The notes beneath the pieces were generated by a model, which saw only the letters and a list, made by a program, of their open reading frames with translations, was not told the DNA's origin and ran no database searches. DNA of 64,000 nucleotides, taken from contig JALWGC010000014.1 in NCBI GenBank assembly GCA_027038835.1, positions 62,001 through 126,000 on the forward strand, given 5' to 3'. This document shows positions 1-64,000 of this stretch, piece after piece (position 1 is the stretch's first letter; every line of letters begins with the position of its first letter). A program made the translations under genes and the position numbers. The DNA comes from Helicobacteraceae bacterium (GTDB lineage: Bacteria; Campylobacterota; Campylobacteria; Campylobacterales; Sulfurimonadaceae).

Positions 1-1
1 C

Positions 2-1939
2 GCCAAAATCACCGAAGCGCAACAACGGCGAAAGAAGTATCCCCTTTCGATGCAACCCAACATCAAAGAGGGTGTCGGCGGGCTAAGAGATTCCCACTTG
101 CTTTTTTGGATAGCCCACTCCATCTACGGCGTACGCTCCTTGCGCGAACTTAGCGGCGAGGTTTTCAGCGACGAAGAGTACAAAGAGTACCGCATAGCGC
201 TCGAGCTTCTTTTCCGTGTACGCAGCGCTTTGCATATAGTCACCAAGAAACAAGAAGACCGCCTCCTTTTGGAGCACCTCCCTACCATCGGCGAGCTGCT
301 TGGATTTAAAAACACTTTCAAATTCGCCGCCAAAGTGCTCGAAGCGATGTGGCGCATAAACAACTTCACCCAAATTTTTGCGAAGAAAATGGTTCGAAGC
401 TATATCTACGAACCCCACAATATCGGCGAATTTCGTTCAAAACGTATCGCAAAAGGGATATACCTCAAAGAGGATCGCCTATTCGCCTCGTACTCTTTGA
501 AACGGCAAAAAATCGACACCCTTTTGGAGATGCTACTCAAGCTCCAAGACAAAGATTTCCGTTTCGATGCCGGATTTTTACGTATCTTCACTTATGCCAA
601 AATATCCCATCCCCTTCCGAAATCGACCTACAAACTTTTAGCCAAACTCCTCCAAAAAGAGCATATCTACAGCTTTTTGAAACTTTTTTACGATGCGGGG
701 ATACTCCATGAACTCTTTAGCAACTTCAAAAAAGTGCTTCACTTGCCCCAATTCGACGGATACCACAACTACCCCGTCGATCTTCATTCGATCAAGTGCG
801 TAGAAGCGCTTGAAAACATCAAAGACCCCTATGTCGCTTCGATATACGAGTGTTTCGAGAAAAAACAAAAACAGCTTCTAAAAGTGGTCGTGCTCCTCCA
901 TGACACCGGAAAAGGGAGAAAACAAGACCATAGTGAAGTAGGAGCGAAGCTGATATCGAGCTTCGTGGAGAAGTTGGGCTTCGATGCGCAACGCATCGAG
1001 CGTGCCAATCTTTTGGTCAAACACCATACCCTGATGAGCTCCATCGCTTTCAAAGAGGATATCTACAACGAAAAGACACTCTATAAATTCATGTCCCAAA
1101 TCAAGGACGAAACGAATCTCAAACTCCTATATGTCCATACCTACGCCGACATCAACGGTGTGGGCAGCGACATCTACACCTCGTTCAATTCGAAGCTGCT
1201 TCGCGAACTCTACCAAAACGCGCTGGAGATTTCACAAAACAAAGAGCGTATCACCGATGCTTCACGGCGCTTGAGTGTCGAAAAACGGATCAAAAATCTT
1301 GCGGAGTTCAAAACCCTGCCCCGTTTGCTGCAAAACAAGATTCTCAAAGTGGAATCGAACCTCTTTTTCTTCCGCCACAGCCCAAAAGAGATAGTCCAAA
1401 TCGCCCAAAAAGCCAAAGCGACGAAAGAGTACACCTACACCATCACCGCCTCTCCGTCGCTATCGGTCGAGATTATCAGAAAAAAGCCGCTTAACATCGG
1501 CTACCTTTTGGCGATGCTCTCACAATTCGACGTTGCGGGGATGGAGATTTTCACCCTCTTTGACGATATCAAATACTTCAAAATCGAGTTTCAAGAAAAA
1601 ATCGGAGAAGATATGAAAAACGAAATAGCCGCAATCGTGGAAGATTCGTTCGATATGGGAAAAAAACTCAAACTCAAAGATGTCACAATCAAATCCAACG
1701 AAATAACGATCGACTGCGAACACTCTTTGATGTACGCTTCACTCTCTATCAAAACGGCGAATCAACGGGGACTTTTGGCATTTATCATGCAGAAGTTCGA
1801 AGAGATGGAGATAAACATCGCTTCGGCGAAAATCCATTCGAACAAAAAAACGGTCAGAGATTCATTTTTAATGACAAAACAAAACAATTTATGCAATAAT
1901 ACCGACAAAATCGTCAAAAACTTAATTAAAGGTAAATAA
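2..1939 (+). CDS. glnD: [Protein-PII] uridylyltransferase / uridylyl-removing enzyme GlnD (5' end missing)
   Basis: The reading frame is open to the window edge, so the N-terminal nucleotidyltransferase core lies outside and 645 residues are seen. The first in-frame ATG (base 50) is internal: it lies at the conserved GlnD motif NIKEGVGGLRD. An HD phosphohydrolase domain follows, with the His-Asp pair encoded at 899-904 (LLHDTGKG). Two ACT-like regulatory domains fill the C-terminus (about 1440-1600 and 1735-1930). GlnD modifies and demodifies PII in response to glutamine. No glnB or amtB is visible in the window, so the partner must be elsewhere. glmS follows after one base, suggesting co-transcription. 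Confidence 0.93.
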   Translation, partial: AKITEAQQRRKKYPLSMQPNIKEGVGGLRDSHLLFWIAHSIYGVRSLRELSGEVFSDEEYKEYRIALELLFRVRSALHIVTKKQEDRLLLEHLPTIGELLGFKNTFKFAAKVLEAMWRINNFTQIFAKKMVRSYIYEPHNIGEFRSKRIAKGIYLKEDRLFASYSLKRQKIDTLLEMLLKLQDKDFRFDAGFLRIFTYAKISHPLPKSTYKLLAKLLQKEHIYSFLKLFYDAGILHELFSNFKKVLHLPQFDGYHNYPVDLHSIKCVEALENIKDPYVASIYECFEKKQKQLLKVVVLLHDTGKGRKQDHSEVGAKLISSFVEKLGFDAQRIERANLLVKHHTLMSSIAFKEDIYNEKTLYKFMSQIKDETNLKLLYVHTYADINGVGSDIYTSFNSKLLRELYQNALEISQNKERITDASRRLSVEKRIKNLAEFKTLPRLLQNKILKVESNLFFFRHSPKEIVQIAQKAKATKEYTYTITASPSLSVEIIRKKPLNIGYLLAMLSQFDVAGMEIFTLFDDIKYFKIEFQEKIGEDMKNEIAAIVEDSFDMGKKLKLKDVTIKSNEITIDCEHSLMYASLSIKTANQRGLLAFIMQKFEEMEINIASAKIHSNKKTVRDSFLMTKQNNLCNNTDKIVKNLIKGK

Positions 1940-1940
1940 C

Positions 1941-3755
1941 ATGTGTGGAATCGTTGGATACATTGGTGAAAAAGACATAAAACAAATCCTCCTTGGAGGG
2001 TTGAAAGAACTTGAATACCGCGGGTACGACAGCGCGGGTATAGCGGTATTGAACAATGGAGAGTTCTCCATTTTCAAAGCTGTGGGAAAACTTATTAACT
2101 TGGAAGAGAAAACGAAAGATTTTCACCCTCAAGGTTTTTCCATAGGGATAGGGCATACAAGATGGGCGACCCACGGTAAACCCACCGAGCTCAACGCACA
2201 CCCCCATGTGGGTAAAAAAAGTTACGTCGTTCATAACGGAATCATCGAAAATTACGCAGAGCTGAAAAAAGAGCTCGAAACAAAAGGGGTGGAGTTTTTA
2301 AGCCAAACCGACACCGAAGTTATCGTCCATCTGTTCGAAGATTTGCAAAAAGAGGCAAAAACCAATTTCGAGGCATTCGAAAAAACGGTCCAAACACTCC
2401 ATGGAGCCTATGCGACACTCCTTGTCACCAAAGAAGAACCAGATACCGTTTTCTTCGCCAAAGAGGGGTCACCGTTACTCATCGCCAAAAACGAAAACGG
2501 AGAAATTTACTTCGCTTCAAGCGATACCGCGGTTATCGGAGAAGCGAGCCAAGCGCACTATTTCGAAGACGGCGACTACGGCTACGCCTCGAAAGATGGG
2601 GTTTTCATTTTCGACAAAGACGGCAAACCAAAACAACCCAAATGGCAAAAACTCGAACAAAACAAACTCTCCGCTCAAAAAGAGGGGTACCGCTTCTTTA
2701 TGGAAAAGGAGATTTACGAACAAAGCGACGTTCTCTCCGACACCCTTCTTGGGCGCGCGACGGAAAACGAAGTGGTGTTCGAGGAGATCGACAAAGAGCT
2801 TTTTGACGGTATCAACGAAATCAAATTTTGCGCTTGCGGGACAAGCTACCACGCGGCACTGTGTGCTTCATACCTTTTCGAACGATACGCAAAAATACGC
2901 GTAAGCGTAGAAATAGCGAGCGAGCTTCGCTACAAAGAACCGCTCCTGATGCCAGATACCCTCTTTGTCGTCATCTCACAAAGCGGTGAAACGGCAGATA
3001 CCTTGGAAACACTCAAAATGGCTAAAAACGCAGGGCTGAAAACACTAGCTATCTGTAATGTCGATAACTCCTCGATGGTGCGCCTCGCCGATGCGACCAT
3101 ACTCACAAGAGCCGGTATAGAAAAAGGGGTCGCTTCGACAAAAGCGTTCGCTACGCAAGTGGCCGTTTTGTGGATGCTTTCTCTGTATGTCGCCAAACTA
3201 CGCAACACCATAGAAAAAGATGCTTTGCAAAACCAGCTTCGAACCCTTCGAACCATCCCGCAAGTGGTCAAGGTGGACGATGGTATGCATGAGCGCATCA
3301 AACGCCTCTCCAAACGCTACTTGCACGGGCATGGCTTTTTCTTCATCGGACGCGACGTTTTCTTCCCGCTCGCACTCGAGGGTGCACTCAAACTCAAAGA
3401 GATAAGCTACCTCCACGCCGAAGGTTACCCTGCAGGCGAAATGAAGCACGGTCCCATCGCACTCGCCGACCCGGAACTCTTCACCATCGCTTTGTTACCT
3501 AAAAATCTTCTTTTTGAAAAAACACGCTCCAACATAGAAGAACTCAGTGCCAGAGACTCCACCATCTGTGTCGTTGGAAGCGAAGAGTTCGAAAAAGGGG
3601 ACGATTTTATCAAAACGAAGCCGCACCGACACTATATGCAAGAGTTTTTCGAGATGATGGTAGCGCTCCAGCTTCTCTCGCTCGAAATCTCCGTGCGTCT
3701 TGGCAATGACGTCGATATGCCGAGAAACCTCGCCAAAAGCGTTACGGTGGAGTAA
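1941..3755 (+). CDS. glmS: Glutamine--fructose-6-phosphate aminotransferase (isomerizing) GlmS
   Basis: GlmS makes glucosamine-6-phosphate from fructose-6-phosphate and glutamine, the first step towards UDP-GlcNAc for peptidoglycan and LPS. The 604-residue protein has the usual family length. It starts MCGIVGY, so Cys2 is the glutaminase nucleophile of the N-terminal class II amidotransferase domain. Two SIS sugar-isomerase domains follow, with CGTSYHAA near residue 297 and SQSGETADT near 346. The C-terminus NLAKSVTVE is the conserved GlmS tail that closes the ammonia channel. The start lies one base after the glnD stop with an AAAGGT ribosome-binding site. No glmS ribozyme-like leader is possible in that spacing. 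Confidence 0.97.
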   Translation: MCGIVGYIGEKDIKQILLGGLKELEYRGYDSAGIAVLNNGEFSIFKAVGKLINLEEKTKDFHPQGFSIGIGHTRWATHGKPTELNAHPHVGKKSYVVHNGIIENYAELKKELETKGVEFLSQTDTEVIVHLFEDLQKEAKTNFEAFEKTVQTLHGAYATLLVTKEEPDTVFFAKEGSPLLIAKNENGEIYFASSDTAVIGEASQAHYFEDGDYGYASKDGVFIFDKDGKPKQPKWQKLEQNKLSAQKEGYRFFMEKEIYEQSDVLSDTLLGRATENEVVFEEIDKELFDGINEIKFCACGTSYHAALCASYLFERYAKIRVSVEIASELRYKEPLLMPDTLFVVISQSGETADTLETLKMAKNAGLKTLAICNVDNSSMVRLADATILTRAGIEKGVASTKAFATQVAVLWMLSLYVAKLRNTIEKDALQNQLRTLRTIPQVVKVDDGMHERIKRLSKRYLHGHGFFFIGRDVFFPLALEGALKLKEISYLHAEGYPAGEMKHGPIALADPELFTIALLPKNLLFEKTRSNIEELSARDSTICVVGSEEFEKGDDFIKTKPHRHYMQEFFEMMVALQLLSLEISVRLGNDVDMPRNLAKSVTVE

Positions 3756-3765
3756 AAGAAAGGGG

Positions 3766-4473
3766 TTATTTTAGCGCGATGAAAGTCGCGAAGTTGCCCC
3801 AGCGAAAAATCACTTCGCAATGGCCAAACCCCGCCTTTTTCGCCATAGCGATGTTTTCCTCTTCGCTATAAGGCACAAGTACGTTTTCGAGTGCCTCGCG
3901 TTTTTGCATTATCTCAAATTCGCTATACCCTTGCGCTTTTTTGAAATCGTAGTAAAAGTCTATCAGTTCTTTGTTGAGCCGCTTGTGATGGGAGATAAGT
4001 TTTTCGCTAAAAATGAACACCCCCTCATCTCTTAGCGCCCCATACACCTTTTGTACAAGCTCCTCGCGTACCAAAGGGCGGATAAACTGCAACGTGTAGT
4101 TGCTTACCACCACATCCGCTTTTTTGTACTCGTAGCGTAAAATATCCGCCTCTTCCAAGACGATATCAAGCCCGAACGCGGCGACTTTCTTGCTCGCTTG
4201 CTCTATCATCGCTTTGGAGTTGTCAAGACCGACAAGCTCGGCATCAAAGGGGAGTTTTTTCGCTATGGAAATCAGTAGCGTAGCGGTCGAACTGCCAAGG
4301 TCGTACAGCCTACCCCCCTCTTGCAGATAACGAAGCGCGAAAAATTCGGTAATCTCCTGCGCTTCTTCGTAGTGGGGCACGCTTCGATGGAGCATATCGT
4401 CAAAAACGGCAGCGACCTCTTCGTCGAATTCGAACTGTTTTTTTATCGGTTTGGTAAAAACCTTGTCACCCAA
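3766..4473 (-). CDS. cmoA: Carboxy-S-adenosyl-L-methionine synthase CmoA
   Basis: CmoA converts S-adenosylmethionine and prephenate to carboxy-SAM, the donor CmoB uses for 5-oxyacetyluridine at tRNA position 34. The 235-residue protein shows the family opening ([20 protein letters not shown]), a Rossmann methyltransferase fold with the SAM loop [11 protein letters not shown] near residue 57, and a C-terminal strand typical of CmoA. It starts with TTG directly after the fba stop codon. An AGGG about 9 bases upstream, inside fba, is the likely ribosome-binding site, so the two genes are probably translationally coupled. It converges with glmS, leaving a 10-base gap. cmoB is not in the window. 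Confidence 0.88.
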
Positions 4474-5550
4474 TTAGTTTTTCCCTACCGCGTTCAAATC
4501 TTCAAAAGCCTTGATGACACGATCGCGCATCGACTCTTGTCCGGCTCGTAGCCATTTTCTCGGGTCGTAGTATTTTTTGTTCGGTTTGTCTTCCCCTTCC
4601 GGGTTACCGATTTGACCTTGGAGGTAGTCTTTGTATTTTTCGTAGTACGCTTTGACGCCCGCCCAAGTCGCCCATTGGGTATCGGTATCGATATTCATCT
4701 TGATAACGCCGTAACTTATCGCTTCGCGAATCTCTTCCAAGCTCGAACCGCTTCCGCCGTGGAAGACGAAGTTGACCGGTTTTTTCGCAGTTCCCAGTTT
4801 CTCTTCGATATATTTTTGAGAATTATCGAGGATTTTTGGAGTTAGTACGACATTTCCGGGTTTATAGACCCCATGGACGTTTCCAAACGAAGCGGCGATG
4901 GTGAAGTTAGGGGAGATTTTGGAGAGTTCTTCGTAAGCATACGCCACTTCTTCCGGTTGTGTGTAAAGCAAAGCGTTGTCGATGTTGGTGTTATCCACAC
5001 CGTCTTCCTCTCCACCCGTTACGCCAAGTTCGATCTCGAGGTTGATCCCTATTTTGCTCATTCGCTCGAGATATTTTTTACTGATCTCAATGTTCTCCTC
5101 AAGCGGTTCTTCGGAGAGATCGAGCATATGGGAGCTAAACAGCGGTGTGCCTTTTGTTTTGTAGTAACTCTCGCTCGCTTCAAGAAGTGCGTCTATCCAC
5201 GGGAGGAGTTTTTTTGCCGCGTGGTCGGTATGAAGAATCACCGGCACGCCGTAAGCTTCGGCCATCATGTGCACATGAATAGCTCCACTTACCGCACCGA
5301 CAATCGCCGCTCGCTCACCCTCGTTGCTCAACCCTTTACCCGCATAATAACTCGCCCCGCCGTTGCTAAACTGCACGATAACGGGAGAGTTCACATCACG
5401 CGCGGCTTCGAGCACGGCGTTTATCGAATCGGTTCCGACTACGTTGACCGCCGGAAGCGCGAATTCGTTTTCTTTTGCGTATTCGTATATCTTTCTTACA
5501 TCATCGCCAAAAACGACACCCGGTTTTACTATATCGAGAATTCCAGCCAT
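4474..5550 (-). CDS. fba: Class II fructose-1,6-bisphosphate aldolase
   Basis: This zinc-dependent aldolase interconverts fructose-1,6-bisphosphate with glyceraldehyde-3-phosphate and dihydroxyacetone phosphate. The 358-residue length matches class IIA enzymes such as E. coli FbaA. Visible signatures are HTDHAAKKLLPW (zinc ligand and substrate region), HGGSGSS (zinc/phosphate loop) and NIDTDTQWATW near the C-terminus. In Campylobacterota it serves mainly gluconeogenesis, since many members lack a complete glycolytic kinase set; that is family knowledge, not shown here. It has its own TATAAT promoter 37 bases upstream of the ATG and leads into cmoA. Confidence 0.96.
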   Translation of the reverse strand: MAGILDIVKPGVVFGDDVRKIYEYAKENEFALPAVNVVGTDSINAVLEAARDVNSPVIVQFSNGGASYYAGKGLSNEGERAAIVGAVSGAIHVHMMAEAYGVPVILHTDHAAKKLLPWIDALLEASESYYKTKGTPLFSSHMLDLSEEPLEENIEISKKYLERMSKIGINLEIELGVTGGEEDGVDNTNIDNALLYTQPEEVAYAYEELSKISPNFTIAASFGNVHGVYKPGNVVLTPKILDNSQKYIEEKLGTAKKPVNFVFHGGSGSSLEEIREAISYGVIKMNIDTDTQWATWAGVKAYYEKYKDYLQGQIGNPEGEDKPNKKYYDPRKWLRAGQESMRDRVIKAFEDLNAVGKN

Positions 5551-5586
5551 TTGTTTATCCTGTATTTTAAATATGAAATTGACGTA

Positions 5587-5592
5587 ATTATA
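5587..5592 (-). promoter_or_regulatory. -10 box of the fba-cmoA promoter
   Basis: The minus strand reads TATAAT here, with its last base 36 bases before the fba ATG at 5550. No good -35 box is seen, which is normal for sigma-70 promoters in Campylobacterota. The plus strand of the same spacer carries TATTAT (5603-5608) or TAAAAT (5611-5616) for the divergent gene at 5645. Confidence 0.6.
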
Positions 5593-5644
5593 CTCAAAAC
5601 TCTATTATGCTAAAATTAGTCACTTAATCATAGGAGCCTATTGT

Positions 5645-6298
5645 ATGAAATTGACCGTTGAAGAGTATTCCAAACGTTTTAAAATGTCCGTGGAGATGAT
5701 CCACTCCAAATTGCGTTCGAACAAACTCAACTACATACTGGAAAACGGTATCACCTACATCGTTGTCCCCGATGAAGATGACAAAAAAGAAGAAACAGCC
5801 CGAGCCCAATCTACAAGCGACGAAGAGAAAACGAAGCTTCAAGCCAAGCCCAAAATCACCGTCGCGACGCTTATAGAGCTCTACAGAAGGGAAAACCGCT
5901 CTTTGAAAAAGAAAATAGCGCAACTCGAAGCCAAAATCGACACCCTTATAGCCGACAAAGAACGGATGTTGCGAGAAGAGCGCGAACGTATCGAAAAGGT
6001 CTATGCCGCAAAGGACAAGCAGTTAAAAACCATCCTCGAACTCATCAATGCGAAACTGCAACTCGAACAAGAAGCTCTGCACAACGCTCAAGAACTCGAT
6101 GCGCTCCCCCAAACCGCTCCCCAAAGAGTCGAGCTCAAAGAGTACCTAAAAACACTCGAACTCGAGCCACATGAGCGTAAAATCATCAAAAAAAGGTTCC
6201 AAAGCGTCAAAGGGAGCGACATCCGCGTCCAAGAACAAAACGGCAAAATATATCTCGATTTCGGAAAATACGACTACAGCGACCTCCTGCACGTCTAA
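5645..6298 (+). CDS. Unknown protein: N-terminal HTH-like domain, coiled coil, conserved C-terminus
   Basis: I do not recognise a named family for this 217-residue protein. The first 45 residues (LTVEEYSKRFKMSVEMIHSK onward) read like an excisionase/MerR-type winged helix: a helix-turn-helix followed by a short hairpin (YILENGITYIVVP). Residues about 70-140 are charged, heptad-patterned helix, consistent with a coiled coil. The C-terminal 45 residues end in a strand-rich motif around IYLDFGKYDYSDLL. There is no signal peptide or membrane segment, so it is cytoplasmic. TAGGAG at 5631-5636 is a good ribosome-binding site. It stands alone, divergent from fba. A DNA- or nucleoid-associated role is possible but unproven. 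Confidence 0.75.
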   Translation: MKLTVEEYSKRFKMSVEMIHSKLRSNKLNYILENGITYIVVPDEDDKKEETARAQSTSDEEKTKLQAKPKITVATLIELYRRENRSLKKKIAQLEAKIDTLIADKERMLREERERIEKVYAAKDKQLKTILELINAKLQLEQEALHNAQELDALPQTAPQRVELKEYLKTLELEPHERKIIKKRFQSVKGSDIRVQEQNGKIYLDFGKYDYSDLLHV

Positions 6299-6509
6299 AC
6301 CCCTCTAAAGCGCCACACAAGGCGCGCTATCCTCTCCAACAACGGCATAATTCGAAAATTTCAACGTTGAACAGTAAAAGTTTCAGATAAAAAGATACGG
6401 TTTTACGTATGTTTTATACTTTATACTATATTTTATATTTGTTTTATAGTTATAAATACACAAATTTTAAAACTTTATACACATTATTTATTAATTTTAA
6501 TTCATAAAA

Positions 6510-6529
6510 AAGTATATTTAAGTATATTT
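6510..6529 (+). repeat. Tandem 10-bp direct repeats just upstream of a -10 box
   Basis: AAGTATATTT occurs twice back to back at 6510-6519 and 6520-6529. One helical turn of spacing would place two identical protein contacts on the same face of the DNA. The repeats end 4 bases before the TATAAT at 6534, where a -35/-10 spacer would be, so they are a plausible operator, perhaps for the HTH protein encoded immediately downstream. The operator role is inference. Confidence 0.5.
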
Positions 6530-6533
6530 TCCG

Positions 6534-6539
6534 TATAAT
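6534..6539 (+). promoter_or_regulatory. -10 box directly in front of the HTH gene (possible leaderless transcript)
   Basis: TATAAT lies 7 bases before the ATG at 6547. A normal transcription start, 6-8 bases downstream, would fall at or beside the A of the ATG. No Shine-Dalgarno sequence precedes the gene. The mRNA may therefore be leaderless, or the true promoter lies further upstream in the AT-rich spacer. Confidence 0.5.
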
Positions 6540-6546
6540 TTGCGTT

Positions 6547-6795
6547 ATGGAAATTTCGGACCTGTTCAACATCCTTCATAACGCTGTCGAATCCCAAAAC
6601 TTTGGAAGGAAAATATCGCTAAAAGATATGGCAAAAGAGCTTGGGATACCTATGCGCACCTACCAAGACTGGAAACTCGGCAAAACGAATCCGCAAGCCG
6701 CACGCGTAGTTATGAAAATGCTTGGCAAACTCGATGACGACGAAATCGTTCGGGTGGTTCGAAAAATCAACAAACTTGACGGAGAGCGACGATGA
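6547..6795 (+). CDS. Small helix-turn-helix DNA-binding protein
   Basis: This 82-residue protein has a central helix-turn-helix (ISLKDMAKELGIPMRTYQDW, residues about 20-39) followed by a basic stretch (KLGKTNPQAARVVMKML). The pattern resembles Xre/Cro-type or transposon-repressor regulators. It has no other domain, so it is probably a dimeric repressor or activator. Its stop overlaps the start of the next gene (ATGA), so the two form an operon. Tandem 10-bp repeats at the promoter suggest autoregulation. Its targets are unknown. Confidence 0.7.
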   Translation: MEISDLFNILHNAVESQNFGRKISLKDMAKELGIPMRTYQDWKLGKTNPQAARVVMKMLGKLDDDEIVRVVRKINKLDGERR

Positions 6796-7025
6796 GTATA
6801 TTGACTCAAAAAGAGCGAGAAGGGCTGGAAGATGTTTTTTTGTCCATCAACAAACCCCAAGGAATCTTCGATAGAATCAAATCAATTACGAAACTTTGGA
6901 AACAGTTCTACTTTCGAAAAAAAGCCCAAACCCCCTTCCAAATCGCTCCAACTGGGAATTTTAGGGATAAATCGAGCATATTTTTCGAATTTTTCTCCAA
7001 AGTCAAGAAATTTTTAAGCAAATAA
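6792..7025 (+). CDS. Small basic protein of unknown function, coupled to the HTH gene
   Basis: This 77-residue lysine-rich protein starts inside the stop codon of the upstream HTH gene (ATGA), which is the main reason to accept it as real. The N-terminus LTQKEREGLEDVFLSI is a regular amphipathic helix; the rest is basic and aromatic (KLWKQFYFRKK and a lysine-rich end). It has no signal peptide or clear transmembrane helix. Its basic charge would suit binding nucleic acid or an acidic partner. I do not recognise a family. With its partner it could be a regulator/effector or toxin-antitoxin-like pair, but nothing in the sequence proves that. Confidence 0.5.
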   Translation: MSILTQKEREGLEDVFLSINKPQGIFDRIKSITKLWKQFYFRKKAQTPFQIAPTGNFRDKSSIFFEFFSKVKKFLSK

Positions 7026-7109
7026 AGTATAAGCTATCCATAGCTGAATTTCCGCACTACAAGCGTAGATGTGGTCATTTCACAAATCTCAACCCAAAGG
7101 TGTCAATAC

Positions 7110-7394
7110 ATGAACAAAGCTCAATTCGTTGAACTAGTACAATCTTGCGGCGATTACAAAACAAAAGCGGACGCTGAAAAAGCGATCAAAGCGTTCACTT
7201 GCGCAGTAACGGAAGCGCTTGTCAAAAAAGAGGACGTTTCTCTTGTAGGTTTTGGTACTTTCACCACTACACTTCAAAAAGGAAAATCAGGAAAAGTTCC
7301 CGGAACCGACAAAACATACACCACTTCCGATAAAATGGTTCCTAAATTCAAAGCCGGTAAAGGTCTTAAAGACAGAGTCGAAGCCGGAAAATAA
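7110..7394 (+). CDS. hup: DNA-binding protein HU
   Basis: This 94-residue protein is a bacterial HU/IHF-type nucleoid protein. The opening MNKAQFVELV, the turn VSLVGFGTFTT and the glycine/lysine-rich beta-arm region all fit the family. The usual RNPQTG arm motif is changed to a GKVPGTDKTYTT segment, as in several Campylobacterota HUs. An upstream in-frame start at 7071 is rejected because AAAGGTG at 7096-7102 is correctly spaced for the ATG at 7110. The gene is flanked by its own leader and a hairpin, so it is probably monocistronic. Confidence 0.9.
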   Translation: MNKAQFVELVQSCGDYKTKADAEKAIKAFTCAVTEALVKKEDVSLVGFGTFTTTLQKGKSGKVPGTDKTYTTSDKMVPKFKAGKGLKDRVEAGK

Positions 7395-7407
7395 TTTCTC
7401 TTCGATC

Positions 7408-7427
7408 GTTGCCGCATTCGCGGCGAC
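7408..7427 (+). terminator. GC-rich hairpin downstream of hup
   Basis: GTTGCCGC and GCGGCGAC form an 8-bp stem (one G-U pair) around an ATTC loop, starting 14 bases after the hup stop. No T-run follows (ATCTTCTAC), so it is not a standard intrinsic terminator. It may instead stabilise the hup 3' end or attenuate read-through into the next gene, whose ATG is 19 bases further on. Confidence 0.45.
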
Positions 7428-7445
7428 ATCTTCTACGAAAACGCA

Positions 7446-8912
7446 ATGAATATATCTATATTTTCCAATCTCTTCAAAAAAAAAGAACACTCGATTCCTA
7501 AAGGCGACTCGGTCGTACTGCAACAGCTAAGAGCGTTCGCCTCGGAAAAAGGGCTGCTGCTTTTTGAAAACATACCCGTTTTTTACAGGTCCAAACAGAT
7601 GAACGTCCCCTTGGCACTCTTCGTACCAAGACATGGGCTCGTCCTTTTCGAGTACAAATCGTGGAGCTTCAAAGAACTCAAAGACGCACAAATATCCAAA
7701 GCTTCCCATGTGGAAAAGAAAGAGGAGTCTTTGGCGTTTGAAAACCTTTTGGAGTTCATCCAAGAGAAGTTCATCGACACGAGCGACTTCGAAGATATCG
7801 ATATATTCAATTTCGTCATACTGGAAAACCTCAAAACCGACGAATTCAATCTGCTCGATGAGAGTTTCCATCAACTCCTTCCAAAATCGAGAATCCTCTT
7901 TGGCGATACGACGAAAGAGGATATGGAGCAAAAATTCAACCAACTCAACAAGAAACTCAAAACCTACACCGCTCAAAACACCCTTCCATACATTTTCGGA
8001 CAATACCTCGTCCCCTCCAACGATGCGGTTTACTTCGCCAACGAACAACAGCGCGAGTTTATCGACAAACCTTTACAAAGCGACGAAAACATCCATGCAG
8101 CCAGACGTAGCGGTGCCAGCACGGTGATTTTACAAAAAGCGCTTTTGGAGCATTTTGCTAATCCTACGAAAAAGATATCTATCTTCACCCCTACGAAACT
8201 TCATGCGATCTTGTTGCAAAAAAAACTTCTCGACATTCTCGAATATACGACCGTCGTTATCGATATGGACAAAATAGAGATTCTCACCCAAGAGCAGTTT
8301 TTCGCCTCGATTGAAGCTTTGGAGAAATCGCACAAAACCGCTTTTGGTGCCGGCGACATCGTCATAATCGACGACGCTTTCGCGTTTGATCCCATCAAAC
8401 TGCTTACCCTTAAGGAAAATCTCAAAAACGCACGCTCTATTTTCATAAACGACATGACCCAAGAAGCGACATTTCACTTGGAAAAAAGCTACTACGGGGA
8501 AGTCGAGTTCATACAGGCAAACGGCATCGTAACCGCCATGAAAGAGATAAGCCATCTACTCTACAAGTACAAAACCGCTGAAACCATGCTCATCAGCGCC
8601 AATGCCGATGACGACGCTTTCGTCGATGATATCGAAAGCTACACGGGTCGCGAAGTACACCCTATAGACTTCGAAACACCCGTTGAAGAAAAAAAATTTC
8701 GCCCCATACAACTAAGTGGATACGACACATACAACCCGGTTTACAGCGACTACGTCTTTCTTATAGACTGCTGCGAAATCGATGTCGAAACTTTAGAGTA
8801 CTTTGCCAAATCTTCGAAGAAAAAAACGTTTATCATATATGAAGAACCTTGTGATACCATCACGCAACTACAAAATATTATACAAAGCGAAGAGAATGGA
8901 AAAGATTGTTAA
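7446..8912 (+). CDS. NERD/superfamily-1-helicase-like protein with degenerate catalytic motifs
   Basis: This 488-residue cytoplasmic protein is laid out like a NERD-nuclease/UvrD-type helicase fusion. Residues about 25-110 resemble a NERD domain: [11 protein letters not shown] (63-73) matches the E-x-K half of the PD-(D/E)xK site, but the preceding acidic residue appears to be missing. NEQQREFI (199-206) fits an SF1 Q-motif. SGAST (222-226) sits where the Walker A loop should be, yet lacks the GKT lysine. [12 protein letters not shown] (243-254) resembles motif Ia, and DIVIIDDAF (304-312) resembles Walker B. Motifs IV-VI are not recognisable. It is best read as a pseudo-helicase or a very divergent relative. 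msrB overlaps its end by 17 bases. Confidence 0.6.
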
Positions 8913-9288
8913 AACACAAGAGGAGTGGAGAGAGCTTCTAAGTGATGAAGAGTTCTATGTCTGCCGCCAAAAAGGAACCGAGCGCCCATTTAGCGGCAAA
9001 TACAACGCATACAAAGGAAGCGGCATTTTCGTTTGCAAATGTTGCGCCAATCCTCTTTTCGATGCCGCTACGAAGTTCGACTCGGGTACGGGGTGGCCAA
9101 GTTTCTACGCTCCCATCTCTCCCGATGCCGTGCAAGAACACAAAGACCTAAGTCATGGGATGATTCGAACCGAGGTGACATGCGCCAAATGCGACGCCCA
9201 CTTAGGACATGTCTTTCCCGATGGCCCGCAACCGACGGGGCTTCGCTATTGTATCAATTCGATATGTCTGAATCTAAAGGAGCGATGA
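8896..9288 (+). CDS. msrB: Peptide-methionine (R)-S-oxide reductase MsrB
   Basis: MsrB repairs the R-epimer of oxidised methionine in proteins. The 130-residue protein has the two zinc CxxC motifs (CKCC and CAKC), the substrate motif [11 protein letters not shown], and the catalytic cysteine in RYCINS. Standalone MsrB domains are usually this size. The start at 8896 ([11 protein letters not shown]) is chosen because upstream in-frame codons lie deep inside the preceding gene; GAAGAG just upstream can serve as a ribosome-binding site. No signal peptide is present, so it acts in the cytoplasm. It overlaps the upstream gene and is followed at once by the cyclophilin gene. Confidence 0.95.
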
Positions 9289-9289
9289 G

Positions 9290-9820
9290 ATGAAAAAGAT
9301 TGTAGCTATTTTACTTTTTAGTATCGCGCTTTTTGCGCAAAACCCACATGTCGTGCTTGCAACCTCCAAAGGTGACATCGAGCTCGAACTCTACCCCGAT
9401 GTCGCCCCAAAAGCGGTTGAAAACTTCCTCGCTCACGTCAAAGAAGGCTACTATAATCATGTCGCTTTTCATAGAGTCATAGCCGGATTCATGATCCAAA
9501 CCGGCGATCCTACCGAAACGGGTCGAGGGGGCGAGAGTATTTGGAAAAAACCCTTTGAAGACGAGTTCAAACCGGGCTACACGTTCGATGACGCCGGAGT
9601 GCTTGCGATGGCCAATCGCGGTCCAAACACCAACGGCAGTCAGTTTTTCATCACTACCGCACCGGCACGATGGTTAAACGGTCACTACACCATCTTCGGT
9701 CATGTCGTACGGGGAATGGGCGCAGTAAGAAAGATAGAACGCACGCCGACAACCGGAAGAAGCGGAGGGGATCGCCCTATAGAGCGTATCGAAATTATAA
9801 AGGCGTACGTTAAAAAATAG
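9290..9820 (+). CDS. ppiA: Periplasmic peptidyl-prolyl cis-trans isomerase, cyclophilin type
   Basis: The 176-residue protein begins with a signal peptide (basic MKK, hydrophobic VAILLFSIALF, cleavage probably near residue 19), so it works in the periplasm as a proline isomerase in protein folding. The cyclophilin core is complete: FHRVIAGFMIQTGDP holds the catalytic arginine and FxxQ region, then MANRGPNTNGSQFFI, and the tryptophan in RWLNGHYTIFG. Length and order match single-domain bacterial PpiA. It starts one base after the msrB stop, with AAAGGAG upstream. Its 3' end overlaps the convergent folP by 11 bases. Confidence 0.94.
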   Translation: MKKIVAILLFSIALFAQNPHVVLATSKGDIELELYPDVAPKAVENFLAHVKEGYYNHVAFHRVIAGFMIQTGDPTETGRGGESIWKKPFEDEFKPGYTFDDAGVLAMANRGPNTNGSQFFITTAPARWLNGHYTIFGHVVRGMGAVRKIERTPTTGRSGGDRPIERIEIIKAYVKK

Positions 9821-10958
9821 GCTTTTTCAAAGCCTGTGCTATATCGAGCGCTTGTCTGTGCTCATAGACATCATGTACACGCAAAATCGACGCTCCCTCC
9901 TCTGCAGCTTTTAGATGCAGCGCCAACGTTCCCGCCAAACGTTTTTCGCTTGGGCTTGGGGAGAGTTTGTCTATCATCGACTTTCTCGAAGCACCGACAA
10001 GTAGCGGTTTTTGCAGTGTAAGGAAATGGGAGAGATGCTGCAAAAGAGCGATGTTGTGCTCCAAAGTTTTCCCAAACCCTATGCCGATATCCAAAACCAC
10101 ATCGTCAATCCCAAACGAAGCCGCTTTTTCGCTTTGTCGCTGCAAATACCCATACACTTCCTCCACGACATCTTCGTAACTCGGATTTAACTGCATGGTT
10201 TGGGGGCTGCCTTGCATGTGCATAATCACCGCCGTAGCACCGTAGGATGCACACAACTTACACACTTCGTCATCTTCAAGCCCCGTTATATCGTTGACTA
10301 TGCTAAAACCGCGTTCCAAAACGTAGTCGATAACTTCAGGCGTATAGGAGTCGATGCTAAAACGTGCTTTTTCGTAAAGTTTTCGTTTATAAATCGCATC
10401 GGCAATAGGGCGGATACGAGAAAGCTCCTCCTCTTTTGTCACTTTTTCTGCACCCGGTCTTGAAGAAACACCCCCGATATCGACGATATCCGCTCCCTCT
10501 TCAATCATCTTCTCTATCGCATTTACGGCATTTTCCCCCATAAAGCGGCTTTGGGAGTAGAAACTGTCGTCGTTGGCGTTCACTATCCCCATGATTTCTA
10601 CTTTGCTCACTCTTTTTGTTCGAGTGAGTGCATGCAAATAGCGAGAAACCTCTTTGAGACCAAACGGCTGAGCCGCTTCTTTTTTCGCAAGTCTTTGCAA
10701 CTGCCGTTTGGTAGCTATAAGCAGCCCGTCAACTTCGCTTGGCGTAGCCAAAATCGTCCCTCTTGGAACGGCGAAATCCGCTCCAACACTCAAAGCGTCT
10801 TGTTTGAGAATGTTCGCAGCTCCCACATGAAGCGATTCTACGGCGATGAGATAATGGGTGGCTTTTGCAGCGAGTATCTCTTTTGCGCCGCTATCGACCG
10901 CTATCTTTTGCAAATACGCTTTTATATCTATATCGTTTGCGAGTGCTTTAATTTTCAT
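9810..10958 (-). CDS. folP: Dihydropteroate synthase FolP
   Basis: FolP joins p-aminobenzoate to the pterin pyrophosphate in folate synthesis. The 382-residue protein is about 100 residues longer than E. coli DHPS because of an N-terminal extension, as in Helicobacter and Campylobacter. The TIM-barrel motifs follow in order: GIVNANDDSF, DIGGVSSRPGA, SIDSYTPEV, NDITG, MHMQGSPQTMQ, DIGIGFGKT and GASRKS. The pterin loop reads NANDDSF rather than the common NVTPDSF, a known kind of variation in this phylum. It overlaps holB by 11 bases. The order lysC-hobA-holB-folP is the one I recall from H. pylori. Confidence 0.95.
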   Translation of the reverse strand: MKIKALANDIDIKAYLQKIAVDSGAKEILAAKATHYLIAVESLHVGAANILKQDALSVGADFAVPRGTILATPSEVDGLLIATKRQLQRLAKKEAAQPFGLKEVSRYLHALTRTKRVSKVEIMGIVNANDDSFYSQSRFMGENAVNAIEKMIEEGADIVDIGGVSSRPGAEKVTKEEELSRIRPIADAIYKRKLYEKARFSIDSYTPEVIDYVLERGFSIVNDITGLEDDEVCKLCASYGATAVIMHMQGSPQTMQLNPSYEDVVEEVYGYLQRQSEKAASFGIDDVVLDIGIGFGKTLEHNIALLQHLSHFLTLQKPLLVGASRKSMIDKLSPSPSEKRLAGTLALHLKAAEEGASILRVHDVYEHRQALDIAQALKKPIF

Positions 10959-11553
10959 GTAAAAACCCCATCAGTAAAAATGAAAAAACGACACTCGCTC
11001 TGGAGTTGAGCTCCAAAAGTCTGTAAGCGGTATCGAAATTTTCCAAAATCGCTCCGCTTGGCTGCAACCCTTCAGTGAGCGCTTTTTTATAAAGCGCTTC
11101 GACAATCTCTTTCGCTTCGGATTTGGTAACGTTCTTGTGTTTGCTCAAAAACTCGAAAACCGCTTGCAAATCGAGTGTTTTCAAGCTGATATCAAGCTCC
11201 AAATCCCCCTTTTTCGTTCCCTCTTTTTGGATGGGCATTCTTGAGCGGATTGTCGGTAAAAGGGTCGATTTGGAAGGGGAAAGCAAGATAAAAACGATAT
11301 TTTTCGGAGGCTCTTCGAGGATTTTAAGCAGCGTATTTTGAGCGTAAACGTTGAACTCTTCCGCACCTATGAGGATGTATTTTTCCTCCTCTTCGCTAAT
11401 GTACGCTTCGGCAATCGCCGCTTTGGCGTCTTCGACTAGAAACTTCTCCTTGACGAAATTCACTACCCGTTTGGAGCGTAACTCCTCTTGAAGTTTGGCA
11501 GCCCTTTCTTCGACATTTTCACAAACGAGGATGTAACCTCTATGGGGTGACAT
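10948..11553 (-). CDS. holB: DNA polymerase III subunit delta' (HolB-type)
   Basis: This 201-residue protein corresponds to the clamp-loader delta' subunit. It keeps the AAA+ core features near YILIGAEEFNVYAQNTLLK and the conserved LKILEEPPKN segment with the following arginine-bearing STLLPTIRSRMP. Delta' in this phylum is short and does not bind ATP. I chose the ATG at 11553 (MSPHRGYILVCEN) because GGAGAGG lies 4 bases upstream; an ATG at 11565 is possible. The gene starts inside the end of hobA and overlaps folP. Placement between hobA and folP supports the call. Confidence 0.85.
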   Translation of the reverse strand: MSPHRGYILVCENVEERAAKLQEELRSKRVVNFVKEKFLVEDAKAAIAEAYISEEEEKYILIGAEEFNVYAQNTLLKILEEPPKNIVFILLSPSKSTLLPTIRSRMPIQKEGTKKGDLELDISLKTLDLQAVFEFLSKHKNVTKSEAKEIVEALYKKALTEGLQPSGAILENFDTAYRLLELNSRASVVFSFLLMGFLHEN

Positions 11554-12088
11554 CGACCTCTCCATACATCGCTGCCGCCAAAGAAGCATCGAAAAGTTTG
11601 AAAAGTTGCAAAAGCTTTATATCGAGATGGCTATCGTGGGAATTGAGTTTGAAACTGTTTTGATAATCCTCGTCAAATATCCAAAAATAGGTATCGTCTC
11701 TTCTTTTGGCGATGTCGGCTCGCTTGTCTTCACCTCTGCCGATATACCAAAAAATGAACCGCTCGCCAAACGAAAGACGCAGCATGTCTTCGACCATATC
11801 GATCATCTCTCCACCGCTGACATAATCGAAATGGGCATAAACGCTCTCTATCGAAAGGATAGGAATTAGAGGACGGTCGGGTTGAGGGGAGTTGAGCTTT
11901 TCGAGGATGTAGCGCTCGAACCACCGCCGTTTCTCATCAGTTATGAGCACGATCGTTTTTCCTTCTAAAATCTCCTGCAAACACGCAGCGGTCGGGATAA
12001 CCCATTCAAAGCGGATCTCCTCGAGCCAACTTAGAGAAGCACCCTCTTCACGTATGGCATCGAGACTCCAATGGGCGAAATCCTGCAT
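11540..12088 (-). CDS. hobA: DnaA initiation-associating protein HobA
   Basis: HobA binds domain I of DnaA and promotes orisome assembly at oriC; it is the functional counterpart of E. coli DiaA and is restricted to Campylobacterota. The 182-residue length matches H. pylori HobA (HP1230). The sequence shows a SIS-like alpha/beta pattern (GKTIVLITDEKRRWFERYI, then RPLIPILSIESVYAHFDY) and an acidic central surface. Position directly between lysC and holB is the same as in H. pylori. No catalytic residues are expected. It is one of the best taxonomic markers in the window. Confidence 0.85.
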   Translation of the reverse strand: MQDFAHWSLDAIREEGASLSWLEEIRFEWVIPTAACLQEILEGKTIVLITDEKRRWFERYILEKLNSPQPDRPLIPILSIESVYAHFDYVSGGEMIDMVEDMLRLSFGERFIFWYIGRGEDKRADIAKRRDDTYFWIFDEDYQNSFKLNSHDSHLDIKLLQLFKLFDASLAAAMYGEVDVTP

Positions 12089-12093
12089 GGGGC

Positions 12094-13305
12094 TTACTTA
12101 TCCAGTTCGTATGCGCTGTGTAGGCTTCTAACGGCAAGTTCGCCGTATTTTTCATCGATCACCATCGAGATTTTTATCTCGCTGGTGGAGATCATGTTGA
12201 TGTTTATGTTCTCTTTCGCCATAGTCGAAAACGCTTTTGCCGCTACGCCCGAATGGGATTTCATACCGACCCCAACGACACTCACTTTGCAAATCGCTTC
12301 GTTGTACGACTCCGCTTCTATCTCGTCGTTACCGACAAATTTCGCTACGACCTCTTTGGCATCGTTCAAGTCGGTTTTAGGAACGGTGAAGTCGATGTTG
12401 GTTTTGTCGTTGTGCGCTTTGTTTTGAATGATCATATCGACATTGACGTTCGCCTCGGCAAGTGCGTTGAAGATATCACTTGCGATTCCGGGTCTGTCTT
12501 TGACACCCATCAACGAAACCCGTGCTTGATTTTTATCGAGTGCTATTCCGCTTACTAATGGTTTTTCCATGATATTTTCTTCCTTTGTGATTAATGTTCC
12601 CTCTTCATCGCTGAAGCTACTTCTTGTAACGAGATTGACATCGAGTTTTTTCGCTAGTTCGACCGATCGGTTTTGCAACACTTTCGCGCCCAAACTTGCA
12701 AGCTCGAGCATCTCGTCATAAGAGATTTTCTCCAGCTTTTTCGCTTTTGGTTCTATGCGCGGGTCGGTTGTAAAAATCCCCGGAACATCGGTGTATATCT
12801 CACACAAGTCCGCCTTGAGCGCACCCGCTATCGCTACGGCACTAAGATCGCTTCCACCACGTCCAAGTGTTGTAACGTTCCCTTCGGGAGTTACACCTTG
12901 AAAGCCTGCCACGACGACGATTCTCCCCTCTTTAAGCTCGTTTTGCATAGCGCTTGGGTCTATCACTTCTATACGCGCTTTGGTGTGCACCTCATCGGTT
13001 ACGATTCCCGCTTTTCTCCCGCTCATCGAAACCGCAGGCAGCCCCATTTCGTTTAGCGCGATCGAGAGTAGTGCCGCCGTTACACGCTCGCCTGAACTAA
13101 GAAGCATATCCATATCTTCACGACGCGGGTTCTTACTGAAATGCTCCGCGTAGCTTATAAGCTTGTTGGTCTCGCCGCTCATAGCCGAAACCACGACAAC
13201 GACGTCGTTCCCCTCTCTTTTCGTTTTCGCAACGCGGTTGGCGACGTTTTGAATCCTATCTAAATCCCCTACACTCGTTCCACCGAATTTTTGTACTATC
13301 AACAT
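12094..13305 (-). CDS. lysC: Aspartate kinase LysC
   Basis: Aspartokinase phosphorylates aspartate, the first step to lysine/diaminopimelate, threonine and methionine. The 403-residue protein opens with the kinase motif [11 protein letters not shown]; the amino-acid kinase domain extends to about residue 230. Two ACT domains follow ([19 protein letters not shown] and [18 protein letters not shown]), which normally bind lysine or threonine for feedback control. Length fits the alpha subunit of Bacillus-type aspartokinase II, in which an internal start also gives a beta subunit; whether that happens here cannot be told. The start overlaps the rppH stop as TAATG, so the genes are coupled. Confidence 0.95.
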
Positions 13306-13775
13306 TACAGATAACCCTCGTTTTTAAAATATTGCAAAACCGTCTCGTACACCGGTTTTTTGAAATGTGCCGTATGTTTTAGCACCTCGTCCACATCGAC
13401 GAATTTGTACTCGTCGAATTCGGGGTGCTTCGTATCGAGCTTGATCGCGTTCTCGTCTTTGAGTCGAAGGAGAAAATAGCGTTGAGTCTGCCCTTTGTAA
13501 GGCTTCATCTTCTTGGCTATCTTTTCGGGAAAATCGTAGCTTATCCACTCAGGATACTCCGCGACTATCTCGACGTCGTTCGTTCCTATCTCCTCTTCGA
13601 GTTCGCGAAAAAGTGCCTCTTTGACCTCTTCCCCTTCATCGATTCCACCTTGTGGAAACTGCCATATACCCGCTATATCGTTTCTTTGTGCGATAAATAT
13701 CTTCTTTTGCTCAGGATAATCGCTGCTTAGGATTATCATCGCTACGTTTGGGCGGTATCTCTCTTTGTTTGCCAT
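13305..13775 (-). CDS. rppH: RNA 5'-pyrophosphohydrolase RppH (NudH)
   Basis: RppH removes pyrophosphate from the 5' end of triphosphorylated mRNAs and so triggers decay. The 156-residue protein has a complete Nudix box: [20 protein letters not shown] followed by IG, with the catalytic glutamates in REL-EE. The N-terminal [12 protein letters not shown] and WQFPQGGID segments are typical of RppH rather than of generic Nudix enzymes. It is the first gene of the rppH-lysC-hobA-holB-folP string, with a TATAAT 29 bases upstream of its ATG. Confidence 0.94.
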
Positions 13776-13803
13776 CGTTTTTTCCGCTAAATTTAATTGT
13801 GCG

Positions 13804-13809
13804 ATTATA
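13804..13809 (-). promoter_or_regulatory. -10 box of the rppH-lysC-hobA-holB-folP operon
   Basis: TATAAT on the minus strand, 28 bases before the rppH ATG. It lies in the 78-base divergent spacer shared with hemW. A -35 box is not apparent. All five genes downstream are joined by short overlaps or gaps of a few bases, so this is probably their main promoter. Confidence 0.6.
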
Positions 13810-13853
13810 CAGAAAATGTAATTACGTTTCCTTTAAGTGGTTAAGATTGCACT

Positions 13854-14912
13854 ATGCTTTTATACATCCACATCCCTTTTTGCGATTCGAAGTGCCACTA
13901 TTGCGCTTTTAATTCCTATGTCGATAAGTTCGAGTTGCGTAGCGCCTATATGCAAGCTTTGTGCCGACAACTACGTTTCGAACTCGAACGTTTCGAGACA
14001 AAACCAAAGAGCGTAAAAACCGTTTTTTTCGGCGGCGGCACCCCTTCTACCGTCGCACCCGAACTTTACGAATCGGTTTTTGCAATTTTCTCCCCTTACC
14101 TTTGCGACAATGCCGAAATCACCTCCGAAGCCAATCCAAACAGCGCGACAAAAGAGTGGCTTGAGGGTATGAAGCACTTGGGGGTCAATCGCATCAGTTT
14201 CGGAGTGCAAAGCTTCGATGAAAAAAAACTCAAACTACTAGGGCGTGCCCACAACAAGACACAAGCCATAAACGCGATACAAAACGCCCATGAGGTCGGT
14301 TTTTCCCATATATCGCTCGATCTTATCTACGCCGTTGCACAAGATACGAAAGAGCTGCTTTTTAACGACTTGAAACAAGCGTTCGACCTCCCCATCGACC
14401 ACCTTAGTGCCTATGCACTGACTATAGAAGAAAACACCCCTTTTGCCAAAAACGGCAAGATAGCCAAAGAGCAACTCGACTTGACAAAAGCGTTTTTCGC
14501 TCAAATCGAACAAAACGGCTTCAAACAGTACGAAATCAGCAATTTCGGACGCTACAAAAGCCGCCATAACCTTGGATACTGGCGATACGAAGACTACTTG
14601 GGCGTAGGAGCCGGAGCGGTCGGAAAAAAACAAAACCGCCGTTTCTACCCCGCAAACGACATAGAAGCCTACATAGCAAACCCGCTTGCTTGCACAATCG
14701 AAACCCTCACACAAGAAGATATGCAATTTGAACGAATCTTTCTTGGGCTACGAAGTGAAGTGGGCGTAGCGAAAACGCTTCTAAACCAAGCAGAGAGAGA
14801 AAAAGCGCACATTTTGATCAAAGAGGGGAAACTTGTAGATAAAAACGGCCGCTATTTCAACATCGATTATCTACTTGCGGACGAGATAGCGATGTTTTTA
14901 AGCAACAATTAG
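13854..14912 (+). CDS. hemW: Radical SAM heme chaperone HemW (HemN-like)
   Basis: This 352-residue protein carries the radical-SAM [4Fe-4S] motif CDSKCHYC (Cx3Cx2C) at its N-terminus, followed by FFGGGTPSTV and NRISFGVQSFDEKKLKLLGR, both typical of the HemN/HemW family. The family was first named oxygen-independent coproporphyrinogen oxidase. The short type, with the N-terminus IHIPFCDSKC directly at residue 5, is now assigned to HemW, which inserts heme into respiratory proteins. The HemN-specific N-terminal extension is absent, so HemW is preferred. It is divergent from rppH and is followed by the tat genes. Confidence 0.88.
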   Translation: MLLYIHIPFCDSKCHYCAFNSYVDKFELRSAYMQALCRQLRFELERFETKPKSVKTVFFGGGTPSTVAPELYESVFAIFSPYLCDNAEITSEANPNSATKEWLEGMKHLGVNRISFGVQSFDEKKLKLLGRAHNKTQAINAIQNAHEVGFSHISLDLIYAVAQDTKELLFNDLKQAFDLPIDHLSAYALTIEENTPFAKNGKIAKEQLDLTKAFFAQIEQNGFKQYEISNFGRYKSRHNLGYWRYEDYLGVGAGAVGKKQNRRFYPANDIEAYIANPLACTIETLTQEDMQFERIFLGLRSEVGVAKTLLNQAEREKAHILIKEGKLVDKNGRYFNIDYLLADEIAMFLSNN

Positions 14913-14947
14913 ATAAAATCGCAAATAAAAATTTTTGAAGGTTGCAT

Positions 14948-15376
14948 ATGTTTGGAATGGGTTTTTCGGAACTGCTCGTTATCGCGGTGATAGCTATCTT
15001 GTTTTTGGGTCCTGACAAACTCCCCTCGACGATGGTGGAGATAGCGAAATTTTTTCGTAGTATGAAACAAACCGTCAACAGCGTCAAAGAGTCGATAAAC
15101 GAAGAGATTCACATCGAAGATATCAAAAAAGAAGCGCTGGAGTACAAACAAAAGCTTCTCGAAGCCGAAACGAAAGTGAACTCCACGTTCAATCCCCACG
15201 CGCTCAACGACGAAATAAACGCCCTTTTGGAAGAGGAGGATACCCCTCCGGCATCCGACAAACCCCTAAAACCGGCATACGAGGAACCGACTTTTACGAA
15301 AAAAGACTCGACACAAGAGGTTGAAAAACCGCAAACACAAAGCAAAAACGAAGAGGAAGAGAAAAAAGATGTTTGA
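14948..15376 (+). CDS. tatB: Sec-independent protein translocase subunit TatB
   Basis: TatB, with TatC, recognises twin-arginine signal peptides of folded exported proteins. The 142-residue protein begins with MFGMGFSELLVIAVIAILFL, a single N-terminal membrane helix, then the glycine-proline hinge LGPDKLP and an amphipathic helix. A charged tail rich in Glu and Lys follows, longer than in TatA, which favours TatB. The ATG at 14948 is preferred over TTG at 14942 because GAAGG (14937-14941) is well spaced. tatC overlaps by 8 bases. tatA is not next to it, so it must lie elsewhere. Confidence 0.92.
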   Translation: MFGMGFSELLVIAVIAILFLGPDKLPSTMVEIAKFFRSMKQTVNSVKESINEEIHIEDIKKEALEYKQKLLEAETKVNSTFNPHALNDEINALLEEEDTPPASDKPLKPAYEEPTFTKKDSTQEVEKPQTQSKNEEEEKKDV

Positions 15377-16190
15377 AGAACTTCGCCCCCATTTGGTTGA
15401 ACTGAGAAAACGCTTGGGTATCAGCGTCGCTGCACTCATCGTTATGTTTTTCGTGATGTTCTATTTCCATGAAGCGCTTTTGAACTGGATGGTGCAACCG
15501 CTTAACGACGCACTTTTGGAGGTTGGGAAAAAATCGGTAAACGCCGCTAACGGAATGGTGACGACATCGCAAGTCGGCGGTGCGTTCTTCGTAGCGCTCA
15601 AAGTCTCTTTTTTCGCCGCTATCGTTACCGCTTTGCCGATAATCCTCTCGCAAATCTGGCTCTTCATAGCACCCGGACTCTATGCCCATGAAAAGAAGAT
15701 GATACTCCCGTTTATCGTCGGAGGAACGGTGATGTTCGTCGTGGGAGTGCTTTTTGCCTACTATGTCGTTACCCCGTTTGGATTCGATTTTCTCATCACT
15801 TTCGGTAGTTTCAAATTTACCCCGCTTATCAACATAGAGGACTATGTCGGGTTTTTCACCAAAATCATGTTCGGGTTCGGTATAGCGTTCGAATTGCCGG
15901 TATTTTCATACTTTTTGGCGCTTTTAGGGCTTATAGACGACAGACAGATGACCTCGTTTTTCAAATACGCCATCGTCATCATTTTCATCGTCGCAGCTCT
16001 CCTTACACCGCCGGATGTTCTCACACAGCTACTTATGGCCGGGCCGCTTATCATCCTTTACGGTTTTTCGATTCTCATAGTCAAACTCGTCAATCCGGCT
16101 CCAAAAGAGGAAGAGGAGGAGGAAGAAGCGAAAGAAGAGGTTGAGCAAATCGCCAAAGAGAGTACCGGACACAGCAGAGAAAAACGGTGA
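15369..16190 (+). CDS. tatC: Sec-independent protein translocase subunit TatC
   Basis: TatC is the polytopic core of the Tat receptor. The 273-residue protein has the N-terminal FEELRPHLVELRKRLG motif that contacts the twin-arginine signal, then six predicted membrane helices, with VTPFGFDFLITF and NIEDYVGF as typical TatC signatures. The cytoplasmic C-terminal tail is very acidic (a run of seven glutamates near residue 258), an extension longer than in E. coli. The ATG at 15369 overlaps the tatB stop; starts further upstream lie inside tatB. queA begins on its stop codon. Confidence 0.95.
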   Translation: MFEELRPHLVELRKRLGISVAALIVMFFVMFYFHEALLNWMVQPLNDALLEVGKKSVNAANGMVTTSQVGGAFFVALKVSFFAAIVTALPIILSQIWLFIAPGLYAHEKKMILPFIVGGTVMFVVGVLFAYYVVTPFGFDFLITFGSFKFTPLINIEDYVGFFTKIMFGFGIAFELPVFSYFLALLGLIDDRQMTSFFKYAIVIIFIVAALLTPPDVLTQLLMAGPLIILYGFSILIVKLVNPAPKEEEEEEEAKEEVEQIAKESTGHSREKR

Positions 16191-17212
16191 AGAATAAAGA
16201 GCTTTTAACCGCAAGCTACGACTTCACGCTTCCAAAAGAGCTCATAGCGACCTACCCCGCTACCCCTCGCGACAGCGCGAAGCTTTTAGTGTATGAGCGC
16301 GCAAGCGACACTCTGACCCACGCCGTTTTTCGAGATATCAAACGATTCATCCCAAAAGATACGGCACTGGTTTTCAACGATACCAAAGTTATCAAAGCAC
16401 GCCTTTTTGGGCACAAAACGACCGGTGGTAAAATAGAACTCCTTATCAACCGCCCCATAAACGCGTACGAAATCGACGTCTATATCCGAGGCAGAGTCAA
16501 ACCGGGCACTGTTTTGCATTTTGACAACGACCTAAAAGCCGAAGTCCTCACCCTTTTTGAAGATGGAAGCAGACGGGTTCGTTTTTTCCATCAAGATAGC
16601 GCGCTTCGTTTCGAAGAGCTTCTACCCGTTATCGATAAAATCGGCCATATCCCTCTCCCCCCTTATATCGACAGAGCCGACGAGGCGATAGACCAAGAGG
16701 AGTACCAAAGCGTTTTCGCACAAAAAGAGGGAGCCGTCGCCGCACCTACCGCTTCGCTCCATTTCACCCAAGAGCTTTACAAACACATAGAAGCGAACTT
16801 TCCAACGGCAAAACTCACCTTGCATGTCGGAAGCGGAACGTTCAAACCGGTCGAATCCGACATCATCACCGACCATCCGATGCACTCCGAATACTACGAA
16901 ATCCCACATGAAGCGCAAGCACTTTTAGATAGCACAACACCTCTTTTGGCAGTCGGTACGACAAGCACGCGCACTATCGAATACTACGCCAGAACCAAAC
17001 GACCATCAGGTGAAGCCAACCTGTTTTTGCATCCGCAAAATCCGCCTATTCGCGTCAACCATCTGCTAACGAACTTCCACCTGCCAAAATCGACCCTTTT
17101 GATGCTCGTCGCATCGTTTGTCGGACTTGAAAAAACTTTGGAACTCTACGACATCGCCATCAAAGAGCGCTACCGCTTCTACTCCTACGGCGATGCGATG
17201 TTAATCTTGTAG
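16187..17212 (+). CDS. queA: S-adenosylmethionine:tRNA ribosyltransferase-isomerase QueA
   Basis: QueA moves the ribosyl group of SAM to preQ1 in tRNA to make epoxyqueuosine at position 34. The 341-residue length is standard. Motifs include YDFTLPKELIATYPATPRDSA at the N-terminus (split here only for description), HIPLPPYI, the PTASLHFT loop, HVGSGTFKPV and LTNFHLPKSTLLML at the C-terminus. The start is GTG, sharing bases with the tatC stop (GTGA), so translation is probably coupled. It converges with dprA, overlapping its end by 12 bases. Other queuosine genes are not in the window. Confidence 0.95.
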   Translation: MKNKELLTASYDFTLPKELIATYPATPRDSAKLLVYERASDTLTHAVFRDIKRFIPKDTALVFNDTKVIKARLFGHKTTGGKIELLINRPINAYEIDVYIRGRVKPGTVLHFDNDLKAEVLTLFEDGSRRVRFFHQDSALRFEELLPVIDKIGHIPLPPYIDRADEAIDQEEYQSVFAQKEGAVAAPTASLHFTQELYKHIEANFPTAKLTLHVGSGTFKPVESDIITDHPMHSEYYEIPHEAQALLDSTTPLLAVGTTSTRTIEYYARTKRPSGEANLFLHPQNPPIRVNHLLTNFHLPKSTLLMLVASFVGLEKTLELYDIAIKERYRFYSYGDAMLIL

Positions 17213-17989
17213 CACGACCCGAGCGTTTATTATAGCTATCTCCCCCATCAATTCCGCTTCGAAAACTCTACTGCCAAACTTGGCTATCGCTTCGTCGTAA
17301 GTGGGGTTCGTTTGGCAAAACGCCAAAAACGGGTCTTTTCGTTTTGCATTCAATGTGCCAAAGCGCGCGATGAACGCATCTATATCGTAGATGGCGGTGG
17401 CTTCCTTTTTGGCTAACAGCTCGTTCGTCCCCTCGCTCTCACCAAGACGGTGAGGGAGGACGAAAATCTCTTTTCCAAGCTTCTTGGCATACTCCACACT
17501 TCGCATCGTTCCGCTGTTTTTATCGGCATAAGTTACGACAAGCACATCGCCAAGCGCTACTATCAGTTCGTTTCGAAGGGGAAAGTTGTACTTAAAAGAA
17601 GGGGTATTTGGCGCGAACTGCGACAACACCAACCCTTCTTTCTCGATTTGCTCTATAAGATTTTTGTTAATAGCGGGGTAGCGCTTGTCCAGCCCCGTAG
17701 CGGCGACCATGATAGTGTTTTTCTCCCCTGCCGCTTTATGTGCTAGGGCATCGACCCCTATCGCTCCGCCGCTAACGACTACGACTCCGGCTTTTGCCAG
17801 TTTGAGCGCTATGTCATGGGTATATTTTTTCGCATAGTTGTTAGGTTTTCTCGAACCGACGATGGAGACTTTTTTTCTTCGAAGCAAGGAAAGCTCACCT
17901 TTGTAATATATCCGCTTCCCTTCAAGGGAAGTACCTTGTAAAAAATCGGCATTATCTATATAACTCGTACACATACACAAGCTCGACAT
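17201..17989 (-). CDS. dprA: DNA-processing protein DprA
   Basis: DprA binds incoming single-stranded DNA and loads RecA during natural transformation. The 262-residue protein has the Rossmann core: VSIVGSRKPNNYA, VVSGGAIGVDALAHKAA, then the FPLRNELIVALGDVLVVTYA segment. The N-terminal SAM domain of long DprAs is missing, as in H. pylori. The C-terminal 60 residues may be a small winged-helix-like domain. The start is uncertain: 17989 (MSSLCMCTSY), 17974 and 18016 are all possible, and all lie inside the end of the upstream gene. Presence of dprA suggests competence for DNA uptake. Confidence 0.88.
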   Translation of the reverse strand: MSSLCMCTSYIDNADFLQGTSLEGKRIYYKGELSLLRRKKVSIVGSRKPNNYAKKYTHDIALKLAKAGVVVVSGGAIGVDALAHKAAGEKNTIMVAATGLDKRYPAINKNLIEQIEKEGLVLSQFAPNTPSFKYNFPLRNELIVALGDVLVVTYADKNSGTMRSVEYAKKLGKEIFVLPHRLGESEGTNELLAKKEATAIYDIDAFIARFGTLNAKRKDPFLAFCQTNPTYDEAIAKFGSRVFEAELMGEIAIINARVVLQD

Positions 17990-18959
17990 CTTTGAAAAGT
18001 TTCCTCGACTTGGCAAGCGCCAAGATCGTATTTGGGTGCGGATGCCCTATCGCTATGGCAACGCCGTCTCTTTTGGCTACCTTGATAGCGAGTTTTATCT
18101 GCTTTTCGATCGAAGCGATATCCCCATTATGATCCAAAAAAACATCCCTAGCGACATATCTGTGTCCAAATTCACGCATCACTTCCGGTACTTTGGTCAA
18201 AGCGGTCGTTCTACTGTCGATGAAACGGATGTGATTTCTATCGAGTACGCGTATCAACCGCTCCACCGCACGCTTGTCGGCGGTAAATTTGCTTCCGGTA
18301 TGGTTGTTGATGTAATGCACCCGCGGAAAAAGCGCTTTGATCTTCTCGATGCGACGCTCTATTTTTTCTTGGCTGTCGTTCACGCGCAGCGTAAAAGGCT
18401 CCTCTTTGTGAAAGTTCATCGCCTCCATCGGCAGATGCACCATGTAAAACCTTTCTTTGGAAGCCAAATGGGGTGTGTCGGGGTGAATAGCACTTGGAGG
18501 AAAGAACGACATAGTCGTCTTTATTCCCAAACTTTTTATAGCGCGTACATGGGAAGGGAACGAAACATCATCGAAGATAATGGCAAGTTTTGCCTTGTGG
18601 CTCTTTTTTTGGAGCGCTTTTTTCTCCCTTGGACGCAGTACCCGCTTGTCTTGGGTTTCATGTGCGGCGGTTATGTCGTATTTTTTTCTATGCTCCTCTT
18701 TTAAAATATTCGCCAGTTTTTTCCCTAAACTCTCTTTTTGCTCGATCGTTTTTTTCAGTTTCGTCAGTACCGCTCTTTTTTCTCGCTCTTGCTGTGCGAG
18801 ATGTTTGCTTACCTCCTCTTTGGCACTACTGTATCCGACATAATATCCCGCCAAAAACAGCAGCAACAAAACGGCTACACCCGACAACCCCCACACCAAA
18901 GTGCGGAGAAATTTTTCGCTTGAAGATTTTTTCGTTTTATGTTTTCTTCTTTTTGCCAT
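17952..18959 (-). CDS. Divergent polysaccharide deacetylase family protein (YibQ-like)
   Basis: The 335-residue protein has a basic N-terminus (AKRRKHKTKK) and one membrane helix near residues 27-47 (LVWGLSGVAVLLLLFLAGYY), which anchors it with the rest in the periplasm. A coiled coil follows (residues about 50-100). The catalytic-type domain opens with LAIIFDDVSF and continues through MVHLPMEAM, YINNHTGSKF, RFIDSRTTA and AIAIGHPHPNT, which is the pattern of the divergent polysaccharide deacetylase family (Pfam Polysacc_deac_2). The family's substrate is not established; YibQ has been linked to envelope functions. dprA starts inside its 3' end. Confidence 0.82.
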   Translation of the reverse strand: MAKRRKHKTKKSSSEKFLRTLVWGLSGVAVLLLLFLAGYYVGYSSAKEEVSKHLAQQEREKRAVLTKLKKTIEQKESLGKKLANILKEEHRKKYDITAAHETQDKRVLRPREKKALQKKSHKAKLAIIFDDVSFPSHVRAIKSLGIKTTMSFFPPSAIHPDTPHLASKERFYMVHLPMEAMNFHKEEPFTLRVNDSQEKIERRIEKIKALFPRVHYINNHTGSKFTADKRAVERLIRVLDRNHIRFIDSRTTALTKVPEVMREFGHRYVARDVFLDHNGDIASIEKQIKLAIKVAKRDGVAIAIGHPHPNTILALAKSRKLFKDVELVYVYELYR

Positions 18960-19043
18960 ATACGAACTTTCCGTTTTTTTGCCGTAACTATATCGAAAAA
19001 TGATTAAACAACGCGTTTAAGTGTTTTCATACCTTTAGTGCAG

Positions 19044-19049
19044 TATAAT
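19044..19049 (+). promoter_or_regulatory. -10 box of the tRNA-Ala gene
   Basis: TATAAT lies with its end 19 bases before the first base of tRNA-Ala, placing the transcription start some 10-12 bases upstream of the mature 5' end. No -35 box is evident. Confidence 0.6.
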
Positions 19050-19068
19050 TACGTTCGAATTTCAACAC

Positions 19069-19144
19069 GGGCCCTTAGCTCAGCTGGGAGAGCGCTTCGC
19101 TGGCAGCGAAGAGGTCACCGGTTCGATCCCGGTAGGGTCCACCA
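19069..19144 (+). tRNA. tRNA-Ala (anticodon GGC)
   Basis: A complete 76-base cloverleaf with encoded CCA. The acceptor stem pairs GGGCCCT with AGGGTCC (one G-U). The D-arm is AGCTCAGCTGGGAGAGC, the anticodon stem is CTTCG/CGAAG around CTGGCAG, giving anticodon GGC, and the T-arm contains GGTTCGATCCC. It reads GCC and GCU alanine codons. It is a single gene, not part of an rRNA operon. Confidence 0.95.
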
Positions 19145-19145
19145 T

Positions 19146-20725
<1,580 letters not shown>

Positions 20726-20821
20726 TCAAATAACTTTAACAATAGATTAAGCAGCACAGCTCGATAGGCAATTTAATCTCATCTAATGGCTCCGTTTAAG
20801 CAAAGTAAAATATTGCGAGTG

Positions 20822-20827
20822 TATAAT
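20822..20827 (+). promoter_or_regulatory. -10 box of the ispDF operon
   Basis: TATAAT ends 32 bases before the TTG start of ispDF. Further upstream, AGATTAA (20744-20750) and TTAATCT (20773-20779) form a 7-bp inverted repeat that could bind a regulator of either ispDF or the divergent thiC; this is only a possibility. The rest of the 170-base spacer shows nothing else. Confidence 0.55.
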
Positions 20828-20859
20828 TTCGTAACACTTTTTTGGTGTGAGGAGTTATT

Positions 20860-21987
20860 TTGAGCGATACGTCTCTTATTTTACTTGCAGCGGGCAGCTC
20901 CAGCAGGTTTGGAAGCGGTGTGAAGAAACAGTGGCTGCGCATAGAAGAGAAACCTTTGTGGCAATTCGTAGCAGATAGGTTCGAAAAGTTCGCACTTTTT
21001 GATAAAATCGTAATCGCTGCCGCACCCGATGAAATCCTCTATATGCAGCGCCACGGAGACTACAATATCGTTTCAGGCGGAGCATCGCGCCAAGAATCCC
21101 TCAAAAACGCCCTTGGACAAATAGATAGCGACTATGTCGTCGTCAGCGACGTCGCAAGAGCGTGTGTCGATAAAACGACGATAGAAGCGCTCTTGCAAAA
21201 ACGCGGAACGTTCGACGTGGTCGTTCCCTATATCGGCGTGAGCGATACCGTCGTGTATCGTAACGAAACAATCGACCGCGAAGAGCTAAGACGTATCCAG
21301 ACCCCGCAACTTTCCAAAACCGCCGTACTCGGACAAGCGCTTCTAAGCGATGTCGAGTACACCGACGAAAGCAGCGCCATAGTCGCCATAGGCGGCACGC
21401 GCGGGTTTATCGAAGGTACGCCAGATGCCGAAAAACTCACTTTCAAAAACGACATCGCCAAACTTCCTTGCCTTGGGCAACCCTCCAAACTCCTCTTAAA
21501 CGGAACCGGTTTCGATGTACATGAATTCGATGTTACGAAAAGTTACCTCTTTTTATGTGGAGAAAAAATCGAATGCGGTTACGGTTTCAAAGCGCATAGC
21601 GACGGTGATGTCGCCATCCATGCACTCATCGACGCACTTTTAGGCGCAAGCGGCATGGGAGACATAGGCGAACTCTTCCCCGATACCGACGCGGCGTATG
21701 CGGGGATCGATTCGAAAGAACTGCTACAACGCGTAGTGAACAAACTACGCGCTTTTGGATTCGAAATTGTCAACATAGACATAACCATCATAGCGCAACA
21801 GCCGAAAATCCTCCCATATAAAGAGCGTTTTCGAAAAAACATCGCCTCTTTATGCTCCATAGCACCCATTCGTGCGAACATCAAAGCGACAACGACCGAA
21901 AAGCTCGGTTTTATCGGTCGCAAAGAAGGGGTTGGAGTTTTGGCAAGCGCTAACGTAAAATACTATCAATGGACAGAAGAAAAATGA
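20860..21987 (+). CDS. ispDF: Bifunctional IspD/IspF isoprenoid-precursor enzyme
   Basis: This 375-residue fusion carries two steps of the MEP pathway to isoprenoids: MEP cytidylyltransferase (residues 1 to about 205) and MEcPP synthase (about 210-375). IspD signatures are LLAAGSSSRFGSGVKKQWL and SGGASRQESL. IspF signatures are GTGFDVHEFD (metal ligands), KAHSDGDVAIHALIDALLGA and GDIGELFPDTD. The same fusion is known from Campylobacter and Helicobacter. The start is TTG with GGAG 5 bases upstream (20851-20854). The next gene starts on its stop codon (ATGA), so expression is coupled to the regulator. Confidence 0.96.
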   Translation: MSDTSLILLAAGSSSRFGSGVKKQWLRIEEKPLWQFVADRFEKFALFDKIVIAAAPDEILYMQRHGDYNIVSGGASRQESLKNALGQIDSDYVVVSDVARACVDKTTIEALLQKRGTFDVVVPYIGVSDTVVYRNETIDREELRRIQTPQLSKTAVLGQALLSDVEYTDESSAIVAIGGTRGFIEGTPDAEKLTFKNDIAKLPCLGQPSKLLLNGTGFDVHEFDVTKSYLFLCGEKIECGYGFKAHSDGDVAIHALIDALLGASGMGDIGELFPDTDAAYAGIDSKELLQRVVNKLRAFGFEIVNIDITIIAQQPKILPYKERFRKNIASLCSIAPIRANIKATTTEKLGFIGRKEGVGVLASANVKYYQWTEEK

Positions 21988-22871
21988 AAATACTGATTAT
22001 AGAAAACGAAGTCTATCTCGCTCAAAGCATCGCTACGAAACTCAGCGACTTGGGTCATATGTGCGAAACCTGTACATCGGCAAGAGATGCCTTAAAGCAG
22101 GACAAATTCGACGTCGTCTTGCTCTCTACGAGCCTCAACAGCAACGACCTGACTCCGGTTGTGGAGAACTTCAAAGACGCAATCGTCATCTTGATGGTCT
22201 CCTACATCAGCAACGACACCGTTTCCAAGCCGCTTAGTGCAGGAGCGAAGGACTACATCGTCAAACCGTTTATGATAGAAGAGCTCGTGCGCAAAATCGA
22301 CCATCACCAAGACTACGAAAGACTCAAGAAATTTTCCACGATGGTGCAACGCTATTTCGAACACACCTTCACTCAAAACGTCGATTACCGCTTCGAAGAG
22401 TTTTCGCTTCCTCTTTTCATCTACTCTTCGGCACAAAAAAGCGCCGATGCATTCGCGTACCATTTCGCAAAAACGAAAAACACCCTTTTTTACTTTATCG
22501 ACCTGACACAAAGCGATGCTTTCGAAGAGATCCAAAACGCCCATGAATCGACTCTGCTTTATGCCATCAACTACCAAACACTCAAAAAAGGGGAGAAAAA
22601 AGAGTTTCTCTCCCTTATAGCCGACAAACGTATAATAGTCGCCACAAGCGAAAAGCCGGAGGAGGAGCTTCCTTACGAAACGATAGAGCTCAACAACGAA
22701 AACTCCTTCTTCACTCAAGGGGACATCCTCCCGATAGAGGACTACGTCAAATACATCGTTGTCAACTACCAACACAAATACCCCGACACCGAGCTCTCCA
22801 AAAAGCTTGGCATAAGCCGTAAAAGCCTTTGGGAAAAGAGAAAAAAATATGACATCGTCAAGAAAAAATAA
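21984..22871 (+). CDS. Atypical (aspartate-less) response regulator, HP1021 type
   Basis: The 295-residue protein has an N-terminal receiver fold (residues 1-120) in which the phosphoacceptor aspartate is replaced: DVVLLS puts Ser48 at that place, and the acidic pair is IEN. Lys94 of IVKPF is kept. The C-terminus ends in a helix-turn-helix (SKKLGISRKSLWEKRKKYD) preceded by a 130-residue middle region. This layout, and the position just after ispDF, match H. pylori HP1021 and its Campylobacter and Arcobacter homologs, which control chromosome initiation and redox responses without phosphorylation. The equivalence rests on synteny and features I can see, not a search. sat-like coding begins inside its 3' end. 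Confidence 0.82.
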   Translation: MKILIIENEVYLAQSIATKLSDLGHMCETCTSARDALKQDKFDVVLLSTSLNSNDLTPVVENFKDAIVILMVSYISNDTVSKPLSAGAKDYIVKPFMIEELVRKIDHHQDYERLKKFSTMVQRYFEHTFTQNVDYRFEEFSLPLFIYSSAQKSADAFAYHFAKTKNTLFYFIDLTQSDAFEEIQNAHESTLLYAINYQTLKKGEKKEFLSLIADKRIIVATSEKPEEELPYETIELNNENSFFTQGDILPIEDYVKYIVVNYQHKYPDTELSKKLGISRKSLWEKRKKYDIVKKK

Positions 22872-24039
22872 AACCCTCTACATCGACCAAGAAGCGCAAA
22901 GCGCGCTCGAACTCGTAGCACAAGGTCTGCTGTATCCGGTTACGAAGCTGATGAACAAAAAAGAATCGGACGAAGTTTCCAAAACCGGAATGATAGATGG
23001 CAAAACCTTCCCCTTCCCTTTCATTCTCGCACCTGCTGGGAAAAAGAACGAAAAGGTTCTGCGCTCCCTTGAAACGGGTGAAAAAGTTACACTCGTTTGT
23101 GATGGCAAAGAGTTCGCCGTTTTGGAAGTCGAAGAGGTGTTCGAAATAGACCCCAAAGAGCGTCTTATGCAAATATACGGCACGACCGACGTTACCCACC
23201 CCGGTATCCAGACAACGCTCAAACGTCTTGGTAAATACGCCGTAGCGGGTAACTATACGCTTGTTCGTTCTGCTTTGAGTGATGGCAAAAAAACAATACA
23301 AGAAGCAAAAGAGCTCATAGGCGCTAGCCATGTCTCCGCTCTTGTCATGGCGGCAAATCCGCTCCATAGAGCCCATGAACGTCTCATCCGTCAAACACTC
23401 GATTCTACCGATTTGGTCGTTATATTCTTGCTACGCCCCTACAACGAAAAAAACCTCGAATACGCTTTGCGCTACGAAACTTTGAAATATTTTCTCGATA
23501 ACTTTCTCCCAAAAAACAAAGCGATTATCGTACCGCTTGAGAACAGTTACATCTTCGCCGGATACAACGAAATAATCCTCGATGCTATCGTGGCGAAAAA
23601 CTACGGTTGCGACCGTTTGGTCATCGGGCGCAATCATGCGGGGCTTGGGATGTTTTACGATTGCAACTCCAACAAGTCTATCATAGACCGTCTCGTTGGC
23701 ATAGATATCGACATCGAAATCGCCAGCGAATACGTGTACTGCGACAAGTGCCGCACGCTTGTAAGCACCAACACCTGCCCCCATGGGCAGCACCACCACA
23801 TCTCCTACAAAGCCGATTCGATTCGCGAACTTTTGGAGCTTGGTATCTTGCCTCCTGCTGTTTTGATGAGAAAAGAGCTCTCAAGCTACATCCTCTCCAA
23901 ACTCTACCCAAATCGCTTTAAAAACCTCGAAAAACTCTACTACGACGTTCTACCTGTCGGCGGTTTGTTGCAAGAGCACACGGAGCAAGATTTTTATATG
24001 GAGCTGATGAAGCTCTACCAGACAACATCACTAACCTAA
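22849..24039 (+). CDS. ATP-sulfurylase-family protein with altered substrate motif
   Basis: The 396-residue protein aligns along its length with sulfate adenylyltransferase: an N-terminal PUA-like domain, then the nucleotidyltransferase HxxH motif NPLHRAHE (170-177), NYGCDRLVIGRNHAG (251-265), the zinc motif CDKC...CPH (Cys298, 301, 310), and LGILPPAVLMRKEL. In genuine enzymes the HxxH motif is preceded by Q-T-R, whose Gln and Arg hold sulfate. Here those positions are Met167 and Ala169. Nucleotide binding looks possible, sulfate binding doubtful. Database annotation would probably say sat. I recall the same gene order in C. jejuni (Cj1607-Cj1610). The substrate is unknown. It overlaps the upstream regulator by 23 bases. 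Confidence 0.75.
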   Translation: MTSSRKNKTLYIDQEAQSALELVAQGLLYPVTKLMNKKESDEVSKTGMIDGKTFPFPFILAPAGKKNEKVLRSLETGEKVTLVCDGKEFAVLEVEEVFEIDPKERLMQIYGTTDVTHPGIQTTLKRLGKYAVAGNYTLVRSALSDGKKTIQEAKELIGASHVSALVMAANPLHRAHERLIRQTLDSTDLVVIFLLRPYNEKNLEYALRYETLKYFLDNFLPKNKAIIVPLENSYIFAGYNEIILDAIVAKNYGCDRLVIGRNHAGLGMFYDCNSNKSIIDRLVGIDIDIEIASEYVYCDKCRTLVSTNTCPHGQHHHISYKADSIRELLELGILPPAVLMRKELSSYILSKLYPNRFKNLEKLYYDVLPVGGLLQEHTEQDFYMELMKLYQTTSLT

Positions 24040-24047
24040 GGAACGGT

Positions 24048-24557
24048 ATGAATTTTAGATGGTTTTTTCTCACTTTAGGATACAGCGGCACGGTCGATAA
24101 AGCACCCGGTACAGTCGGCAGTTTCGTCGCGATGCTCCTTGCTATTCCCATTATTCAATATATGGACAACTACACCCTTTTTCTCGCCGCTATCGTCATT
24201 ACCCTCATGGGGATAGAATCTGTCAACAAATATGAAGAAAGCGGGGGAGAACACGACAACAAACACATCGTCATCGACGAACTTGCAGGTATGTGGATAG
24301 CGCTAAGCATAGCACCGAGTTTCGCTGTAGAGAACATCTTCGACATCCAAAACGGCTTCTTGGTACAAACACTCCTCTCTTTTGCGCTCTTTCGCTATTT
24401 CGACATCACCAAACCCTCCATCATCGGTCGGCTCGATCGTGAAGCTAAAGGGGGTGTCGGAGTGATGCTCGATGACGTAGTCGCCGGCTTCGCGGCGGGT
24501 ATCAGTTCTGCCGTTTTGTGGCAGGGATGGTTGCAGGTTGCGCACTATCTATCTTGA
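24048..24557 (+). CDS. pgpA: Phosphatidylglycerophosphatase A
   Basis: PgpA dephosphorylates phosphatidylglycerol phosphate, the last step to phosphatidylglycerol. The 169-residue inner-membrane protein has the family signatures GYSGTVDKAPGTVGSFVAM near the N-terminus and VIDELAGMWIAL at about residue 76, followed by the DITKPSIIGRLDR motif and a glycine/aspartate-rich final helix (GVMLDDVVAGFAAG). Four hydrophobic segments are visible. It follows the Sat-like gene after 8 bases and overlaps the 3' end of the convergent mscS gene by 56 bases, an unusually long tail-to-tail overlap. Confidence 0.93.
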   Translation: MNFRWFFLTLGYSGTVDKAPGTVGSFVAMLLAIPIIQYMDNYTLFLAAIVITLMGIESVNKYEESGGEHDNKHIVIDELAGMWIALSIAPSFAVENIFDIQNGFLVQTLLSFALFRYFDITKPSIIGRLDREAKGGVGVMLDDVVAGFAAGISSAVLWQGWLQVAHYLS

Positions 24558-26382
24558 TACTTAGCTCCTCCTCATGATAAAGTGAAAGGGACGGATACGC
24601 GAATTTCAATCCGTTTTCTTCCACGATTTTCATCACCTCGAAAACCACTTCGTCTTTGACTTTCGCCCACTCCACCCAGTTGGTCGTAACACTGAAACAA
24701 TACACCAAAATTTTTATGCTCGAATCCCCAAGCTCGTCAAGCGTTACAAGCTGGAGATTCTTTATCCCCAAAGCGTCTTGGGTCGAAACGAGTTTGGCGC
24801 TCTCGAACCCTTCGAAACGAAGCTTCGAGCCTTTGGCGTTCTCCTCCTTGGCTACCCCATCGTGACGCTTTAAAAACTCCGCTATTTGCGCTATGGCTCT
24901 ATGGAGTGCTTCTTTGTCGGAGTCGTAGCGAACACTGACGCTAAATTTGATACGCCGCCCGATTTGACGCTTGCTCCAGTTCTTGATGGCCTCGTTTGCA
25001 AGTTTGGAATTGGGTATGGAGATAAGCGCGTTGTCGAATGTACGTATCGTCGTTACTCTAAGCCCTATCTCCACGACGACACCCTCTTTGTCGTCCACCA
25101 CTATCCAATCCCCTTGAGAAAAGGTATTGCTCATCAAAATCGAAAGGGTTCCAAAAAAGTTCGCCAAAGAGTCTTTCGCCGCAAGCGCGATGGCGAATCC
25201 CCCAATCCCAAGACCCGAAAGAATCGCCGTGAGATTCACGCCAAGCTGATGCAAGATTATCAACACCGTCGTAAGCAAAAGGATAAAGTTGACGATTTTT
25301 ATGGTGATGTTGACCAACTCACTCTTGACCGCCGTTTGTTTTTTCGTCAGGGTTTCTATTTTCGCCGTGGCGATGATGTTGAGTACTCTGTAAAGTATCC
25401 ACATCGTCAAAACGGTGTAGGAGATTCTAAAGAAGTAGCCTAAAAATCCGCTTCCGCTAAAATCGTTGTAGATATAGAAAATAATATGCAGTCCCAACAT
25501 CGTAGCGAGTATCGAAACGGGTTTGGTGGTCTTTGCAAGAATTTTCGAAACCACTTTGTTTTTGATGTCGAAAATCTTGAAAATTTTCGATATCAGTCGC
25601 AAAAACGATATTCGAAAAAGTACCATCGACAATACGACGAAGAAAATAAGCAATATTTTCGCCGTGCTGAGATTGAACTTGTTCAAAAACGGCTCGAGCG
25701 TTCGCGAGATTGCGCTGTTGTTGACGTACAAAACCGCAGATATCAGCCCATACTTGGAGTATTTGTTGAGCCTGTACATTTTACGCTCGTTTTGCGCTAT
25801 GGTTTTCAAGATATCCGCATTGATGTCGATGATGGCATAGTACTCCTCTATGCGCCGTTTCATGTCGGTTACAACTTTGTTTTGGGTTTTGACTTGGAGG
25901 TAGTTTTTGTATTTTTGGTCTATATAGGGACCGATCTCTTGCTGGTTTTGCACAAACGCTTTGCTGACAAACGAACTGAAATCATCGAAACTACGTGAGT
26001 CCATCGCTGCAAGAATCTCCCGTAACATTTTGTTTTGACTTTGGAGAATCTTGTAAGAGCGAACAAGCACCTCATCACGCACGGCGGCATACTCGTTTCC
26101 ACGCCGTTTGTTGATGGCTATAATCTTTTGAAGCTTGTAGATTTTCGATGCGTAATCGTCTTTGTAATCGAGATAGACCTTTTTGTTTTCCAAAATCTCT
26201 TCGAGCTGTTTTTGGTAAAGTGTCTGCTTCTTTTGGAGTATCTCCTCTATTTCGCTATCGGAAATATTGTCATCGTCAAGCTTGAGTGTCAGCTCGATTT
26301 GTTGCTGTATAAAAGGGGGATACGTAACACCACTTGCAAACAGATACGTCGTCATCAAAAGGAACAGAACAACGACGCGCAC
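24502..26382 (-). CDS. MscS-family mechanosensitive channel with long periplasmic N-terminus
   Basis: This 626-residue protein starts with a signal peptide (VVVLFLLMTTYLFASG) and a periplasmic, partly coiled-coil region of about 230 residues. Several membrane helices follow. The pore helix and beta domain are clear MscS: GLGIGGFAIALAAKDSLANF, then GDWIVVDDKEGVVVEIGLR and IPNSKLANEAIKNWSKR. It resembles the larger MscS-like proteins (MscM/YbdG scale) rather than the 286-residue MscS. It should release solutes on hypo-osmotic shock. The start is GTG, 3 bases after the gdhA stop, so it probably shares the gdhA transcript. Its 3' end overlaps pgpA. Confidence 0.9.
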   Translation of the reverse strand: MRVVVLFLLMTTYLFASGVTYPPFIQQQIELTLKLDDDNISDSEIEEILQKKQTLYQKQLEEILENKKVYLDYKDDYASKIYKLQKIIAINKRRGNEYAAVRDEVLVRSYKILQSQNKMLREILAAMDSRSFDDFSSFVSKAFVQNQQEIGPYIDQKYKNYLQVKTQNKVVTDMKRRIEEYYAIIDINADILKTIAQNERKMYRLNKYSKYGLISAVLYVNNSAISRTLEPFLNKFNLSTAKILLIFFVVLSMVLFRISFLRLISKIFKIFDIKNKVVSKILAKTTKPVSILATMLGLHIIFYIYNDFSGSGFLGYFFRISYTVLTMWILYRVLNIIATAKIETLTKKQTAVKSELVNITIKIVNFILLLTTVLIILHQLGVNLTAILSGLGIGGFAIALAAKDSLANFFGTLSILMSNTFSQGDWIVVDDKEGVVVEIGLRVTTIRTFDNALISIPNSKLANEAIKNWSKRQIGRRIKFSVSVRYDSDKEALHRAIAQIAEFLKRHDGVAKEENAKGSKLRFEGFESAKLVSTQDALGIKNLQLVTLDELGDSSIKILVYCFSVTTNWVEWAKVKDEVVFEVMKIVEENGLKFAYPSLSLYHEEELSIKIDSAQPATIPATKRQN

Positions 26383-26384
26383 CG

Positions 26385-27740
26385 CTATATCCCTTCGTTT
26401 ATCATCGCGTCGGCGACTTTTTTGAAACTTGCGATATTCGCACCGTCTATGTAGTTGCCCGCTACCCCGTAATCTTGCGCCGTCAAAGCGACCCGCTTAC
26501 AGATTTGGCGCATGATATCACGCAGTTTTTCATCGACCCGCTCGTAACTCCATCGACTCATCGAAGCGTTTTGGCTCATCTCGAACTCGCTTACCGCAAC
26601 TCCACCGGCGTTGGCCGCCTTGGCAGGTGCGAAACAGATATCGCTTGCATGAAATACCGCTATCGCCTCCGGAGTCGAGGGCATATTCGCCCCCTCACTC
26701 ACGCTTACCACGCCGTTTTGCACCAAAGACTGTGCGTCTATCTCCGTCAATTCATTTTGAGTTGCACATGGGAAAGCGGCATAACAAGGTACTTCCCACA
26801 CCGCATGACCCCCTTGCGGATACTCTTCAACCGGCGTATACTTCGCTTCTTGATGGTACTTGATATACTCTTCAAGCGAAGCGCGGCGAACCTCTTTTAT
26901 CTCTTTGAGCAGTTTCAAATCAAGCCCTCTTGGGTCGTAGATACTCCCTTTGGAATCGCTGCAAGTTACGGGAATCGCCCCGATATCGAGCAACTTTTCG
27001 ATCGTGTGCAAAGCGACGTTTCCAGCACCGCTGACACAGCAGATTTTCCCTTCAAGCGGCTCTTTTTTCTCTATTTCCAACATCGCTTCGGTAAAATAGA
27101 CCACTCCATACCCCGTAGCTTCGGGACGCATCAACGAACCACCAAACATATACGGCTTTCCGGTAAGTACCCCTTCGTACTTGGAAGTTATTTTCTTGTA
27201 CTCCCCGAACAAATACCCTATCTCTCTGCTACCGACCCCTATATCACCTGCGGGTACGTCCATACGAGGGCCGATATATTTATGCAGTTCCGTCATAAAA
27301 GCGCTACAAAACTTCATCACCTCGAAATCGCTTCTCCCTTTTGGGTTGAAATCGCTCCCCCCTTTGGCACCGCCTATGGGCAAACCGGTCAACGCATTTT
27401 TGAAAATCTGCTCGAAACCCAAAAACTTCAACACCCCTTCATTTACCGTAGGGTGAAACCGAAGTCCCCCTTTGTAAGGTCCAAGAGCGTTGTTGAACTG
27501 CACCCGAAAACCGGTATTGACCTCTATTTCGTTCTTGTCGTTGAGCCAAGTGACTTTGAACTTCACTATACGGTCAGGTACGATAAGTCTCTCAAGAATC
27601 GCATGTCGGCGATATCTGTCGTCCGATTCCAAAAGCGGCTTTATGGAGTGCAACACCTCCTCCATCGCCTGATAAAATATAAAATCCTCTTCACACGTTC
27701 TTTTTTCGAATCTTCGTATCTCTTGTTCTATCAATCCCAT
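26385..27740 (-). CDS. gdhA: NADP-specific glutamate dehydrogenase
   Basis: The 451-residue enzyme makes glutamate from 2-oxoglutarate and ammonia. Signatures are KGGLRFHPTVNEGVLKFLGF, the catalytic lysine region PIGGAKGGSDFNPKGRS, and the nucleotide-binding CCVSGAGNVALHTIEKLL. Length and sequence style match the hexameric NADP-dependent type of E. coli (447 residues). AAGGA lies 9-13 bases upstream of the ATG. A palindrome covers its likely promoter (27760-27773), so regulation, perhaps by nitrogen or carbon status, is plausible. mscS follows at once on the same strand. Confidence 0.96.
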   Translation of the reverse strand: MGLIEQEIRRFEKRTCEEDFIFYQAMEEVLHSIKPLLESDDRYRRHAILERLIVPDRIVKFKVTWLNDKNEIEVNTGFRVQFNNALGPYKGGLRFHPTVNEGVLKFLGFEQIFKNALTGLPIGGAKGGSDFNPKGRSDFEVMKFCSAFMTELHKYIGPRMDVPAGDIGVGSREIGYLFGEYKKITSKYEGVLTGKPYMFGGSLMRPEATGYGVVYFTEAMLEIEKKEPLEGKICCVSGAGNVALHTIEKLLDIGAIPVTCSDSKGSIYDPRGLDLKLLKEIKEVRRASLEEYIKYHQEAKYTPVEEYPQGGHAVWEVPCYAAFPCATQNELTEIDAQSLVQNGVVSVSEGANMPSTPEAIAVFHASDICFAPAKAANAGGVAVSEFEMSQNASMSRWSYERVDEKLRDIMRQICKRVALTAQDYGVAGNYIDGANIASFKKVADAMINEGI

Positions 27741-27759
27741 ATATTTTTATCCTTACACA

Positions 27760-27773
27760 AATCTGTACAGATT
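27760..27773 (-). promoter_or_regulatory. 14-bp perfect palindrome over the gdhA promoter
   Basis: AATCTGTACAGATT is a perfect palindrome whose nearest base is 20 bases upstream of the gdhA ATG. On the minus strand TACAAT (27776-27771) overlaps it and can serve as the -10 box. A dimeric regulator bound here would block gdhA. The protein is unknown; the operator role is inference. The rest of the 185-base spacer to the next gene shows nothing. Confidence 0.5.
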
Positions 27774-27925
27774 GTACCAAAAGTTTCTCAATTTTTAGCC
27801 ACATTTTGAAACTTCAAGCAACACGAGGATAGAACGCTTCTCATGCCGCCGTATATGACAAAGCAAACATCAATCTTCACTATCTCGATGGAAGCAAACC
27901 GTAAACTTTTAGAGCATTGAGGCTT

Positions 27926-28285
27926 CTACCACTCCTCAAAATCGGTTTTGGAGTGTTTTGGTTTTTTGTATTTTTTGAAATTTTTACTCTTTTCGAGCTG
28001 GTTGGCGCTATAGAGAATCTCTTTTTTAATATCTTCGATATCCATCTCTTCCTCATTGTAGGCGCGCATTTTTCCAACGAGCGCTTCGAGGTCGCGAAGC
28101 TCCCCTTTGTAAAGCTGCACGTTTGGGACTCTATCTAAAAGTTTCGAGGCGTTTTGTATCTTTTTTGCATACCCCTCTTTTGTCGGTTCTTGGCTTTTTG
28201 AAAGATAGGAGACTATACTTTTGCTAAATCGCTCGAGCGCTCTGACATATCGTAACCGTAATGCGTTTTCTTCTTTTTTATTCAT
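27926..28285 (-). CDS. Unknown charged helical protein
   Basis: I do not recognise this 119-residue protein. It is rich in Lys and Glu and reads as continuous amphipathic helix (NALRLRYVRALERFSKSIVS onward), ending in a basic, aromatic tail (KNFKKYKKPKHSKTDFEEW). No signal or membrane segment is present. The ATG at 28285 is chosen because the longer frame upstream is proline-free nonsense overlapping the divergent rhodanese gene. It lies 35 bases divergent from that gene and has no partner on its own strand. Confidence 0.6.
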   Translation of the reverse strand: MNKKEENALRLRYVRALERFSKSIVSYLSKSQEPTKEGYAKKIQNASKLLDRVPNVQLYKGELRDLEALVGKMRAYNEEEMDIEDIKKEILYSANQLEKSKNFKKYKKPKHSKTDFEEW

Positions 28286-28320
28286 AATGGGTATAATATC
28301 AAAAAAATTTGGAGTATCGA

Positions 28321-28713
28321 ATGAAACGAATCTTTTTCGCCCTTTTTCTTCTCTTTTCGAGTTTGAACGCCGAAGTGATAAAAGCCTACCCGACACAAAA
28401 ACTCCTCCAAAGCCACATCCCCATCGTCGATATCCGCACACCGCCGGAGTGGCGCCACAGCGGCATCATAAAAGGGGCTATTCCCATAACCTTTTTCGAC
28501 TCCAAAGGGCGTTACAATTTAAAAAAGTTTCTCCATGAACTAAACAGTAACGTCGATACCACCAAACCGTTTGCTATCATCTGCCATACCGGCAGAAGAA
28601 CCGCAGCGGTTGCCGACTTCCTCGCAAAACAGTTCAACTATACCGTCATCGACCTCGTTGGCGGCATGGAAGAAGCCGCAAAACGTAAAATGCCGATAGT
28701 GCCGTATTTATAA
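28321..28713 (+). CDS. Exported rhodanese-like domain protein
   Basis: The 130-residue protein has a signal peptide (MKRIFFALFLLFSSLNA) and a single rhodanese domain: VDIRTPPEWRHSGIIKGA, then the active-site loop ICHTGRRTAA with Cys88, and DLVGGMEEA near the end. It is a periplasmic sulfurtransferase or persulfide carrier; the acceptor is unknown. Such proteins are common in sulfur-oxidising Campylobacterota, but no sulfur-oxidation genes are near. The ATG at 28321 is preferred over the TTG at 28309, with GGAG upstream. A 37-residue membrane protein begins on its stop codon. Confidence 0.88.
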   Translation: MKRIFFALFLLFSSLNAEVIKAYPTQKLLQSHIPIVDIRTPPEWRHSGIIKGAIPITFFDSKGRYNLKKFLHELNSNVDTTKPFAIICHTGRRTAAVADFLAKQFNYTVIDLVGGMEEAAKRKMPIVPYL

Positions 28714-28826
28714 TGGGTTTTTTCCGTTTTCTTTTTTTCCTTTTGACGCGCATGGCAGTCGTTTTTGGCTTCATAGCACTTGTTGGTTACGTGCTATGGT
28801 GGATACTTGCGAAAATCTTTTTATAA
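28713..28826 (+). CDS. 37-residue single-span membrane protein
   Basis: A short gene begins on the stop codon of the rhodanese gene (TAATG). It encodes MGFFRFLFFLLTRM followed by a hydrophobic stretch (VVFGFIALVGYVLWWILAKIF), giving one long or two short membrane helices with arginines near the N-terminus. The stop-start overlap and the uniform hydrophobicity support it as a real small membrane protein coupled to the rhodanese. No function is recognised. Confidence 0.5.
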   Translation: MGFFRFLFFLLTRMAVVFGFIALVGYVLWWILAKIFL

Positions 28827-28838
28827 CCGACCTTCAGT

Positions 28839-29312
28839 TTACAAAAGCAATTTTATGACGTTTGCTACCCCTAAATGGAGATTGTAATTGGCTATTGGAA
28901 AGTCAAGCGATTCGTTTTCGAGGTTGACGCTGTATTTTGCAAGATAGTTTGCAAGCTTTTCAAGCTCGATAGGTTGATAACGTAAAGTTTTCTCCTCGGG
29001 CAGTTTCGTTCGAAGCAGTTTTTGCGCTTCGTTGGAGTATGCGAGGGTAAACGCCAACATCTTCAAGCTGACAAAATCGCACCATCGAAAAAAGAGTTCG
29101 GGAGTGAGTGTTTCCTCCTCTTTCCCTTCGGGATTGAACAACAGCCCTTGGTCACGTAATGGCACCAAAACCGAAAGCACCGCTTCGCTAAACGGGGCGA
29201 CTTTCTCTTTCCAAAACGGAGATTCGTTTCGCTCTTTCAGCTCCGAATCTATCTTTTGTACTATCTCCTCGACGCTACCGTTTGCAAAAAGTTCATAACT
29301 CTCTAGTTTCAT
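28839..29312 (-). CDS. Unknown cytoplasmic protein
   Basis: I do not recognise this 157-residue protein. It is mainly helical, with a Trp/Pro-containing middle part (SPFWKEKVAPFSEAVLSVLV) and an acidic insert, and no signal peptide. The segment recalls the helical repeats seen after the ATPase domain of some type IV coupling proteins, but this is weak. The start at 29312 is chosen because GAGG lies 6 bases upstream. It is divergent from the DUF445 gene (66-base spacer). Confidence 0.6.
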   Translation of the reverse strand: MKLESYELFANGSVEEIVQKIDSELKERNESPFWKEKVAPFSEAVLSVLVPLRDQGLLFNPEGKEEETLTPELFFRWCDFVSLKMLAFTLAYSNEAQKLLRTKLPEEKTLRYQPIELEKLANYLAKYSVNLENESLDFPIANYNLHLGVANVIKLLL

Positions 29313-29378
29313 ACCTATCCTCGTTTTTTTATTCGCATTATAATTCGGAAAAAGAAACTTCACCTTAAAAGGAGGAAG

Positions 29379-30098
29379 ATGCGACTCGATAAAGCTTTTT
29401 TGACCAATTTCATCGCTTTTGTTTTTGTAGTAGTTTCGTTTTTCGTACCCGATGCCACTTTACACAAAATTTTACTCTTTGGAGGGCTTTTCGCACTCAG
29501 TGGGGCGCTAACGAACCAACTCGCTATCTATATGCTGTTTGAGAAAGTCCCGTTTCTTTACGGCTCCGGAGTCATCGAGGCGAAATTCGAAAATTTCAAA
29601 ATATCGATCAAAGAGTTGATAATGTCGCAGTTTTTCACCAAAGAACAGCTTGAAAACTTTTTTGCCAAAGAGGAGCAAAAAATCAATCTCACCCCCATCA
29701 TCGAATCGACCGACTTCTCTCCGGCATACGATGCGCTTGCAAAAAGCGTGATGGAGTCGAGTTTTGGCGGAATGCTTGCGATGTTTGGAGGAGAAAGCGC
29801 ATTAGAGGGGCTCAAAGAGCCTTTTGTGAACAAGCTAAAAAGTGCGGTGGTGAAAATAGTTTCTTCCGAGTCGTTTCAAAAAACCCTGCATAACCATTTA
29901 CAAAACTCCTCTCTAAGCGACGACCTCATAGCCAAAATCGACCAAATCGTCAGCTTAAGAATCAATGAACTTACACCAAAAACGGTCAAAGAGATAGTCC
30001 AAAACCTCATCAAAGAACACCTTGGCTGGCTTGTCGTTTGGGGTGGAGTGTTTGGGGGAATCATCGGTGCTACAAGCGCTTTGGTGGTAGGTGTATGA
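29379..30098 (+). CDS. DUF445-family membrane protein
   Basis: The 239-residue protein has two N-terminal membrane helices (NFIAFVFVVVSFFVPD and KILLFGGLFALSGALTNQLA), the conserved DUF445 junction ALTNQLAIYMLFEKVPFLYG, a long helical cytoplasmic or periplasmic body, and a final membrane helix (WLVVWGGVFGGIIGATSALVV). The N-anchor/helical body/C-anchor layout and the GxxTNxxAIxMLF motif define the family. Its function is unknown; family members often sit in envelope gene neighbourhoods. The following gene overlaps its stop codon. Confidence 0.82.
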   Translation: MRLDKAFLTNFIAFVFVVVSFFVPDATLHKILLFGGLFALSGALTNQLAIYMLFEKVPFLYGSGVIEAKFENFKISIKELIMSQFFTKEQLENFFAKEEQKINLTPIIESTDFSPAYDALAKSVMESSFGGMLAMFGGESALEGLKEPFVNKLKSAVVKIVSSESFQKTLHNHLQNSSLSDDLIAKIDQIVSLRINELTPKTVKEIVQNLIKEHLGWLVVWGGVFGGIIGATSALVVGV

Positions 30099-30670
30099 CA
30101 TACAAAACCCACATAGCTTTCGCAGGAGCAATCTCGCTCTATCCGCTTCATCAGCTACAACTCCACCACTACATCACACCCGCCCAGCTTCCCACGCTCC
30201 TTGGTGCGCTCGCTCTTGGTGCCGTGATGCCCGACATAGACCATACCCGCTCCTACATCTCCAACAAAGTGCCGATTCTCCCATACATTTTCGCTTTCTA
30301 CACAAAACATAGAGGATTCACCCACTCCCTTTTTGGGCTTGCGGTAGTGGCACTCCTGCTTTTTGCCATCCACCGCTTCAAAGGCGTACAAACAGCTACA
30401 CTCGCGGCATTTTGGTTTGGGTATTTGCTCCATATAGCGGGCGATGCTCTAACACTCTCGGGCATCAAGAACTTCTGTTGCGATAGAGCGCTTTATCTTT
30501 TTCCACGCTTTTTACGTTTTAGAACTGGCTCGTTTGGTGAGCTTGTCTATTTTTTCCTCTTTAGTGCCGCGGCTGGGTATGAGTATCTTCTGTTTTTCGA
30601 CCCGACGCACATGCCTGACATAACCCGTCATCTCCACACCGCGATTGATTTTTTCAATTCACTTCTATAA
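30095..30670 (+). CDS. Membrane-bound metal-dependent hydrolase, YdjM type
   Basis: The 191-residue integral membrane protein shows the YdjM/YfhO-like hydrolase family pattern: TYKTHIAFAG at the start, GAVMPDIDHTRSYI, then KHRGFTHSLFGLAV and GYLLHIAGDALTLSGI. The repeated His/Asp pairs (PDIDH, HRGxTHS, HxxGD) should bind metal at the membrane face. Several hydrophobic helices alternate with these motifs. The E. coli member is LexA-regulated, but the reaction is not known. The ATG at 30095 overlaps the DUF445 stop (ATGA). It converges with the S4 gene, overlapping by 17 bases. Confidence 0.85.
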   Translation: MTYKTHIAFAGAISLYPLHQLQLHHYITPAQLPTLLGALALGAVMPDIDHTRSYISNKVPILPYIFAFYTKHRGFTHSLFGLAVVALLLFAIHRFKGVQTATLAAFWFGYLLHIAGDALTLSGIKNFCCDRALYLFPRFLRFRTGSFGELVYFFLFSAAAGYEYLLFFDPTHMPDITRHLHTAIDFFNSLL

Positions 30671-30863
30671 TCACATCCGCCACTTCGATCGTCTCTCCGG
30701 CTTCGATTTTGGCACGCTTTCGCGTCTCCACTTCGCCGTTTCGGCGCACGTACCCCTCGGCTATTATCATCTTCGCTTCCGCACCGCTATCGACAAGATC
30801 AAGCAGTTTTAGAAGTTTGTACAATTCTATGTATTCATCTCTGAGTTCGTATTCTATAACCAC
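30654..30863 (-). CDS. S4-domain RNA-binding protein (YbcJ/YaaA type)
   Basis: The 69-residue protein is a single S4 domain: YIELYKLLKLLDLVDSGAEA, then AKMIIAEGYVRRNGEVETRK and a final hydrophobic strand. The S4 fold binds structured RNA. Small free-standing members such as YbcJ are of unknown role and may act with ribosomes. Its own stop overlaps the convergent hydrolase gene. The next upstream gene on this strand lies 8 bases away, so they may be co-transcribed. Confidence 0.85.
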   Translation of the reverse strand: MVIEYELRDEYIELYKLLKLLDLVDSGAEAKMIIAEGYVRRNGEVETRKRAKIEAGETIEVADVIIEVN

Positions 30864-30871
30864 GCTTTATC

Positions 30872-31429
30872 CTATGCACTCGTATCGATCAGCGAATATC
30901 CAAGACTCGCCATCTCTTTTTGGATCGCTTCTTTGGCGGCATCGATGGTTTTGTATGAGATTTCAGGCAGTTTTCCGCCCCACAACTTTTGAGCCTCTTC
31001 AAACCCCCGCATAATCCCCTCAAGACCCGCACGAAGCAGTTTTTCATCTCCTCCTGCCCCGTTGATGACAAAATCGGCTATCCGTTTGGAAGTTTGCGCT
31101 ACACCGAAAAAGCCATCCTCGCTTACAAGCTCCTTGGCTTCCTCTTGGTCGAGCTCGGCTATTTTTTTCCCTTCATAACCGACATTGTCCAAAAACTCCT
31201 GAAACTCCTCGTAGCGTTTGAGAAACTCGTCGTCTTGGCTAACTTGCAACTTCTCTACCGACGACTGGGTAACGGTGATGTTGTAGGTGAAAGCTTGGGT
31301 GTTTTCAAACACTTTTTGCTTGAGCTCTTTTAGCTCTTGCCCTTGAATCTTTTGGGTATAAAGCGGCTTTATCCCCACCTCTTTTTGAAAACTCGAAACA
31401 CTAAGACTCATGCTACCGTTTATCTGCAT
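30872..31429 (-). CDS. DUF5610-like protein of unknown function
   Basis: The 185-residue protein (from the ATG at 31429, which has GGAG 6 bases upstream) is mostly helical. Its C-terminal half, FFGVAQTSKRIADFVINGAG followed by GIMRGFEEAQKLWGGKLPEI, matches the pattern I associate with DUF5610, sometimes labelled hydrogenase-4 component G; no hydrogenase genes are near. The function is unknown. The N-terminus MQINGSMSLSVSS is low in charge and could be disordered. It overlaps the rmuC end by 17 bases; the apparent longer frame upstream is the rmuC region read in another phase. Confidence 0.65.
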   Translation of the reverse strand: MQINGSMSLSVSSFQKEVGIKPLYTQKIQGQELKELKQKVFENTQAFTYNITVTQSSVEKLQVSQDDEFLKRYEEFQEFLDNVGYEGKKIAELDQEEAKELVSEDGFFGVAQTSKRIADFVINGAGGDEKLLRAGLEGIMRGFEEAQKLWGGKLPEISYKTIDAAKEAIQKEMASLGYSLIDTSA

Positions 31430-32855
31430 CATCCACTCCTTTGGCACTCTGTAATGATACCATATCGGCATTTCGAGCACTTTGCTCAAGTAGTTCCACT
31501 TGGGCTTCTTCTTGGCTGAAATCGTCGTATTCCAATTTTGTCGAACCAAGATTTTTTGTCGTCTTGGCTCCGAGCGTTTTGAGCTTTTCCACTCTGGTGA
31601 GGAGATTCCCTCTCCCTTGAGCGAGTTGCTTGTATGCATCGTCGTAACTGTTTTGCACGGTAGAGAGTTGCGTGCCGATTTTTTCGAACGTAGTCACGAA
31701 GCCGACCACCTTGTCATAAAGCTTGCCCGCCTCTTCGAACAGTTTTAGCGCATAATGGCTCGATTTTTCACTTTGCCAGTACAGATAAACGGTTCGAAGA
31801 CTCACCGTCAACGTCGATGGAGTGGTGATGGCTATGTGCTTTTTCAAAGCGTACTCGTACAGCGACGGGTCTGCTCCGAGTGCGACGCTAAAAGCTCCTT
31901 CTATGGGTACGAACATAAAAACGTACTGCAATGTCCCTATGTCGTAGCGGGTGTAGTCTTTCGATGCAAGCGTGTCGATATGCTCTTTGAAGTTGTTCGC
32001 AAGCGCTTTTGCGGCTATGTTTTTAGCTTCTTCGTTTTCTTCTCTGACATACCGGTCATAATTGACAAGCGAGACTTTCGAATCGATTACGATGCTTCTT
32101 CCAGCCGGTAACTTCACCACGACATCAGGGCGTTTAAGCTCGCCGTTTTCGTCTCGGTAGGAGTTTTGTTTCTCATAATGGGTTCCTTGCAAAAGTCCCG
32201 AATACTCCAAAACGCTGTCTAAAATCATCTCTCCCCAAGCACCCGTTGTCTGTTTTTTCCCTTTGAGCGCTTCGGCGAGGTTTTGCGCTTCTTGGGTAAG
32301 CGAAGCACTCGCCTTGCCTATAAATTCGATCTCTTTGGAAAGTTCGGTAAATCGCTTGGCGTTTTTCTCCTCGGTTTGTTCGAGCCTTTTTTTGAAACTC
32401 TCTACCGACTCGGCGAAAGGTTTGAGGATGTTTTGCAAGCTCTTGGTGGAGTTTTCATCGAACTTTTCTATTTTGCTCTCGAGTGTTTTTTGCATCAAGT
32501 CGTTGAGTTTGAGTTCAAGTTTCTTGCTTTGCTCTTCGTAATGTTCTTTGAGTTTTTCATTCGCTTCTTCCATAGCGTCCATCTTCGCTTGAAGAAACAC
32601 TTTCGCTTCATATGCGCGCTCTTTTTGCTCCATCAGTTCCGCGTGTCGCTCTTTTAGCGAGAAAAGCTCTTTTTTCGTATTTTCCAAAAGTGCTTTTTGC
32701 GCTCCAAGCTCCACTTGCAACTGCTCAAGCAGCGCACACCGACCTTGACACGCTTCCAACTCTTGCGATTTTTTACGAAGCAGCAAAAAACCGCCAAGCG
32801 CCAAAGCGAATAACACCACACTGAGTACTTCAAGCGTTATAGTCAATCGTTCCAT
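31413..32855 (-). CDS. rmuC: DNA recombination protein RmuC
   Basis: RmuC limits sequence inversions and recombination at inverted repeats, and is related to PD-(D/E)xK nucleases. The 480-residue protein has an N-terminal membrane helix (VLSVVLFALALGGFLLL), a long coiled coil (residues about 35-190), and the RmuC core: KGKQTTGAWGEMILDSVLE, RPDVVVKLPAGRSIVIDSKV and FVPIEGAFSVAL. I start at ATG 32855, with GAGG 6 bases upstream. It overlaps the end of ackA by 26 bases. Linkage to ackA is not obviously functional. Confidence 0.93.
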   Translation of the reverse strand: MERLTITLEVLSVVLFALALGGFLLLRKKSQELEACQGRCALLEQLQVELGAQKALLENTKKELFSLKERHAELMEQKERAYEAKVFLQAKMDAMEEANEKLKEHYEEQSKKLELKLNDLMQKTLESKIEKFDENSTKSLQNILKPFAESVESFKKRLEQTEEKNAKRFTELSKEIEFIGKASASLTQEAQNLAEALKGKKQTTGAWGEMILDSVLEYSGLLQGTHYEKQNSYRDENGELKRPDVVVKLPAGRSIVIDSKVSLVNYDRYVREENEEAKNIAAKALANNFKEHIDTLASKDYTRYDIGTLQYVFMFVPIEGAFSVALGADPSLYEYALKKHIAITTPSTLTVSLRTVYLYWQSEKSSHYALKLFEEAGKLYDKVVGFVTTFEKIGTQLSTVQNSYDDAYKQLAQGRGNLLTRVEKLKTLGAKTTKNLGSTKLEYDDFSQEEAQVELLEQSARNADMVSLQSAKGVDDADKR

Positions 32856-33924
32856 CCACAACCTCTTTAGCGTTTTGGTATATTTCCATCTCCTCGTCCG
32901 TCGGTATGACGAACACTTTTACAAAAGACTCTTTTGTCGAAATTATCGCATCGTTTTTCCGATTTGCCTCAAAATCTGTCAAAATGCCAAATTTTTCCAA
33001 CCCTCGAAGCACCGCTTCTCTCACTTTCGCGCTTTTCTCCCCTACTCCACCGCTAAAGACGATGGCATCTACATGATCTATCAGCGCCATATACGCCCCT
33101 ATGTACTTTTTTATCCGCCTTGTGTAGATGGCAAACGCCTCTTTTGCCTGCGCGTCTTTACGCGCGACTATCTGGCGCATATCGTTCGTGCCGCAAAGCC
33201 CTTTGAGACCTGAATGTCTGTTGAGTGTTTCATCCACCTCATCGACACCCATTCCAAGCTCTTTTATCATATACACCACCGCTCCGGCGTCTATATCGCC
33301 GCACCGACTCCCCATCACCAGCCCTTCAAGCGGGGTCATCCCCATCGAAGTATCGACACTTCGCCCGTTCTCGATAGCACAAGCGCTCGCACCGTTACCA
33401 AGATGCAACGTTACAAGCGAGGTTTTGTGGAGATTTTTGCCAAGGAGTTTCGCTGCTTCTTTGAGCAAATATGCATGACTGCTCCCATGAAATCCAAAGC
33501 GGCGGATATGGTGTTTGGTCTCGAACCTCTCTTCGATCGCGTAGCGGTACGCCTCCTTTGGCAAAGTCGCAAAAAAAGCGGTATCGAAAACGGCGATTTG
33601 GGGGATAGTAGGATGGTTGTGTAAAAAATATTCGATTGCCGCGACATTGTGCGGATTGTGCAAAGGAGCCAAAAAAGAAAGCGATTTGAGTCTGTCGAGA
33701 TTTTCTTGCGTTATACGTGTGGGCGTGGTAAAAAGAGTGCCGCCATGAACCACTCTGTGCGCGACGAAATCGACATCTTCCCCGCCTAAACGCGCTAAAA
33801 CCTCCACCAACGCTTCGTCGTGGTTTTTCACCTCCTCTACGACATGCTTTTGCAAAACTCTACCGTTTTGAAACAGTGCGGCTTTGATAGAGGAGCTTCC
33901 GCTGTTTATCACAAGCGCTTTCAT
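32830..33924 (-). CDS. ackA: Acetate kinase AckA
   Basis: AckA interconverts acetyl phosphate plus ADP with acetate plus ATP. The 364-residue protein has the start LVINSGSSSIKAALF (ATP-site phosphate loop), HRVVHGG, the LAPLHNPHN loop, VDTSMGMTPLEGLVMGSRCG with the catalytic region, and FSGGVGEKS. It is about 35 residues shorter than the E. coli enzyme, with deletions in loops but all motifs intact. It starts on the pta stop codon (ATGA), so the pair is coupled as acetyl-CoA to acetate or reverse. Confidence 0.95.
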   Translation of the reverse strand: MKALVINSGSSSIKAALFQNGRVLQKHVVEEVKNHDEALVEVLARLGGEDVDFVAHRVVHGGTLFTTPTRITQENLDRLKSLSFLAPLHNPHNVAAIEYFLHNHPTIPQIAVFDTAFFATLPKEAYRYAIEERFETKHHIRRFGFHGSSHAYLLKEAAKLLGKNLHKTSLVTLHLGNGASACAIENGRSVDTSMGMTPLEGLVMGSRCGDIDAGAVVYMIKELGMGVDEVDETLNRHSGLKGLCGTNDMRQIVARKDAQAKEAFAIYTRRIKKYIGAYMALIDHVDAIVFSGGVGEKSAKVREAVLRGLEKFGILTDFEANRKNDAIISTKESFVKVFVIPTDEEMEIYQNAKEVVDGTIDYNA

Positions 33925-35981
33925 CGCTCCTCCTGTGCCTGAATGGCGGTGATGGCGATAGTATTGACGATATCTTTGACAAGCGCACCGCGGCTTAGGT
34001 CGTTGATCGGTTTTTTCAACCCTTGCAAAATAGGTCCGATGGCTACCGCACCGCTGCTTCGCTGTACCGCTTTGTAGGTGGTGTTACCGGTGTTGAGGTC
34101 GGGAAATATGAAAACATTCGCTTTTCCGGCGATTTTGGAATCTGGCAATTTCTTTTTCGCCACCTCCGCATCGAACGCAGCATCGAACTGGATGGGACCT
34201 TCGGCTTCCAAATCGGGAGCTTTTTGTTTGAGTATTTTTGCCGCTTCTTTTACCTTTTCGACCGCCGCACCGCTACCGCTCTCGCCGCTGGAGTAGGAAA
34301 TAAGCGCGACTTTTGGCTCGATACCGAATTTCTTGGCGTTTTTCGCACTTAAAACCGCTATCGAAGCGAGCTCGCTTGGAGTTGGGTCTTGTACGATGGC
34401 ACAATCTCCAAACACCGCGACACGTGTCGGCAAACACATAAAAAAGATGCTTGAAACCACATCGACCCCCGCTTCGGTTTTTACTATCTGTAGCGCCGGA
34501 CGCACCGTTTCGGCGGTAGAGTGAGTAGCCCCGCTGACCATACCGTCGGCATACCCCATATACACCATCATCGTCGCGAAATAGTTCACATGGGTAACCG
34601 CATCGCAAGCTTGTTCGTAACTCATCCCTTTGTCTTTGCGCAGCTCATACAGTTTCGAGGCGAAAATCTTCAAAAAACCTTCCGCTTTGTAGTCCACCAC
34701 CTCCGCTTTTGCAAGCTCGAAGCCGTGTTGCTGCCAAAAAGCCTTGAACTCCTGAGGATTGGCCAAAAAAACGATATCGGCGATACCGCGGCTAATGGCT
34801 ATCTGCGCCGCTTCGAGCACACGCAAATCATGTGCTTCTGGAAGGACTATCTTCTTTTTCTCCCTTTTGGCAAGCTCGAAAAGTTTGTATTCGAACATCT
34901 GCGGCGTAACCACGTCGCTTTTGGCGATGCGGATTCGGCGTGCCAAGATTTCGGTATCGACACAACGAGAAAACACCCCAAGCGCCGTCGATATCTTGCG
35001 CTTGTCCTGCAAGCGGATTTTCGGCTCTATCTCCAAAAGTTTCTTCGCGGTAGTGAAAGTATCCTCTTTTGCAAGGAAAATCGGCAGGGTTATCCCCTCC
35101 AACCCGTCTATAATCTTTTGAATGTTAGGATGGGGCAGTAAATTGTTGGAGAAGATAATAGCACTGATACTCTCGAATCGTTTCGAGTGGTAAGCGCCAA
35201 GCACTCCCAATACGATATCGCTTCTATCACCGGGGACAATCACCAAATCGTTTTGCTCGATATGGTCCAAAAAATTATCCAGACTCGACGCCGCGACTTT
35301 GATGTTTTCGATTTTTCGCACATAGTCGCTTTGACCAAAAACCACTTTTTCCAACCTTAGATTTTCCATCAAATCCGCTATCCCAAGTGTTGCGAGTTCC
35401 GCTACCTCCTCTATGACGTAAACACGCTCGCCCATCTTGAGCAGTTCCGCCGTATCGGCTTGCTCGGCGCGGTTGAAAATGGTCGCTATACGCTCCACTC
35501 CTCCACGTCTTAGGCTCTCTTGTTGGAGTTTGAACCGATCTTCGAGCTCGTTTTTCGACTGCCCTTTGGCAGCGATGATGCCAACGGCGGCACTCCCGAA
35601 ATTCTTGGCTATCTCTATGTTGATATCGAGCTCGACGATATTGGCGAAAAAATCGCTGTATATCCCTTCGCACAAAACGAAGTCGTAGTCGTTTTCGAGT
35701 TTTTTAAACTTTTCTATAAGCAATTCGTAAAGATGCTCTTGAGAGGTCGTAGCGATGATATGTTGCGCTTCTTGGAGCGTAAAACCGTAGCAACTCTCTT
35801 TTGGTTGTTCAAGAGAAAAGTATCGGGTAATAAACTCGATGTCGTAATCTTGACTTTCCAAAACGATAGGGCGAAAAAAAGCGACACGCACAAGCTCTTT
35901 TTTCAGCAGCTGCATAAGCCCAAGCGTCACCACCAAAGACCCGGCACCCTTTTTGTCGGCATAAACATATAACGATTTCAT
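33921..35981 (-). CDS. pta: Phosphate acetyltransferase Pta (long form)
   Basis: The 686-residue protein is the long Pta: an N-terminal P-loop NTPase-like domain (residues 1 to about 200, with the P-loop degraded to DKKGAGSLV), a DRTGG regulatory domain (about 210-320, VVPGDRSDIVLGVLGAYH), and the C-terminal phosphotransacetylase (from about 365: KIVLPEAHDLRVLEAAQIA, GMVSGATHSTAETVRPALQ, SYSSGESGSGA). It converts acetyl-CoA and phosphate to acetyl phosphate. ATG 35981 is used because it overlaps the upstream stop (ATGA). ackA follows directly. Confidence 0.95.
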   Translation of the reverse strand: MKSLYVYADKKGAGSLVVTLGLMQLLKKELVRVAFFRPIVLESQDYDIEFITRYFSLEQPKESCYGFTLQEAQHIIATTSQEHLYELLIEKFKKLENDYDFVLCEGIYSDFFANIVELDINIEIAKNFGSAAVGIIAAKGQSKNELEDRFKLQQESLRRGGVERIATIFNRAEQADTAELLKMGERVYVIEEVAELATLGIADLMENLRLEKVVFGQSDYVRKIENIKVAASSLDNFLDHIEQNDLVIVPGDRSDIVLGVLGAYHSKRFESISAIIFSNNLLPHPNIQKIIDGLEGITLPIFLAKEDTFTTAKKLLEIEPKIRLQDKRKISTALGVFSRCVDTEILARRIRIAKSDVVTPQMFEYKLFELAKREKKKIVLPEAHDLRVLEAAQIAISRGIADIVFLANPQEFKAFWQQHGFELAKAEVVDYKAEGFLKIFASKLYELRKDKGMSYEQACDAVTHVNYFATMMVYMGYADGMVSGATHSTAETVRPALQIVKTEAGVDVVSSIFFMCLPTRVAVFGDCAIVQDPTPSELASIAVLSAKNAKKFGIEPKVALISYSSGESGSGAAVEKVKEAAKILKQKAPDLEAEGPIQFDAAFDAEVAKKKLPDSKIAGKANVFIFPDLNTGNTTYKAVQRSSGAVAIGPILQGLKKPINDLSRGALVKDIVNTIAITAIQAQEER

Positions 35982-36298
35982 GTGCAATCTTCCACTACTT
36001 CATTCGCCATCGAAATTTTCGCATAGTCTTCCAAATAGGCGCGAAGCTCTGCAAGGCTTTTGTCCTCTTTGGCGACTATCTCGTAGAGTCGTATGTGGCG
36101 CCCCTGCTTGAGAGTCGTTTTTATCTCCACCCCCGCATACGCCAAAAGCGTCTCTTTTTCAAACACCCCTATCATCTTGTAGTGTTCACGCATCTCGTAG
36201 ATGCGGTCTTCGAACAGCTCGTAGGAGATGTCGTAAATCTCCTTGACAAGCTCGTACGCTTCGTAGAGTTCTTTGAGGGTGAGTTCTCGTATTTGCAT
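35978..36298 (-). CDS. Small GNAT-like protein of unknown function
   Basis: The 106-residue protein resembles a shortened GNAT fold: REL-LKELYEAYELVKEIY as a first helix, MIGVFEKETLLAYAGVEIK as paired strands, RHIRLYEIVAKED as the strand after it. The acetyl-CoA loop (Q/RxxGxG/A) is not visible, so enzyme activity is doubtful. It lies directly upstream of pta with an ATGA overlap, which suggests a link to acetyl-CoA/acetate metabolism or its control. I cannot name it further. Confidence 0.65.
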   Translation of the reverse strand: MQIRELTLKELYEAYELVKEIYDISYELFEDRIYEMREHYKMIGVFEKETLLAYAGVEIKTTLKQGRHIRLYEIVAKEDKSLAELRAYLEDYAKISMANEVVEDCT

Positions 36299-36357
36299 AG
36301 GGACATTTTAACAGATGTTGGCTATAATTGCAAAAAAATTTCATAGGTGCAACAGAT

Positions 36358-37965
36358 ATGGTAACAGTTCAAAACTTAACGATGCGATTTGGTAGTCGCG
36401 TTTTGTTTCAAGAAATCAATCTCAAACTCGACCGTGGTAAACGCTACGGTCTTATCGGTGCAAACGGTGCGGGAAAGACCACTTTTTTGAAGATACTCAG
36501 CGGTGAGATAAACGAATACGACGGTGAGGTGATTATCGAGCCGGGTCTTAAAGTGGGTGTACTTCGCCAAAACCAAAACGAATTTGACGACTACACGATT
36601 CTCGATGCGGTGCTCTACGGTAACAAACGGCTTTACGATGCCATCAAAGAGAAAGAGAAACTCTATGCCGAAGGAAACTTCGAAGACGATGCGGTGAACA
36701 ACCGTTTGGCAGAGCTCGAGACGATCTGTGTCGAAGAGGACCCGACTTACGAATACGACGTCAACATAGCCAAAATCCTCGAAAACGTCGGTATCCCGGC
36801 CGAGAGACATTATGACCTTATGAGCTCGCTTGACAGTGCGGATAAATTCAAAGTGCTTTTGGCTCAAGTACTTTTCCCAAAACCGGATGTCCTTTTTCTC
36901 GACGAACCTACCAACAACCTCGACATAGAAACGATAAGCTGGCTCGAAGACGAACTCAAACGGCACGAAGGAACGATGGTAGTGATCTCGCACGATAGAC
37001 ACTTTCTCAACTCCGTCGTAACCCACATCCTTGATGTCGATTACCAAAAAATCCGCGAATTTACCGGTAACTACGACGACTGGTACATAGCCGCAAACGT
37101 AATGGCAAAGCAGATGGAGCTTGAAAACCAGAAAAAGCTCAAAGAGAAAGAACAATTGGAAAACTTCATTCGTCGATTTAGCGCCAACGCTTCCAAAGCC
37201 AAACAAGCAACCTCGAGACAAAAACAGCTTGAAAAGCTCAATATCGAAGATATCAAGCCAAGCTCCAGACGCGACCCGAGCATCGTTTTCAAAGCCAAAC
37301 GCGAAATAGGCGACGAAGCGCTCGAAGTGCGTCATGTATGTCATGCATATGGAGAGCACAAAGTGTTCGATGATATCGACTTCAAAGTGGTACCGTATGA
37401 AAAAATCGCACTTATCGGTCCAAACGGTGTAGGGAAAACAACACTGCTGAAAATCATCATGGAAGAACTCAAGCCAAGTTGTGGAGGGGAGATTTTTTGG
37501 GGTGCGACGATAGTGCCGGGGTACTTTCCGCAAGATACGGTCGATTTGATTCAAGGGGAAGAAACACTGTATGACTGGCTTCGAGCGTTCGATCCTAAAA
37601 GAGACGTCGGTGAAATCCGCAACGCTCTTGGACGGATGCTCTTTAGCGGCGAAGAGCAGGAAAAAAGCATCAAAAACCTCTCCGGAGGGGAAAAACACCG
37701 AATGATGCTCTCGAAACTCATGTTAGAGGGTGGAAACTTCCTCGTGCTTGACGAGCCGACAAACCACCTTGACCTCGAATCGATCGTCGCACTCGGCGAG
37801 GCGCTTTACAACTTCAAAGGCAACGTCATCTGCGTTTCGCATGACCGGGAACTCCTCGATGCTTTCGCCACGCGCATCATCGAACTTCATCCAGACGGTA
37901 CATACACCGACTTCCAAGGAAGCTACGAAGAGTACGCGGAGGCTAAAGCCAATGGAGCTGTATAA
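36358..37965 (+). CDS. ABC-F family ATPase, YbiT-like
   Basis: ABC-F proteins bind the ribosome and act in translation. The 535-residue protein has two ABC cassettes with no membrane part. Walker A motifs are GANGAGKTT (near residue 36) and GPNGVGKTT (near 357), Walker B motifs LFLDEPTNNLD and LVLDEPTNHLD. The second signature is a normal LSGGEK; the first is degenerate (MSSLDSADKFKVLLAQ), as also happens in E. coli YbiT. A linker between the cassettes (residues about 240-310) is charged and helical. ATG 36358 is preferred over the upstream in-frame codon. It heads a three-gene coupled cluster. Confidence 0.9.
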   Translation: MVTVQNLTMRFGSRVLFQEINLKLDRGKRYGLIGANGAGKTTFLKILSGEINEYDGEVIIEPGLKVGVLRQNQNEFDDYTILDAVLYGNKRLYDAIKEKEKLYAEGNFEDDAVNNRLAELETICVEEDPTYEYDVNIAKILENVGIPAERHYDLMSSLDSADKFKVLLAQVLFPKPDVLFLDEPTNNLDIETISWLEDELKRHEGTMVVISHDRHFLNSVVTHILDVDYQKIREFTGNYDDWYIAANVMAKQMELENQKKLKEKEQLENFIRRFSANASKAKQATSRQKQLEKLNIEDIKPSSRRDPSIVFKAKREIGDEALEVRHVCHAYGEHKVFDDIDFKVVPYEKIALIGPNGVGKTTLLKIIMEELKPSCGGEIFWGATIVPGYFPQDTVDLIQGEETLYDWLRAFDPKRDVGEIRNALGRMLFSGEEQEKSIKNLSGGEKHRMMLSKLMLEGGNFLVLDEPTNHLDLESIVALGEALYNFKGNVICVSHDRELLDAFATRIIELHPDGTYTDFQGSYEEYAEAKANGAV

Positions 37966-38788
37966 AGAGTATATCGGGCTTGGGATTGCGGGAAATTTCG
38001 CACTGCATCTCGACCAAGCGGGGGAAGCTGCGGATTTCAAAGATGTCGTAACCGAAGACGAAGCAGCCCCTAAAGGGATGTTTCCGTTTTATCTTCCCTG
38101 CCAAAACGACATCGCTTCGGCACAACTAAGCATCAACCCATTTAGCTCCACGACCATTACCCTGCCCGATGCGACGCAAAACGTACAAGCCGAGCCTGAA
38201 GTCGCTATCGTTTGCGAATTTGGCTACGAAGATGGGAAACTCGCTTCTATAAAACCGACCCACTTTTGCGCCTATAACGACTGTAGCATCAGACGCGAGG
38301 GAGCGAAAAAAATAAGCGAAAAGAAAAACTGGGGCGAAAACTCCAAAGGGATAGCCGAACTGCACATCCCGATCGATCGCTACACCATAGGTGGCGTCAA
38401 AGACAGCTACAAGATAGTGAGTTTTCTCAAGCGCAACGAAAAAGTGTACCAATACGGCGAAGACGTGGAGCTAAACGGCTATAGCTACCTGTATGAAAAA
38501 CTGCTTGGATGGATAAAAAACCAAATCAACACCCAAAAAGATTTCGGACCGTTGGAGCCGATATTGGACTACATCAAAGCGTGTAACTACCCTAAAAAAG
38601 CGATTATCTCCATCGGTGCTACCCGCTATACCGAATTTGGCGAGCGCGGCTTTCTCAAAGAGGGGGATGAAGTTTTCGTCGTACTCTACCACAAAGACAG
38701 AAACACCATCGAAGATGTGCGCCAATGTGTCGAAAAAGGGCTTTTTACCCCTTCTATGAGCGTATTGCACCAAAAGGTCGTTCTTTGA
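37952..38788 (+). CDS. DUF5718-family protein of unknown function
   Basis: The 278-residue protein begins MELYKEYIGLGIAGNFALHL, a start I associate with the DUF5718 family found in Campylobacterota and some other bacteria. It has no signal peptide. Conserved-looking stretches are FPFYLPCQNDIASAQLSINP, PTHFCAYNDCSIRREGAKKI and the acidic KKNWGENSKGIAEL. Fumarylacetoacetate-hydrolase-like features have been suggested for such proteins because of the gly-rich start and GAxxYTE pattern, but I cannot confirm that. It starts inside the end of the ABC-F gene and ends on the start of the SUI1 gene, so all three are co-translated. Confidence 0.7.
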   Translation: MELYKEYIGLGIAGNFALHLDQAGEAADFKDVVTEDEAAPKGMFPFYLPCQNDIASAQLSINPFSSTTITLPDATQNVQAEPEVAIVCEFGYEDGKLASIKPTHFCAYNDCSIRREGAKKISEKKNWGENSKGIAELHIPIDRYTIGGVKDSYKIVSFLKRNEKVYQYGEDVELNGYSYLYEKLLGWIKNQINTQKDFGPLEPILDYIKACNYPKKAIISIGATRYTEFGERGFLKEGDEVFVVLYHKDRNTIEDVRQCVEKGLFTPSMSVLHQKVVL

Positions 38789-39117
38789 GCAGAGGAAAAA
38801 AACTCGATCTCTCCATCGGCGCTTCATTTGATGATGACTGGGCACTGGTAGAAGAGCGAAGCAATCAAACGCAAAAACTACTCCAGCCCCAAGAGCATAA
38901 ACTCGTTTTCAAAAGGGAAAAGCGGCGCGGTAAAGTAGTTACACTCGTTGGAGAGTTCTTCTTGGAAAAGAAAGAGGCGCAAAAACTCCTAAAACGGCTC
39001 AAAACCTCTTTGGCTTGTGGAGGAAGCTTCAAAGAGGGGTGGATGGAGTTTCAAGGGGAAGTACAAGAGAGATTGAAACCGCTTCTTCTAGATGCGAACT
39101 ACCGCTTCAAACACTAA
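38785..39117 (+). CDS. SUI1/eIF1-like translation factor (YciH family)
   Basis: The 110-residue protein has the SUI1 domain in its C-terminal 70 residues: KREKRRGKVVTLVGEFFL, LKRLKTSLACGGSFKEG and FQGEVQERLKPLLLD. Bacterial YciH-type proteins discriminate start codons or bind the 30S subunit under stress. The start is TTG on the stop codon of the previous gene (TTGA). Coupling to an ABC-F factor supports a ribosome-related role for the cluster. It converges with the diguanylate cyclase gene. Confidence 0.83.
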   Translation: MSRGKKLDLSIGASFDDDWALVEERSNQTQKLLQPQEHKLVFKREKRRGKVVTLVGEFFLEKKEAQKLLKRLKTSLACGGSFKEGWMEFQGEVQERLKPLLLDANYRFKH

Positions 39118-39128
39118 AAGAGCGTTTT

Positions 39129-40394
39129 TCAAGCGGCATCTTCGAGATTTTCCTCCTCGGTATCTTTGGCGTTACCGTAGATTTCGCTTGAAATCATGTA
39201 GCGGTCTCTCCCGCCGTCTTTGGCTTTGTAAAGCATCTCGTCCGCTTTTTGTATCAGCGCTTCGCCATCTAACATCTCGTCGGCTATACAGCTGACAACA
39301 CCTACCGAAGCGGTAACCACCTCGGCGACTTTCGATGCTTTATGCTCTATGGCTTGTTCTTTTACCGTTTTGGTCAGCTCTTTGGCAAGCCTCGCACTCC
39401 CTAACTCATCTACCCCTATGAGCAAAACACCAAATTCCTCTCCCCCAAGACGAAAAACGAAATCGCTTGGACGTTTGAAACAGCTTTTTATCACCTTGGC
39501 GACGATTTTGAGTGTATGGTCACCTGCGATATGACCGTAAGTGTCGTTGTACTGTTTGAAAAAATCGATATCTATCATCATGAACGTAATGTAGTTTCGC
39601 TCCCGCTTCGCGCGCTTGAGCTCCCTGTCGTAGATATAGTTGAAATACCGTCTGTTGTGCAGACCGGTCAAAGAGTCGGTATAAGAAGCGTTTTCAAGTT
39701 TCTTGTTGGCTTGGTGCAGTTTTTTGGAGAGTTTTTCAAGCTTCTCCTGCTCGTTTTGTACACTTTTGAAAACATAGTAGGTAACGAACAAAACGGCGAA
39801 AATGATACCTACCAGAATTATGCCGATGTTGTACATAGTTGTTTTGTAATGCTCCAAAAACTGCTTGCGCTCGAAATAGGCATATCCCATTTCGTAATCG
39901 AGCAATTTCTTTACGACCGTATCGACATGTTCGATTTTTCGCTCCAAAACCGACACCGCAAGCTTCTCCAAAGTGCTACGGTTTTTGGCAAGTTCGAGCA
40001 GTTTGTAAAATTCGTCGTTCGTTTGGGAAATCTCACTCGAAGCGTAACTCACATACGGGAGTTCCTCTCTTGTTTTGTAATGGTTCTTGTAACTTCCCCA
40101 GCGTTTTTGCACACGGCGCAACGACTCTTCCAAAATCGAACTGAACTCCTCTTTTGTGATTCTGCCTTGTTTGGCTTTGTACAGTGAGGGAAGGATTTTT
40201 CCGTTGTACGCATCGAGAATCTCATTAAGCTCGGTAACAGGGATGAGCGAACCGAAATAGAGGCTGTCGATCCTGTTTTTCATATCGCCGACTTTGATAG
40301 CCCCCACCATCCCAAGAAGAACCAATCCGACGGTGATGAGTATGAACAGTAGAAAAAGTCTGCTTTTAAGCCTCAACGCTTCGATAAATCTCAT
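39129..40394 (-). CDS. Membrane diguanylate cyclase (GGDEF) with four-helix-bundle sensor
   Basis: The 421-residue protein has a first membrane helix (LFLLFILITVGLVLLGMVG), a periplasmic helical domain of about 150 residues resembling the MCP four-helix bundle, a second membrane helix (IGIILVGIIFAVLFVTYYVF), a short coiled coil, and a GGDEF domain. The active-site motif is GGEEF (RLGGEEFGVLL), an active variant, preceded by TDSLTGLHNRRYF. No RxxD inhibitory site is obvious five residues upstream (the spot reads RPSD...F, worth checking). It makes cyclic di-GMP in response to an unknown periplasmic signal. It stands alone. Confidence 0.9.
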   Translation of the reverse strand: MRFIEALRLKSRLFLLFILITVGLVLLGMVGAIKVGDMKNRIDSLYFGSLIPVTELNEILDAYNGKILPSLYKAKQGRITKEEFSSILEESLRRVQKRWGSYKNHYKTREELPYVSYASSEISQTNDEFYKLLELAKNRSTLEKLAVSVLERKIEHVDTVVKKLLDYEMGYAYFERKQFLEHYKTTMYNIGIILVGIIFAVLFVTYYVFKSVQNEQEKLEKLSKKLHQANKKLENASYTDSLTGLHNRRYFNYIYDRELKRAKRERNYITFMMIDIDFFKQYNDTYGHIAGDHTLKIVAKVIKSCFKRPSDFVFRLGGEEFGVLLIGVDELGSARLAKELTKTVKEQAIEHKASKVAEVVTASVGVVSCIADEMLDGEALIQKADEMLYKAKDGGRDRYMISSEIYGNAKDTEEENLEDAA

Positions 40395-40458
40395 AGTGCT
40401 ACGGTAGCAAGTTTTATTCCAAATATGGTATCATTTTGCAAAAAACTCAGGAGTGCTT

Positions 40459-40899
40459 ATGCTTCAATCCAAAGCTCCGGCTATAAAAACGCTTCAGTAC
40501 CTCACCACCGAAGAGATCGACGAACTTCTACAAAACGTCGAATATATCATCATGGCTGCCCCCGCTCCAAAAGAAGCGACAAACACCCCCATCCATTTCA
40601 CCATCTTTCTAAACACGCATGAAGAGCTGCCCGAGAGTATCAAAGACGCGGTGTTGGAAAAGTTTCTCGAAGAAAACGGCATAAAAAACCCTACACATAT
40701 CATGAGTCAACTCGCACCTGTCGGATTTGCCACGACTGTGCAAAGTACACCTATGCCAATGCTACTCATCCAACCCCAAGATATCTTCTCCATACCGCAC
40801 ACCAAACTCCATGTTATCGACTTTTTAGCCGATAGCGACGAGTTCGACGAAGTGAAAAACGACTCACTTACAGGATGGAGCTACGCTTACGAGGAGTAA
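40459..40899 (+). CDS. Unknown small soluble protein
   Basis: I do not recognise this 146-residue acidic protein. It begins MLQSKAPAIKTLQYLTTEEI, has an EIDELLQNVEYIIM helix-strand unit and a strand-rich centre (PIHFTIFLNTHEELPESIK), and no signal or membrane segment. CAGGAG (40448-40453) is well spaced for the ATG. It overlaps the 3' end of the convergent pepP gene by 13 bases and is divergent from the diguanylate cyclase gene. Confidence 0.62.
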   Translation: MLQSKAPAIKTLQYLTTEEIDELLQNVEYIIMAAPAPKEATNTPIHFTIFLNTHEELPESIKDAVLEKFLEENGIKNPTHIMSQLAPVGFATTVQSTPMPMLLIQPQDIFSIPHTKLHVIDFLADSDEFDEVKNDSLTGWSYAYEE

Positions 40900-42167
40900 A
40901 GCGCTTCTATCTCCTCCACCTCTTTGGCTATCGACCAAGAGAGGTTGATAGAGCCGTTTTTGGTCACAACCACGTCATCTTCTATCCGAACACCGATACC
41001 GCGATACTTTTTAGGAATTTTTTTATCTTTTTTCGGCAGGTACAACCCCGGCTCCACCGTCAAAACCATCCCCGCTTGTAGCGCGATCTCTTTGCCTTTT
41101 TTCGTTTTGTAAGGGTTTTGGTCATGCACGTCAAGCCCCATGAAATGCCCTATACCGTGTGGATAGTAGCGCTTGATTTTCCCATTTTTCAGTAGCTTTT
41201 TCACACTCCCTTTGAAAATACCGAGCTCTACAAGCCCTTTGGTCAGAAGCTTTTGGGTCTTTTTTTGCAAATCGCTTCGCAACACGCCCGGTCGTATCGT
41301 TTTCAAAATCTTTTTTTGTACACGCAAAACAAGCTCGTACACCTCTTTTTGACTTTTGGTGAACTTGCCGCTAATGGGAATGGTTCGGGTAATGTCGGTT
41401 GCATAGTAGTCGTACTCACACCCCGCGTCTATCAAAACGAGTTCCCCACTTTTTAGCTTCTTGTCGTTTTTTATGTAGTGCAAGGTGTTGGCGTTGTCTC
41501 CACCTGCGACGATGGTCGTATAAGCATCGCTGTATGCGCCGTGTTTTTTGAAGATGTACTCGAAATCGGCTTGAAGCTCGTACTCCATCATCCCCGCTTT
41601 TTTCTTTTTCATGGCGTTATGGTGCGCTTTTTTCGTGATTGCAAGCCCTTTTTTTATAAGCGCGATTTCCGACTTGGACTTCACAAGGCGCATCTTTTCT
41701 ACCGTTTTGGAGAGATTCTTTTTAGTATGAAGGTTGGATGAAAGCGCATCGAGCATAGCGCTGCACTTCGTTTTGTGCGAAAATTCGAAATAAAGACGCT
41801 CTTTAGTGCGTAAAAACTCTTTTAGCTTTTCCTCCAGTTTACCGATGGCGTAAACCCCATCGACATCAAAACGTTTCTTCGCTGCCTTGATGCCCAAAAC
41901 CTTCCCTTCCCACAACTCTTTTTGCGGGTTTTTCTCTTGAACGAAAAGGAAAACTTTCCCTTTTTTCTTTCTCTTTACAAACACCAATGCGGCGTTTTCT
42001 TCTTTGAAACCGCTAAGGTAGTAGAAATTGGAATTTTGGCGGTATGGGTAGTGGGTATCGTTAGAGCGTACTTTCGCTTCGGCACTACATATAACGGCTA
42101 CAGAGTCGGGTTTGAGTTTTTTTAGCAGCTTGTGTCTTCGTTTGGCGTATTCTTTCTCTTGTATCAT
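40887..42167 (-). CDS. pepP: Xaa-Pro aminopeptidase (PepP, M24 family)
   Basis: The 426-residue enzyme removes N-terminal residues next to proline. An aminopeptidase-P N-terminal domain (residues 1 to about 135, with NSNFYYLSGFKEENAALVF) precedes the M24 pita-bread domain. The metal ligands are visible in LIDAGCEYDYYATDITRT (two Asp), GIGHFMGLDVHD (His), VEPGLYLP (Glu) and GVRIEDDVVV (Glu). It starts on the stop codon of the lipoprotein gene (ATGA). It ends the long minus-strand string that begins at greA. Confidence 0.93.
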   Translation of the reverse strand: MIQEKEYAKRRHKLLKKLKPDSVAVICSAEAKVRSNDTHYPYRQNSNFYYLSGFKEENAALVFVKRKKKGKVFLFVQEKNPQKELWEGKVLGIKAAKKRFDVDGVYAIGKLEEKLKEFLRTKERLYFEFSHKTKCSAMLDALSSNLHTKKNLSKTVEKMRLVKSKSEIALIKKGLAITKKAHHNAMKKKKAGMMEYELQADFEYIFKKHGAYSDAYTTIVAGGDNANTLHYIKNDKKLKSGELVLIDAGCEYDYYATDITRTIPISGKFTKSQKEVYELVLRVQKKILKTIRPGVLRSDLQKKTQKLLTKGLVELGIFKGSVKKLLKNGKIKRYYPHGIGHFMGLDVHDQNPYKTKKGKEIALQAGMVLTVEPGLYLPKKDKKIPKKYRGIGVRIEDDVVVTKNGSINLSWSIAKEVEEIEALYSS

Positions 42168-42769
42168 CTACACTCCTTCGCCATCCAGATTGTAAGCTCT
42201 TTCAAAGTTTTGCCAAACGCTTCGTTAAGTGCGGTTATCCCCCCTTTTGCATCGAGCGTTTTCGTCTCTATCTTTTCAAATATCCGCTTTTGTGCGATTT
42301 GTGTGTGTTTTTTCGCATCTACGAGCGTGACGGTAATGTCGCTAACGACATAGGAGTGCTGCAAATCACCGGTGAAGTACTGCTTGAAGTCGTTTATCTC
42401 CACTTCCAAAACCAAATCACTCACCGCCACCGAAGCGTAATTCGCAACCCCTTTGAACGAACCGCTTTGGCGCAACACCTCAAGTAGCTGCGCATAGATG
42501 TTCGACGTTACCGACTGCGCCCATGAAGACTGGCTGAAACGGTTTTTTTCATACGGTAAAACGACATAGTACATGTCGTTCGAAGTGAACTCGAGCGAAC
42601 CAAACGGTTCTAACACTTTGAGTGTCTTCTCCTTGCAGCTTGATTGGCGTGTTTTTTGAAAATCTTGTTGCGGCTTGAGCGTATATTCCGCCATCGGCGG
42701 CACCGTTTTGATACCACATCCCGCAACACCGAGCAATACCCCTACCATTACGAACAAACGCTTCATCAT
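42164..42769 (-). CDS. ABC-transport auxiliary lipoprotein (PqiC/MlaD-operon type)
   Basis: The 201-residue protein has a lipoprotein signal with lipobox GVAGC (Cys19), so it is anchored in the outer or inner membrane. The rest follows the ABC-type transport auxiliary lipoprotein family: PPMAEYTLKPQ, then WAQSVTSNIYAQLLEVLRQS and LVLEVEINDFKQYF. Such proteins partner MCE transporters in moving phospholipids between membranes. The first ATG (42769) overlaps the mlaD stop. It lies between mlaD and pepP and completes the Mla-type operon. Confidence 0.87.
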   Translation of the reverse strand: MMKRLFVMVGVLLGVAGCGIKTVPPMAEYTLKPQQDFQKTRQSSCKEKTLKVLEPFGSLEFTSNDMYYVVLPYEKNRFSQSSWAQSVTSNIYAQLLEVLRQSGSFKGVANYASVAVSDLVLEVEINDFKQYFTGDLQHSYVVSDITVTLVDAKKHTQIAQKRIFEKIETKTLDAKGGITALNEAFGKTLKELTIWMAKECR

Positions 42770-43734
42770 CTCTCTCCCGGTGCTTTTTTCTCTTGCGCTT
42801 CTTTGAAAAACATATCTCGAGGACTCCTTTTATACTCTTTGATGGCAGATTGCAACTCCGCCAACAACGCGTTCAAAGAGTTGAGACTTTTATTGAGCGA
42901 GGGCATAAATTCGCTCGTTATCCCTCTGATGTCGAAAGCGCCGCTTAAAACCGCATTTTCTACCGAATCGCTCATCTTTTCGAATTTTTTGTAACTTTGT
43001 ACGATTCTTTCAAGCGCAGCGGTGCTGTTGTGCTCCCAAGCTATCGTTTTATCTACAAGAACGTTGACCCTTGGGACGGTATCGTGGCGGATATCATGTG
43101 TAATGTTTTCAAGGTGCTTCACGCTGCTTTGAATACTCGCTATCGTTTTGTCATCGAGGGTTTTGTTGAGCTTGGCGAAAAAATCGGCACTTTCATGCAT
43201 AAGACGATAGAACTCTTTTTGATTTTTCTCATCGAAAGTGGAGTCGATGTTCTTCAATGTTTCCGAAAGCCTCCCGTACAAATCACCCACGGAGGTTTCG
43301 ACACTTTTGAAAAAGGACGGAAGCGTTTTGATAACCGGATATTTCTCCCCCGGTGGAATCTTTTCAAGCATCGGGGAGTTTTTCTCCCCCTTGCTGAGGT
43401 TGATGTAAGAAAGCCCCGTTATCCCCTGCGCCATCAGTTTCGCGACCGTCGTCGTTTTTACCGGAGTCTCTTTTTTGATACTCACGACCACCCTTACCTG
43501 CTCGTCGTTTGCCGGATTGATACCCAGCTTGACCACTTTTCCGACATCGATACCGCGGTATTTCACCGGCGCATCGAGATTGAGCCCCAAAACCGATTCG
43601 TCGAAATAGATGGCGTACTTTTTCATCTCCACCTCATCGCTTGGGCGAACGAGCCAGTACACAAACAGCGAAATGAAACCAAATCCGAGTATCACGAAAA
43701 GTCCCACCAAGGTATAGTTAGTTTTATTGTTCAT
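42766..43734 (-). CDS. mlaD: MCE-domain protein, MlaD-type lipid transporter component
   Basis: The 322-residue protein has one N-terminal membrane helix (YTLVGLFVILGFGFISLFVY) and an MCE domain (residues about 38-120): ESVLGLNLDAPVKYRGIDVG and LMAQGITGLSYINL. After it comes a long helical region of about 170 residues, longer than E. coli MlaD, suggesting a PqiB/LetB- or YebT-like helix that could form a channel. It sits in the inner membrane facing the periplasm. It overlaps mlaF by 11 bases and the lipoprotein by 4. Confidence 0.9.
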   Translation of the reverse strand: MNNKTNYTLVGLFVILGFGFISLFVYWLVRPSDEVEMKKYAIYFDESVLGLNLDAPVKYRGIDVGKVVKLGINPANDEQVRVVVSIKKETPVKTTTVAKLMAQGITGLSYINLSKGEKNSPMLEKIPPGEKYPVIKTLPSFFKSVETSVGDLYGRLSETLKNIDSTFDEKNQKEFYRLMHESADFFAKLNKTLDDKTIASIQSSVKHLENITHDIRHDTVPRVNVLVDKTIAWEHNSTAALERIVQSYKKFEKMSDSVENAVLSGAFDIRGITSEFMPSLNKSLNSLNALLAELQSAIKEYKRSPRDMFFKEAQEKKAPGER

Positions 43735-44464
43735 TTTCTTCCTTGAAAAAGGTGTCTATAAAATCGCTTTTGGCATTTGCGATACCCGCATAATCACCCT
43801 CGTATGCGATTTTTTTGTTATCGATTATAGCGAATCTGTCCATCGTATCCTTGATGGAGCGGATATCATGCGATACCATCACTATCGTCAATCCCAGCAA
43901 TTCCCTTAACTGCAAAATCAATCTATCGAACTCCCTTGCCGAAATAGGATCGAGCCCGGAGGTGGGTTCATCCAAAAACAGCAACTTCGGATCCATCGCC
44001 AAGGCTCTGGCAAGTCCCGCTTTTTTCTTCATACCGCCGCTAATCTGCGAGGGGTAGAGGTAGGCATCGGAGGGTTTGAGCCCTACAAGTTGGAGCTTGA
44101 AAGCGACTACTTCCTCGATCGTTTTTTTCGAAAGGGTCGTGTATTCCACAAGGGGGCGCGCTATGTTTTCGGCGATATTGAGCGAGGAAAAGAGTGCGCC
44201 GAATTGAAACAACACACCCCAGCTTTCTCTAAGTTTTTGCGCTTTTTTTTCGGAGATTTTCGCGACATTCTCCCCTAAAACGTAGATACTGCCGCTATGG
44301 ATAGGCTCGAGCATCACCATCTCGCGCATCAAAGTGGTTTTGCCGCACCCGCTTGGTCCAAGCAAGCCGTATATCTCCCGCTCTTTGACCGAAAGGAACA
44401 ATCCATCATGTACCACTTTCTTTCCAAAAACGGTTTTGACGTTCTCAACTCGTATCACATCCAT
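43724..44464 (-). CDS. mlaF: ABC transporter ATPase, MlaF type
   Basis: The 246-residue ATPase drives the MCE lipid transporter. Walker A is GPSGCGKTTL (near residue 37), the signature is QISGGMKKKAGLARAL with the ISGGM variant characteristic of MlaF, Walker B is LLFLDEPTSGLD, and the switch histidine is in MVSHD. The length equals that of E. coli MlaF. It starts 2 bases after the mlaE stop. Genes are in the order E-F-D-lipoprotein; mlaB and mlaC homologs as separate genes are absent. Confidence 0.94.
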   Translation of the reverse strand: MDVIRVENVKTVFGKKVVHDGLFLSVKEREIYGLLGPSGCGKTTLMREMVMLEPIHSGSIYVLGENVAKISEKKAQKLRESWGVLFQFGALFSSLNIAENIARPLVEYTTLSKKTIEEVVAFKLQLVGLKPSDAYLYPSQISGGMKKKAGLARALAMDPKLLFLDEPTSGLDPISAREFDRLILQLRELLGLTIVMVSHDIRSIKDTMDRFAIIDNKKIAYEGDYAGIANAKSDFIDTFFKEENEQ

Positions 44465-44466
44465 CG

Positions 44467-45561
44467 CTACACACCCAAATTCGTAAATATAACCGAGAAA
44501 AGCGCATCGCAGACAATTACCGCAAATATCGACTCTACGACACTTTTTGTCGTGTTTTTCCCTATACTCTGTGTATCGTCTTTGACCATGAATCCCCGAT
44601 AGATCGCGATAGTCGCAATCAAAAACGCGAAAAACGGTCCTTTGAAGATACCGATGAGAAAATGTTTCAGCGCTATCACTTCGTTGAACCTGTCTATAAA
44701 GAGCCCAAAAGAGATATTCAACTGAGTATTGGAGATAAGCATCCCACCCAAAACACCCGAGATATCCGCAACGAAAATCAAGATAGGAAGCGTTACGACA
44801 AGAGCGACGATGCGAGGAATGACAAGGTAGTAAAACGGATCGAACCCCATCGTTCGCATCGCATCGAGCTCTTCGGTGATTTTCATCGCACCTATCTCCG
44901 CAGTATATGCCGAGCCGCTACGTCCGGCTATGACGATGGCGGTTATCATGGGAGCGAGTTCTCGAAGTATCGAAATACCCAACATATCGACGATGAAAAT
45001 ATTCGCTCCATAAAGTTTGAGTTGTACCGCGGACTGGTACGCTATGACCACACCCACTAGAAACGACGTCAGTGCGACGATACCGAGCGCTTTTATAGCA
45101 CTTTGATTGATTTCGAAAAGTATCTCTTTGTATCGAAAATATTTCGGCTTGAAAAACACACTCACTTTTTTGACAAAAAGCTCCCCGATAAAGTTCAAAA
45201 AAGCGACGACAAAACAAAATTTTTTCGAAGCTTCCTTCCCTATCTTTGCTATGAATCCCCCTTCATCTTTCGAAGGAAGCTCTTTTATGGGGTATTTTCT
45301 CGCAAGTTCGAGTGTACGTTCTATTTTTTCGGTGTTGGCAAGGGTGAGTGAGTGTTTGTGCTGAAGTTCGACCAAAAAAAGCGCGGCGATGGTATCGAGC
45401 CGATCGACGTTTTTGCAGTCTATGACCGTCCGTTCATCCAGACCGAGCGCATTGGAACGCTTTTCGAATTTTTGTAGCGCAAGAAAATCGAAATCGCCAA
45501 ACAGGGCTATGCGACACCCTTTCTCTTGCGCTTCAATCCTAAAACCGCCGCTACGCTCCAT
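44467..45561 (-). CDS. mlaE: MlaE-type permease with fused N-terminal STAS domain
   Basis: The 364-residue protein fuses a STAS domain (residues 1 to about 100: IALFGDFDFLALQKFE, TVIDCKNVDRLDTIAALFL) to an MlaE permease (about 120-364) with five or six membrane helices. Permease signatures are KALGIVALTSFLVGVVIAYQ, GRSGSAYTAEIGAMKITEEL and DAMRTMGFDPFYYLV. In E. coli the STAS function is the separate MlaB, so the fusion explains the missing mlaB. It follows cheW after 9 bases on the same strand, which suggests shared transcription with chemotaxis genes. Confidence 0.93.
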   Translation of the reverse strand: MERSGGFRIEAQEKGCRIALFGDFDFLALQKFEKRSNALGLDERTVIDCKNVDRLDTIAALFLVELQHKHSLTLANTEKIERTLELARKYPIKELPSKDEGGFIAKIGKEASKKFCFVVAFLNFIGELFVKKVSVFFKPKYFRYKEILFEINQSAIKALGIVALTSFLVGVVIAYQSAVQLKLYGANIFIVDMLGISILRELAPMITAIVIAGRSGSAYTAEIGAMKITEELDAMRTMGFDPFYYLVIPRIVALVVTLPILIFVADISGVLGGMLISNTQLNISFGLFIDRFNEVIALKHFLIGIFKGPFFAFLIATIAIYRGFMVKDDTQSIGKNTTKSVVESIFAVIVCDALFSVIFTNLGV

Positions 45562-45570
45562 CTTGGTCGT

Positions 45571-46068
45571 TTAAAAATCTCTCTCGAGAAGTTTCCCGAC
45601 TTTGAGAATAGTCAAGATATTGTTCTCTCTTTTTCCGACCCCTTCGATGGAGGTGTTGTCCCCATCGACGGTATCGGGAGCGGGACCGATATCTTTTTTA
45701 CTCAAACGAAGTGCCATCGTCAATCTGTCGATGACGAATCCCGCGACGTCGTCTCCGTGTTTCATAACGATAAAACGGGTCTCGTCGTCTTGTTTTTTCG
45801 GCGGCAAACCGAACTTTCTACGAAGGTCGATCAAAGGTATGACCGAACCGCGAAGATTGAAAACCCCAAGCACATAATCCGGAGTTTGCGGCACTCGCGT
45901 CCATCCTATAGGTTTGATGATCTCTTGAATGGTAAGAATCGGCACCGCGTATTCTTCATCACCGATAATGAATCCGACCAACTGAATCACATCGTCGGTA
46001 TTGCCTTGCTCTGGAGCGTTTTGTTGTTGCTGCTGTTTGTTGATGACCTCTTTTAGTTTATCGCTCAT
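45571..46068 (-). CDS. cheW: Chemotaxis coupling protein CheW
   Basis: CheW joins chemoreceptors to CheA. The 165-residue protein has a glutamine-rich N-terminus (INKQQQQQNAPEQ) and then the CheW fold: QLVGFIIGDEEYAVPILTI, GWTRVPQTPDYVLGVFNLRG, VIPLIDLRRKFGLPP and FVIDRLTMALRL. The conserved coupling arginine is in FNLRGSVIPLIDLR. It starts on the cheA stop (ATGA). It is the third gene of the cheV-cheA-cheW block. Confidence 0.95.
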   Translation of the reverse strand: MSDKLKEVINKQQQQQNAPEQGNTDDVIQLVGFIIGDEEYAVPILTIQEIIKPIGWTRVPQTPDYVLGVFNLRGSVIPLIDLRRKFGLPPKKQDDETRFIVMKHGDDVAGFVIDRLTMALRLSKKDIGPAPDTVDGDNTSIEGVGKRENNILTILKVGKLLERDF

Positions 46069-48497
46069 GATTGAAACTCCGGCTTGAATTTGATATTTCT
46101 TTGAACTACGCTAGAGAGATAATCCGCCGAATACGGCTTGGTGATGTACTCGACCATTCCACTTTCTACCCCTCTCATTCTGTCAGCTTTGCTAGTACGT
46201 GAGGTTACCGCGATAAGAGGGAGGTTTTTGTAACGGTTGTATTTTTTTATCTCGTTGGCAAGTGTGTAACCGTCCATTCTCGGCATCTCTATATCGATGA
46301 GCATCGCATCGAACATTTCGTCGGAATCTTTGAGTTTTCCAAGTGCTTCTTGACCATCACCCGCTTCGACGATGGTGATACCAAGCGGCTCAAGCGCTTT
46401 TTTCATAATCGTTCTATCGGTTTTACTGTCATCGACGATCATGATTCTATAATCGCTCGGAGCGTTTTTCTCGTTGCTCTTTGTTGCCGTACTTTCGGCA
46501 GACGCTACGCTCGATTTGACATCTTTGGCTATATCCATAAGTGCGACCACATCGACGATGAGCGTTACCCCACCGTCACCGCGGATCGTCGCACCGGCGA
46601 TCCCCTGAATACCTTTGAGGTACTCACCGAGAGATTTGATAACGATCTCTTCTTGCCCTATGAGCGAATCGACAATGAGCCCCAGTTTGCTCGCGCCAAG
46701 CCCAAGCACGACGACATAAGCGTGTTCGCTGTTGTCCATGATTCGTTCCACTTCGAAGATATCGCCGATATGCACAAGGCTGAGTACCTCATCACGCAAC
46801 CGCATGACCGATTTGTTCTCGACGGTGTATATCTCTTCGGTAGAGATGCGAACCGTCTCCAAAACCGATGCGAGCGGAATAGCGTAGTTTTCTTCTTGTA
46901 CACCGACAAGCAACGCTTGGATGATAGCCAGCGTCAAAGGGATTTTGAGTTTTATCGAAGTTCCTTTTCCAAGTTCGCTGTCTATCTCGATGATACCGTT
47001 GAGTTTTTCGATATTCGTCTTGACCACGTCCATCCCGACACCACGCCCGCTGACGTTGGTTACTTGGGCTGCGGTAGAAAAACCGGGTTTGAAAATGAGC
47101 GCATACGCCTCTTTATCGCTCATATTGTCCACTTCTTTTTCGGTTACGATCCCTTTTTCAAGCGCTTTTTGCTTGAGTTTGTCCGGATCGAGCCCTCGCC
47201 CGTCATCGTTGATTTGGATGACGATATGGTTTCCTTCGTTGTACGCTTTGAGCTCGACCGTACCGGTTTCCGGCTTTCCGGCAGCTATTCGCTCTTCGGG
47301 CGGCTCTATCCCGTGATCACATGAATTGCGGATAATATGCACAAGCGGATCGCCTATCTCTTCGACGATCGATTTGTCCAACTCGGTATCTTCCCCTTCG
47401 ATAACGAGTTCTATTTTTTTGTTGAGCTCACGGCTCAAGTCCCGAATCATCCGAGGGAATTTGTTGAACACTTTACCTACCGGTAACATTCTCGTTTTCA
47501 TCACCGCTATTTGCAAATCGGTCGTTACGATCGAGACGATGGAGACGACTTGGGTGAGTTCTTCCAAGAACTCCTCCCCTTCGTAACGCTCTTCGACATC
47601 GCTGTTTATCTTGATAAGGCGGTTTTTCGCAAGTACGAGTTCCCCGATAAGGTTCATCAAATGGTCAAGCCGTTTGACATCGACACGGATGGTCTGCTCG
47701 ACGGCAGCAGGAGCTTTTCTCGCCGGTGCCGCGGCAGCTTGCGCTTTTGGTTCTTCATTTTTCGGTTCTTGTTTTGGCGCTTGGGTTTGAGGCGCAGGAG
47801 TAGGAGCTTTTTGTTCCTCTTTTGGGGTTTGCTCTTGTTTCGCATCCCCAGAGTTGTTTTGCTGCTTTTTCTTTTTCGCTTCCCTTTTCTTTCTATCCTC
47901 TTCTTGCCGTTTTGCCAGCAAGCGCTCGATTTCCGCTTCTATCTCTTCTGGAGAGAGGTTTTCGTAGTCGATTTCGTCCTCTTCTTCCTCTTGCGGTTCT
48001 TCTTGCGGTTCTTCTTGTGTTTGCTCGGCATTCGTTTGGCTCTCTTGGCTTGGTTCGCTCGAAGGGGTTTCGTTTTGAGCACTTGAAGAAGAAGGCGTTT
48101 CTACATCACCGTTTCCACCGCTGATTCTATCGAGCCGTTTGACGACATCGGAGACGTCGATCCCCTCGTCGTTGCTCGTATCTCGAATTTGCTCCAAGAG
48201 CGCTTTCATCAAATCGACCGATTCCAAAATCACGTCCATCACTTCCGGAGTGATGCTAAGCTCCCCATGACGAGCTTTATTAAGCACATCTTCCATATGG
48301 TGCGTAAGGTGTGTCAAAACATCGAAATTCAAAAACGAAGAAGCACCTTTGATCGTGTGCGCGACACGAAAGATTCCGTTTAACAGATCCAAATCGTCCG
48401 GTCTGGACTCGAGCTCGACCAAGTCTTCGTCAAGCTTTTCGACAAGCTCGAACGATTCGACCAAAAAGTCTTGCAGTATCTCCTGAAATTCATCCAT
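46065..48497 (-). CDS. cheA: Chemotaxis histidine kinase CheA with C-terminal receiver domain (CheAY)
   Basis: The 810-residue kinase phosphorylates CheY. Order: HPt P1 with His47 (AHTIKGASSFL); a long linker (about 120-265) of Glu, Gln, Lys and Pro without a P2 domain; P3 dimer helices; P4 ATPase with SCDHGIEPPEER (N box), DDGRGLDP (G1), GRGVGMDVVK (G2); P5 CheW-like domain; and a receiver at about 690-810 with the phosphoacceptor in AMLIDIEMPRMDG and lysine in ITKPYS. The extra receiver is typical of Campylobacterota CheA and probably acts as a phosphate sink. It lies between cheV and cheW. Confidence 0.96.
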   Translation of the reverse strand: MDEFQEILQDFLVESFELVEKLDEDLVELESRPDDLDLLNGIFRVAHTIKGASSFLNFDVLTHLTHHMEDVLNKARHGELSITPEVMDVILESVDLMKALLEQIRDTSNDEGIDVSDVVKRLDRISGGNGDVETPSSSSAQNETPSSEPSQESQTNAEQTQEEPQEEPQEEEEDEIDYENLSPEEIEAEIERLLAKRQEEDRKKREAKKKKQQNNSGDAKQEQTPKEEQKAPTPAPQTQAPKQEPKNEEPKAQAAAAPARKAPAAVEQTIRVDVKRLDHLMNLIGELVLAKNRLIKINSDVEERYEGEEFLEELTQVVSIVSIVTTDLQIAVMKTRMLPVGKVFNKFPRMIRDLSRELNKKIELVIEGEDTELDKSIVEEIGDPLVHIIRNSCDHGIEPPEERIAAGKPETGTVELKAYNEGNHIVIQINDDGRGLDPDKLKQKALEKGIVTEKEVDNMSDKEAYALIFKPGFSTAAQVTNVSGRGVGMDVVKTNIEKLNGIIEIDSELGKGTSIKLKIPLTLAIIQALLVGVQEENYAIPLASVLETVRISTEEIYTVENKSVMRLRDEVLSLVHIGDIFEVERIMDNSEHAYVVVLGLGASKLGLIVDSLIGQEEIVIKSLGEYLKGIQGIAGATIRGDGGVTLIVDVVALMDIAKDVKSSVASAESTATKSNEKNAPSDYRIMIVDDSKTDRTIMKKALEPLGITIVEAGDGQEALGKLKDSDEMFDAMLIDIEMPRMDGYTLANEIKKYNRYKNLPLIAVTSRTSKADRMRGVESGMVEYITKPYSADYLSSVVQRNIKFKPEFQS

Positions 48498-48507
48498 ATC
48501 TACACTC

Positions 48508-49449
48508 CTACTTCATATGTGAGCGCACAACCCGTGCAACTTCGTCGTAAAATTGGTTCGCTTGAAACTTGACAAGATACCCCTCGCCTCCGGCTTCCAA
48601 TCCTCTGTCTTCGCTGAAATGATCGCTGATGGAAGAGTTGAAAACGATAGGAATGGAGCTAAAACGCTCATCGTCTTTGACTCTCGCGGCGAAATGGAAA
48701 CCGTCCATTCTCGGCATCTCCACGTCTGAAACGATGATTTTGAGTTTTTGATGCAAACTCTCTTCGTAGATACTATAAAGCTCTTCGAGTTTTTGTAGCG
48801 CATCTTCCCCGTCCGTCGCTTCGATAACATCGAATCCCATCGATTCAAGCGCTTCTTTGACGATCTTTCTTGCCGTCAAAGAATCGTCAAGCACCAGCGC
48901 CATACCGCTGAATCGCTCCACTTCTTGAGGAATGTTGTCCACATCCGGTTCGTAAAGCCCCAAATCCTGAACGACACTTTCCAAGTCGAGTATCAAAAGC
49001 ACCGCATCGTCTTCTATGCGTGTTACACCCGTTATCTTGCTGCCGTCAAGCGCCCCGTTGCCCGTTGCGAAACTTGCCGGTTCTATGTCGCTCCAGCTGA
49101 TTCGGCGAATCCTCTTTGCTTCATGGACTATAAAGCCTATAAGAACGTTGTTGAACTCGGTGATAATCACCCGAGCGTTTTTCTTGGCGTCTTCGGGCTC
49201 TTCTATCCCCATCCATTTCGCCAGACTTACAACCGGTATGACCACATCGCGAAGATCGAAGATACCTTCTATATAATCTGGCGTACCGGGCAGTTCCGTC
49301 AGTTTCGGTACTTTGATGATTTCGCGCACTTTCGAAACATTGATGCCGTATATACCCTCATATACTCTATCGCCCTCTTGTTTGAAAATGCGGAAATCCA
49401 CCAGCTCCATTTCGTTGGAGCCAACTTTGAGCGTATCGTCCATACTCAT
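48508..49449 (-). CDS. cheV: Chemotaxis protein CheV (CheW-receiver fusion)
   Basis: The 313-residue protein has an N-terminal CheW domain (residues about 15-165: YGINVSKVREIIKVPKLTEL, DYIEGIFDLRDVVIPVV) and a C-terminal receiver (about 180-313: ALVLDDSLTARKIVKEALES, phosphoacceptor in KIIVSDVEMPRMDG, lysine in GYLVKFQA). CheV couples receptors to CheA and adapts by phosphorylation. The start MSMDDTLK has AAGGGG 5 bases upstream. It lies 10 bases before cheA. Confidence 0.95.
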   Translation of the reverse strand: MSMDDTLKVGSNEMELVDFRIFKQEGDRVYEGIYGINVSKVREIIKVPKLTELPGTPDYIEGIFDLRDVVIPVVSLAKWMGIEEPEDAKKNARVIITEFNNVLIGFIVHEAKRIRRISWSDIEPASFATGNGALDGSKITGVTRIEDDAVLLILDLESVVQDLGLYEPDVDNIPQEVERFSGMALVLDDSLTARKIVKEALESMGFDVIEATDGEDALQKLEELYSIYEESLHQKLKIIVSDVEMPRMDGFHFAARVKDDERFSSIPIVFNSSISDHFSEDRGLEAGGEGYLVKFQANQFYDEVARVVRSHMK

Positions 49450-49461
49450 ACAAACCCCTTC

Positions 49462-50187
49462 TTAGCTCAGTCTCTTTTCCACAACAGAGACTTCATCTTT
49501 GTCAAATTCTACAACAAAATATCTTTGATTGCAAGCAAAAGCACCGAGATTGATATATTTACACCCATTTAGTGTAAACGATACGTTTTGGTGGAAATGC
49601 CCTTCTATGAAAATATCGCACTCGGGAAGTTTTTCGAAACGTTTTTGGATAAAACTCTCAAACCATGTGAATTTTTTACACTGCTCTTTGACCGACATGT
49701 GTTTTTCGACAAAACGCAATATGGAGTGAGCGGTAAGGGAGTCGTAGATATTGAGAAAGAAAAGCACAAACGGGTTGCGTATAAGCGACGTATAGAGCCT
49801 GTAACCAAACGGCGCATCGAAATCTCCATGTGCCAAACATACCGTTTTACTTCCCGCTTGCGCGTATAGCGGCTGTTTTGAGATTGGAAAAATTTCGACA
49901 TTTCCACTAAAGAATTTCTTGACTCTAAAGTCGTGATTCCCCTCCAAATACACCACTTCTATCTTTTTGGACAACGTATCGATGGCGTCTATTAGTTCTT
50001 GGTTTTCCACGGCGGTGTGGGGAACGCCGCCAAAAAGCGCATCGAAGATATCTCCAAAAAGAAAAAGCTGTGAAGCGGGTATCTCTTTGTTTTGGATTTT
50101 TTGCACGAAAGCCAAAAAGGCATCTTCCCCCTTTGGCTTGTTGTAGTGGGCATCGGTAACGAGAATAGCCCCGTGGCGTATCTCCAT
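49462..50187 (-). CDS. Metallophosphoesterase, LpxH-like (UDP-2,3-diacylglucosamine hydrolase type)
   Basis: The 241-residue protein has all metallophosphoesterase blocks: VTDAHYNK, LFGDIFDALFGG, LEGNHDFRVKKF, CLAHGDFDA and FIEGHFHQNV. Order and length fit LpxH, which cuts UDP-diacylglucosamine in lipid A synthesis at the inner membrane face. LpxH blocks are usually DxH/GDxFE/GNRD, so NHD here leaves some doubt about the substrate. I use ATG 50187 (MEIRHG); ATG 50202 inside the argC end is also possible. It is in the greA-pepP string, between argC and cheV. Confidence 0.78.
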   Translation of the reverse strand: MEIRHGAILVTDAHYNKPKGEDAFLAFVQKIQNKEIPASQLFLFGDIFDALFGGVPHTAVENQELIDAIDTLSKKIEVVYLEGNHDFRVKKFFSGNVEIFPISKQPLYAQAGSKTVCLAHGDFDAPFGYRLYTSLIRNPFVLFFLNIYDSLTAHSILRFVEKHMSVKEQCKKFTWFESFIQKRFEKLPECDIFIEGHFHQNVSFTLNGCKYINLGAFACNQRYFVVEFDKDEVSVVEKRLS

Positions 50188-50191
50188 ATCG

Positions 50192-51196
50192 CTACGGTAC
50201 ATAGGCGATTTTTGGTACTCCGGTCTCTTCCGGTAGATGCATCATGATGTTTGCGTTGACCATCGCCTGAGAAGATGCACCGCGCTGAAGGTTGTCGATG
50301 GCGCTTGAGATAAAGAGAGTATCCCCTTGGCGTTTGATGAAAATATCGCAAAAGTTCGTCCCCGCGACATTTTTCATATCGACCGGTTTGTCCAAAACAC
50401 GAACGAACGGTTCATACTCGTAAAATTTCTTCGCTAACTCCAAAGCATCGAACTCCCCTTCCACTTGGATGTAGATAGAGCTAAGCATTCCACGCGTAAT
50501 CGGGCACAAATGCGGCACGAACACCACTTCGCTCTCACCTATGCCGAGTTTGTCGGCGATTTCGGGTGCATGTCTGTGGGAGAGCGGATTGTAAGCAAAA
50601 AGGTTGTCGTTGACGTTGACGAAGTGGGTCGTTTCACTGAGTTTTTTTCCCGCTCCGCTTACACCTGTTTTGGCATCGACGATGATTGGGGTGTTTGGAC
50701 GTTTTTTCCCTACAAACGGCAATGCACCCAAAATGGCCGAAGTCGGAAAACATCCCGGATTGGCAACGATTTGCGCCGATGCGATTTTGGAACGAAACAG
50801 CTCAGGCAACCCATATGCCGCTTTTGGCAAGTTCTCTTTGTCGGTATGTTCGGTATAGTAACGCTCGTAAACCTCAAGCGGTAGGCGGTAATCGGCAGAA
50901 AGATCGACCACCCGGCAACCATACTCCACTAGCGGCTTCACAAACACCATAGCGGTTTTGTGCGGCAATGCCAAAAACACAAGTTCACATCTGCTTGCCG
51001 CCTCTTTGGCGTCGGCTTTTTCCACATCGATATCGCATACACCCAAAAGGGAGGGATGCAAATCGGATATTTTACTTCCCCCTTCGCTATTGGCGGCATA
51101 GACAAGCTCGAATTTCGGATGTAGAAGCAGCATCTTCACAAGCTCGAGCCCCGTATAGCCGCTAACTCCGACTACACCGACTTTAATTGCACTCAA
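50192..51196 (-). CDS. argC: N-acetyl-gamma-glutamyl-phosphate reductase ArgC
   Basis: ArgC reduces N-acetylglutamyl phosphate to the semialdehyde in arginine synthesis. The 334-residue protein starts with the NADP loop VGVVGVSGYTGLELV, has the catalytic cysteine in ANPGCFPTSAILGAL, and HLCPITRGMLSSIYI, HRHAPEI typical of the dimerisation half. The start is TTG, with AAGGAG 7 bases upstream inside the end of greA; overlap is 14 bases. Other arg genes are not near. Confidence 0.95.
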   Translation of the reverse strand: MSAIKVGVVGVSGYTGLELVKMLLLHPKFELVYAANSEGGSKISDLHPSLLGVCDIDVEKADAKEAASRCELVFLALPHKTAMVFVKPLVEYGCRVVDLSADYRLPLEVYERYYTEHTDKENLPKAAYGLPELFRSKIASAQIVANPGCFPTSAILGALPFVGKKRPNTPIIVDAKTGVSGAGKKLSETTHFVNVNDNLFAYNPLSHRHAPEIADKLGIGESEVVFVPHLCPITRGMLSSIYIQVEGEFDALELAKKFYEYEPFVRVLDKPVDMKNVAGTNFCDIFIKRQGDTLFISSAIDNLQRGASSQAMVNANIMMHLPEETGVPKIAYVP

Positions 51197-51680
51197 AAGG
51201 GATCTCCTTGTAGGTTACTTCCACCACTTCGTACTCTTTTTTCCCTCCGGGGAGATTGACGGTAACTTCATCCCCCTCCTCTTTGCCAAGAAGTTGCTTG
51301 GCAAGAGGAGAGTTGAACGAAATAAGCCCTCTATCTGGATCGCTTTCGCATCCGCCTACTATCGTGTAGGTAACCTCTTCGCCGCTATCGAAATCTTCGA
51401 GCGTTACGGTCGAACCGAAACTCACTTTCGAATGCTCCAGCTCACTTGGATCGACAATCTTCGCATTACCCAAAATTTCCGCTAGTTCACCCAAACGTTG
51501 GTCTATCTGTTTTTGTTGCTCTTTTGCCGCATGATACTCCGCGTTTTCTTTAAGGTCGCCATGTTCGAGCGCTTCTTCGATCGCTTTTACGACCGCCGGA
51601 CGCTTGACGTCGCGAAGCTCTTTCACCTCCGCTTGGAGCTTTTCATACCCGTACAATGTCATCGGTTCAACTTTTTCCAT
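51183..51680 (-). CDS. greA: Transcription elongation factor GreA
   Basis: GreA enters the secondary channel of RNA polymerase and stimulates cleavage of backtracked RNA. The 165-residue protein has the N-terminal coiled coil with the acidic tip HGDLKENAEYHAAKEQQ and a C-terminal FKBP-like domain (TVTLEDFDSGEEVTYTIVG, ISFNSPLAKQLLGKEEGDEV). It is the first gene of the long minus-strand string. No terminator separates it from argC. Confidence 0.96.
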   Translation of the reverse strand: MEKVEPMTLYGYEKLQAEVKELRDVKRPAVVKAIEEALEHGDLKENAEYHAAKEQQKQIDQRLGELAEILGNAKIVDPSELEHSKVSFGSTVTLEDFDSGEEVTYTIVGGCESDPDRGLISFNSPLAKQLLGKEEGDEVTVNLPGGKKEYEVVEVTYKEIPFECN

Positions 51681-51746
51681 ACCCTACAAACCTTTTTCGA
51701 ATAGTTTTTCGAGATTATACCAAAATCTAAAAACAAGCGTGGTTTT

Positions 51747-52109
51747 TTACTTTTGTTCTCGCTCAACAACCTGCTGACACTGCTCTTTGAATTTTGGCAA
51801 ACCGTTTCTTATAATCCACTCGATAATAGCGAGATTCACACCTTCGTAATCGTGAGCGATATAAGTTCGTACATCATACATCCCTTTTATATCTTCGTCG
51901 TTAAATGCACTGAGTATATCATCGGCATGCGCTTGTTTGAGTTTATTGAACTGCTCCGCTATCGCTGTAAGGTGCATCAAAATAGCCGGTCTTTGCGTGA
52001 TAGCATCTTCAAGTGCTTTGACTATCCCACCGCTATTACTTACTATCTGCTCTATGTAGTCGATCTTTTCCAAGATAAGGTAGATTTTACTGATGGACTC
52101 TTTAGACAT
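51747..52109 (-). CDS. hepT: HepT-type toxin (HEPN ribonuclease)
   Basis: The 120-residue helical protein carries the HEPN motif Rx4HxY: Arg81, His86 and Tyr88 in RTYIAHDY. In HepT/MntA systems the toxin is an RNase and the antitoxin AMPylates the motif tyrosine to silence it. Gene order (antitoxin first, 8-base overlap) agrees. The HepT fold (former DUF86) is present along the whole length. It lies between greA and tRNA-Arg. Confidence 0.9.
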   Translation of the reverse strand: MSKESISKIYLILEKIDYIEQIVSNSGGIVKALEDAITQRPAILMHLTAIAEQFNKLKQAHADDILSAFNDEDIKGMYDVRTYIAHDYEGVNLAIIEWIIRNGLPKFKEQCQQVVEREQK

Positions 52110-52410
52110 AAATAGCTCTGTCTATGATGAATTTTCTTGCAGTTTTTCCCATTCCCGTACTATCGGCCAAATCGACTTGCACACCAAGCGTTTGACTCAT
52201 CTCTTTTTGGATCTCTTTTAGTCTTGCGATAGCTCTAAAACCGTATCTGTTAGCAAACTCGGGCGTAGCTTCTATCAAAACATCCACATCACTGCTTTCG
52301 TTTGCCTCGTCACGGGAGTATGAACCAAAAAGGGCTTTTATCAGCAATCCCTCTTCTTGGTATTTGCTTTTGACATTGCGAAGATACGCAAGGATTACTT
52401 CTTTTTTCAT
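52102..52410 (-). CDS. mntA: MntA-type nucleotidyltransferase antitoxin
   Basis: The 102-residue minimal nucleotidyltransferase has the GSx10DxD motif: Gly29-Ser30 and Asp41/Asp43 in SYSRDEANESSDVDV. It has no RNA- or DNA-binding extension, as expected of the MNT antitoxin that AMPylates HepT. I use the ATG at 52410 (MKKEVILAYL); a start at 52434 is not supported by a ribosome-binding site. The toxin gene overlaps its end. The 180 bases between it and tRNA-Arg contain no gene or repeat I can recognise. Confidence 0.88.
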   Translation of the reverse strand: MKKEVILAYLRNVKSKYQEEGLLIKALFGSYSRDEANESSDVDVLIEATPEFANRYGFRAIARLKEIQKEMSQTLGVQVDLADSTGMGKTARKFIIDRAIYV

Positions 52411-52590
52411 AAGAGAATTATAGCATATCCACAAAAGGAGATACCTCTGCCATTACACAGAAATCTTTTTACACAACACCAAAATATCGCTGATACGCTT
52501 GGGGATGGTTCACTAAATGCTACATGAACACTGTCGGAAATAGAAAATTGGAGTAAAATGCTTGAAAGTAAGGTGTTATAGGTTTTTAAA

Positions 52591-52667
52591 TGGCGCGCCT
52601 GTCAGGATTCGAACCTGAGACCGCTGGTACCGCAAACCAGTGCTCTATCCAGCTGAGCTACAGACGC
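52591..52667 (-). tRNA. tRNA-Arg (anticodon GCG)
   Basis: A complete 77-base cloverleaf with encoded CCA. The acceptor stem pairs GCGTCTG with CAGGCGC (one G-U), discriminator G. The anticodon stem is CTGGT/ACCAG around TTGCGGT, giving anticodon GCG, which reads CGC and CGU. The T-arm has GGTTCGAATCC. Bacteria normally use an ACG (inosine) tRNA for these codons, so the anticodon is notable. Confidence 0.92.
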
Positions 52668-52687
52668 TTATGTTTTGTAGGTTGGAA

Positions 52688-52921
52688 TTATACAGAAACT
52701 TTGCTTAAATCAACTTCAAGCCGAGCAAGAAGTTGGTTAATTTTTTTCTCTTTTTCGTAAAGTTCGGAAGTTTTTTTGATATATGCCGCTAAAAGTTCCT
52801 TTTCGCCGACACATTCACTTGTAAAATCGTTCTCTTTGCTTTTTTGGAGAAATTCGAAAAACTCCCCATCTTCGATTTCTATTTTGAAATATCGATTACT
52901 GACACAAAGGACGTACTGCAT
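52688..52921 (-). CDS. Small protein, possibly ZapA-like
   Basis: The 77-residue protein begins MQYVLCVSNRYFKIEIEDGE with a strand-hairpin, then a charged helix that ends in a coiled coil (YEKEKKINQLLARLEVDLSK). The two-part layout recalls ZapA-type division proteins, but the sequence is not convincing alone. It starts just after the stop of the coiled-coil gene upstream (the in-frame TTG at 52930 is rejected) and ends 20 bases before tRNA-Arg. Co-transcription with both is likely. Confidence 0.55.
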   Translation of the reverse strand: MQYVLCVSNRYFKIEIEDGEFFEFLQKSKENDFTSECVGEKELLAAYIKKTSELYEKEKKINQLLARLEVDLSKVSV

Positions 52922-52922
52922 T

Positions 52923-53141
52923 TTACCCAATCATCGACTCTATTTTGGCGACTATCTCTTCGATTTCGCGCTCTTTTTTCGCGTTAAGCTCTTGAAGACG
53001 CTCTATTTCGTTCGTTTTCACCTCACACTGAGCTTTTATGTTCACAAGCTCTTGACGCAAAGTTTCGTTTTCCTCTTTGAGTGATAGTATAGTCAAAAGA
53101 AGTTCGTCTATCTTTTTATCGAGTTTTTCAAATGCGCTCAT
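52923..53141 (-). CDS. Small coiled-coil protein, possibly ZapB-like
   Basis: The 72-residue protein is one continuous coiled coil with leucine/isoleucine heptads (KLDKKIDELLLTILSLKEEN through LQELNAKKEREIEEI). Size and nature match ZapB-like division factors, and it pairs with a ZapA-sized gene. There is no other domain to support a function. The start at 53141 is chosen for a GGA 5 bases upstream; 53150 is possible. Confidence 0.55.
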   Translation of the reverse strand: MSAFEKLDKKIDELLLTILSLKEENETLRQELVNIKAQCEVKTNEIERLQELNAKKEREIEEIVAKIESMIG

Positions 53142-53277
53142 AGTTTCCATCTTGATTTTTTGAACGTATTGTAGCATATTGTCAAATAAATTGGAGTATA
53201 ATATCTGTAAAAAGAGATTTTATACAATATATGTGCTAAACTTCTTTTAGACGAATTTGTCGTATCAAAGGAGATGT

Positions 53278-54366
53278 GTGTCCAAAAAAGATAAGGCCAA
53301 GATTCTTGTCGTCGATGACGTGAAAGAGAACATAAAAATTCTTGTTTCCATACTCAAACAAGAAGGGTATGACGTACAAACAGCGACAAACGGTTACGAG
53401 GCTTTGGAACTGACCAAAGAGGGGGATTTCGATCTTATCCTACTCGATATCATGATGCCCGATATCAGCGGGTTGGAAGTTTGTCGCTATCTTAAAGTAG
53501 AGCCAACTACCGCTAACATTCCGGTTATTTTTTTGACTGCGAGCGATGACAAATCGATTCTGACCAAGGCGTTCGAAGTAGGTGGGATAGACTACATCAA
53601 AAAACCTTATTTCAAAGAGGAGCTTCTCTCCCGCGTTCAAGCTGCCTTGAAAATACGCTACTACGAAAAAGGTCTCGAAGAAGAGGTAAGACGCCGAACC
53701 GAGGAGATGAAAGAAGCGCAAATCTACCTGATGCGTATGCTCGGCGGTGTCGCGGAGGGGCATTCGTTGGAAACCTACCAGCATGTCAAAAGAGTTTCAG
53801 AAGTAACTTACATTTTGGCGAAGAAATACGGCTTGGGAGATGATGAAGCGGAAACCCTAAAATACGCATCTTATCTCCATGATATCGGTAAAATAGGTGT
53901 AAAAGACTACATTCTACACAAAAAAGAGAAGTTGACGAAAAAAGAGTTCGAAGAGATAAAAAAACACCCAAAACTCGGTGCGGCGATGCTCGAAGGTGTC
54001 AAACTGCCCCTTTTTGAAATTGCGAAAATCGTCTCCTTGCAACACCACGAAAAATGGGACGGTAGCGGGTATCCAAACGGATACAAAGGGGAAGAAATCC
54101 ACATTTATGCAAGAATTGTCGCCATTGCGGACGTTTTCGATGCCCTACTTTCGAAACGCAGCTATAAAGAAGACTGGGGCTGGGGAGATGTTTTGGTTTT
54201 CTTTCGGGAGATGCGAGGCAAACATTTCGACCCACAACTCATAGATATCCTTTTTGACAACATCGGCGAGTTTCTAGCCCTCTACAACAAAAGCGAAAAA
54301 GATTTCAACAACGCGAAGTCGTTCGAAAACAAGAAAAAAGGGTGGTTCAAATGGCTCAAAGGCTAA
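53278..54366 (+). CDS. Response regulator with HD-GYP cyclic-di-GMP phosphodiesterase output
   Basis: The 362-residue protein has an N-terminal receiver (residues about 8-125: ILVVDDVKEN, phosphoacceptor in LILLDIMMPD, lysine in IKKPYF), a helical linker, and an HD-GYP domain (about 150-335) with YLHDIGKIGV (HD pair), LQHHEKWDGSGYPNGYKG and IVAIADVFDAL. It should break down cyclic di-GMP on phosphorylation. Start is GTG with AAGGAG upstream; the partner kinase is not adjacent. It overlaps the convergent thioredoxin-like gene by 4 bases. Confidence 0.92.
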   Translation: MSKKDKAKILVVDDVKENIKILVSILKQEGYDVQTATNGYEALELTKEGDFDLILLDIMMPDISGLEVCRYLKVEPTTANIPVIFLTASDDKSILTKAFEVGGIDYIKKPYFKEELLSRVQAALKIRYYEKGLEEEVRRRTEEMKEAQIYLMRMLGGVAEGHSLETYQHVKRVSEVTYILAKKYGLGDDEAETLKYASYLHDIGKIGVKDYILHKKEKLTKKEFEEIKKHPKLGAAMLEGVKLPLFEIAKIVSLQHHEKWDGSGYPNGYKGEEIHIYARIVAIADVFDALLSKRSYKEDWGWGDVLVFFREMRGKHFDPQLIDILFDNIGEFLALYNKSEKDFNNAKSFENKKKGWFKWLKG

Positions 54367-54818
54367 AAAACCGAGCGAAATAACAAACGAAGCCAAATAC
54401 CGAAAGTGGAAAGATACCCTGTTTCGACAAAGGCGACTTTCCCTTTTTTGCAAAAAACGGTAGTTGGGTAGATGCCTATCTTGTACCGTTTTGCTAATTG
54501 CGCGTCGTTGTCGTTTTCTACAGCGAAACGAAGCGAGTTTTTTTCTTTGTAAGCGGCTATCTCTTCATCACTCCCCGATTTGACCGCAATAGTGGCGATT
54601 TTGTACTTGCTTGCAAAGCTATCGATATTTGGCGAGGTAACTTTGCATACCGGACACCAAGCACCCCAGAAGTAAACGATATCCGCACCGTCTCTACACA
54701 CTTCGTCTCTTATCTCCATTTGCGACGAACGGTACAAAGAAAGTCCGCTTGAGAGCACGAACAAAATAACGGCGAAAGAGAGGAACTCTTTTATATATTT
54801 TTTCAATTTCGATTTCAT
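54363..54818 (-). CDS. Membrane-anchored thioredoxin-fold protein (ScsD/TlpA-like)
   Basis: The 151-residue protein has one N-terminal membrane helix (FLSFAVILFVLSSGLSLY) and a periplasmic thioredoxin domain with the active site WCPVC (Cys55, Cys58) and the cis-proline in GIYPTTVFC. This fits ScsD- or TlpA-type disulfide oxidoreductases. Redox direction cannot be read from the sequence. It is divergent from a NosL-family gene 61 bases away, so the two may work together on a periplasmic metal or disulfide protein. Confidence 0.85.
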   Translation of the reverse strand: MKSKLKKYIKEFLSFAVILFVLSSGLSLYRSSQMEIRDEVCRDGADIVYFWGAWCPVCKVTSPNIDSFASKYKIATIAVKSGSDEEIAAYKEKNSLRFAVENDNDAQLAKRYKIGIYPTTVFCKKGKVAFVETGYLSTFGIWLRLLFRSVF

Positions 54819-54879
54819 TAACGTTATTGTAATAGATTTTCAATACAATGAGAAAATATTTCCCAAAAAGGAGTGAACA

Positions 54880-55350
54880 ATGAAAAAATTGTTCCTGTTC
54901 TTAGCGTTTTTGTTGGCATGCGGTAGTGCTAACGCAGCGATGTTCCAAACCGTACCGGAGTCAAAAGCGAAACTGTTGCAAAGCGGCAAAGAAGCACGTT
55001 ATTGTGCAAACTGCGGCATGGACTTGGTCAAGTTCTACAAAACTTCTCATGCAGCCAAAGTCGATGGAAAACAAGAGCAGTTCTGTTCTATCCACTGTTT
55101 GGCAAAAACGATACTAAGCGGTAAAAAAGTTAGCGATATCAAAGTGGTCGATGCGAAAAGCTTGGAATGGATAGATGCGAAAAAAGCCTACTACGTCGTC
55201 GGTTCGAAAGTAAAAGGTACCATGAGTAGAGTGAGCAAGTACGCTTTTGAAAACCTCTCCGACGCTAAAGAGTTCCAACACCTAAAAGGGGGGAAAATCG
55301 TAAGCTTCGAAGCGGCTCTTCAAATGGCTGAAAAAGAGCATAAAAAATAA
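54880..55350 (+). CDS. NosL-family periplasmic protein
   Basis: The 156-residue protein has a signal (MKKLFLFLAFLLACGSANA; the LLAC could be a lipobox, otherwise cleavage after ANA). The metal-type motifs of the NosL family are present: YCANCGMDL (Cys42, Cys45, Met47) and FCSIHCL (Cys69, His72, Cys73). NosL proteins bind Cu(I) and help mature the N2O reductase copper site, but no nos genes are near. It has AAGGAG before the ATG and ends at a strong terminator, so it is monocistronic. Confidence 0.85.
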   Translation: MKKLFLFLAFLLACGSANAAMFQTVPESKAKLLQSGKEARYCANCGMDLVKFYKTSHAAKVDGKQEQFCSIHCLAKTILSGKKVSDIKVVDAKSLEWIDAKKAYYVVGSKVKGTMSRVSKYAFENLSDAKEFQHLKGGKIVSFEAALQMAEKEHKK

Positions 55351-55367
55351 TCGCTCCTTCTTTCTCG

Positions 55368-55397
55368 GTAGGTGTGTACACACCTACGCTTTTTTTT
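55368..55397 (+). terminator. Rho-independent terminator after the NosL gene
   Basis: GTAGGTGTGTACACACCTAC is a 20-base perfect palindrome (55368-55387), followed by GC and an eight-T run (55390-55397). It starts 17 bases after the NosL-family stop codon. The reverse strand has no T-run past the stem, so nifU on the other strand is not terminated by it. Confidence 0.9.
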
Positions 55398-55402
55398 AAA
55401 GA

Positions 55403-56377
55403 TTAGATAGGTAGAACACGAATCTTTGGAGAAAGTTTTTGTTTGAGGGTGCTCTCTATGGCATAGAGCGTTCCGGTCGTAGAACTCGCACACCCGCTAC
55501 AAGCACCCATATAGCGGATATATACATCGATGTACTCGTCCCCTTTTTTGATATCGACCACTTCCATGTTTCCCCCGTCCATAATGAGAAACTGGCGAAC
55601 GTTTTCGTCTATTACCGCATCTATCGCTTTTATCTGCTGAACGAGGGTCATATTTTCAAAATCCCCTTTTTCGTTCGCTTCAAGCGCTTCTTTCATCTTC
55701 TCTTCTTCCATCTCGCGTCTGGTTTCTGCCAAAATATCGACAAGGTAGTATTCGCGCTCTTCATGTCCTCCGGGTTTGATACAGCTTTTACAAAAACCGC
55801 CCGCTTTGGTGTAGTCGGTGATCTCTTCGATCGTTTTGAGGTCGTTAAGACGGATAACCTCTTTAAGAGTGGAAAGGCTCACGCGCGCACATTCACAGAC
55901 GATTATCTCCTCTTCGAAACTCTCGGCATCGACCCCTTTGTAGAGCCCTGCCGCTTTTTTGATGACGTCGTATGCCATAACCGAACAGTGCATCTTCTGT
56001 GGCGGAACGGCTGGAGTGTCCGGGTCGTCGCGAAGCGCTTTTTCGACGTCGATATTGGTTATTTTCACCGCTTCATCGACCGTTTTCCCGATACAAAGCT
56101 CGGTCATCATGTCGCTACTGGCTATCGCGGTACCGCAACCGAAACTTTTGAATTTCGCATCGACGATACGATCGTCTTTGGGGTCTATCTCCCAATAGAG
56201 TCTTACCGCATCTCCACAACTCTCCGCACCGTAATCGGCGACGATGAGCTTATGCCCTCTTGATTGTGCATCTTCTGGTGTTATCTCCCCTTGGTGTTTG
56301 GGGTTGTTCATCAACTCCTGTACTTTGTTGGAGTATTCGTCCCAAAGCGAACCGCCTATCAAGTCGTTTTTTGCCAT
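55403..56377 (-). CDS. nifU: Fe-S cluster assembly scaffold NifU
   Basis: The 324-residue protein has three parts: an IscU-like scaffold (residues 1-130; FGCGTAIASSD, MHCSVMAYD), a central [2Fe-2S] BFD-like domain (about 135-200; EEIIVCECARVS, GGFCKSCIKPGGHE), and a C-terminal Nfu domain (about 245-324; RQFLIMDGGNMEVVDI, YMGACSGCASSTTGTL with CxxC). This is the NIF-type used as the main Fe-S system in H. pylori and relatives. It follows nifS, with a 192-base spacer holding a duplicated hairpin. Confidence 0.96.
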   Translation of the reverse strand: MAKNDLIGGSLWDEYSNKVQELMNNPKHQGEITPEDAQSRGHKLIVADYGAESCGDAVRLYWEIDPKDDRIVDAKFKSFGCGTAIASSDMMTELCIGKTVDEAVKITNIDVEKALRDDPDTPAVPPQKMHCSVMAYDVIKKAAGLYKGVDAESFEEEIIVCECARVSLSTLKEVIRLNDLKTIEEITDYTKAGGFCKSCIKPGGHEEREYYLVDILAETRREMEEEKMKEALEANEKGDFENMTLVQQIKAIDAVIDENVRQFLIMDGGNMEVVDIKKGDEYIDVYIRYMGACSGCASSTTGTLYAIESTLKQKLSPKIRVLPI

Positions 56378-56392
56378 TTGTTTTTCCTTTAA

Positions 56393-56431
56393 TTTTTTTT
56401 CAAAAAATTCAAGGGAACCTTTTTCATTCCC
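56393..56431. repeat. Duplicated 39-bp hairpin element, copy next to nifU
   Basis: This segment and 56522-56560 are identical in 38 of 39 bases. On the transcribed (minus) strand it reads a GGGAAT hairpin arm, then AAGGTTCCC, then an AT-rich tail. The copy lies just upstream of the nifU ribosome-binding site AAGGA. Here the stem is weakened by the single base difference. Confidence 0.9.
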
Positions 56432-56521
56432 ATTCTATACGGGGGCGGAAGTAATCCCGCCCCCTACGCTAACACTTTGTTCTCCTCGGCGGAGAGCCCG
56501 CGCGGCCATTGCCGCTTTTAG
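56432..56521. other. GC-rich three-hairpin cassette between the two hairpin copies
   Basis: The 90 bases between the direct repeats are much richer in GC than their surroundings. They contain three inverted repeats: GGGGGCGG/CCGCCCCC with an 8-base loop (56450-56473), TCTCC/GGAGA around TCGGC, and GCGGC/GCCGC around CATT. No open frame is seen. It may be a small intergenic repeat element of the kind scattered through many genomes, or a folded leader of nifU mRNA. Confidence 0.6.
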
Positions 56522-56560
56522 TTTTTTTTCAAAAAATTCAAGGGAACCTTTTTCGTTCCC
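56522..56560 (-). terminator. Hairpin behind nifS (second 39-bp copy), terminator-like
   Basis: On the minus strand, nine bases after the nifS stop, AGGGAAC and GTTCCCT form a 7-bp stem around GAAAAAG, followed by TTGAATTTTTT. This can act as a partial terminator between nifS and nifU and so set their ratio. It is one of two near-identical copies (the other at 56393-56431). Confidence 0.7.
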
Positions 56561-56569
56561 TCAATCCAT

Positions 56570-57868
<1,299 letters not shown>

Positions 57869-57931
57869 TTAAGAGAACAAAAAGGTTAGAGGTTTAAGGA
57901 ATTTAGGGACGAGAATTTAGAGATGTTTTGG

Positions 57932-57937
57932 TATAAT
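57932..57937 (+). promoter_or_regulatory. -10 box of the leuC-mobA-moaC-ung operon
   Basis: TATAAT lies 31 bases before the leuC ATG at 57969. AGAGG (57954-57958) is the ribosome-binding site. No later promoter is obvious within the run of co-directional genes up to ung. Confidence 0.6.
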
Positions 57938-57968
57938 TGCGCAATTTTAATCAAGAGGTTTATTAACA

Positions 57969-59228
57969 ATGGGTCAAACGATAACCGAAAAGATATTTAG
58001 CGAACATGTCGGCAAAAAAGTGTATGCCGGAGAGATAGTGAGAAGCCCTATCGATATGGTCATAGGAAACGACATTACCACTCCGATTTCAATCAAGGCG
58101 TTCGAAGATGTAGGAGCGACGAAACTTGCCAATCCCGACGGCTTTTCGATCGTGCTGGATCACTTCATCCCGGCAAAGGACATCGCAAGTGCCAACCAAG
58201 CGAGAATCTCGCGCGATTTTGCCAAAAAGCACAAGATGAAACACTTTTTCGACGAAAAAGATATGGGGATAGAACACGCTCTTCTACCAGAAAAAGGGCT
58301 TGTGGTTCCGGGAGACGTCATCATCGGGGCAGATAGCCACACCTGTACCCACGGAGCGCTTGGCGCTTTTAGTACCGGAATGGGAAGTACCGATCTCGCT
58401 TTTGCCATGGTAACAGGTGGGAACTGGTTCAAAGTACCGGAATCGATCAAAGTGGTTCTCAAAGGAAAACCGGGCAAATACGTTACCGGAAAAGATATCA
58501 TCTTGGAGCTTATCCGCCAAATCGGCGTGGACGGCGCGCTTTACAAGGCGCTCGAGTTTACCGGGGACGCCATCGAGCATTTGAGTATGGACGATCGTTT
58601 CTCCATGTGTAATATGGCGATCGAAGCGGGAGCGAAAAACGGTATCGTCGCGTACGACGAAGTGACCGAAGCGTTTTTGAAAGAGAAAAACCTAGCAAGA
58701 GAGCCGCGTATCCACTACAGCGACGAGGACGCAACCTATGTTCAAACGGTCGAAATAGACGTCGAGAAGCTCGAGCCGGTAATCGCTTACCCGTTTTTGC
58801 CGTCAAACGGTCATAGTATCTCCCAAGCGGTAGCGGACAAGATAAAAATCGATCAAGCATTCATAGGAAGCTGTACCAACGGACGTCTTGAAGACCTCAA
58901 AACCGCAGCGGAAATCCTCAAAGGCAAAAGAGTCCATGAAGATGTACGCCTTATCGTCACGCCGGGTACGCAAAGAATTTTCCGTGAAGCGGAAAAACTC
59001 GGCTATATCGATGCTATCATCGATGCCGGCGGAGTGGTCAGCAACCCGACATGCGGTGCTTGTCTTGGGGGGTATATGGGGATTTTGGGTGATAACGAAG
59101 TAGCGGTATCTACCACCAACAGAAACTTTGTAGGACGTATGGGAAGTAGAAGCTCCAAAGTGTATCTTGCCAACTCCGCAGTTGCCGCCGCTTCTGCACT
59201 CACGGGCTACATCACAGACCCGAGATAA
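57969..59228 (+). CDS. leuC: 3-isopropylmalate / homoaconitate dehydratase-type large subunit (LeuC)
   Basis: The 419-residue protein belongs to the two-subunit aconitase-superfamily dehydratases (archaeal-type LeuC). Cluster ligands are in IGADSHTC, AFIGSCTNGRLED and NPTCGACLGGYMG, where three cysteines bind the [4Fe-4S] cluster. The 419 residues fit this short type rather than the 466-residue E. coli LeuC. The small subunit leuD is not beside it; mobA starts on its stop codon (TAATG). Leucine synthesis is the likely role, homoaconitase activity cannot be excluded. Confidence 0.88.
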   Translation: MGQTITEKIFSEHVGKKVYAGEIVRSPIDMVIGNDITTPISIKAFEDVGATKLANPDGFSIVLDHFIPAKDIASANQARISRDFAKKHKMKHFFDEKDMGIEHALLPEKGLVVPGDVIIGADSHTCTHGALGAFSTGMGSTDLAFAMVTGGNWFKVPESIKVVLKGKPGKYVTGKDIILELIRQIGVDGALYKALEFTGDAIEHLSMDDRFSMCNMAIEAGAKNGIVAYDEVTEAFLKEKNLAREPRIHYSDEDATYVQTVEIDVEKLEPVIAYPFLPSNGHSISQAVADKIKIDQAFIGSCTNGRLEDLKTAAEILKGKRVHEDVRLIVTPGTQRIFREAEKLGYIDAIIDAGGVVSNPTCGACLGGYMGILGDNEVAVSTTNRNFVGRMGSRSSKVYLANSAVAAASALTGYITDPR

Positions 59229-59827
59229 TGGCTTTTTCCCTACCATGCGTACTTTTTGCCGGCGGTAAAAGCTCACGCATGGGGCGCGACAAAGCGCTGC
59301 TGCCTTTTGGCGGTTACTCCACGTTAGCGGAGTTTCAATACCGCCGTTTGGAAAAAATCTTCAACCATGTCTATATCTCCACCAAAGATGCGATGAAGTT
59401 CCCTTTTGCAGCCTCTTTCATCATCGATAAAAGTGACGTTTTCGCCCCAACTGCGGGTTTTGATGCGGCTTTTGAGAGTTTGAGCCAAGAGCGTTTTTTC
59501 GCCCTTGGGGTCGATATGCCTTTTGTAACACAAGCAGTCATAAAACGACTCATACAAGCCGATAGCGACGATGTCGATGCGACCGTAGCCCAAACACAAG
59601 GAAAAACCGAAGCACTTTGCGGCATCTACCACCGTTCTTTGCACAAACGTTTCGAAGCGATGCTCGCAAACGACGAACATAAACTTGCAAAACTCCTCAA
59701 CGAAGCGAAAACGACGCAGGTTCCCTTTGGGCAAAAAGAGCTTTTTCTCAACCTCAATCGTCCACATGAGTACCAAAAAGCAAAAGAGGTTTATGGTATA
59801 ATGGCTAACGAAAAGGAGGCTAAATAG
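59228..59827 (+). CDS. mobA: Molybdenum cofactor guanylyltransferase MobA
   Basis: MobA joins GMP to molybdopterin to give the bis-MGD form used by nitrate, formate and polysulfide enzymes. The 199-residue protein has the nucleotide loop LFAGGKSSRMGRDKALLPF, and GVDMPFVTQAVIKRL with the metal-binding Asp. Length is typical. It starts on the leuC stop codon. The toxin-antitoxin pair directly downstream uses a ribosome-binding site (AAAAGGAGG) inside its end. Confidence 0.92.
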   Translation: MAFSLPCVLFAGGKSSRMGRDKALLPFGGYSTLAEFQYRRLEKIFNHVYISTKDAMKFPFAASFIIDKSDVFAPTAGFDAAFESLSQERFFALGVDMPFVTQAVIKRLIQADSDDVDATVAQTQGKTEALCGIYHRSLHKRFEAMLANDEHKLAKLLNEAKTTQVPFGQKELFLNLNRPHEYQKAKEVYGIMANEKEAK

Positions 59828-60037
59828 ATGCAATTGCAACTTGAAGTCAACGATTACAAAGCGAATATTTTCTTAGAATTTTTAGAGCTTTTCAAAAAAG
59901 ACAGTATCGTAAAGGAGTATAAAGTACTCAAACCGCTAAACAGCTACGAACAAGAGGTCTTGGAAGAGTTAAAAGAGCTGAAAAGCTCGATGCAAGAAGA
60001 AGGGCTCTCAACCGGTAAATTTATCGAAATAGAGTAA
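59828..60037 (+). CDS. Putative antitoxin of a RelE-type toxin-antitoxin pair
   Basis: The 69-residue acidic protein begins MQLQLEVNDYKANIFLEFLE and ends in a Glu-rich helix (LEELKELKSSMQEEGLSTGK). It has no visible DNA-binding motif, but a small acidic gene one base ahead of a RelE-like gene is the standard antitoxin place. The start abuts the mobA stop, with AAAAGGAGG 8 bases upstream. Assignment rests on context. Confidence 0.72.
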   Translation: MQLQLEVNDYKANIFLEFLELFKKDSIVKEYKVLKPLNSYEQEVLEELKELKSSMQEEGLSTGKFIEIE

Positions 60038-60038
60038 A

Positions 60039-60371
60039 ATGAAGCTTGAAGTGGTCGAAAAAAGCCTTTATAAAAAGGTTTTGAAAAAACTTGCCAAACG
60101 GTATAGAAATATAGAAAAAGATGTCGATGACTTCCTAAATGCCATAACAACGAAGGAAGATTTGGGAATTGAGCTCAAATCGAACATCTTCAAAGCGCGC
60201 ATTAGAAATAGCGATAAACACAAAGGTAAAAGTGCCGGTTACAGATTGATAAGCTACTTAGCTGTAATCGATAGTAAACTTTATCTACTATATATATACG
60301 ATAAAAGTCAAATAGAAAACCTATCTGAAAAAGAGATAGATAGCATAATCCTACAACAATTAAGCGAGTGA
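60039..60371 (+). CDS. RelE/ParE-superfamily toxin
   Basis: The 110-residue basic protein fits the RelE/ParE fold: VEKSLYKKVLKKLAKRYRNI as the front helices, then IFKARIRNSDKHKGKSAGYR and LISYLAVIDSKLYLLYIYDK as the strand core. The arginine/lysine-rich strand region is the usual ribonuclease surface. It begins 1 base after the antitoxin stop and is followed after 3 bases by moaC, so it sits within a molybdenum-cofactor operon. Confidence 0.82.
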   Translation: MKLEVVEKSLYKKVLKKLAKRYRNIEKDVDDFLNAITTKEDLGIELKSNIFKARIRNSDKHKGKSAGYRLISYLAVIDSKLYLLYIYDKSQIENLSEKEIDSIILQQLSE

Positions 60372-60374
60372 AAA

Positions 60375-60851
60375 ATGGCGAACCTAACACATTTGGACGA
60401 AAAAGACAGACCGAAAATGGTCGATGTTTCCGCAAAGGACAATACAACCCGCGTGGCGGTGGCAAGCGGTATTATCGAAGTGACACCCGAGGCGTACGAA
60501 AAAGTGGTAACAAACACCGCAAAAAAAGGGCCGGTTCTACAAACGGCGGTTATTGCCGCTATCATGGGGACGAAAAAAACGAGCGACCTTATCCCGATGT
60601 GCCATCCGCTCAATCTCACCGGCATCAACTGTGATGTCGAAGAGCTTCCCGACCTGCCCGGATTCAAACTTTACGTAACGGCGAAACTAACAGGCAAGAC
60701 GGGTGTGGAGATGGAAGCGCTCACGGGTGTGAGCATCGGACTGCTTACCATCTACGATATGCTCAAAGCGATCGATAAAGGGATGGTGATTCGCAACGTA
60801 CAACTGGAAAAAAAATCAGGAGGGAAAAGTGGAGATTATCAACGACAGTAA
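60375..60851 (+). CDS. moaC: Cyclic pyranopterin monophosphate synthase MoaC
   Basis: MoaC forms the pterin ring of molybdopterin from the MoaA product. The 158-residue protein has [32 protein letters not shown] (the catalytic histidine), and [25 protein letters not shown] (split over the helix), all standard. It lies after the toxin-antitoxin pair and overlaps the next gene by 23 bases. moaA, moaB and moeA are outside the window. Confidence 0.95.
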
Positions 60852-61098
60852 AGAAAAACTCGAACTGACCTACCCTTGTAAATGGTGCTACAAAGTCATA
60901 GGCGAGAGCATGGAGGGGATCGAAGAAGCGGTAAAAGAGGTTTTGGACGAGCGTGAACACGAACTCTCCGGCTCGAACAAAAGCAAATCGGGCAAATACA
61001 CAAGCGCGAATCTCGATATGCTCGTACACAACGACGACGACAGGCAGACCATATATGAAGAGCTCAAAAAGCACAAAAACGTCAAGATGGTTCTATAA
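60829..61098 (+). CDS. DUF493 (YbeD-like) protein
   Basis: The 89-residue protein has the DUF493 pattern: [20 protein letters not shown], then [20 protein letters not shown] and [14 protein letters not shown]. YbeD is a small ACT-like fold protein that has been suspected to regulate LipB, but the role is not settled. The start is GTG with GGGAAA upstream, inside moaC. Confidence 0.85.
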
Positions 61099-61108
61099 GG
61101 AGCGAAAA

Positions 61109-62173
61109 ATGATAGATATAGAAAAACTGCAGCGAGATATCAAACTCTCCTACAACAAAGAACTAAAGACGATAGAGGAACGTGTCGAAGAAACCGCGGC
61201 ACATGTCAACAAAGAGTGGGGGATCGACCCAAACAGCCTTTCAACCGCGGAGATAAAAACGATCGTTTCGACGATTCTCGAACTGGAGACCAAATCGCTC
61301 CATGACGAACTCGAACTGCTCGTTGCGCAAAAAGAGAAAATAGAGCGAGAAATAGAGCGAAAATCACACCAATTACAAGAAACGAAATACAAGCTTTTCG
61401 ACGCTATGGAAGCGGTTTTGGATGCAAGTGACGAAGAGGCTCTCTCGAAACTTCACCAAGTCAAACTCCAAGCTATCGATCTTTTCGACATTCTTGAAGA
61501 AACGGTCGAATCGACCATTATCGCAGCACTCGAAAAAGAAGCCGACATCGACTTTGACGAGATGCTCAAAGAGGCGATCAAGGAACTCAGTTTCGAAGCT
61601 ATCAAAGAAGGAAGCCTCAACACCGTGCGGATACGAAAAATCCTCTCGAGTATCCTCCAAAGTGCCATCAATATAGCCGAAGCGGATCCCGTCAAGGCCA
61701 AAGAGATTCTCGCTCCGACTATCAAAGGGCTTCGAGGCGGGCTTTACCTCTCGATCGAGCGTTTCAAACAGCGCCTTGCCTATATGCCCGTTGAAGCCAA
61801 ACATATTCTTATCGAAGATTACGACACCATCATCGAAGACCTCAACGCTTCGGACGTTTTGTTTATGCAAGTGATCCAAACCAAAGCCGAAGAGAGCAGC
61901 GAACCGGTCAAAGAAGCCCTCACACAAATCCAAAAAGAGATCAAATTCGATATCGAGGAGCTACTACGCCTCTCCAAAGAAACCGTCGGTGTCATGCGCG
62001 AGCGCTTCTCCGAAGCCGCCAAATCGGCACTCAAAAAAGGCTCGAATATGCTCCGTAGCGACACCGCCAAAGAAGCAAAACGGATGGGTGTGCAAATTGT
62101 CGGTGTAGCCAAAACCGCTTTGGGTTCCGCTATCAAAACCGCAAAAGATGTAATGGAGAAGAAAAAAAGCTGA
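61109..62173 (+). CDS. Unknown long helical protein
   Basis: I cannot name this 354-residue protein. It is almost all helical. Residues about 1-130 are coiled-coil-like ([16 protein letters not shown] region), about 130-270 are helical with repeating acid/hydrophobic pattern, and the last 70 residues are a lysine/alanine amphipathic region ([28 protein letters not shown]) resembling phasin or apolipoprotein helices. AAGGAG precedes the ATG at 61109. No signal or membrane segment. Binding to membranes, granules or DNA is possible. It lies between DUF493 and ung. Confidence 0.65.
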
Positions 62174-62847
62174 TGCAAATAGAGCCCAAAATCGATCCAT
62201 CTTGGAAGGAAGTTTTAGCCAAGGAGTTCGCAAAGCCCTATATGATGGAGCTCAAACGGTTTTTGCTCGAGGAGAAAAAGCGATATAGAATCTTTCCCCC
62301 CTCGCAAAAGATTTTCAACGCTTACGACACCACCCCTTTTGAGAAAGTCAAAGTGGTGATTCTCGGTCAAGACCCCTACCACGGACTCAATCAAGCACAT
62401 GGACTCGCTTTTTCGGTCTTGGACGGCACACCTTTTCCCCCGTCACTTCAAAATATCTTCAAAGAATTGGTAAGCGATATAGGATGCGAGTACCCAAAGA
62501 CTTCCGACCTCACCCCATGGGCGAAACAGGGAGTTTTCCTCATAAACGCCGTTTTGACGGTGCGAGAAGCGCAAGCGGCATCCCATAAAGACAAAGGTTG
62601 GGAACGCTTTACCGACGCGACCATAGAGGCTATCAGTCAAAAAAAAGAAGGGGTGGTGTTCATCCTTTGGGGCAGACCGGCACAAGCCAAGGAAAAGCTC
62701 ATAGACACCTCAAAACACCTTGTCATCAAATCTCCACACCCCTCTCCCCTTTCGGCTTATAGAGGTTTTTTCGGCTCGAAACCGTTTTCAAAAGCCAACG
62801 ATTATCTACTGAAAATCGGCAAAGAACCGATACACTGGTGTTTGTAG
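62173..62847 (+). CDS. ung: Uracil-DNA glycosylase Ung
   Basis: Ung removes uracil from DNA. The 224-residue protein has the catalytic water-activating motif [17 protein letters not shown] (Asp67) and the minor-groove loop [17 protein letters not shown]. Length is normal. It starts on the stop codon of the upstream unknown gene (TGATG). It is the last gene of the leuC-ung run and converges on the unknown membrane gene. Confidence 0.96.
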
Positions 62848-62848
62848 G

Positions 62849-63178
62849 CTATTCACACTCGTACGCGCTTATCATCACCGCGTAGTATGGGGTGTTTTGT
62901 TTGCCTATAAACGTATAAGTGCCCGTACTCAAACTAAAATATGTGCTATTTACATCGTATTTTCCGCACTTGATGGTTTTTCCCTGTTTGTACTTCACGA
63001 CGATATCGAGCATTTTTTCTTGCTCTTTGGCTTTGTATTGGTTGTACAGATAAGCAAGAAGAACAAGAACGAGTAAACCCGTGTTGATGGCGATTTTTTG
63101 CCTATGCTCAAGCTTGATGAAATAGCGGAAGAAAAAAAACAGCAAAACGACGGCTATTATCACCGCTATATAGCCCAT
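62849..63178 (-). CDS. Unknown small membrane protein
   Basis: The 109-residue protein has two membrane helices at the start (YIAVIIAVVLLFFFFRYF and TGLLVLVLLAYLY) and a soluble C-terminal part of about 55 residues with alternating strands (GKYDVNSTYFSLSTGTYTFI). I do not recognise it. It starts on the murC stop codon (TAATG) and so is coupled to murC; an envelope role is a fair guess. Confidence 0.7.
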   Translation of the reverse strand: MGYIAVIIAVVLLFFFFRYFIKLEHRQKIAINTGLLVLVLLAYLYNQYKAKEQEKMLDIVVKYKQGKTIKCGKYDVNSTYFSLSTGTYTFIGKQNTPYYAVMISAYECE

Positions 63179-64000
63179 TACGCATCCCCTCGCATCTGGT
63201 AGGTGATATCTCCGGCTCCAAAACCGACAATCAACCCTTTTGTAAGCTCTTTGAACGCTTTTTCGTCTTTGATAAGTTTGATGGTATTTCCAACCCTTTC
63301 GATTCGATCGGCGAAGATAGGGTTGTATTTTTGAAAAAGGGTCGCGAAATCGATCTCGCGCTTGGCTTCCCCTGCGCTCCAAACAGGAAGAATCACCAAC
63401 TCTTTCGTCCCTTCGAAACAGCGCACGAAATCGTCGATATTGTCTATGGTTCTAGAATACTTATGCGGCTGCCAAATAACGGTAATATCGCTAAATCCTT
63501 TGAGACGTGCGTATTCTCTCAACGATTCGAACGTCGCTTTTATCTCGGTTGGATGGTGACCGTAGTCGTCAATGATAATGCGATTGTCGTCTTTCGCGAC
63601 GATATCGAAACGCTTTTTTATCCCCTTGAAACCAAGCAGTCGTTCCCGAATCGTCTCGATATCCATCGACTCGCTTGCAGCCAGTATCGCAAGCGAAGCA
63701 TCGAGCGCTATATGTTTGCCCATCCCCCAAACATCGAACGTGCCTAAGTTTTTGAGTTTGAAACGGGTATGGGGCTCGTCGTCTCGCAAAACGTACTCCA
63801 CATCGCTGATATCTTCACTTGGATAGAGCCAAGTCGCATCTATTTTCCCCACAAGCGTGGAAAGAAACGGGTCTTCGGCATTTAACACGCGACACTTCGC
63901 CATCTCTATGAAACGGCGATAGAAGTCGTAAAAACGGTCGTAGTTGTAGTCGTAGTACTCCATATGCTCCGGTTCAGCGTTTATGACTATAGCACAATAG
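63178..64000 (-). CDS. murC: UDP-N-acetylmuramate--L-alanine ligase MurC (5' end missing)
   Basis: MurC adds L-alanine to UDP-MurNAc in peptidoglycan synthesis. Only the C-terminal 273 residues are in the window; the frame runs past the edge (AIVINAEPEHMEYYDYN before the first internal ATG at 63963). The Mur-ligase C-terminal domain is clear: KRFDIVAKDDNRIIIDDYGHHP, TVIWQPHKYSRTI and the final IVGFGAGDITYQMRG, all typical of MurC. The downstream membrane gene overlaps its stop. Confidence 0.95.
   Translation of the reverse strand, partial: YCAIVINAEPEHMEYYDYNYDRFYDFYRRFIEMAKCRVLNAEDPFLSTLVGKIDATWLYPSEDISDVEYVLRDDEPHTRFKLKNLGTFDVWGMGKHIALDASLAILAASESMDIETIRERLLGFKGIKKRFDIVAKDDNRIIIDDYGHHPTEIKATFESLREYARLKGFSDITVIWQPHKYSRTIDNIDDFVRCFEGTKELVILPVWSAGEAKREIDFATLFQKYNPIFADRIERVGNTIKLIKDEKAFKELTKGLIVGFGAGDITYQMRGDA

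What the first reader, a model, noticed from the sequence alone, without database searches (positions are those of the whole stretch)
22849..24039. ATP-sulfurylase-like protein that has lost the sulfate-binding Gln and Arg
The whole Sat fold is there (HxxH motif, GRNHAG, zinc CxxC...CPH motif), but the QTRN segment that contacts sulfate reads MAAN (Met167-Ala168-Ala169-Asn170). The gene is locked between an HP1021-type regulator and pgpA. I recall the same order in C. jejuni, so a conserved altered copy, not decay, is likely. It may be a nucleotidyltransferase with another substrate, hidden under the sat label in this phylum.
Basis: partly seen in the sequence, partly recalled or inferred. Interest (0 to 1): 0.6.

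Follow-up and report, generated by a model that had tools for sequence, protein, structure and literature searches.

The report
Phylum-wide retired ATP-sulfurylase beside CemR
A gene labelled 'sulfate adenylyltransferase' in most Campylobacterota, and reported essential in Campylobacter jejuni, has lost the sulfate-binding residues in every copy examined and, in whole families, other catalytic residues too, so it is most likely a protein with a new, unknown job, kept for its zinc site and tail and translated together with a regulator of energy metabolism.

Summary
In detail: the 396-aa ORF at 22849-24039 has the Sat fold (1v47, TM 0.84) but MAAN where Sat has QTRN. It is not a local oddity. 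The same gene occurs in about 305 of 397 Campylobacterota genomes, and none of 306 aligned members has Gln or Arg at the sulfate positions. True Sats (QTRN, GRDHAG) occur in only 6 of the 397; five of those carry both proteins.

Constant instead are the zinc motif (CxxC-x8-CPHGxHH, ligands 306/306), H176-E177, R341 and a C-terminal tail absent from Sats. Selection is strong (pS 0.75, pN 0.10).

Of 305 loci, 295 have cemR directly upstream, with an identical 23-base overlap in 257. Genomes without satL mostly keep ispDF-cemR-pgpA.

Best reading: a phylum-wide pseudo-ATP-sulfurylase ('SatL'), not an enzyme of sulfate activation, probably translationally coupled to CemR. The mechanism is inferred, not shown.

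The parts
22849..24039 (+). satL: Sat-fold protein, 396 aa, without the sulfate-binding Gln and Arg
   Evidence: ORF; PF01747 182 bits; below the NCBIfam Sat cut-offs, 209 vs 387 and 160 vs 323 bits; AlphaFold pLDDT 82.8; best PDB match 1v47, TM 0.84 by target
22861..23265 (+). PUA-like N-terminal domain (residues 5-139); missing in some Campylobacteraceae members
   Evidence: PF14306 79 bits; ~300-aa forms without it in genus code g55
23347..23382 (+). Altered RNP loop and HxxH, M167-A-A-N-P-L-H-R-A-H-E-R178, in place of QTRN-P-x-H-x-x-H
   Evidence: alignment with true Sats
23626..23643 (+). GRNHAG loop (residues 260-265; GRDHAG in Sat)
   Evidence: Arg kept in only 46/306
23740..23799 (+). 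Zinc motif C298-x2-C301-x8-C310-P-H312-G-x-H315-H-H317: the most constant part of the family
   Evidence: C298, C301, C310, H312 306/306; H315 303/306
23914..24036 (+). C-terminal extension (residues ~356-396) ending DFYxxLMxLYQTTSLT, not present in Sats
   Evidence: F382/Y383 in 99-100% of SatL, gap in all 6 true Sats; alignment
21969..22871 (+). cemR (HP1021/Cj1608-type orphan response regulator); its end overlaps the satL start by 23 bases
   Evidence: PF00072; overlap of 23 bases in 257 of 295 loci
24048..24557 (+). pgpA, 8 bases downstream of satL
   Evidence: PF04608 131.6 bits; spacing
20860..21987 (+). ispDF, first gene of the conserved cluster
   Evidence: NF006899 461 bits; synteny

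Best explanation
SatL is a retired ATP sulfurylase: a pseudoenzyme descended from Sat and kept across Campylobacterota for a binding role, not for making APS. Shown: it has the Sat fold; the sulfate site is gone in every copy; the pyrophosphate- and ATP-handling residues have been lost repeatedly in separate lineages; the zinc motif, H176-E177, R341 and a new C-terminal tail stay fixed; and its start lies at a fixed place inside the end of cemR. Inferred: it is made in step with CemR by translational coupling; the zinc knuckle and tail form the working surface, which binds a partner protein or nucleic acid; what remains of the nucleotide pocket may hold an adenine ligand as a signal. CemR, whose signal input is unknown, is the first candidate partner, but Campylobacterota that lack satL keep cemR, so SatL must have at least partly its own role.
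For: Sulfate Gln and Arg absent in 306/306; first His of HxxH lost in 78, GRD Arg in 260, pyrophosphate Arg in 291, column-249 Arg in all. HxxH state changes at least 8 times on a 165-member tree in which SatL is one clade apart from true Sats. Zinc ligands 306/306; mean conservation of the zinc motif 0.88 against 0.57 for catalytic columns and 0.52 overall. 18 positions fixed in SatL and absent from true Sats, including the tail. Strong purifying selection. 23-base overlap with cemR in 257/295 loci. Own genome has no real APS kinase and only weak PAPS-reductase-type hits. Cj1609, annotated sulfate adenyltransferase, reported essential in C. jejuni and C. coli (PMC10077673).
Against: H176 of HxxH (302/306), G260 (289/306) and H263 (265/306) are still well conserved, and 228/306 keep the first His, so nucleotide binding, and activity in some branches, is not excluded. 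The window protein itself keeps N170, HxxH, R261 and R326. The role is inferred; no partner is known. Genomes without satL keep cemR, and a C. jejuni cemR deletion is viable (PMC11334517), so dependence on CemR is not shown. The C. jejuni essentiality call could partly reflect polar effects on pgpA, which was also reported essential (PMC3229698).
Confidence: 0.6

Rival explanations
1. SatL is an active nucleotidyltransferase that adenylylates an acceptor other than sulfate; the small hydrophobic M-A-A pocket fits a larger or uncharged acceptor.
For: HxxH intact in about 75% of members; H176, G260 and H263 conserved; the window protein keeps N170, H173, H176, R261 and R326; reported essential in C. 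jejuni, as a biosynthetic enzyme might be.
Against: First His lost in nearly all of one family (45/49 of f4) and in three or more other clades; pyrophosphate Arg lost in 95%, a further Arg in all; GxxKxxD loop gone; catalytic columns drift while zinc motif and tail stay fixed.
Confidence: 0.24
2. The zinc/histidine cluster is a new catalytic or redox-sensing metal site that replaced the old active site; the Sat domain is only a scaffold.
For: CPHGxHHH is the most conserved part; P311, G313, H315 and Y320 are fixed in SatL and not in true Sats; CemR-type regulators respond to oxidation (PMC11334517).
Against: The same Cys3His knuckle is structural in Sats (PMC3779200); the model is of low confidence at 316-318; no metal or activity data.
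Confidence: 0.1
3. It is a genuine ATP sulfurylase with a rearranged sulfate site, serving sulfate assimilation.
For: Fold and family match; a Sulfurimonas review assigned the Sat-type protein to sulfate assimilation (PMC4584964).
Against: Both sulfate ligands absent in all 306 members; genomes that look able to assimilate sulfate carry CysD- and CysC-type genes instead, and the window genome has neither; fails curated Sat cut-offs by a wide margin.
Confidence: 0.03
4. The product has no function and the gene persists only because it is wedged between cemR and pgpA.
For: Tight spacing to both neighbours.
Against: pN/pS about 0.14 on uncorrected proportions; the gene was cleanly lost in other lineages with cemR and pgpA kept and survives after moving elsewhere in f7; reported essential in C. 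jejuni.
Confidence: 0.03

Closest known systems
ATP sulfurylase / sulfate adenylyltransferase, Sat type (PF01747, TIGR00339, NF003166), e.g. Thermus thermophilus 1v47 and Allochromatium vinosum 4dnx
   Same: PUA-like plus nucleotidyltransferase fold along the whole length; Cys3His zinc knuckle; H176, E177, R181, D188, G253, P335, R341 shared
   Different: No Gln/Arg sulfate ligands; pyrophosphate and GRD Arg mostly lost; HxxH broken in several lineages; extra CPHGxHHH residues; about 40-residue C-terminal tail; cemR-pgpA gene context
True Sats found in Campylobacterota (L032-L037)
   Same: Same family and phylum; five of the six genomes also hold SatL
   Different: QTRN and GRDHAG intact, no tail, lie in variable islands beside a pyruvate-kinase-like gene and, in two, next to an APS kinase-like gene
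CysDN sulfate adenylyltransferase
   Same: The sulfate-activating system in those Campylobacterota that have one (CysD-type PF01507 hits; PMC4584964)
   Different: Unrelated fold and mechanism; occurs independently of satL
Pseudoenzymes in general (dead enzymes kept as binding or regulatory proteins)
   Same: Catalytic residues lost repeatedly while fold and other surfaces are conserved
   Different: No paper in the library joins 'ATP sulfurylase' with 'pseudoenzyme'

Membership tests
ATP sulfurylase (Sat) | Fold and domain order of Sat | tested here: met
   PF01747 and PUA_2; Foldseek 1v47 E 2.4e-28, TM 0.84 by target
ATP sulfurylase (Sat) | QxRN loop with sulfate-binding Gln and Arg | tested here: not met
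   MAAN in the window; 0/306 members have Gln or Arg there, 6/6 true Sats do
ATP sulfurylase (Sat) | HxxH motif | tested here: inconclusive
   Present in the window; first His lost in 78/306 of the family
ATP sulfurylase (Sat) | GRD loop and pyrophosphate Arg365 | tested here: not met
   Arg of GRD 46/306, Asp nearly always replaced by Asn, Arg365-equivalent 15/306; the window keeps both Arg but has Asn for Asp
ATP sulfurylase (Sat) | Score above curated family cut-offs | tested here: not met
   209 vs 387 and 160 vs 323 bits; seven other members 131-208 vs 387, three true Sats 385-422
ATP sulfurylase (Sat) | APS formation from ATP and sulfate | not testable with these tools
   needs an enzyme assay
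ATP sulfurylase (Sat) | Association with sulfate activation or APS reductase genes | tested here: not met
   lies in ispDF-cemR-satL-pgpA; no APS kinase or strong PAPS-reductase-type hit in its genome
Pseudoenzyme | Loss of catalytic residues with continued purifying selection | tested here: met
   for the family as a whole; only in part for the window protein itself
Pseudoenzyme | No catalytic activity | not testable with these tools
   needs an assay
CemR partner | Co-expression and physical contact | tested here: inconclusive
   fixed 23-base overlap with cemR, but cemR persists without satL; contact not testable here

The most novel reading that the evidence does not exclude
SatL is the missing signal-input partner of CemR, the orphan regulator of energy metabolism in Campylobacteria: a dead ATP sulfurylase whose leftover adenine pocket or zinc knuckle senses adenylate or redox state and passes it to CemR through its conserved tail.
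Probability: 0.17. Interest if true: 0.85.

Novelty: new variant of a known kind. Interest (0 to 1): 0.6.

Why it matters
The 'sat' label in Campylobacterota has been read as sulfate activation: one genome study called it conspicuous that sat was present without the rest of the pathway (PMC4674564), and a Sulfurimonas review assigned it to assimilation because no dissimilatory partner exists (PMC4584964). This analysis offers an explanation: it is not a Sat. It also means that a protein reported essential in C. jejuni and C. coli has no known function, and it gives a testable partner (CemR), a testable surface (zinc motif and tail), and sequence features with which annotation can separate SatL from Sat.

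Tried and rejected
Decay or sequencing error: rejected by open frames and low pN in hundreds of genomes. Active Sat: rejected by universal loss of both sulfate ligands. A second Sat in the window genome: none. Strict dependence of cemR or pgpA on satL: rejected, both persist without satL. Hints from neighbours where satL has moved (f7: a QueH-like gene in opposite orientation, a lipoprotein-like gene): only three genomes, not pursued. Viral structure library: only weak nucleotidyltransferase-fold matches. Papers: no study of Cj1609 itself, only two papers mention it; none on a pseudo ATP sulfurylase; no report of ATP sulfurylase activity in this group found. The collection scan used a CPHGxHHH pattern, so those 80 loci are biased for that motif; the other loci came from protein searches and show the same.

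Full report
What was checked. The ORF at 22849-24039 (+) encodes 396 residues with a PUA-like domain and a complete ATP-sulfurylase domain (PF14306 79 bits, PF01747 182 bits). Its predicted structure (pLDDT 82.8) matches solved ATP sulfurylases first, best Thermus 1v47 with TM 0.84 by target length. In A. vinosum Sat the Gln and Arg of this loop bind the sulfate of APS, Asn202, His205, His208 and Arg365 bind pyrophosphate, and the GRD loop holds the ribose (PMC3779200). NCBIfam's curated Sat models give 209 and 160 bits against cut-offs of 387 and 323.

It is a family, not an oddity. One copy is present in the window genome and no other PF01747 gene. Among 397 genomes of the phylum, 306 have a protein match; one of these (G121) has a true Sat only. 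A family search shows six genomes with a clearly higher-scoring copy (249-281 bits). These six carry FQTRN and GRDHAG, and five of the six also hold the altered form. SatL forms one clade apart from the true Sats on a tree of 165 SatL and 6 Sat sequences (the root branch is long and the search was the quick one).

Which residues are lost. In an alignment of 306 SatL sequences, the Gln and Arg at columns 167 and 169 occur in none. Column 167 is Met or Leu in 276, column 169 Ala in 273. The loss spreads to the rest of the active site: the first His of HxxH is Asn or Thr in 78; the GRD Arg is kept in 46; Asp of GRD is nearly always Asn; the pyrophosphate Arg (window R326) is kept in 15; Asn170 in 180; an Arg at column 249 present in all six true Sats is absent in all SatL. 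The HxxH state changes at least 8 times on the tree; the losses include nearly all of family f4 (45 of 49; probably Sulfurovaceae), Helicobacteraceae genus code g8, and Campylobacteraceae codes g9, g54 and part of g16. The window's own branch is the most Sat-like: the window is one of nine sequences that keep N170, H173, H176 and R326.

Which residues are kept. C298, C301, C310 and H312 are present in 306/306; P311, G313 and H315 in 303 or more; H176 in 302, E177 and R341 in all. Mean conservation is 0.88 for the zinc motif, 0.57 for the catalytic columns and 0.52 over all columns. Eighteen positions are fixed in SatL and absent from true Sats, among them P311, G313, H315, Y320, P336, R356 and the tail residues F382, Y383, L386 and L389. 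The last residues (LYQTTSLT) are conserved although the model leaves them with low confidence, which would suit a docking motif; that is inference. In part of genus code g55 the PUA-like domain is gone while the zinc motif and tail remain. Against the three nearest relatives pS is 0.75-0.85 and pN 0.10-0.14; synonymous sites are saturated, so only the uncorrected proportions are given.

Gene context. The cluster ispDF-cemR-satL-pgpA is found throughout. Of 305 loci, 295 have cemR directly upstream, and the satL start overlaps the cemR end by exactly 23 bases in 257. The ten without it include contig ends, three f7 genomes (probably Sulfurospirillaceae) and one f9 genome where satL has moved. 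Genomes without satL, among them Helicobacteraceae and f7 genomes, mostly keep ispDF, then cemR, then pgpA; G007 and G140 lack both satL and a recognisable cemR. CemR (Cj1608, HP1021) is an atypical response regulator of energy metabolism whose signal perception is still enigmatic (PMC11334517). The fixed overlap points to translational coupling; it does not prove contact.

Sulfate metabolism. The window genome has only weak PF01507 matches (66 and 34 bits, against about 183-201 for CysD-type hits in other genomes) and no real APS kinase. Where the phylum seems to activate sulfate, CysD- and CysC-type genes are present side by side, for example in G036, which also has SatL. So SatL neither accompanies nor replaces a sulfate pathway.

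Literature. Cj1609, annotated sulfate adenyltransferase, is reported essential in C. jejuni and C. coli but not in the other two species tested (PMC10077673). pgpA (cj1610) and ispDF (cj1607) were listed as essential in an older transposon study (PMC3229698), so polar effects are a caution. Two papers note the puzzle of a lone sat gene in this group (PMC4674564; PMC4584964).

Conclusion. Shown: fold, universal loss of the sulfate site, repeated loss of catalytic residues, fixed zinc motif and tail, selection, fixed overlap with cemR. Inferred: no enzymatic role common to the family, a binding function through the zinc knuckle and tail, and a possible link to CemR.

Noticed in passing
L283-L288 (Campylobacteraceae genus code g55): SatL without the PUA-like domain: open frames of about 300 aa whose homology starts near residue 138, with zinc motif and tail intact.
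   Followed up: partly
L089, L090, L091 (family code f7): satL has left the cemR operon and stands divergently beside a QueH-like gene and next to a small lipoprotein-like gene in all three genomes.
   Followed up: partly
L102-L107: True Sat genes of this phylum lie in variable islands with a pyruvate-kinase-like gene directly downstream and, in five of six, a KefB-like transporter gene; an APS kinase-like gene is adjacent in L102 and L104. Identities of these neighbours are by eye, not by profile search.
   Followed up: partly
L313 (G048:C1:1464058-1465201): satL appears split in two overlapping frames near its N-terminus in one Helicobacteraceae genome, possibly a frameshift.
   Followed up: no
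window:19069-19144 (+): tRNA-Ala (ggc); the ORF listed at 19038-19316 overlaps it and is probably spurious in its first part.
   Followed up: no
G007 and G140: Two near-complete genomes of the phylum without a recognisable CemR, both also without SatL.
   Followed up: partly
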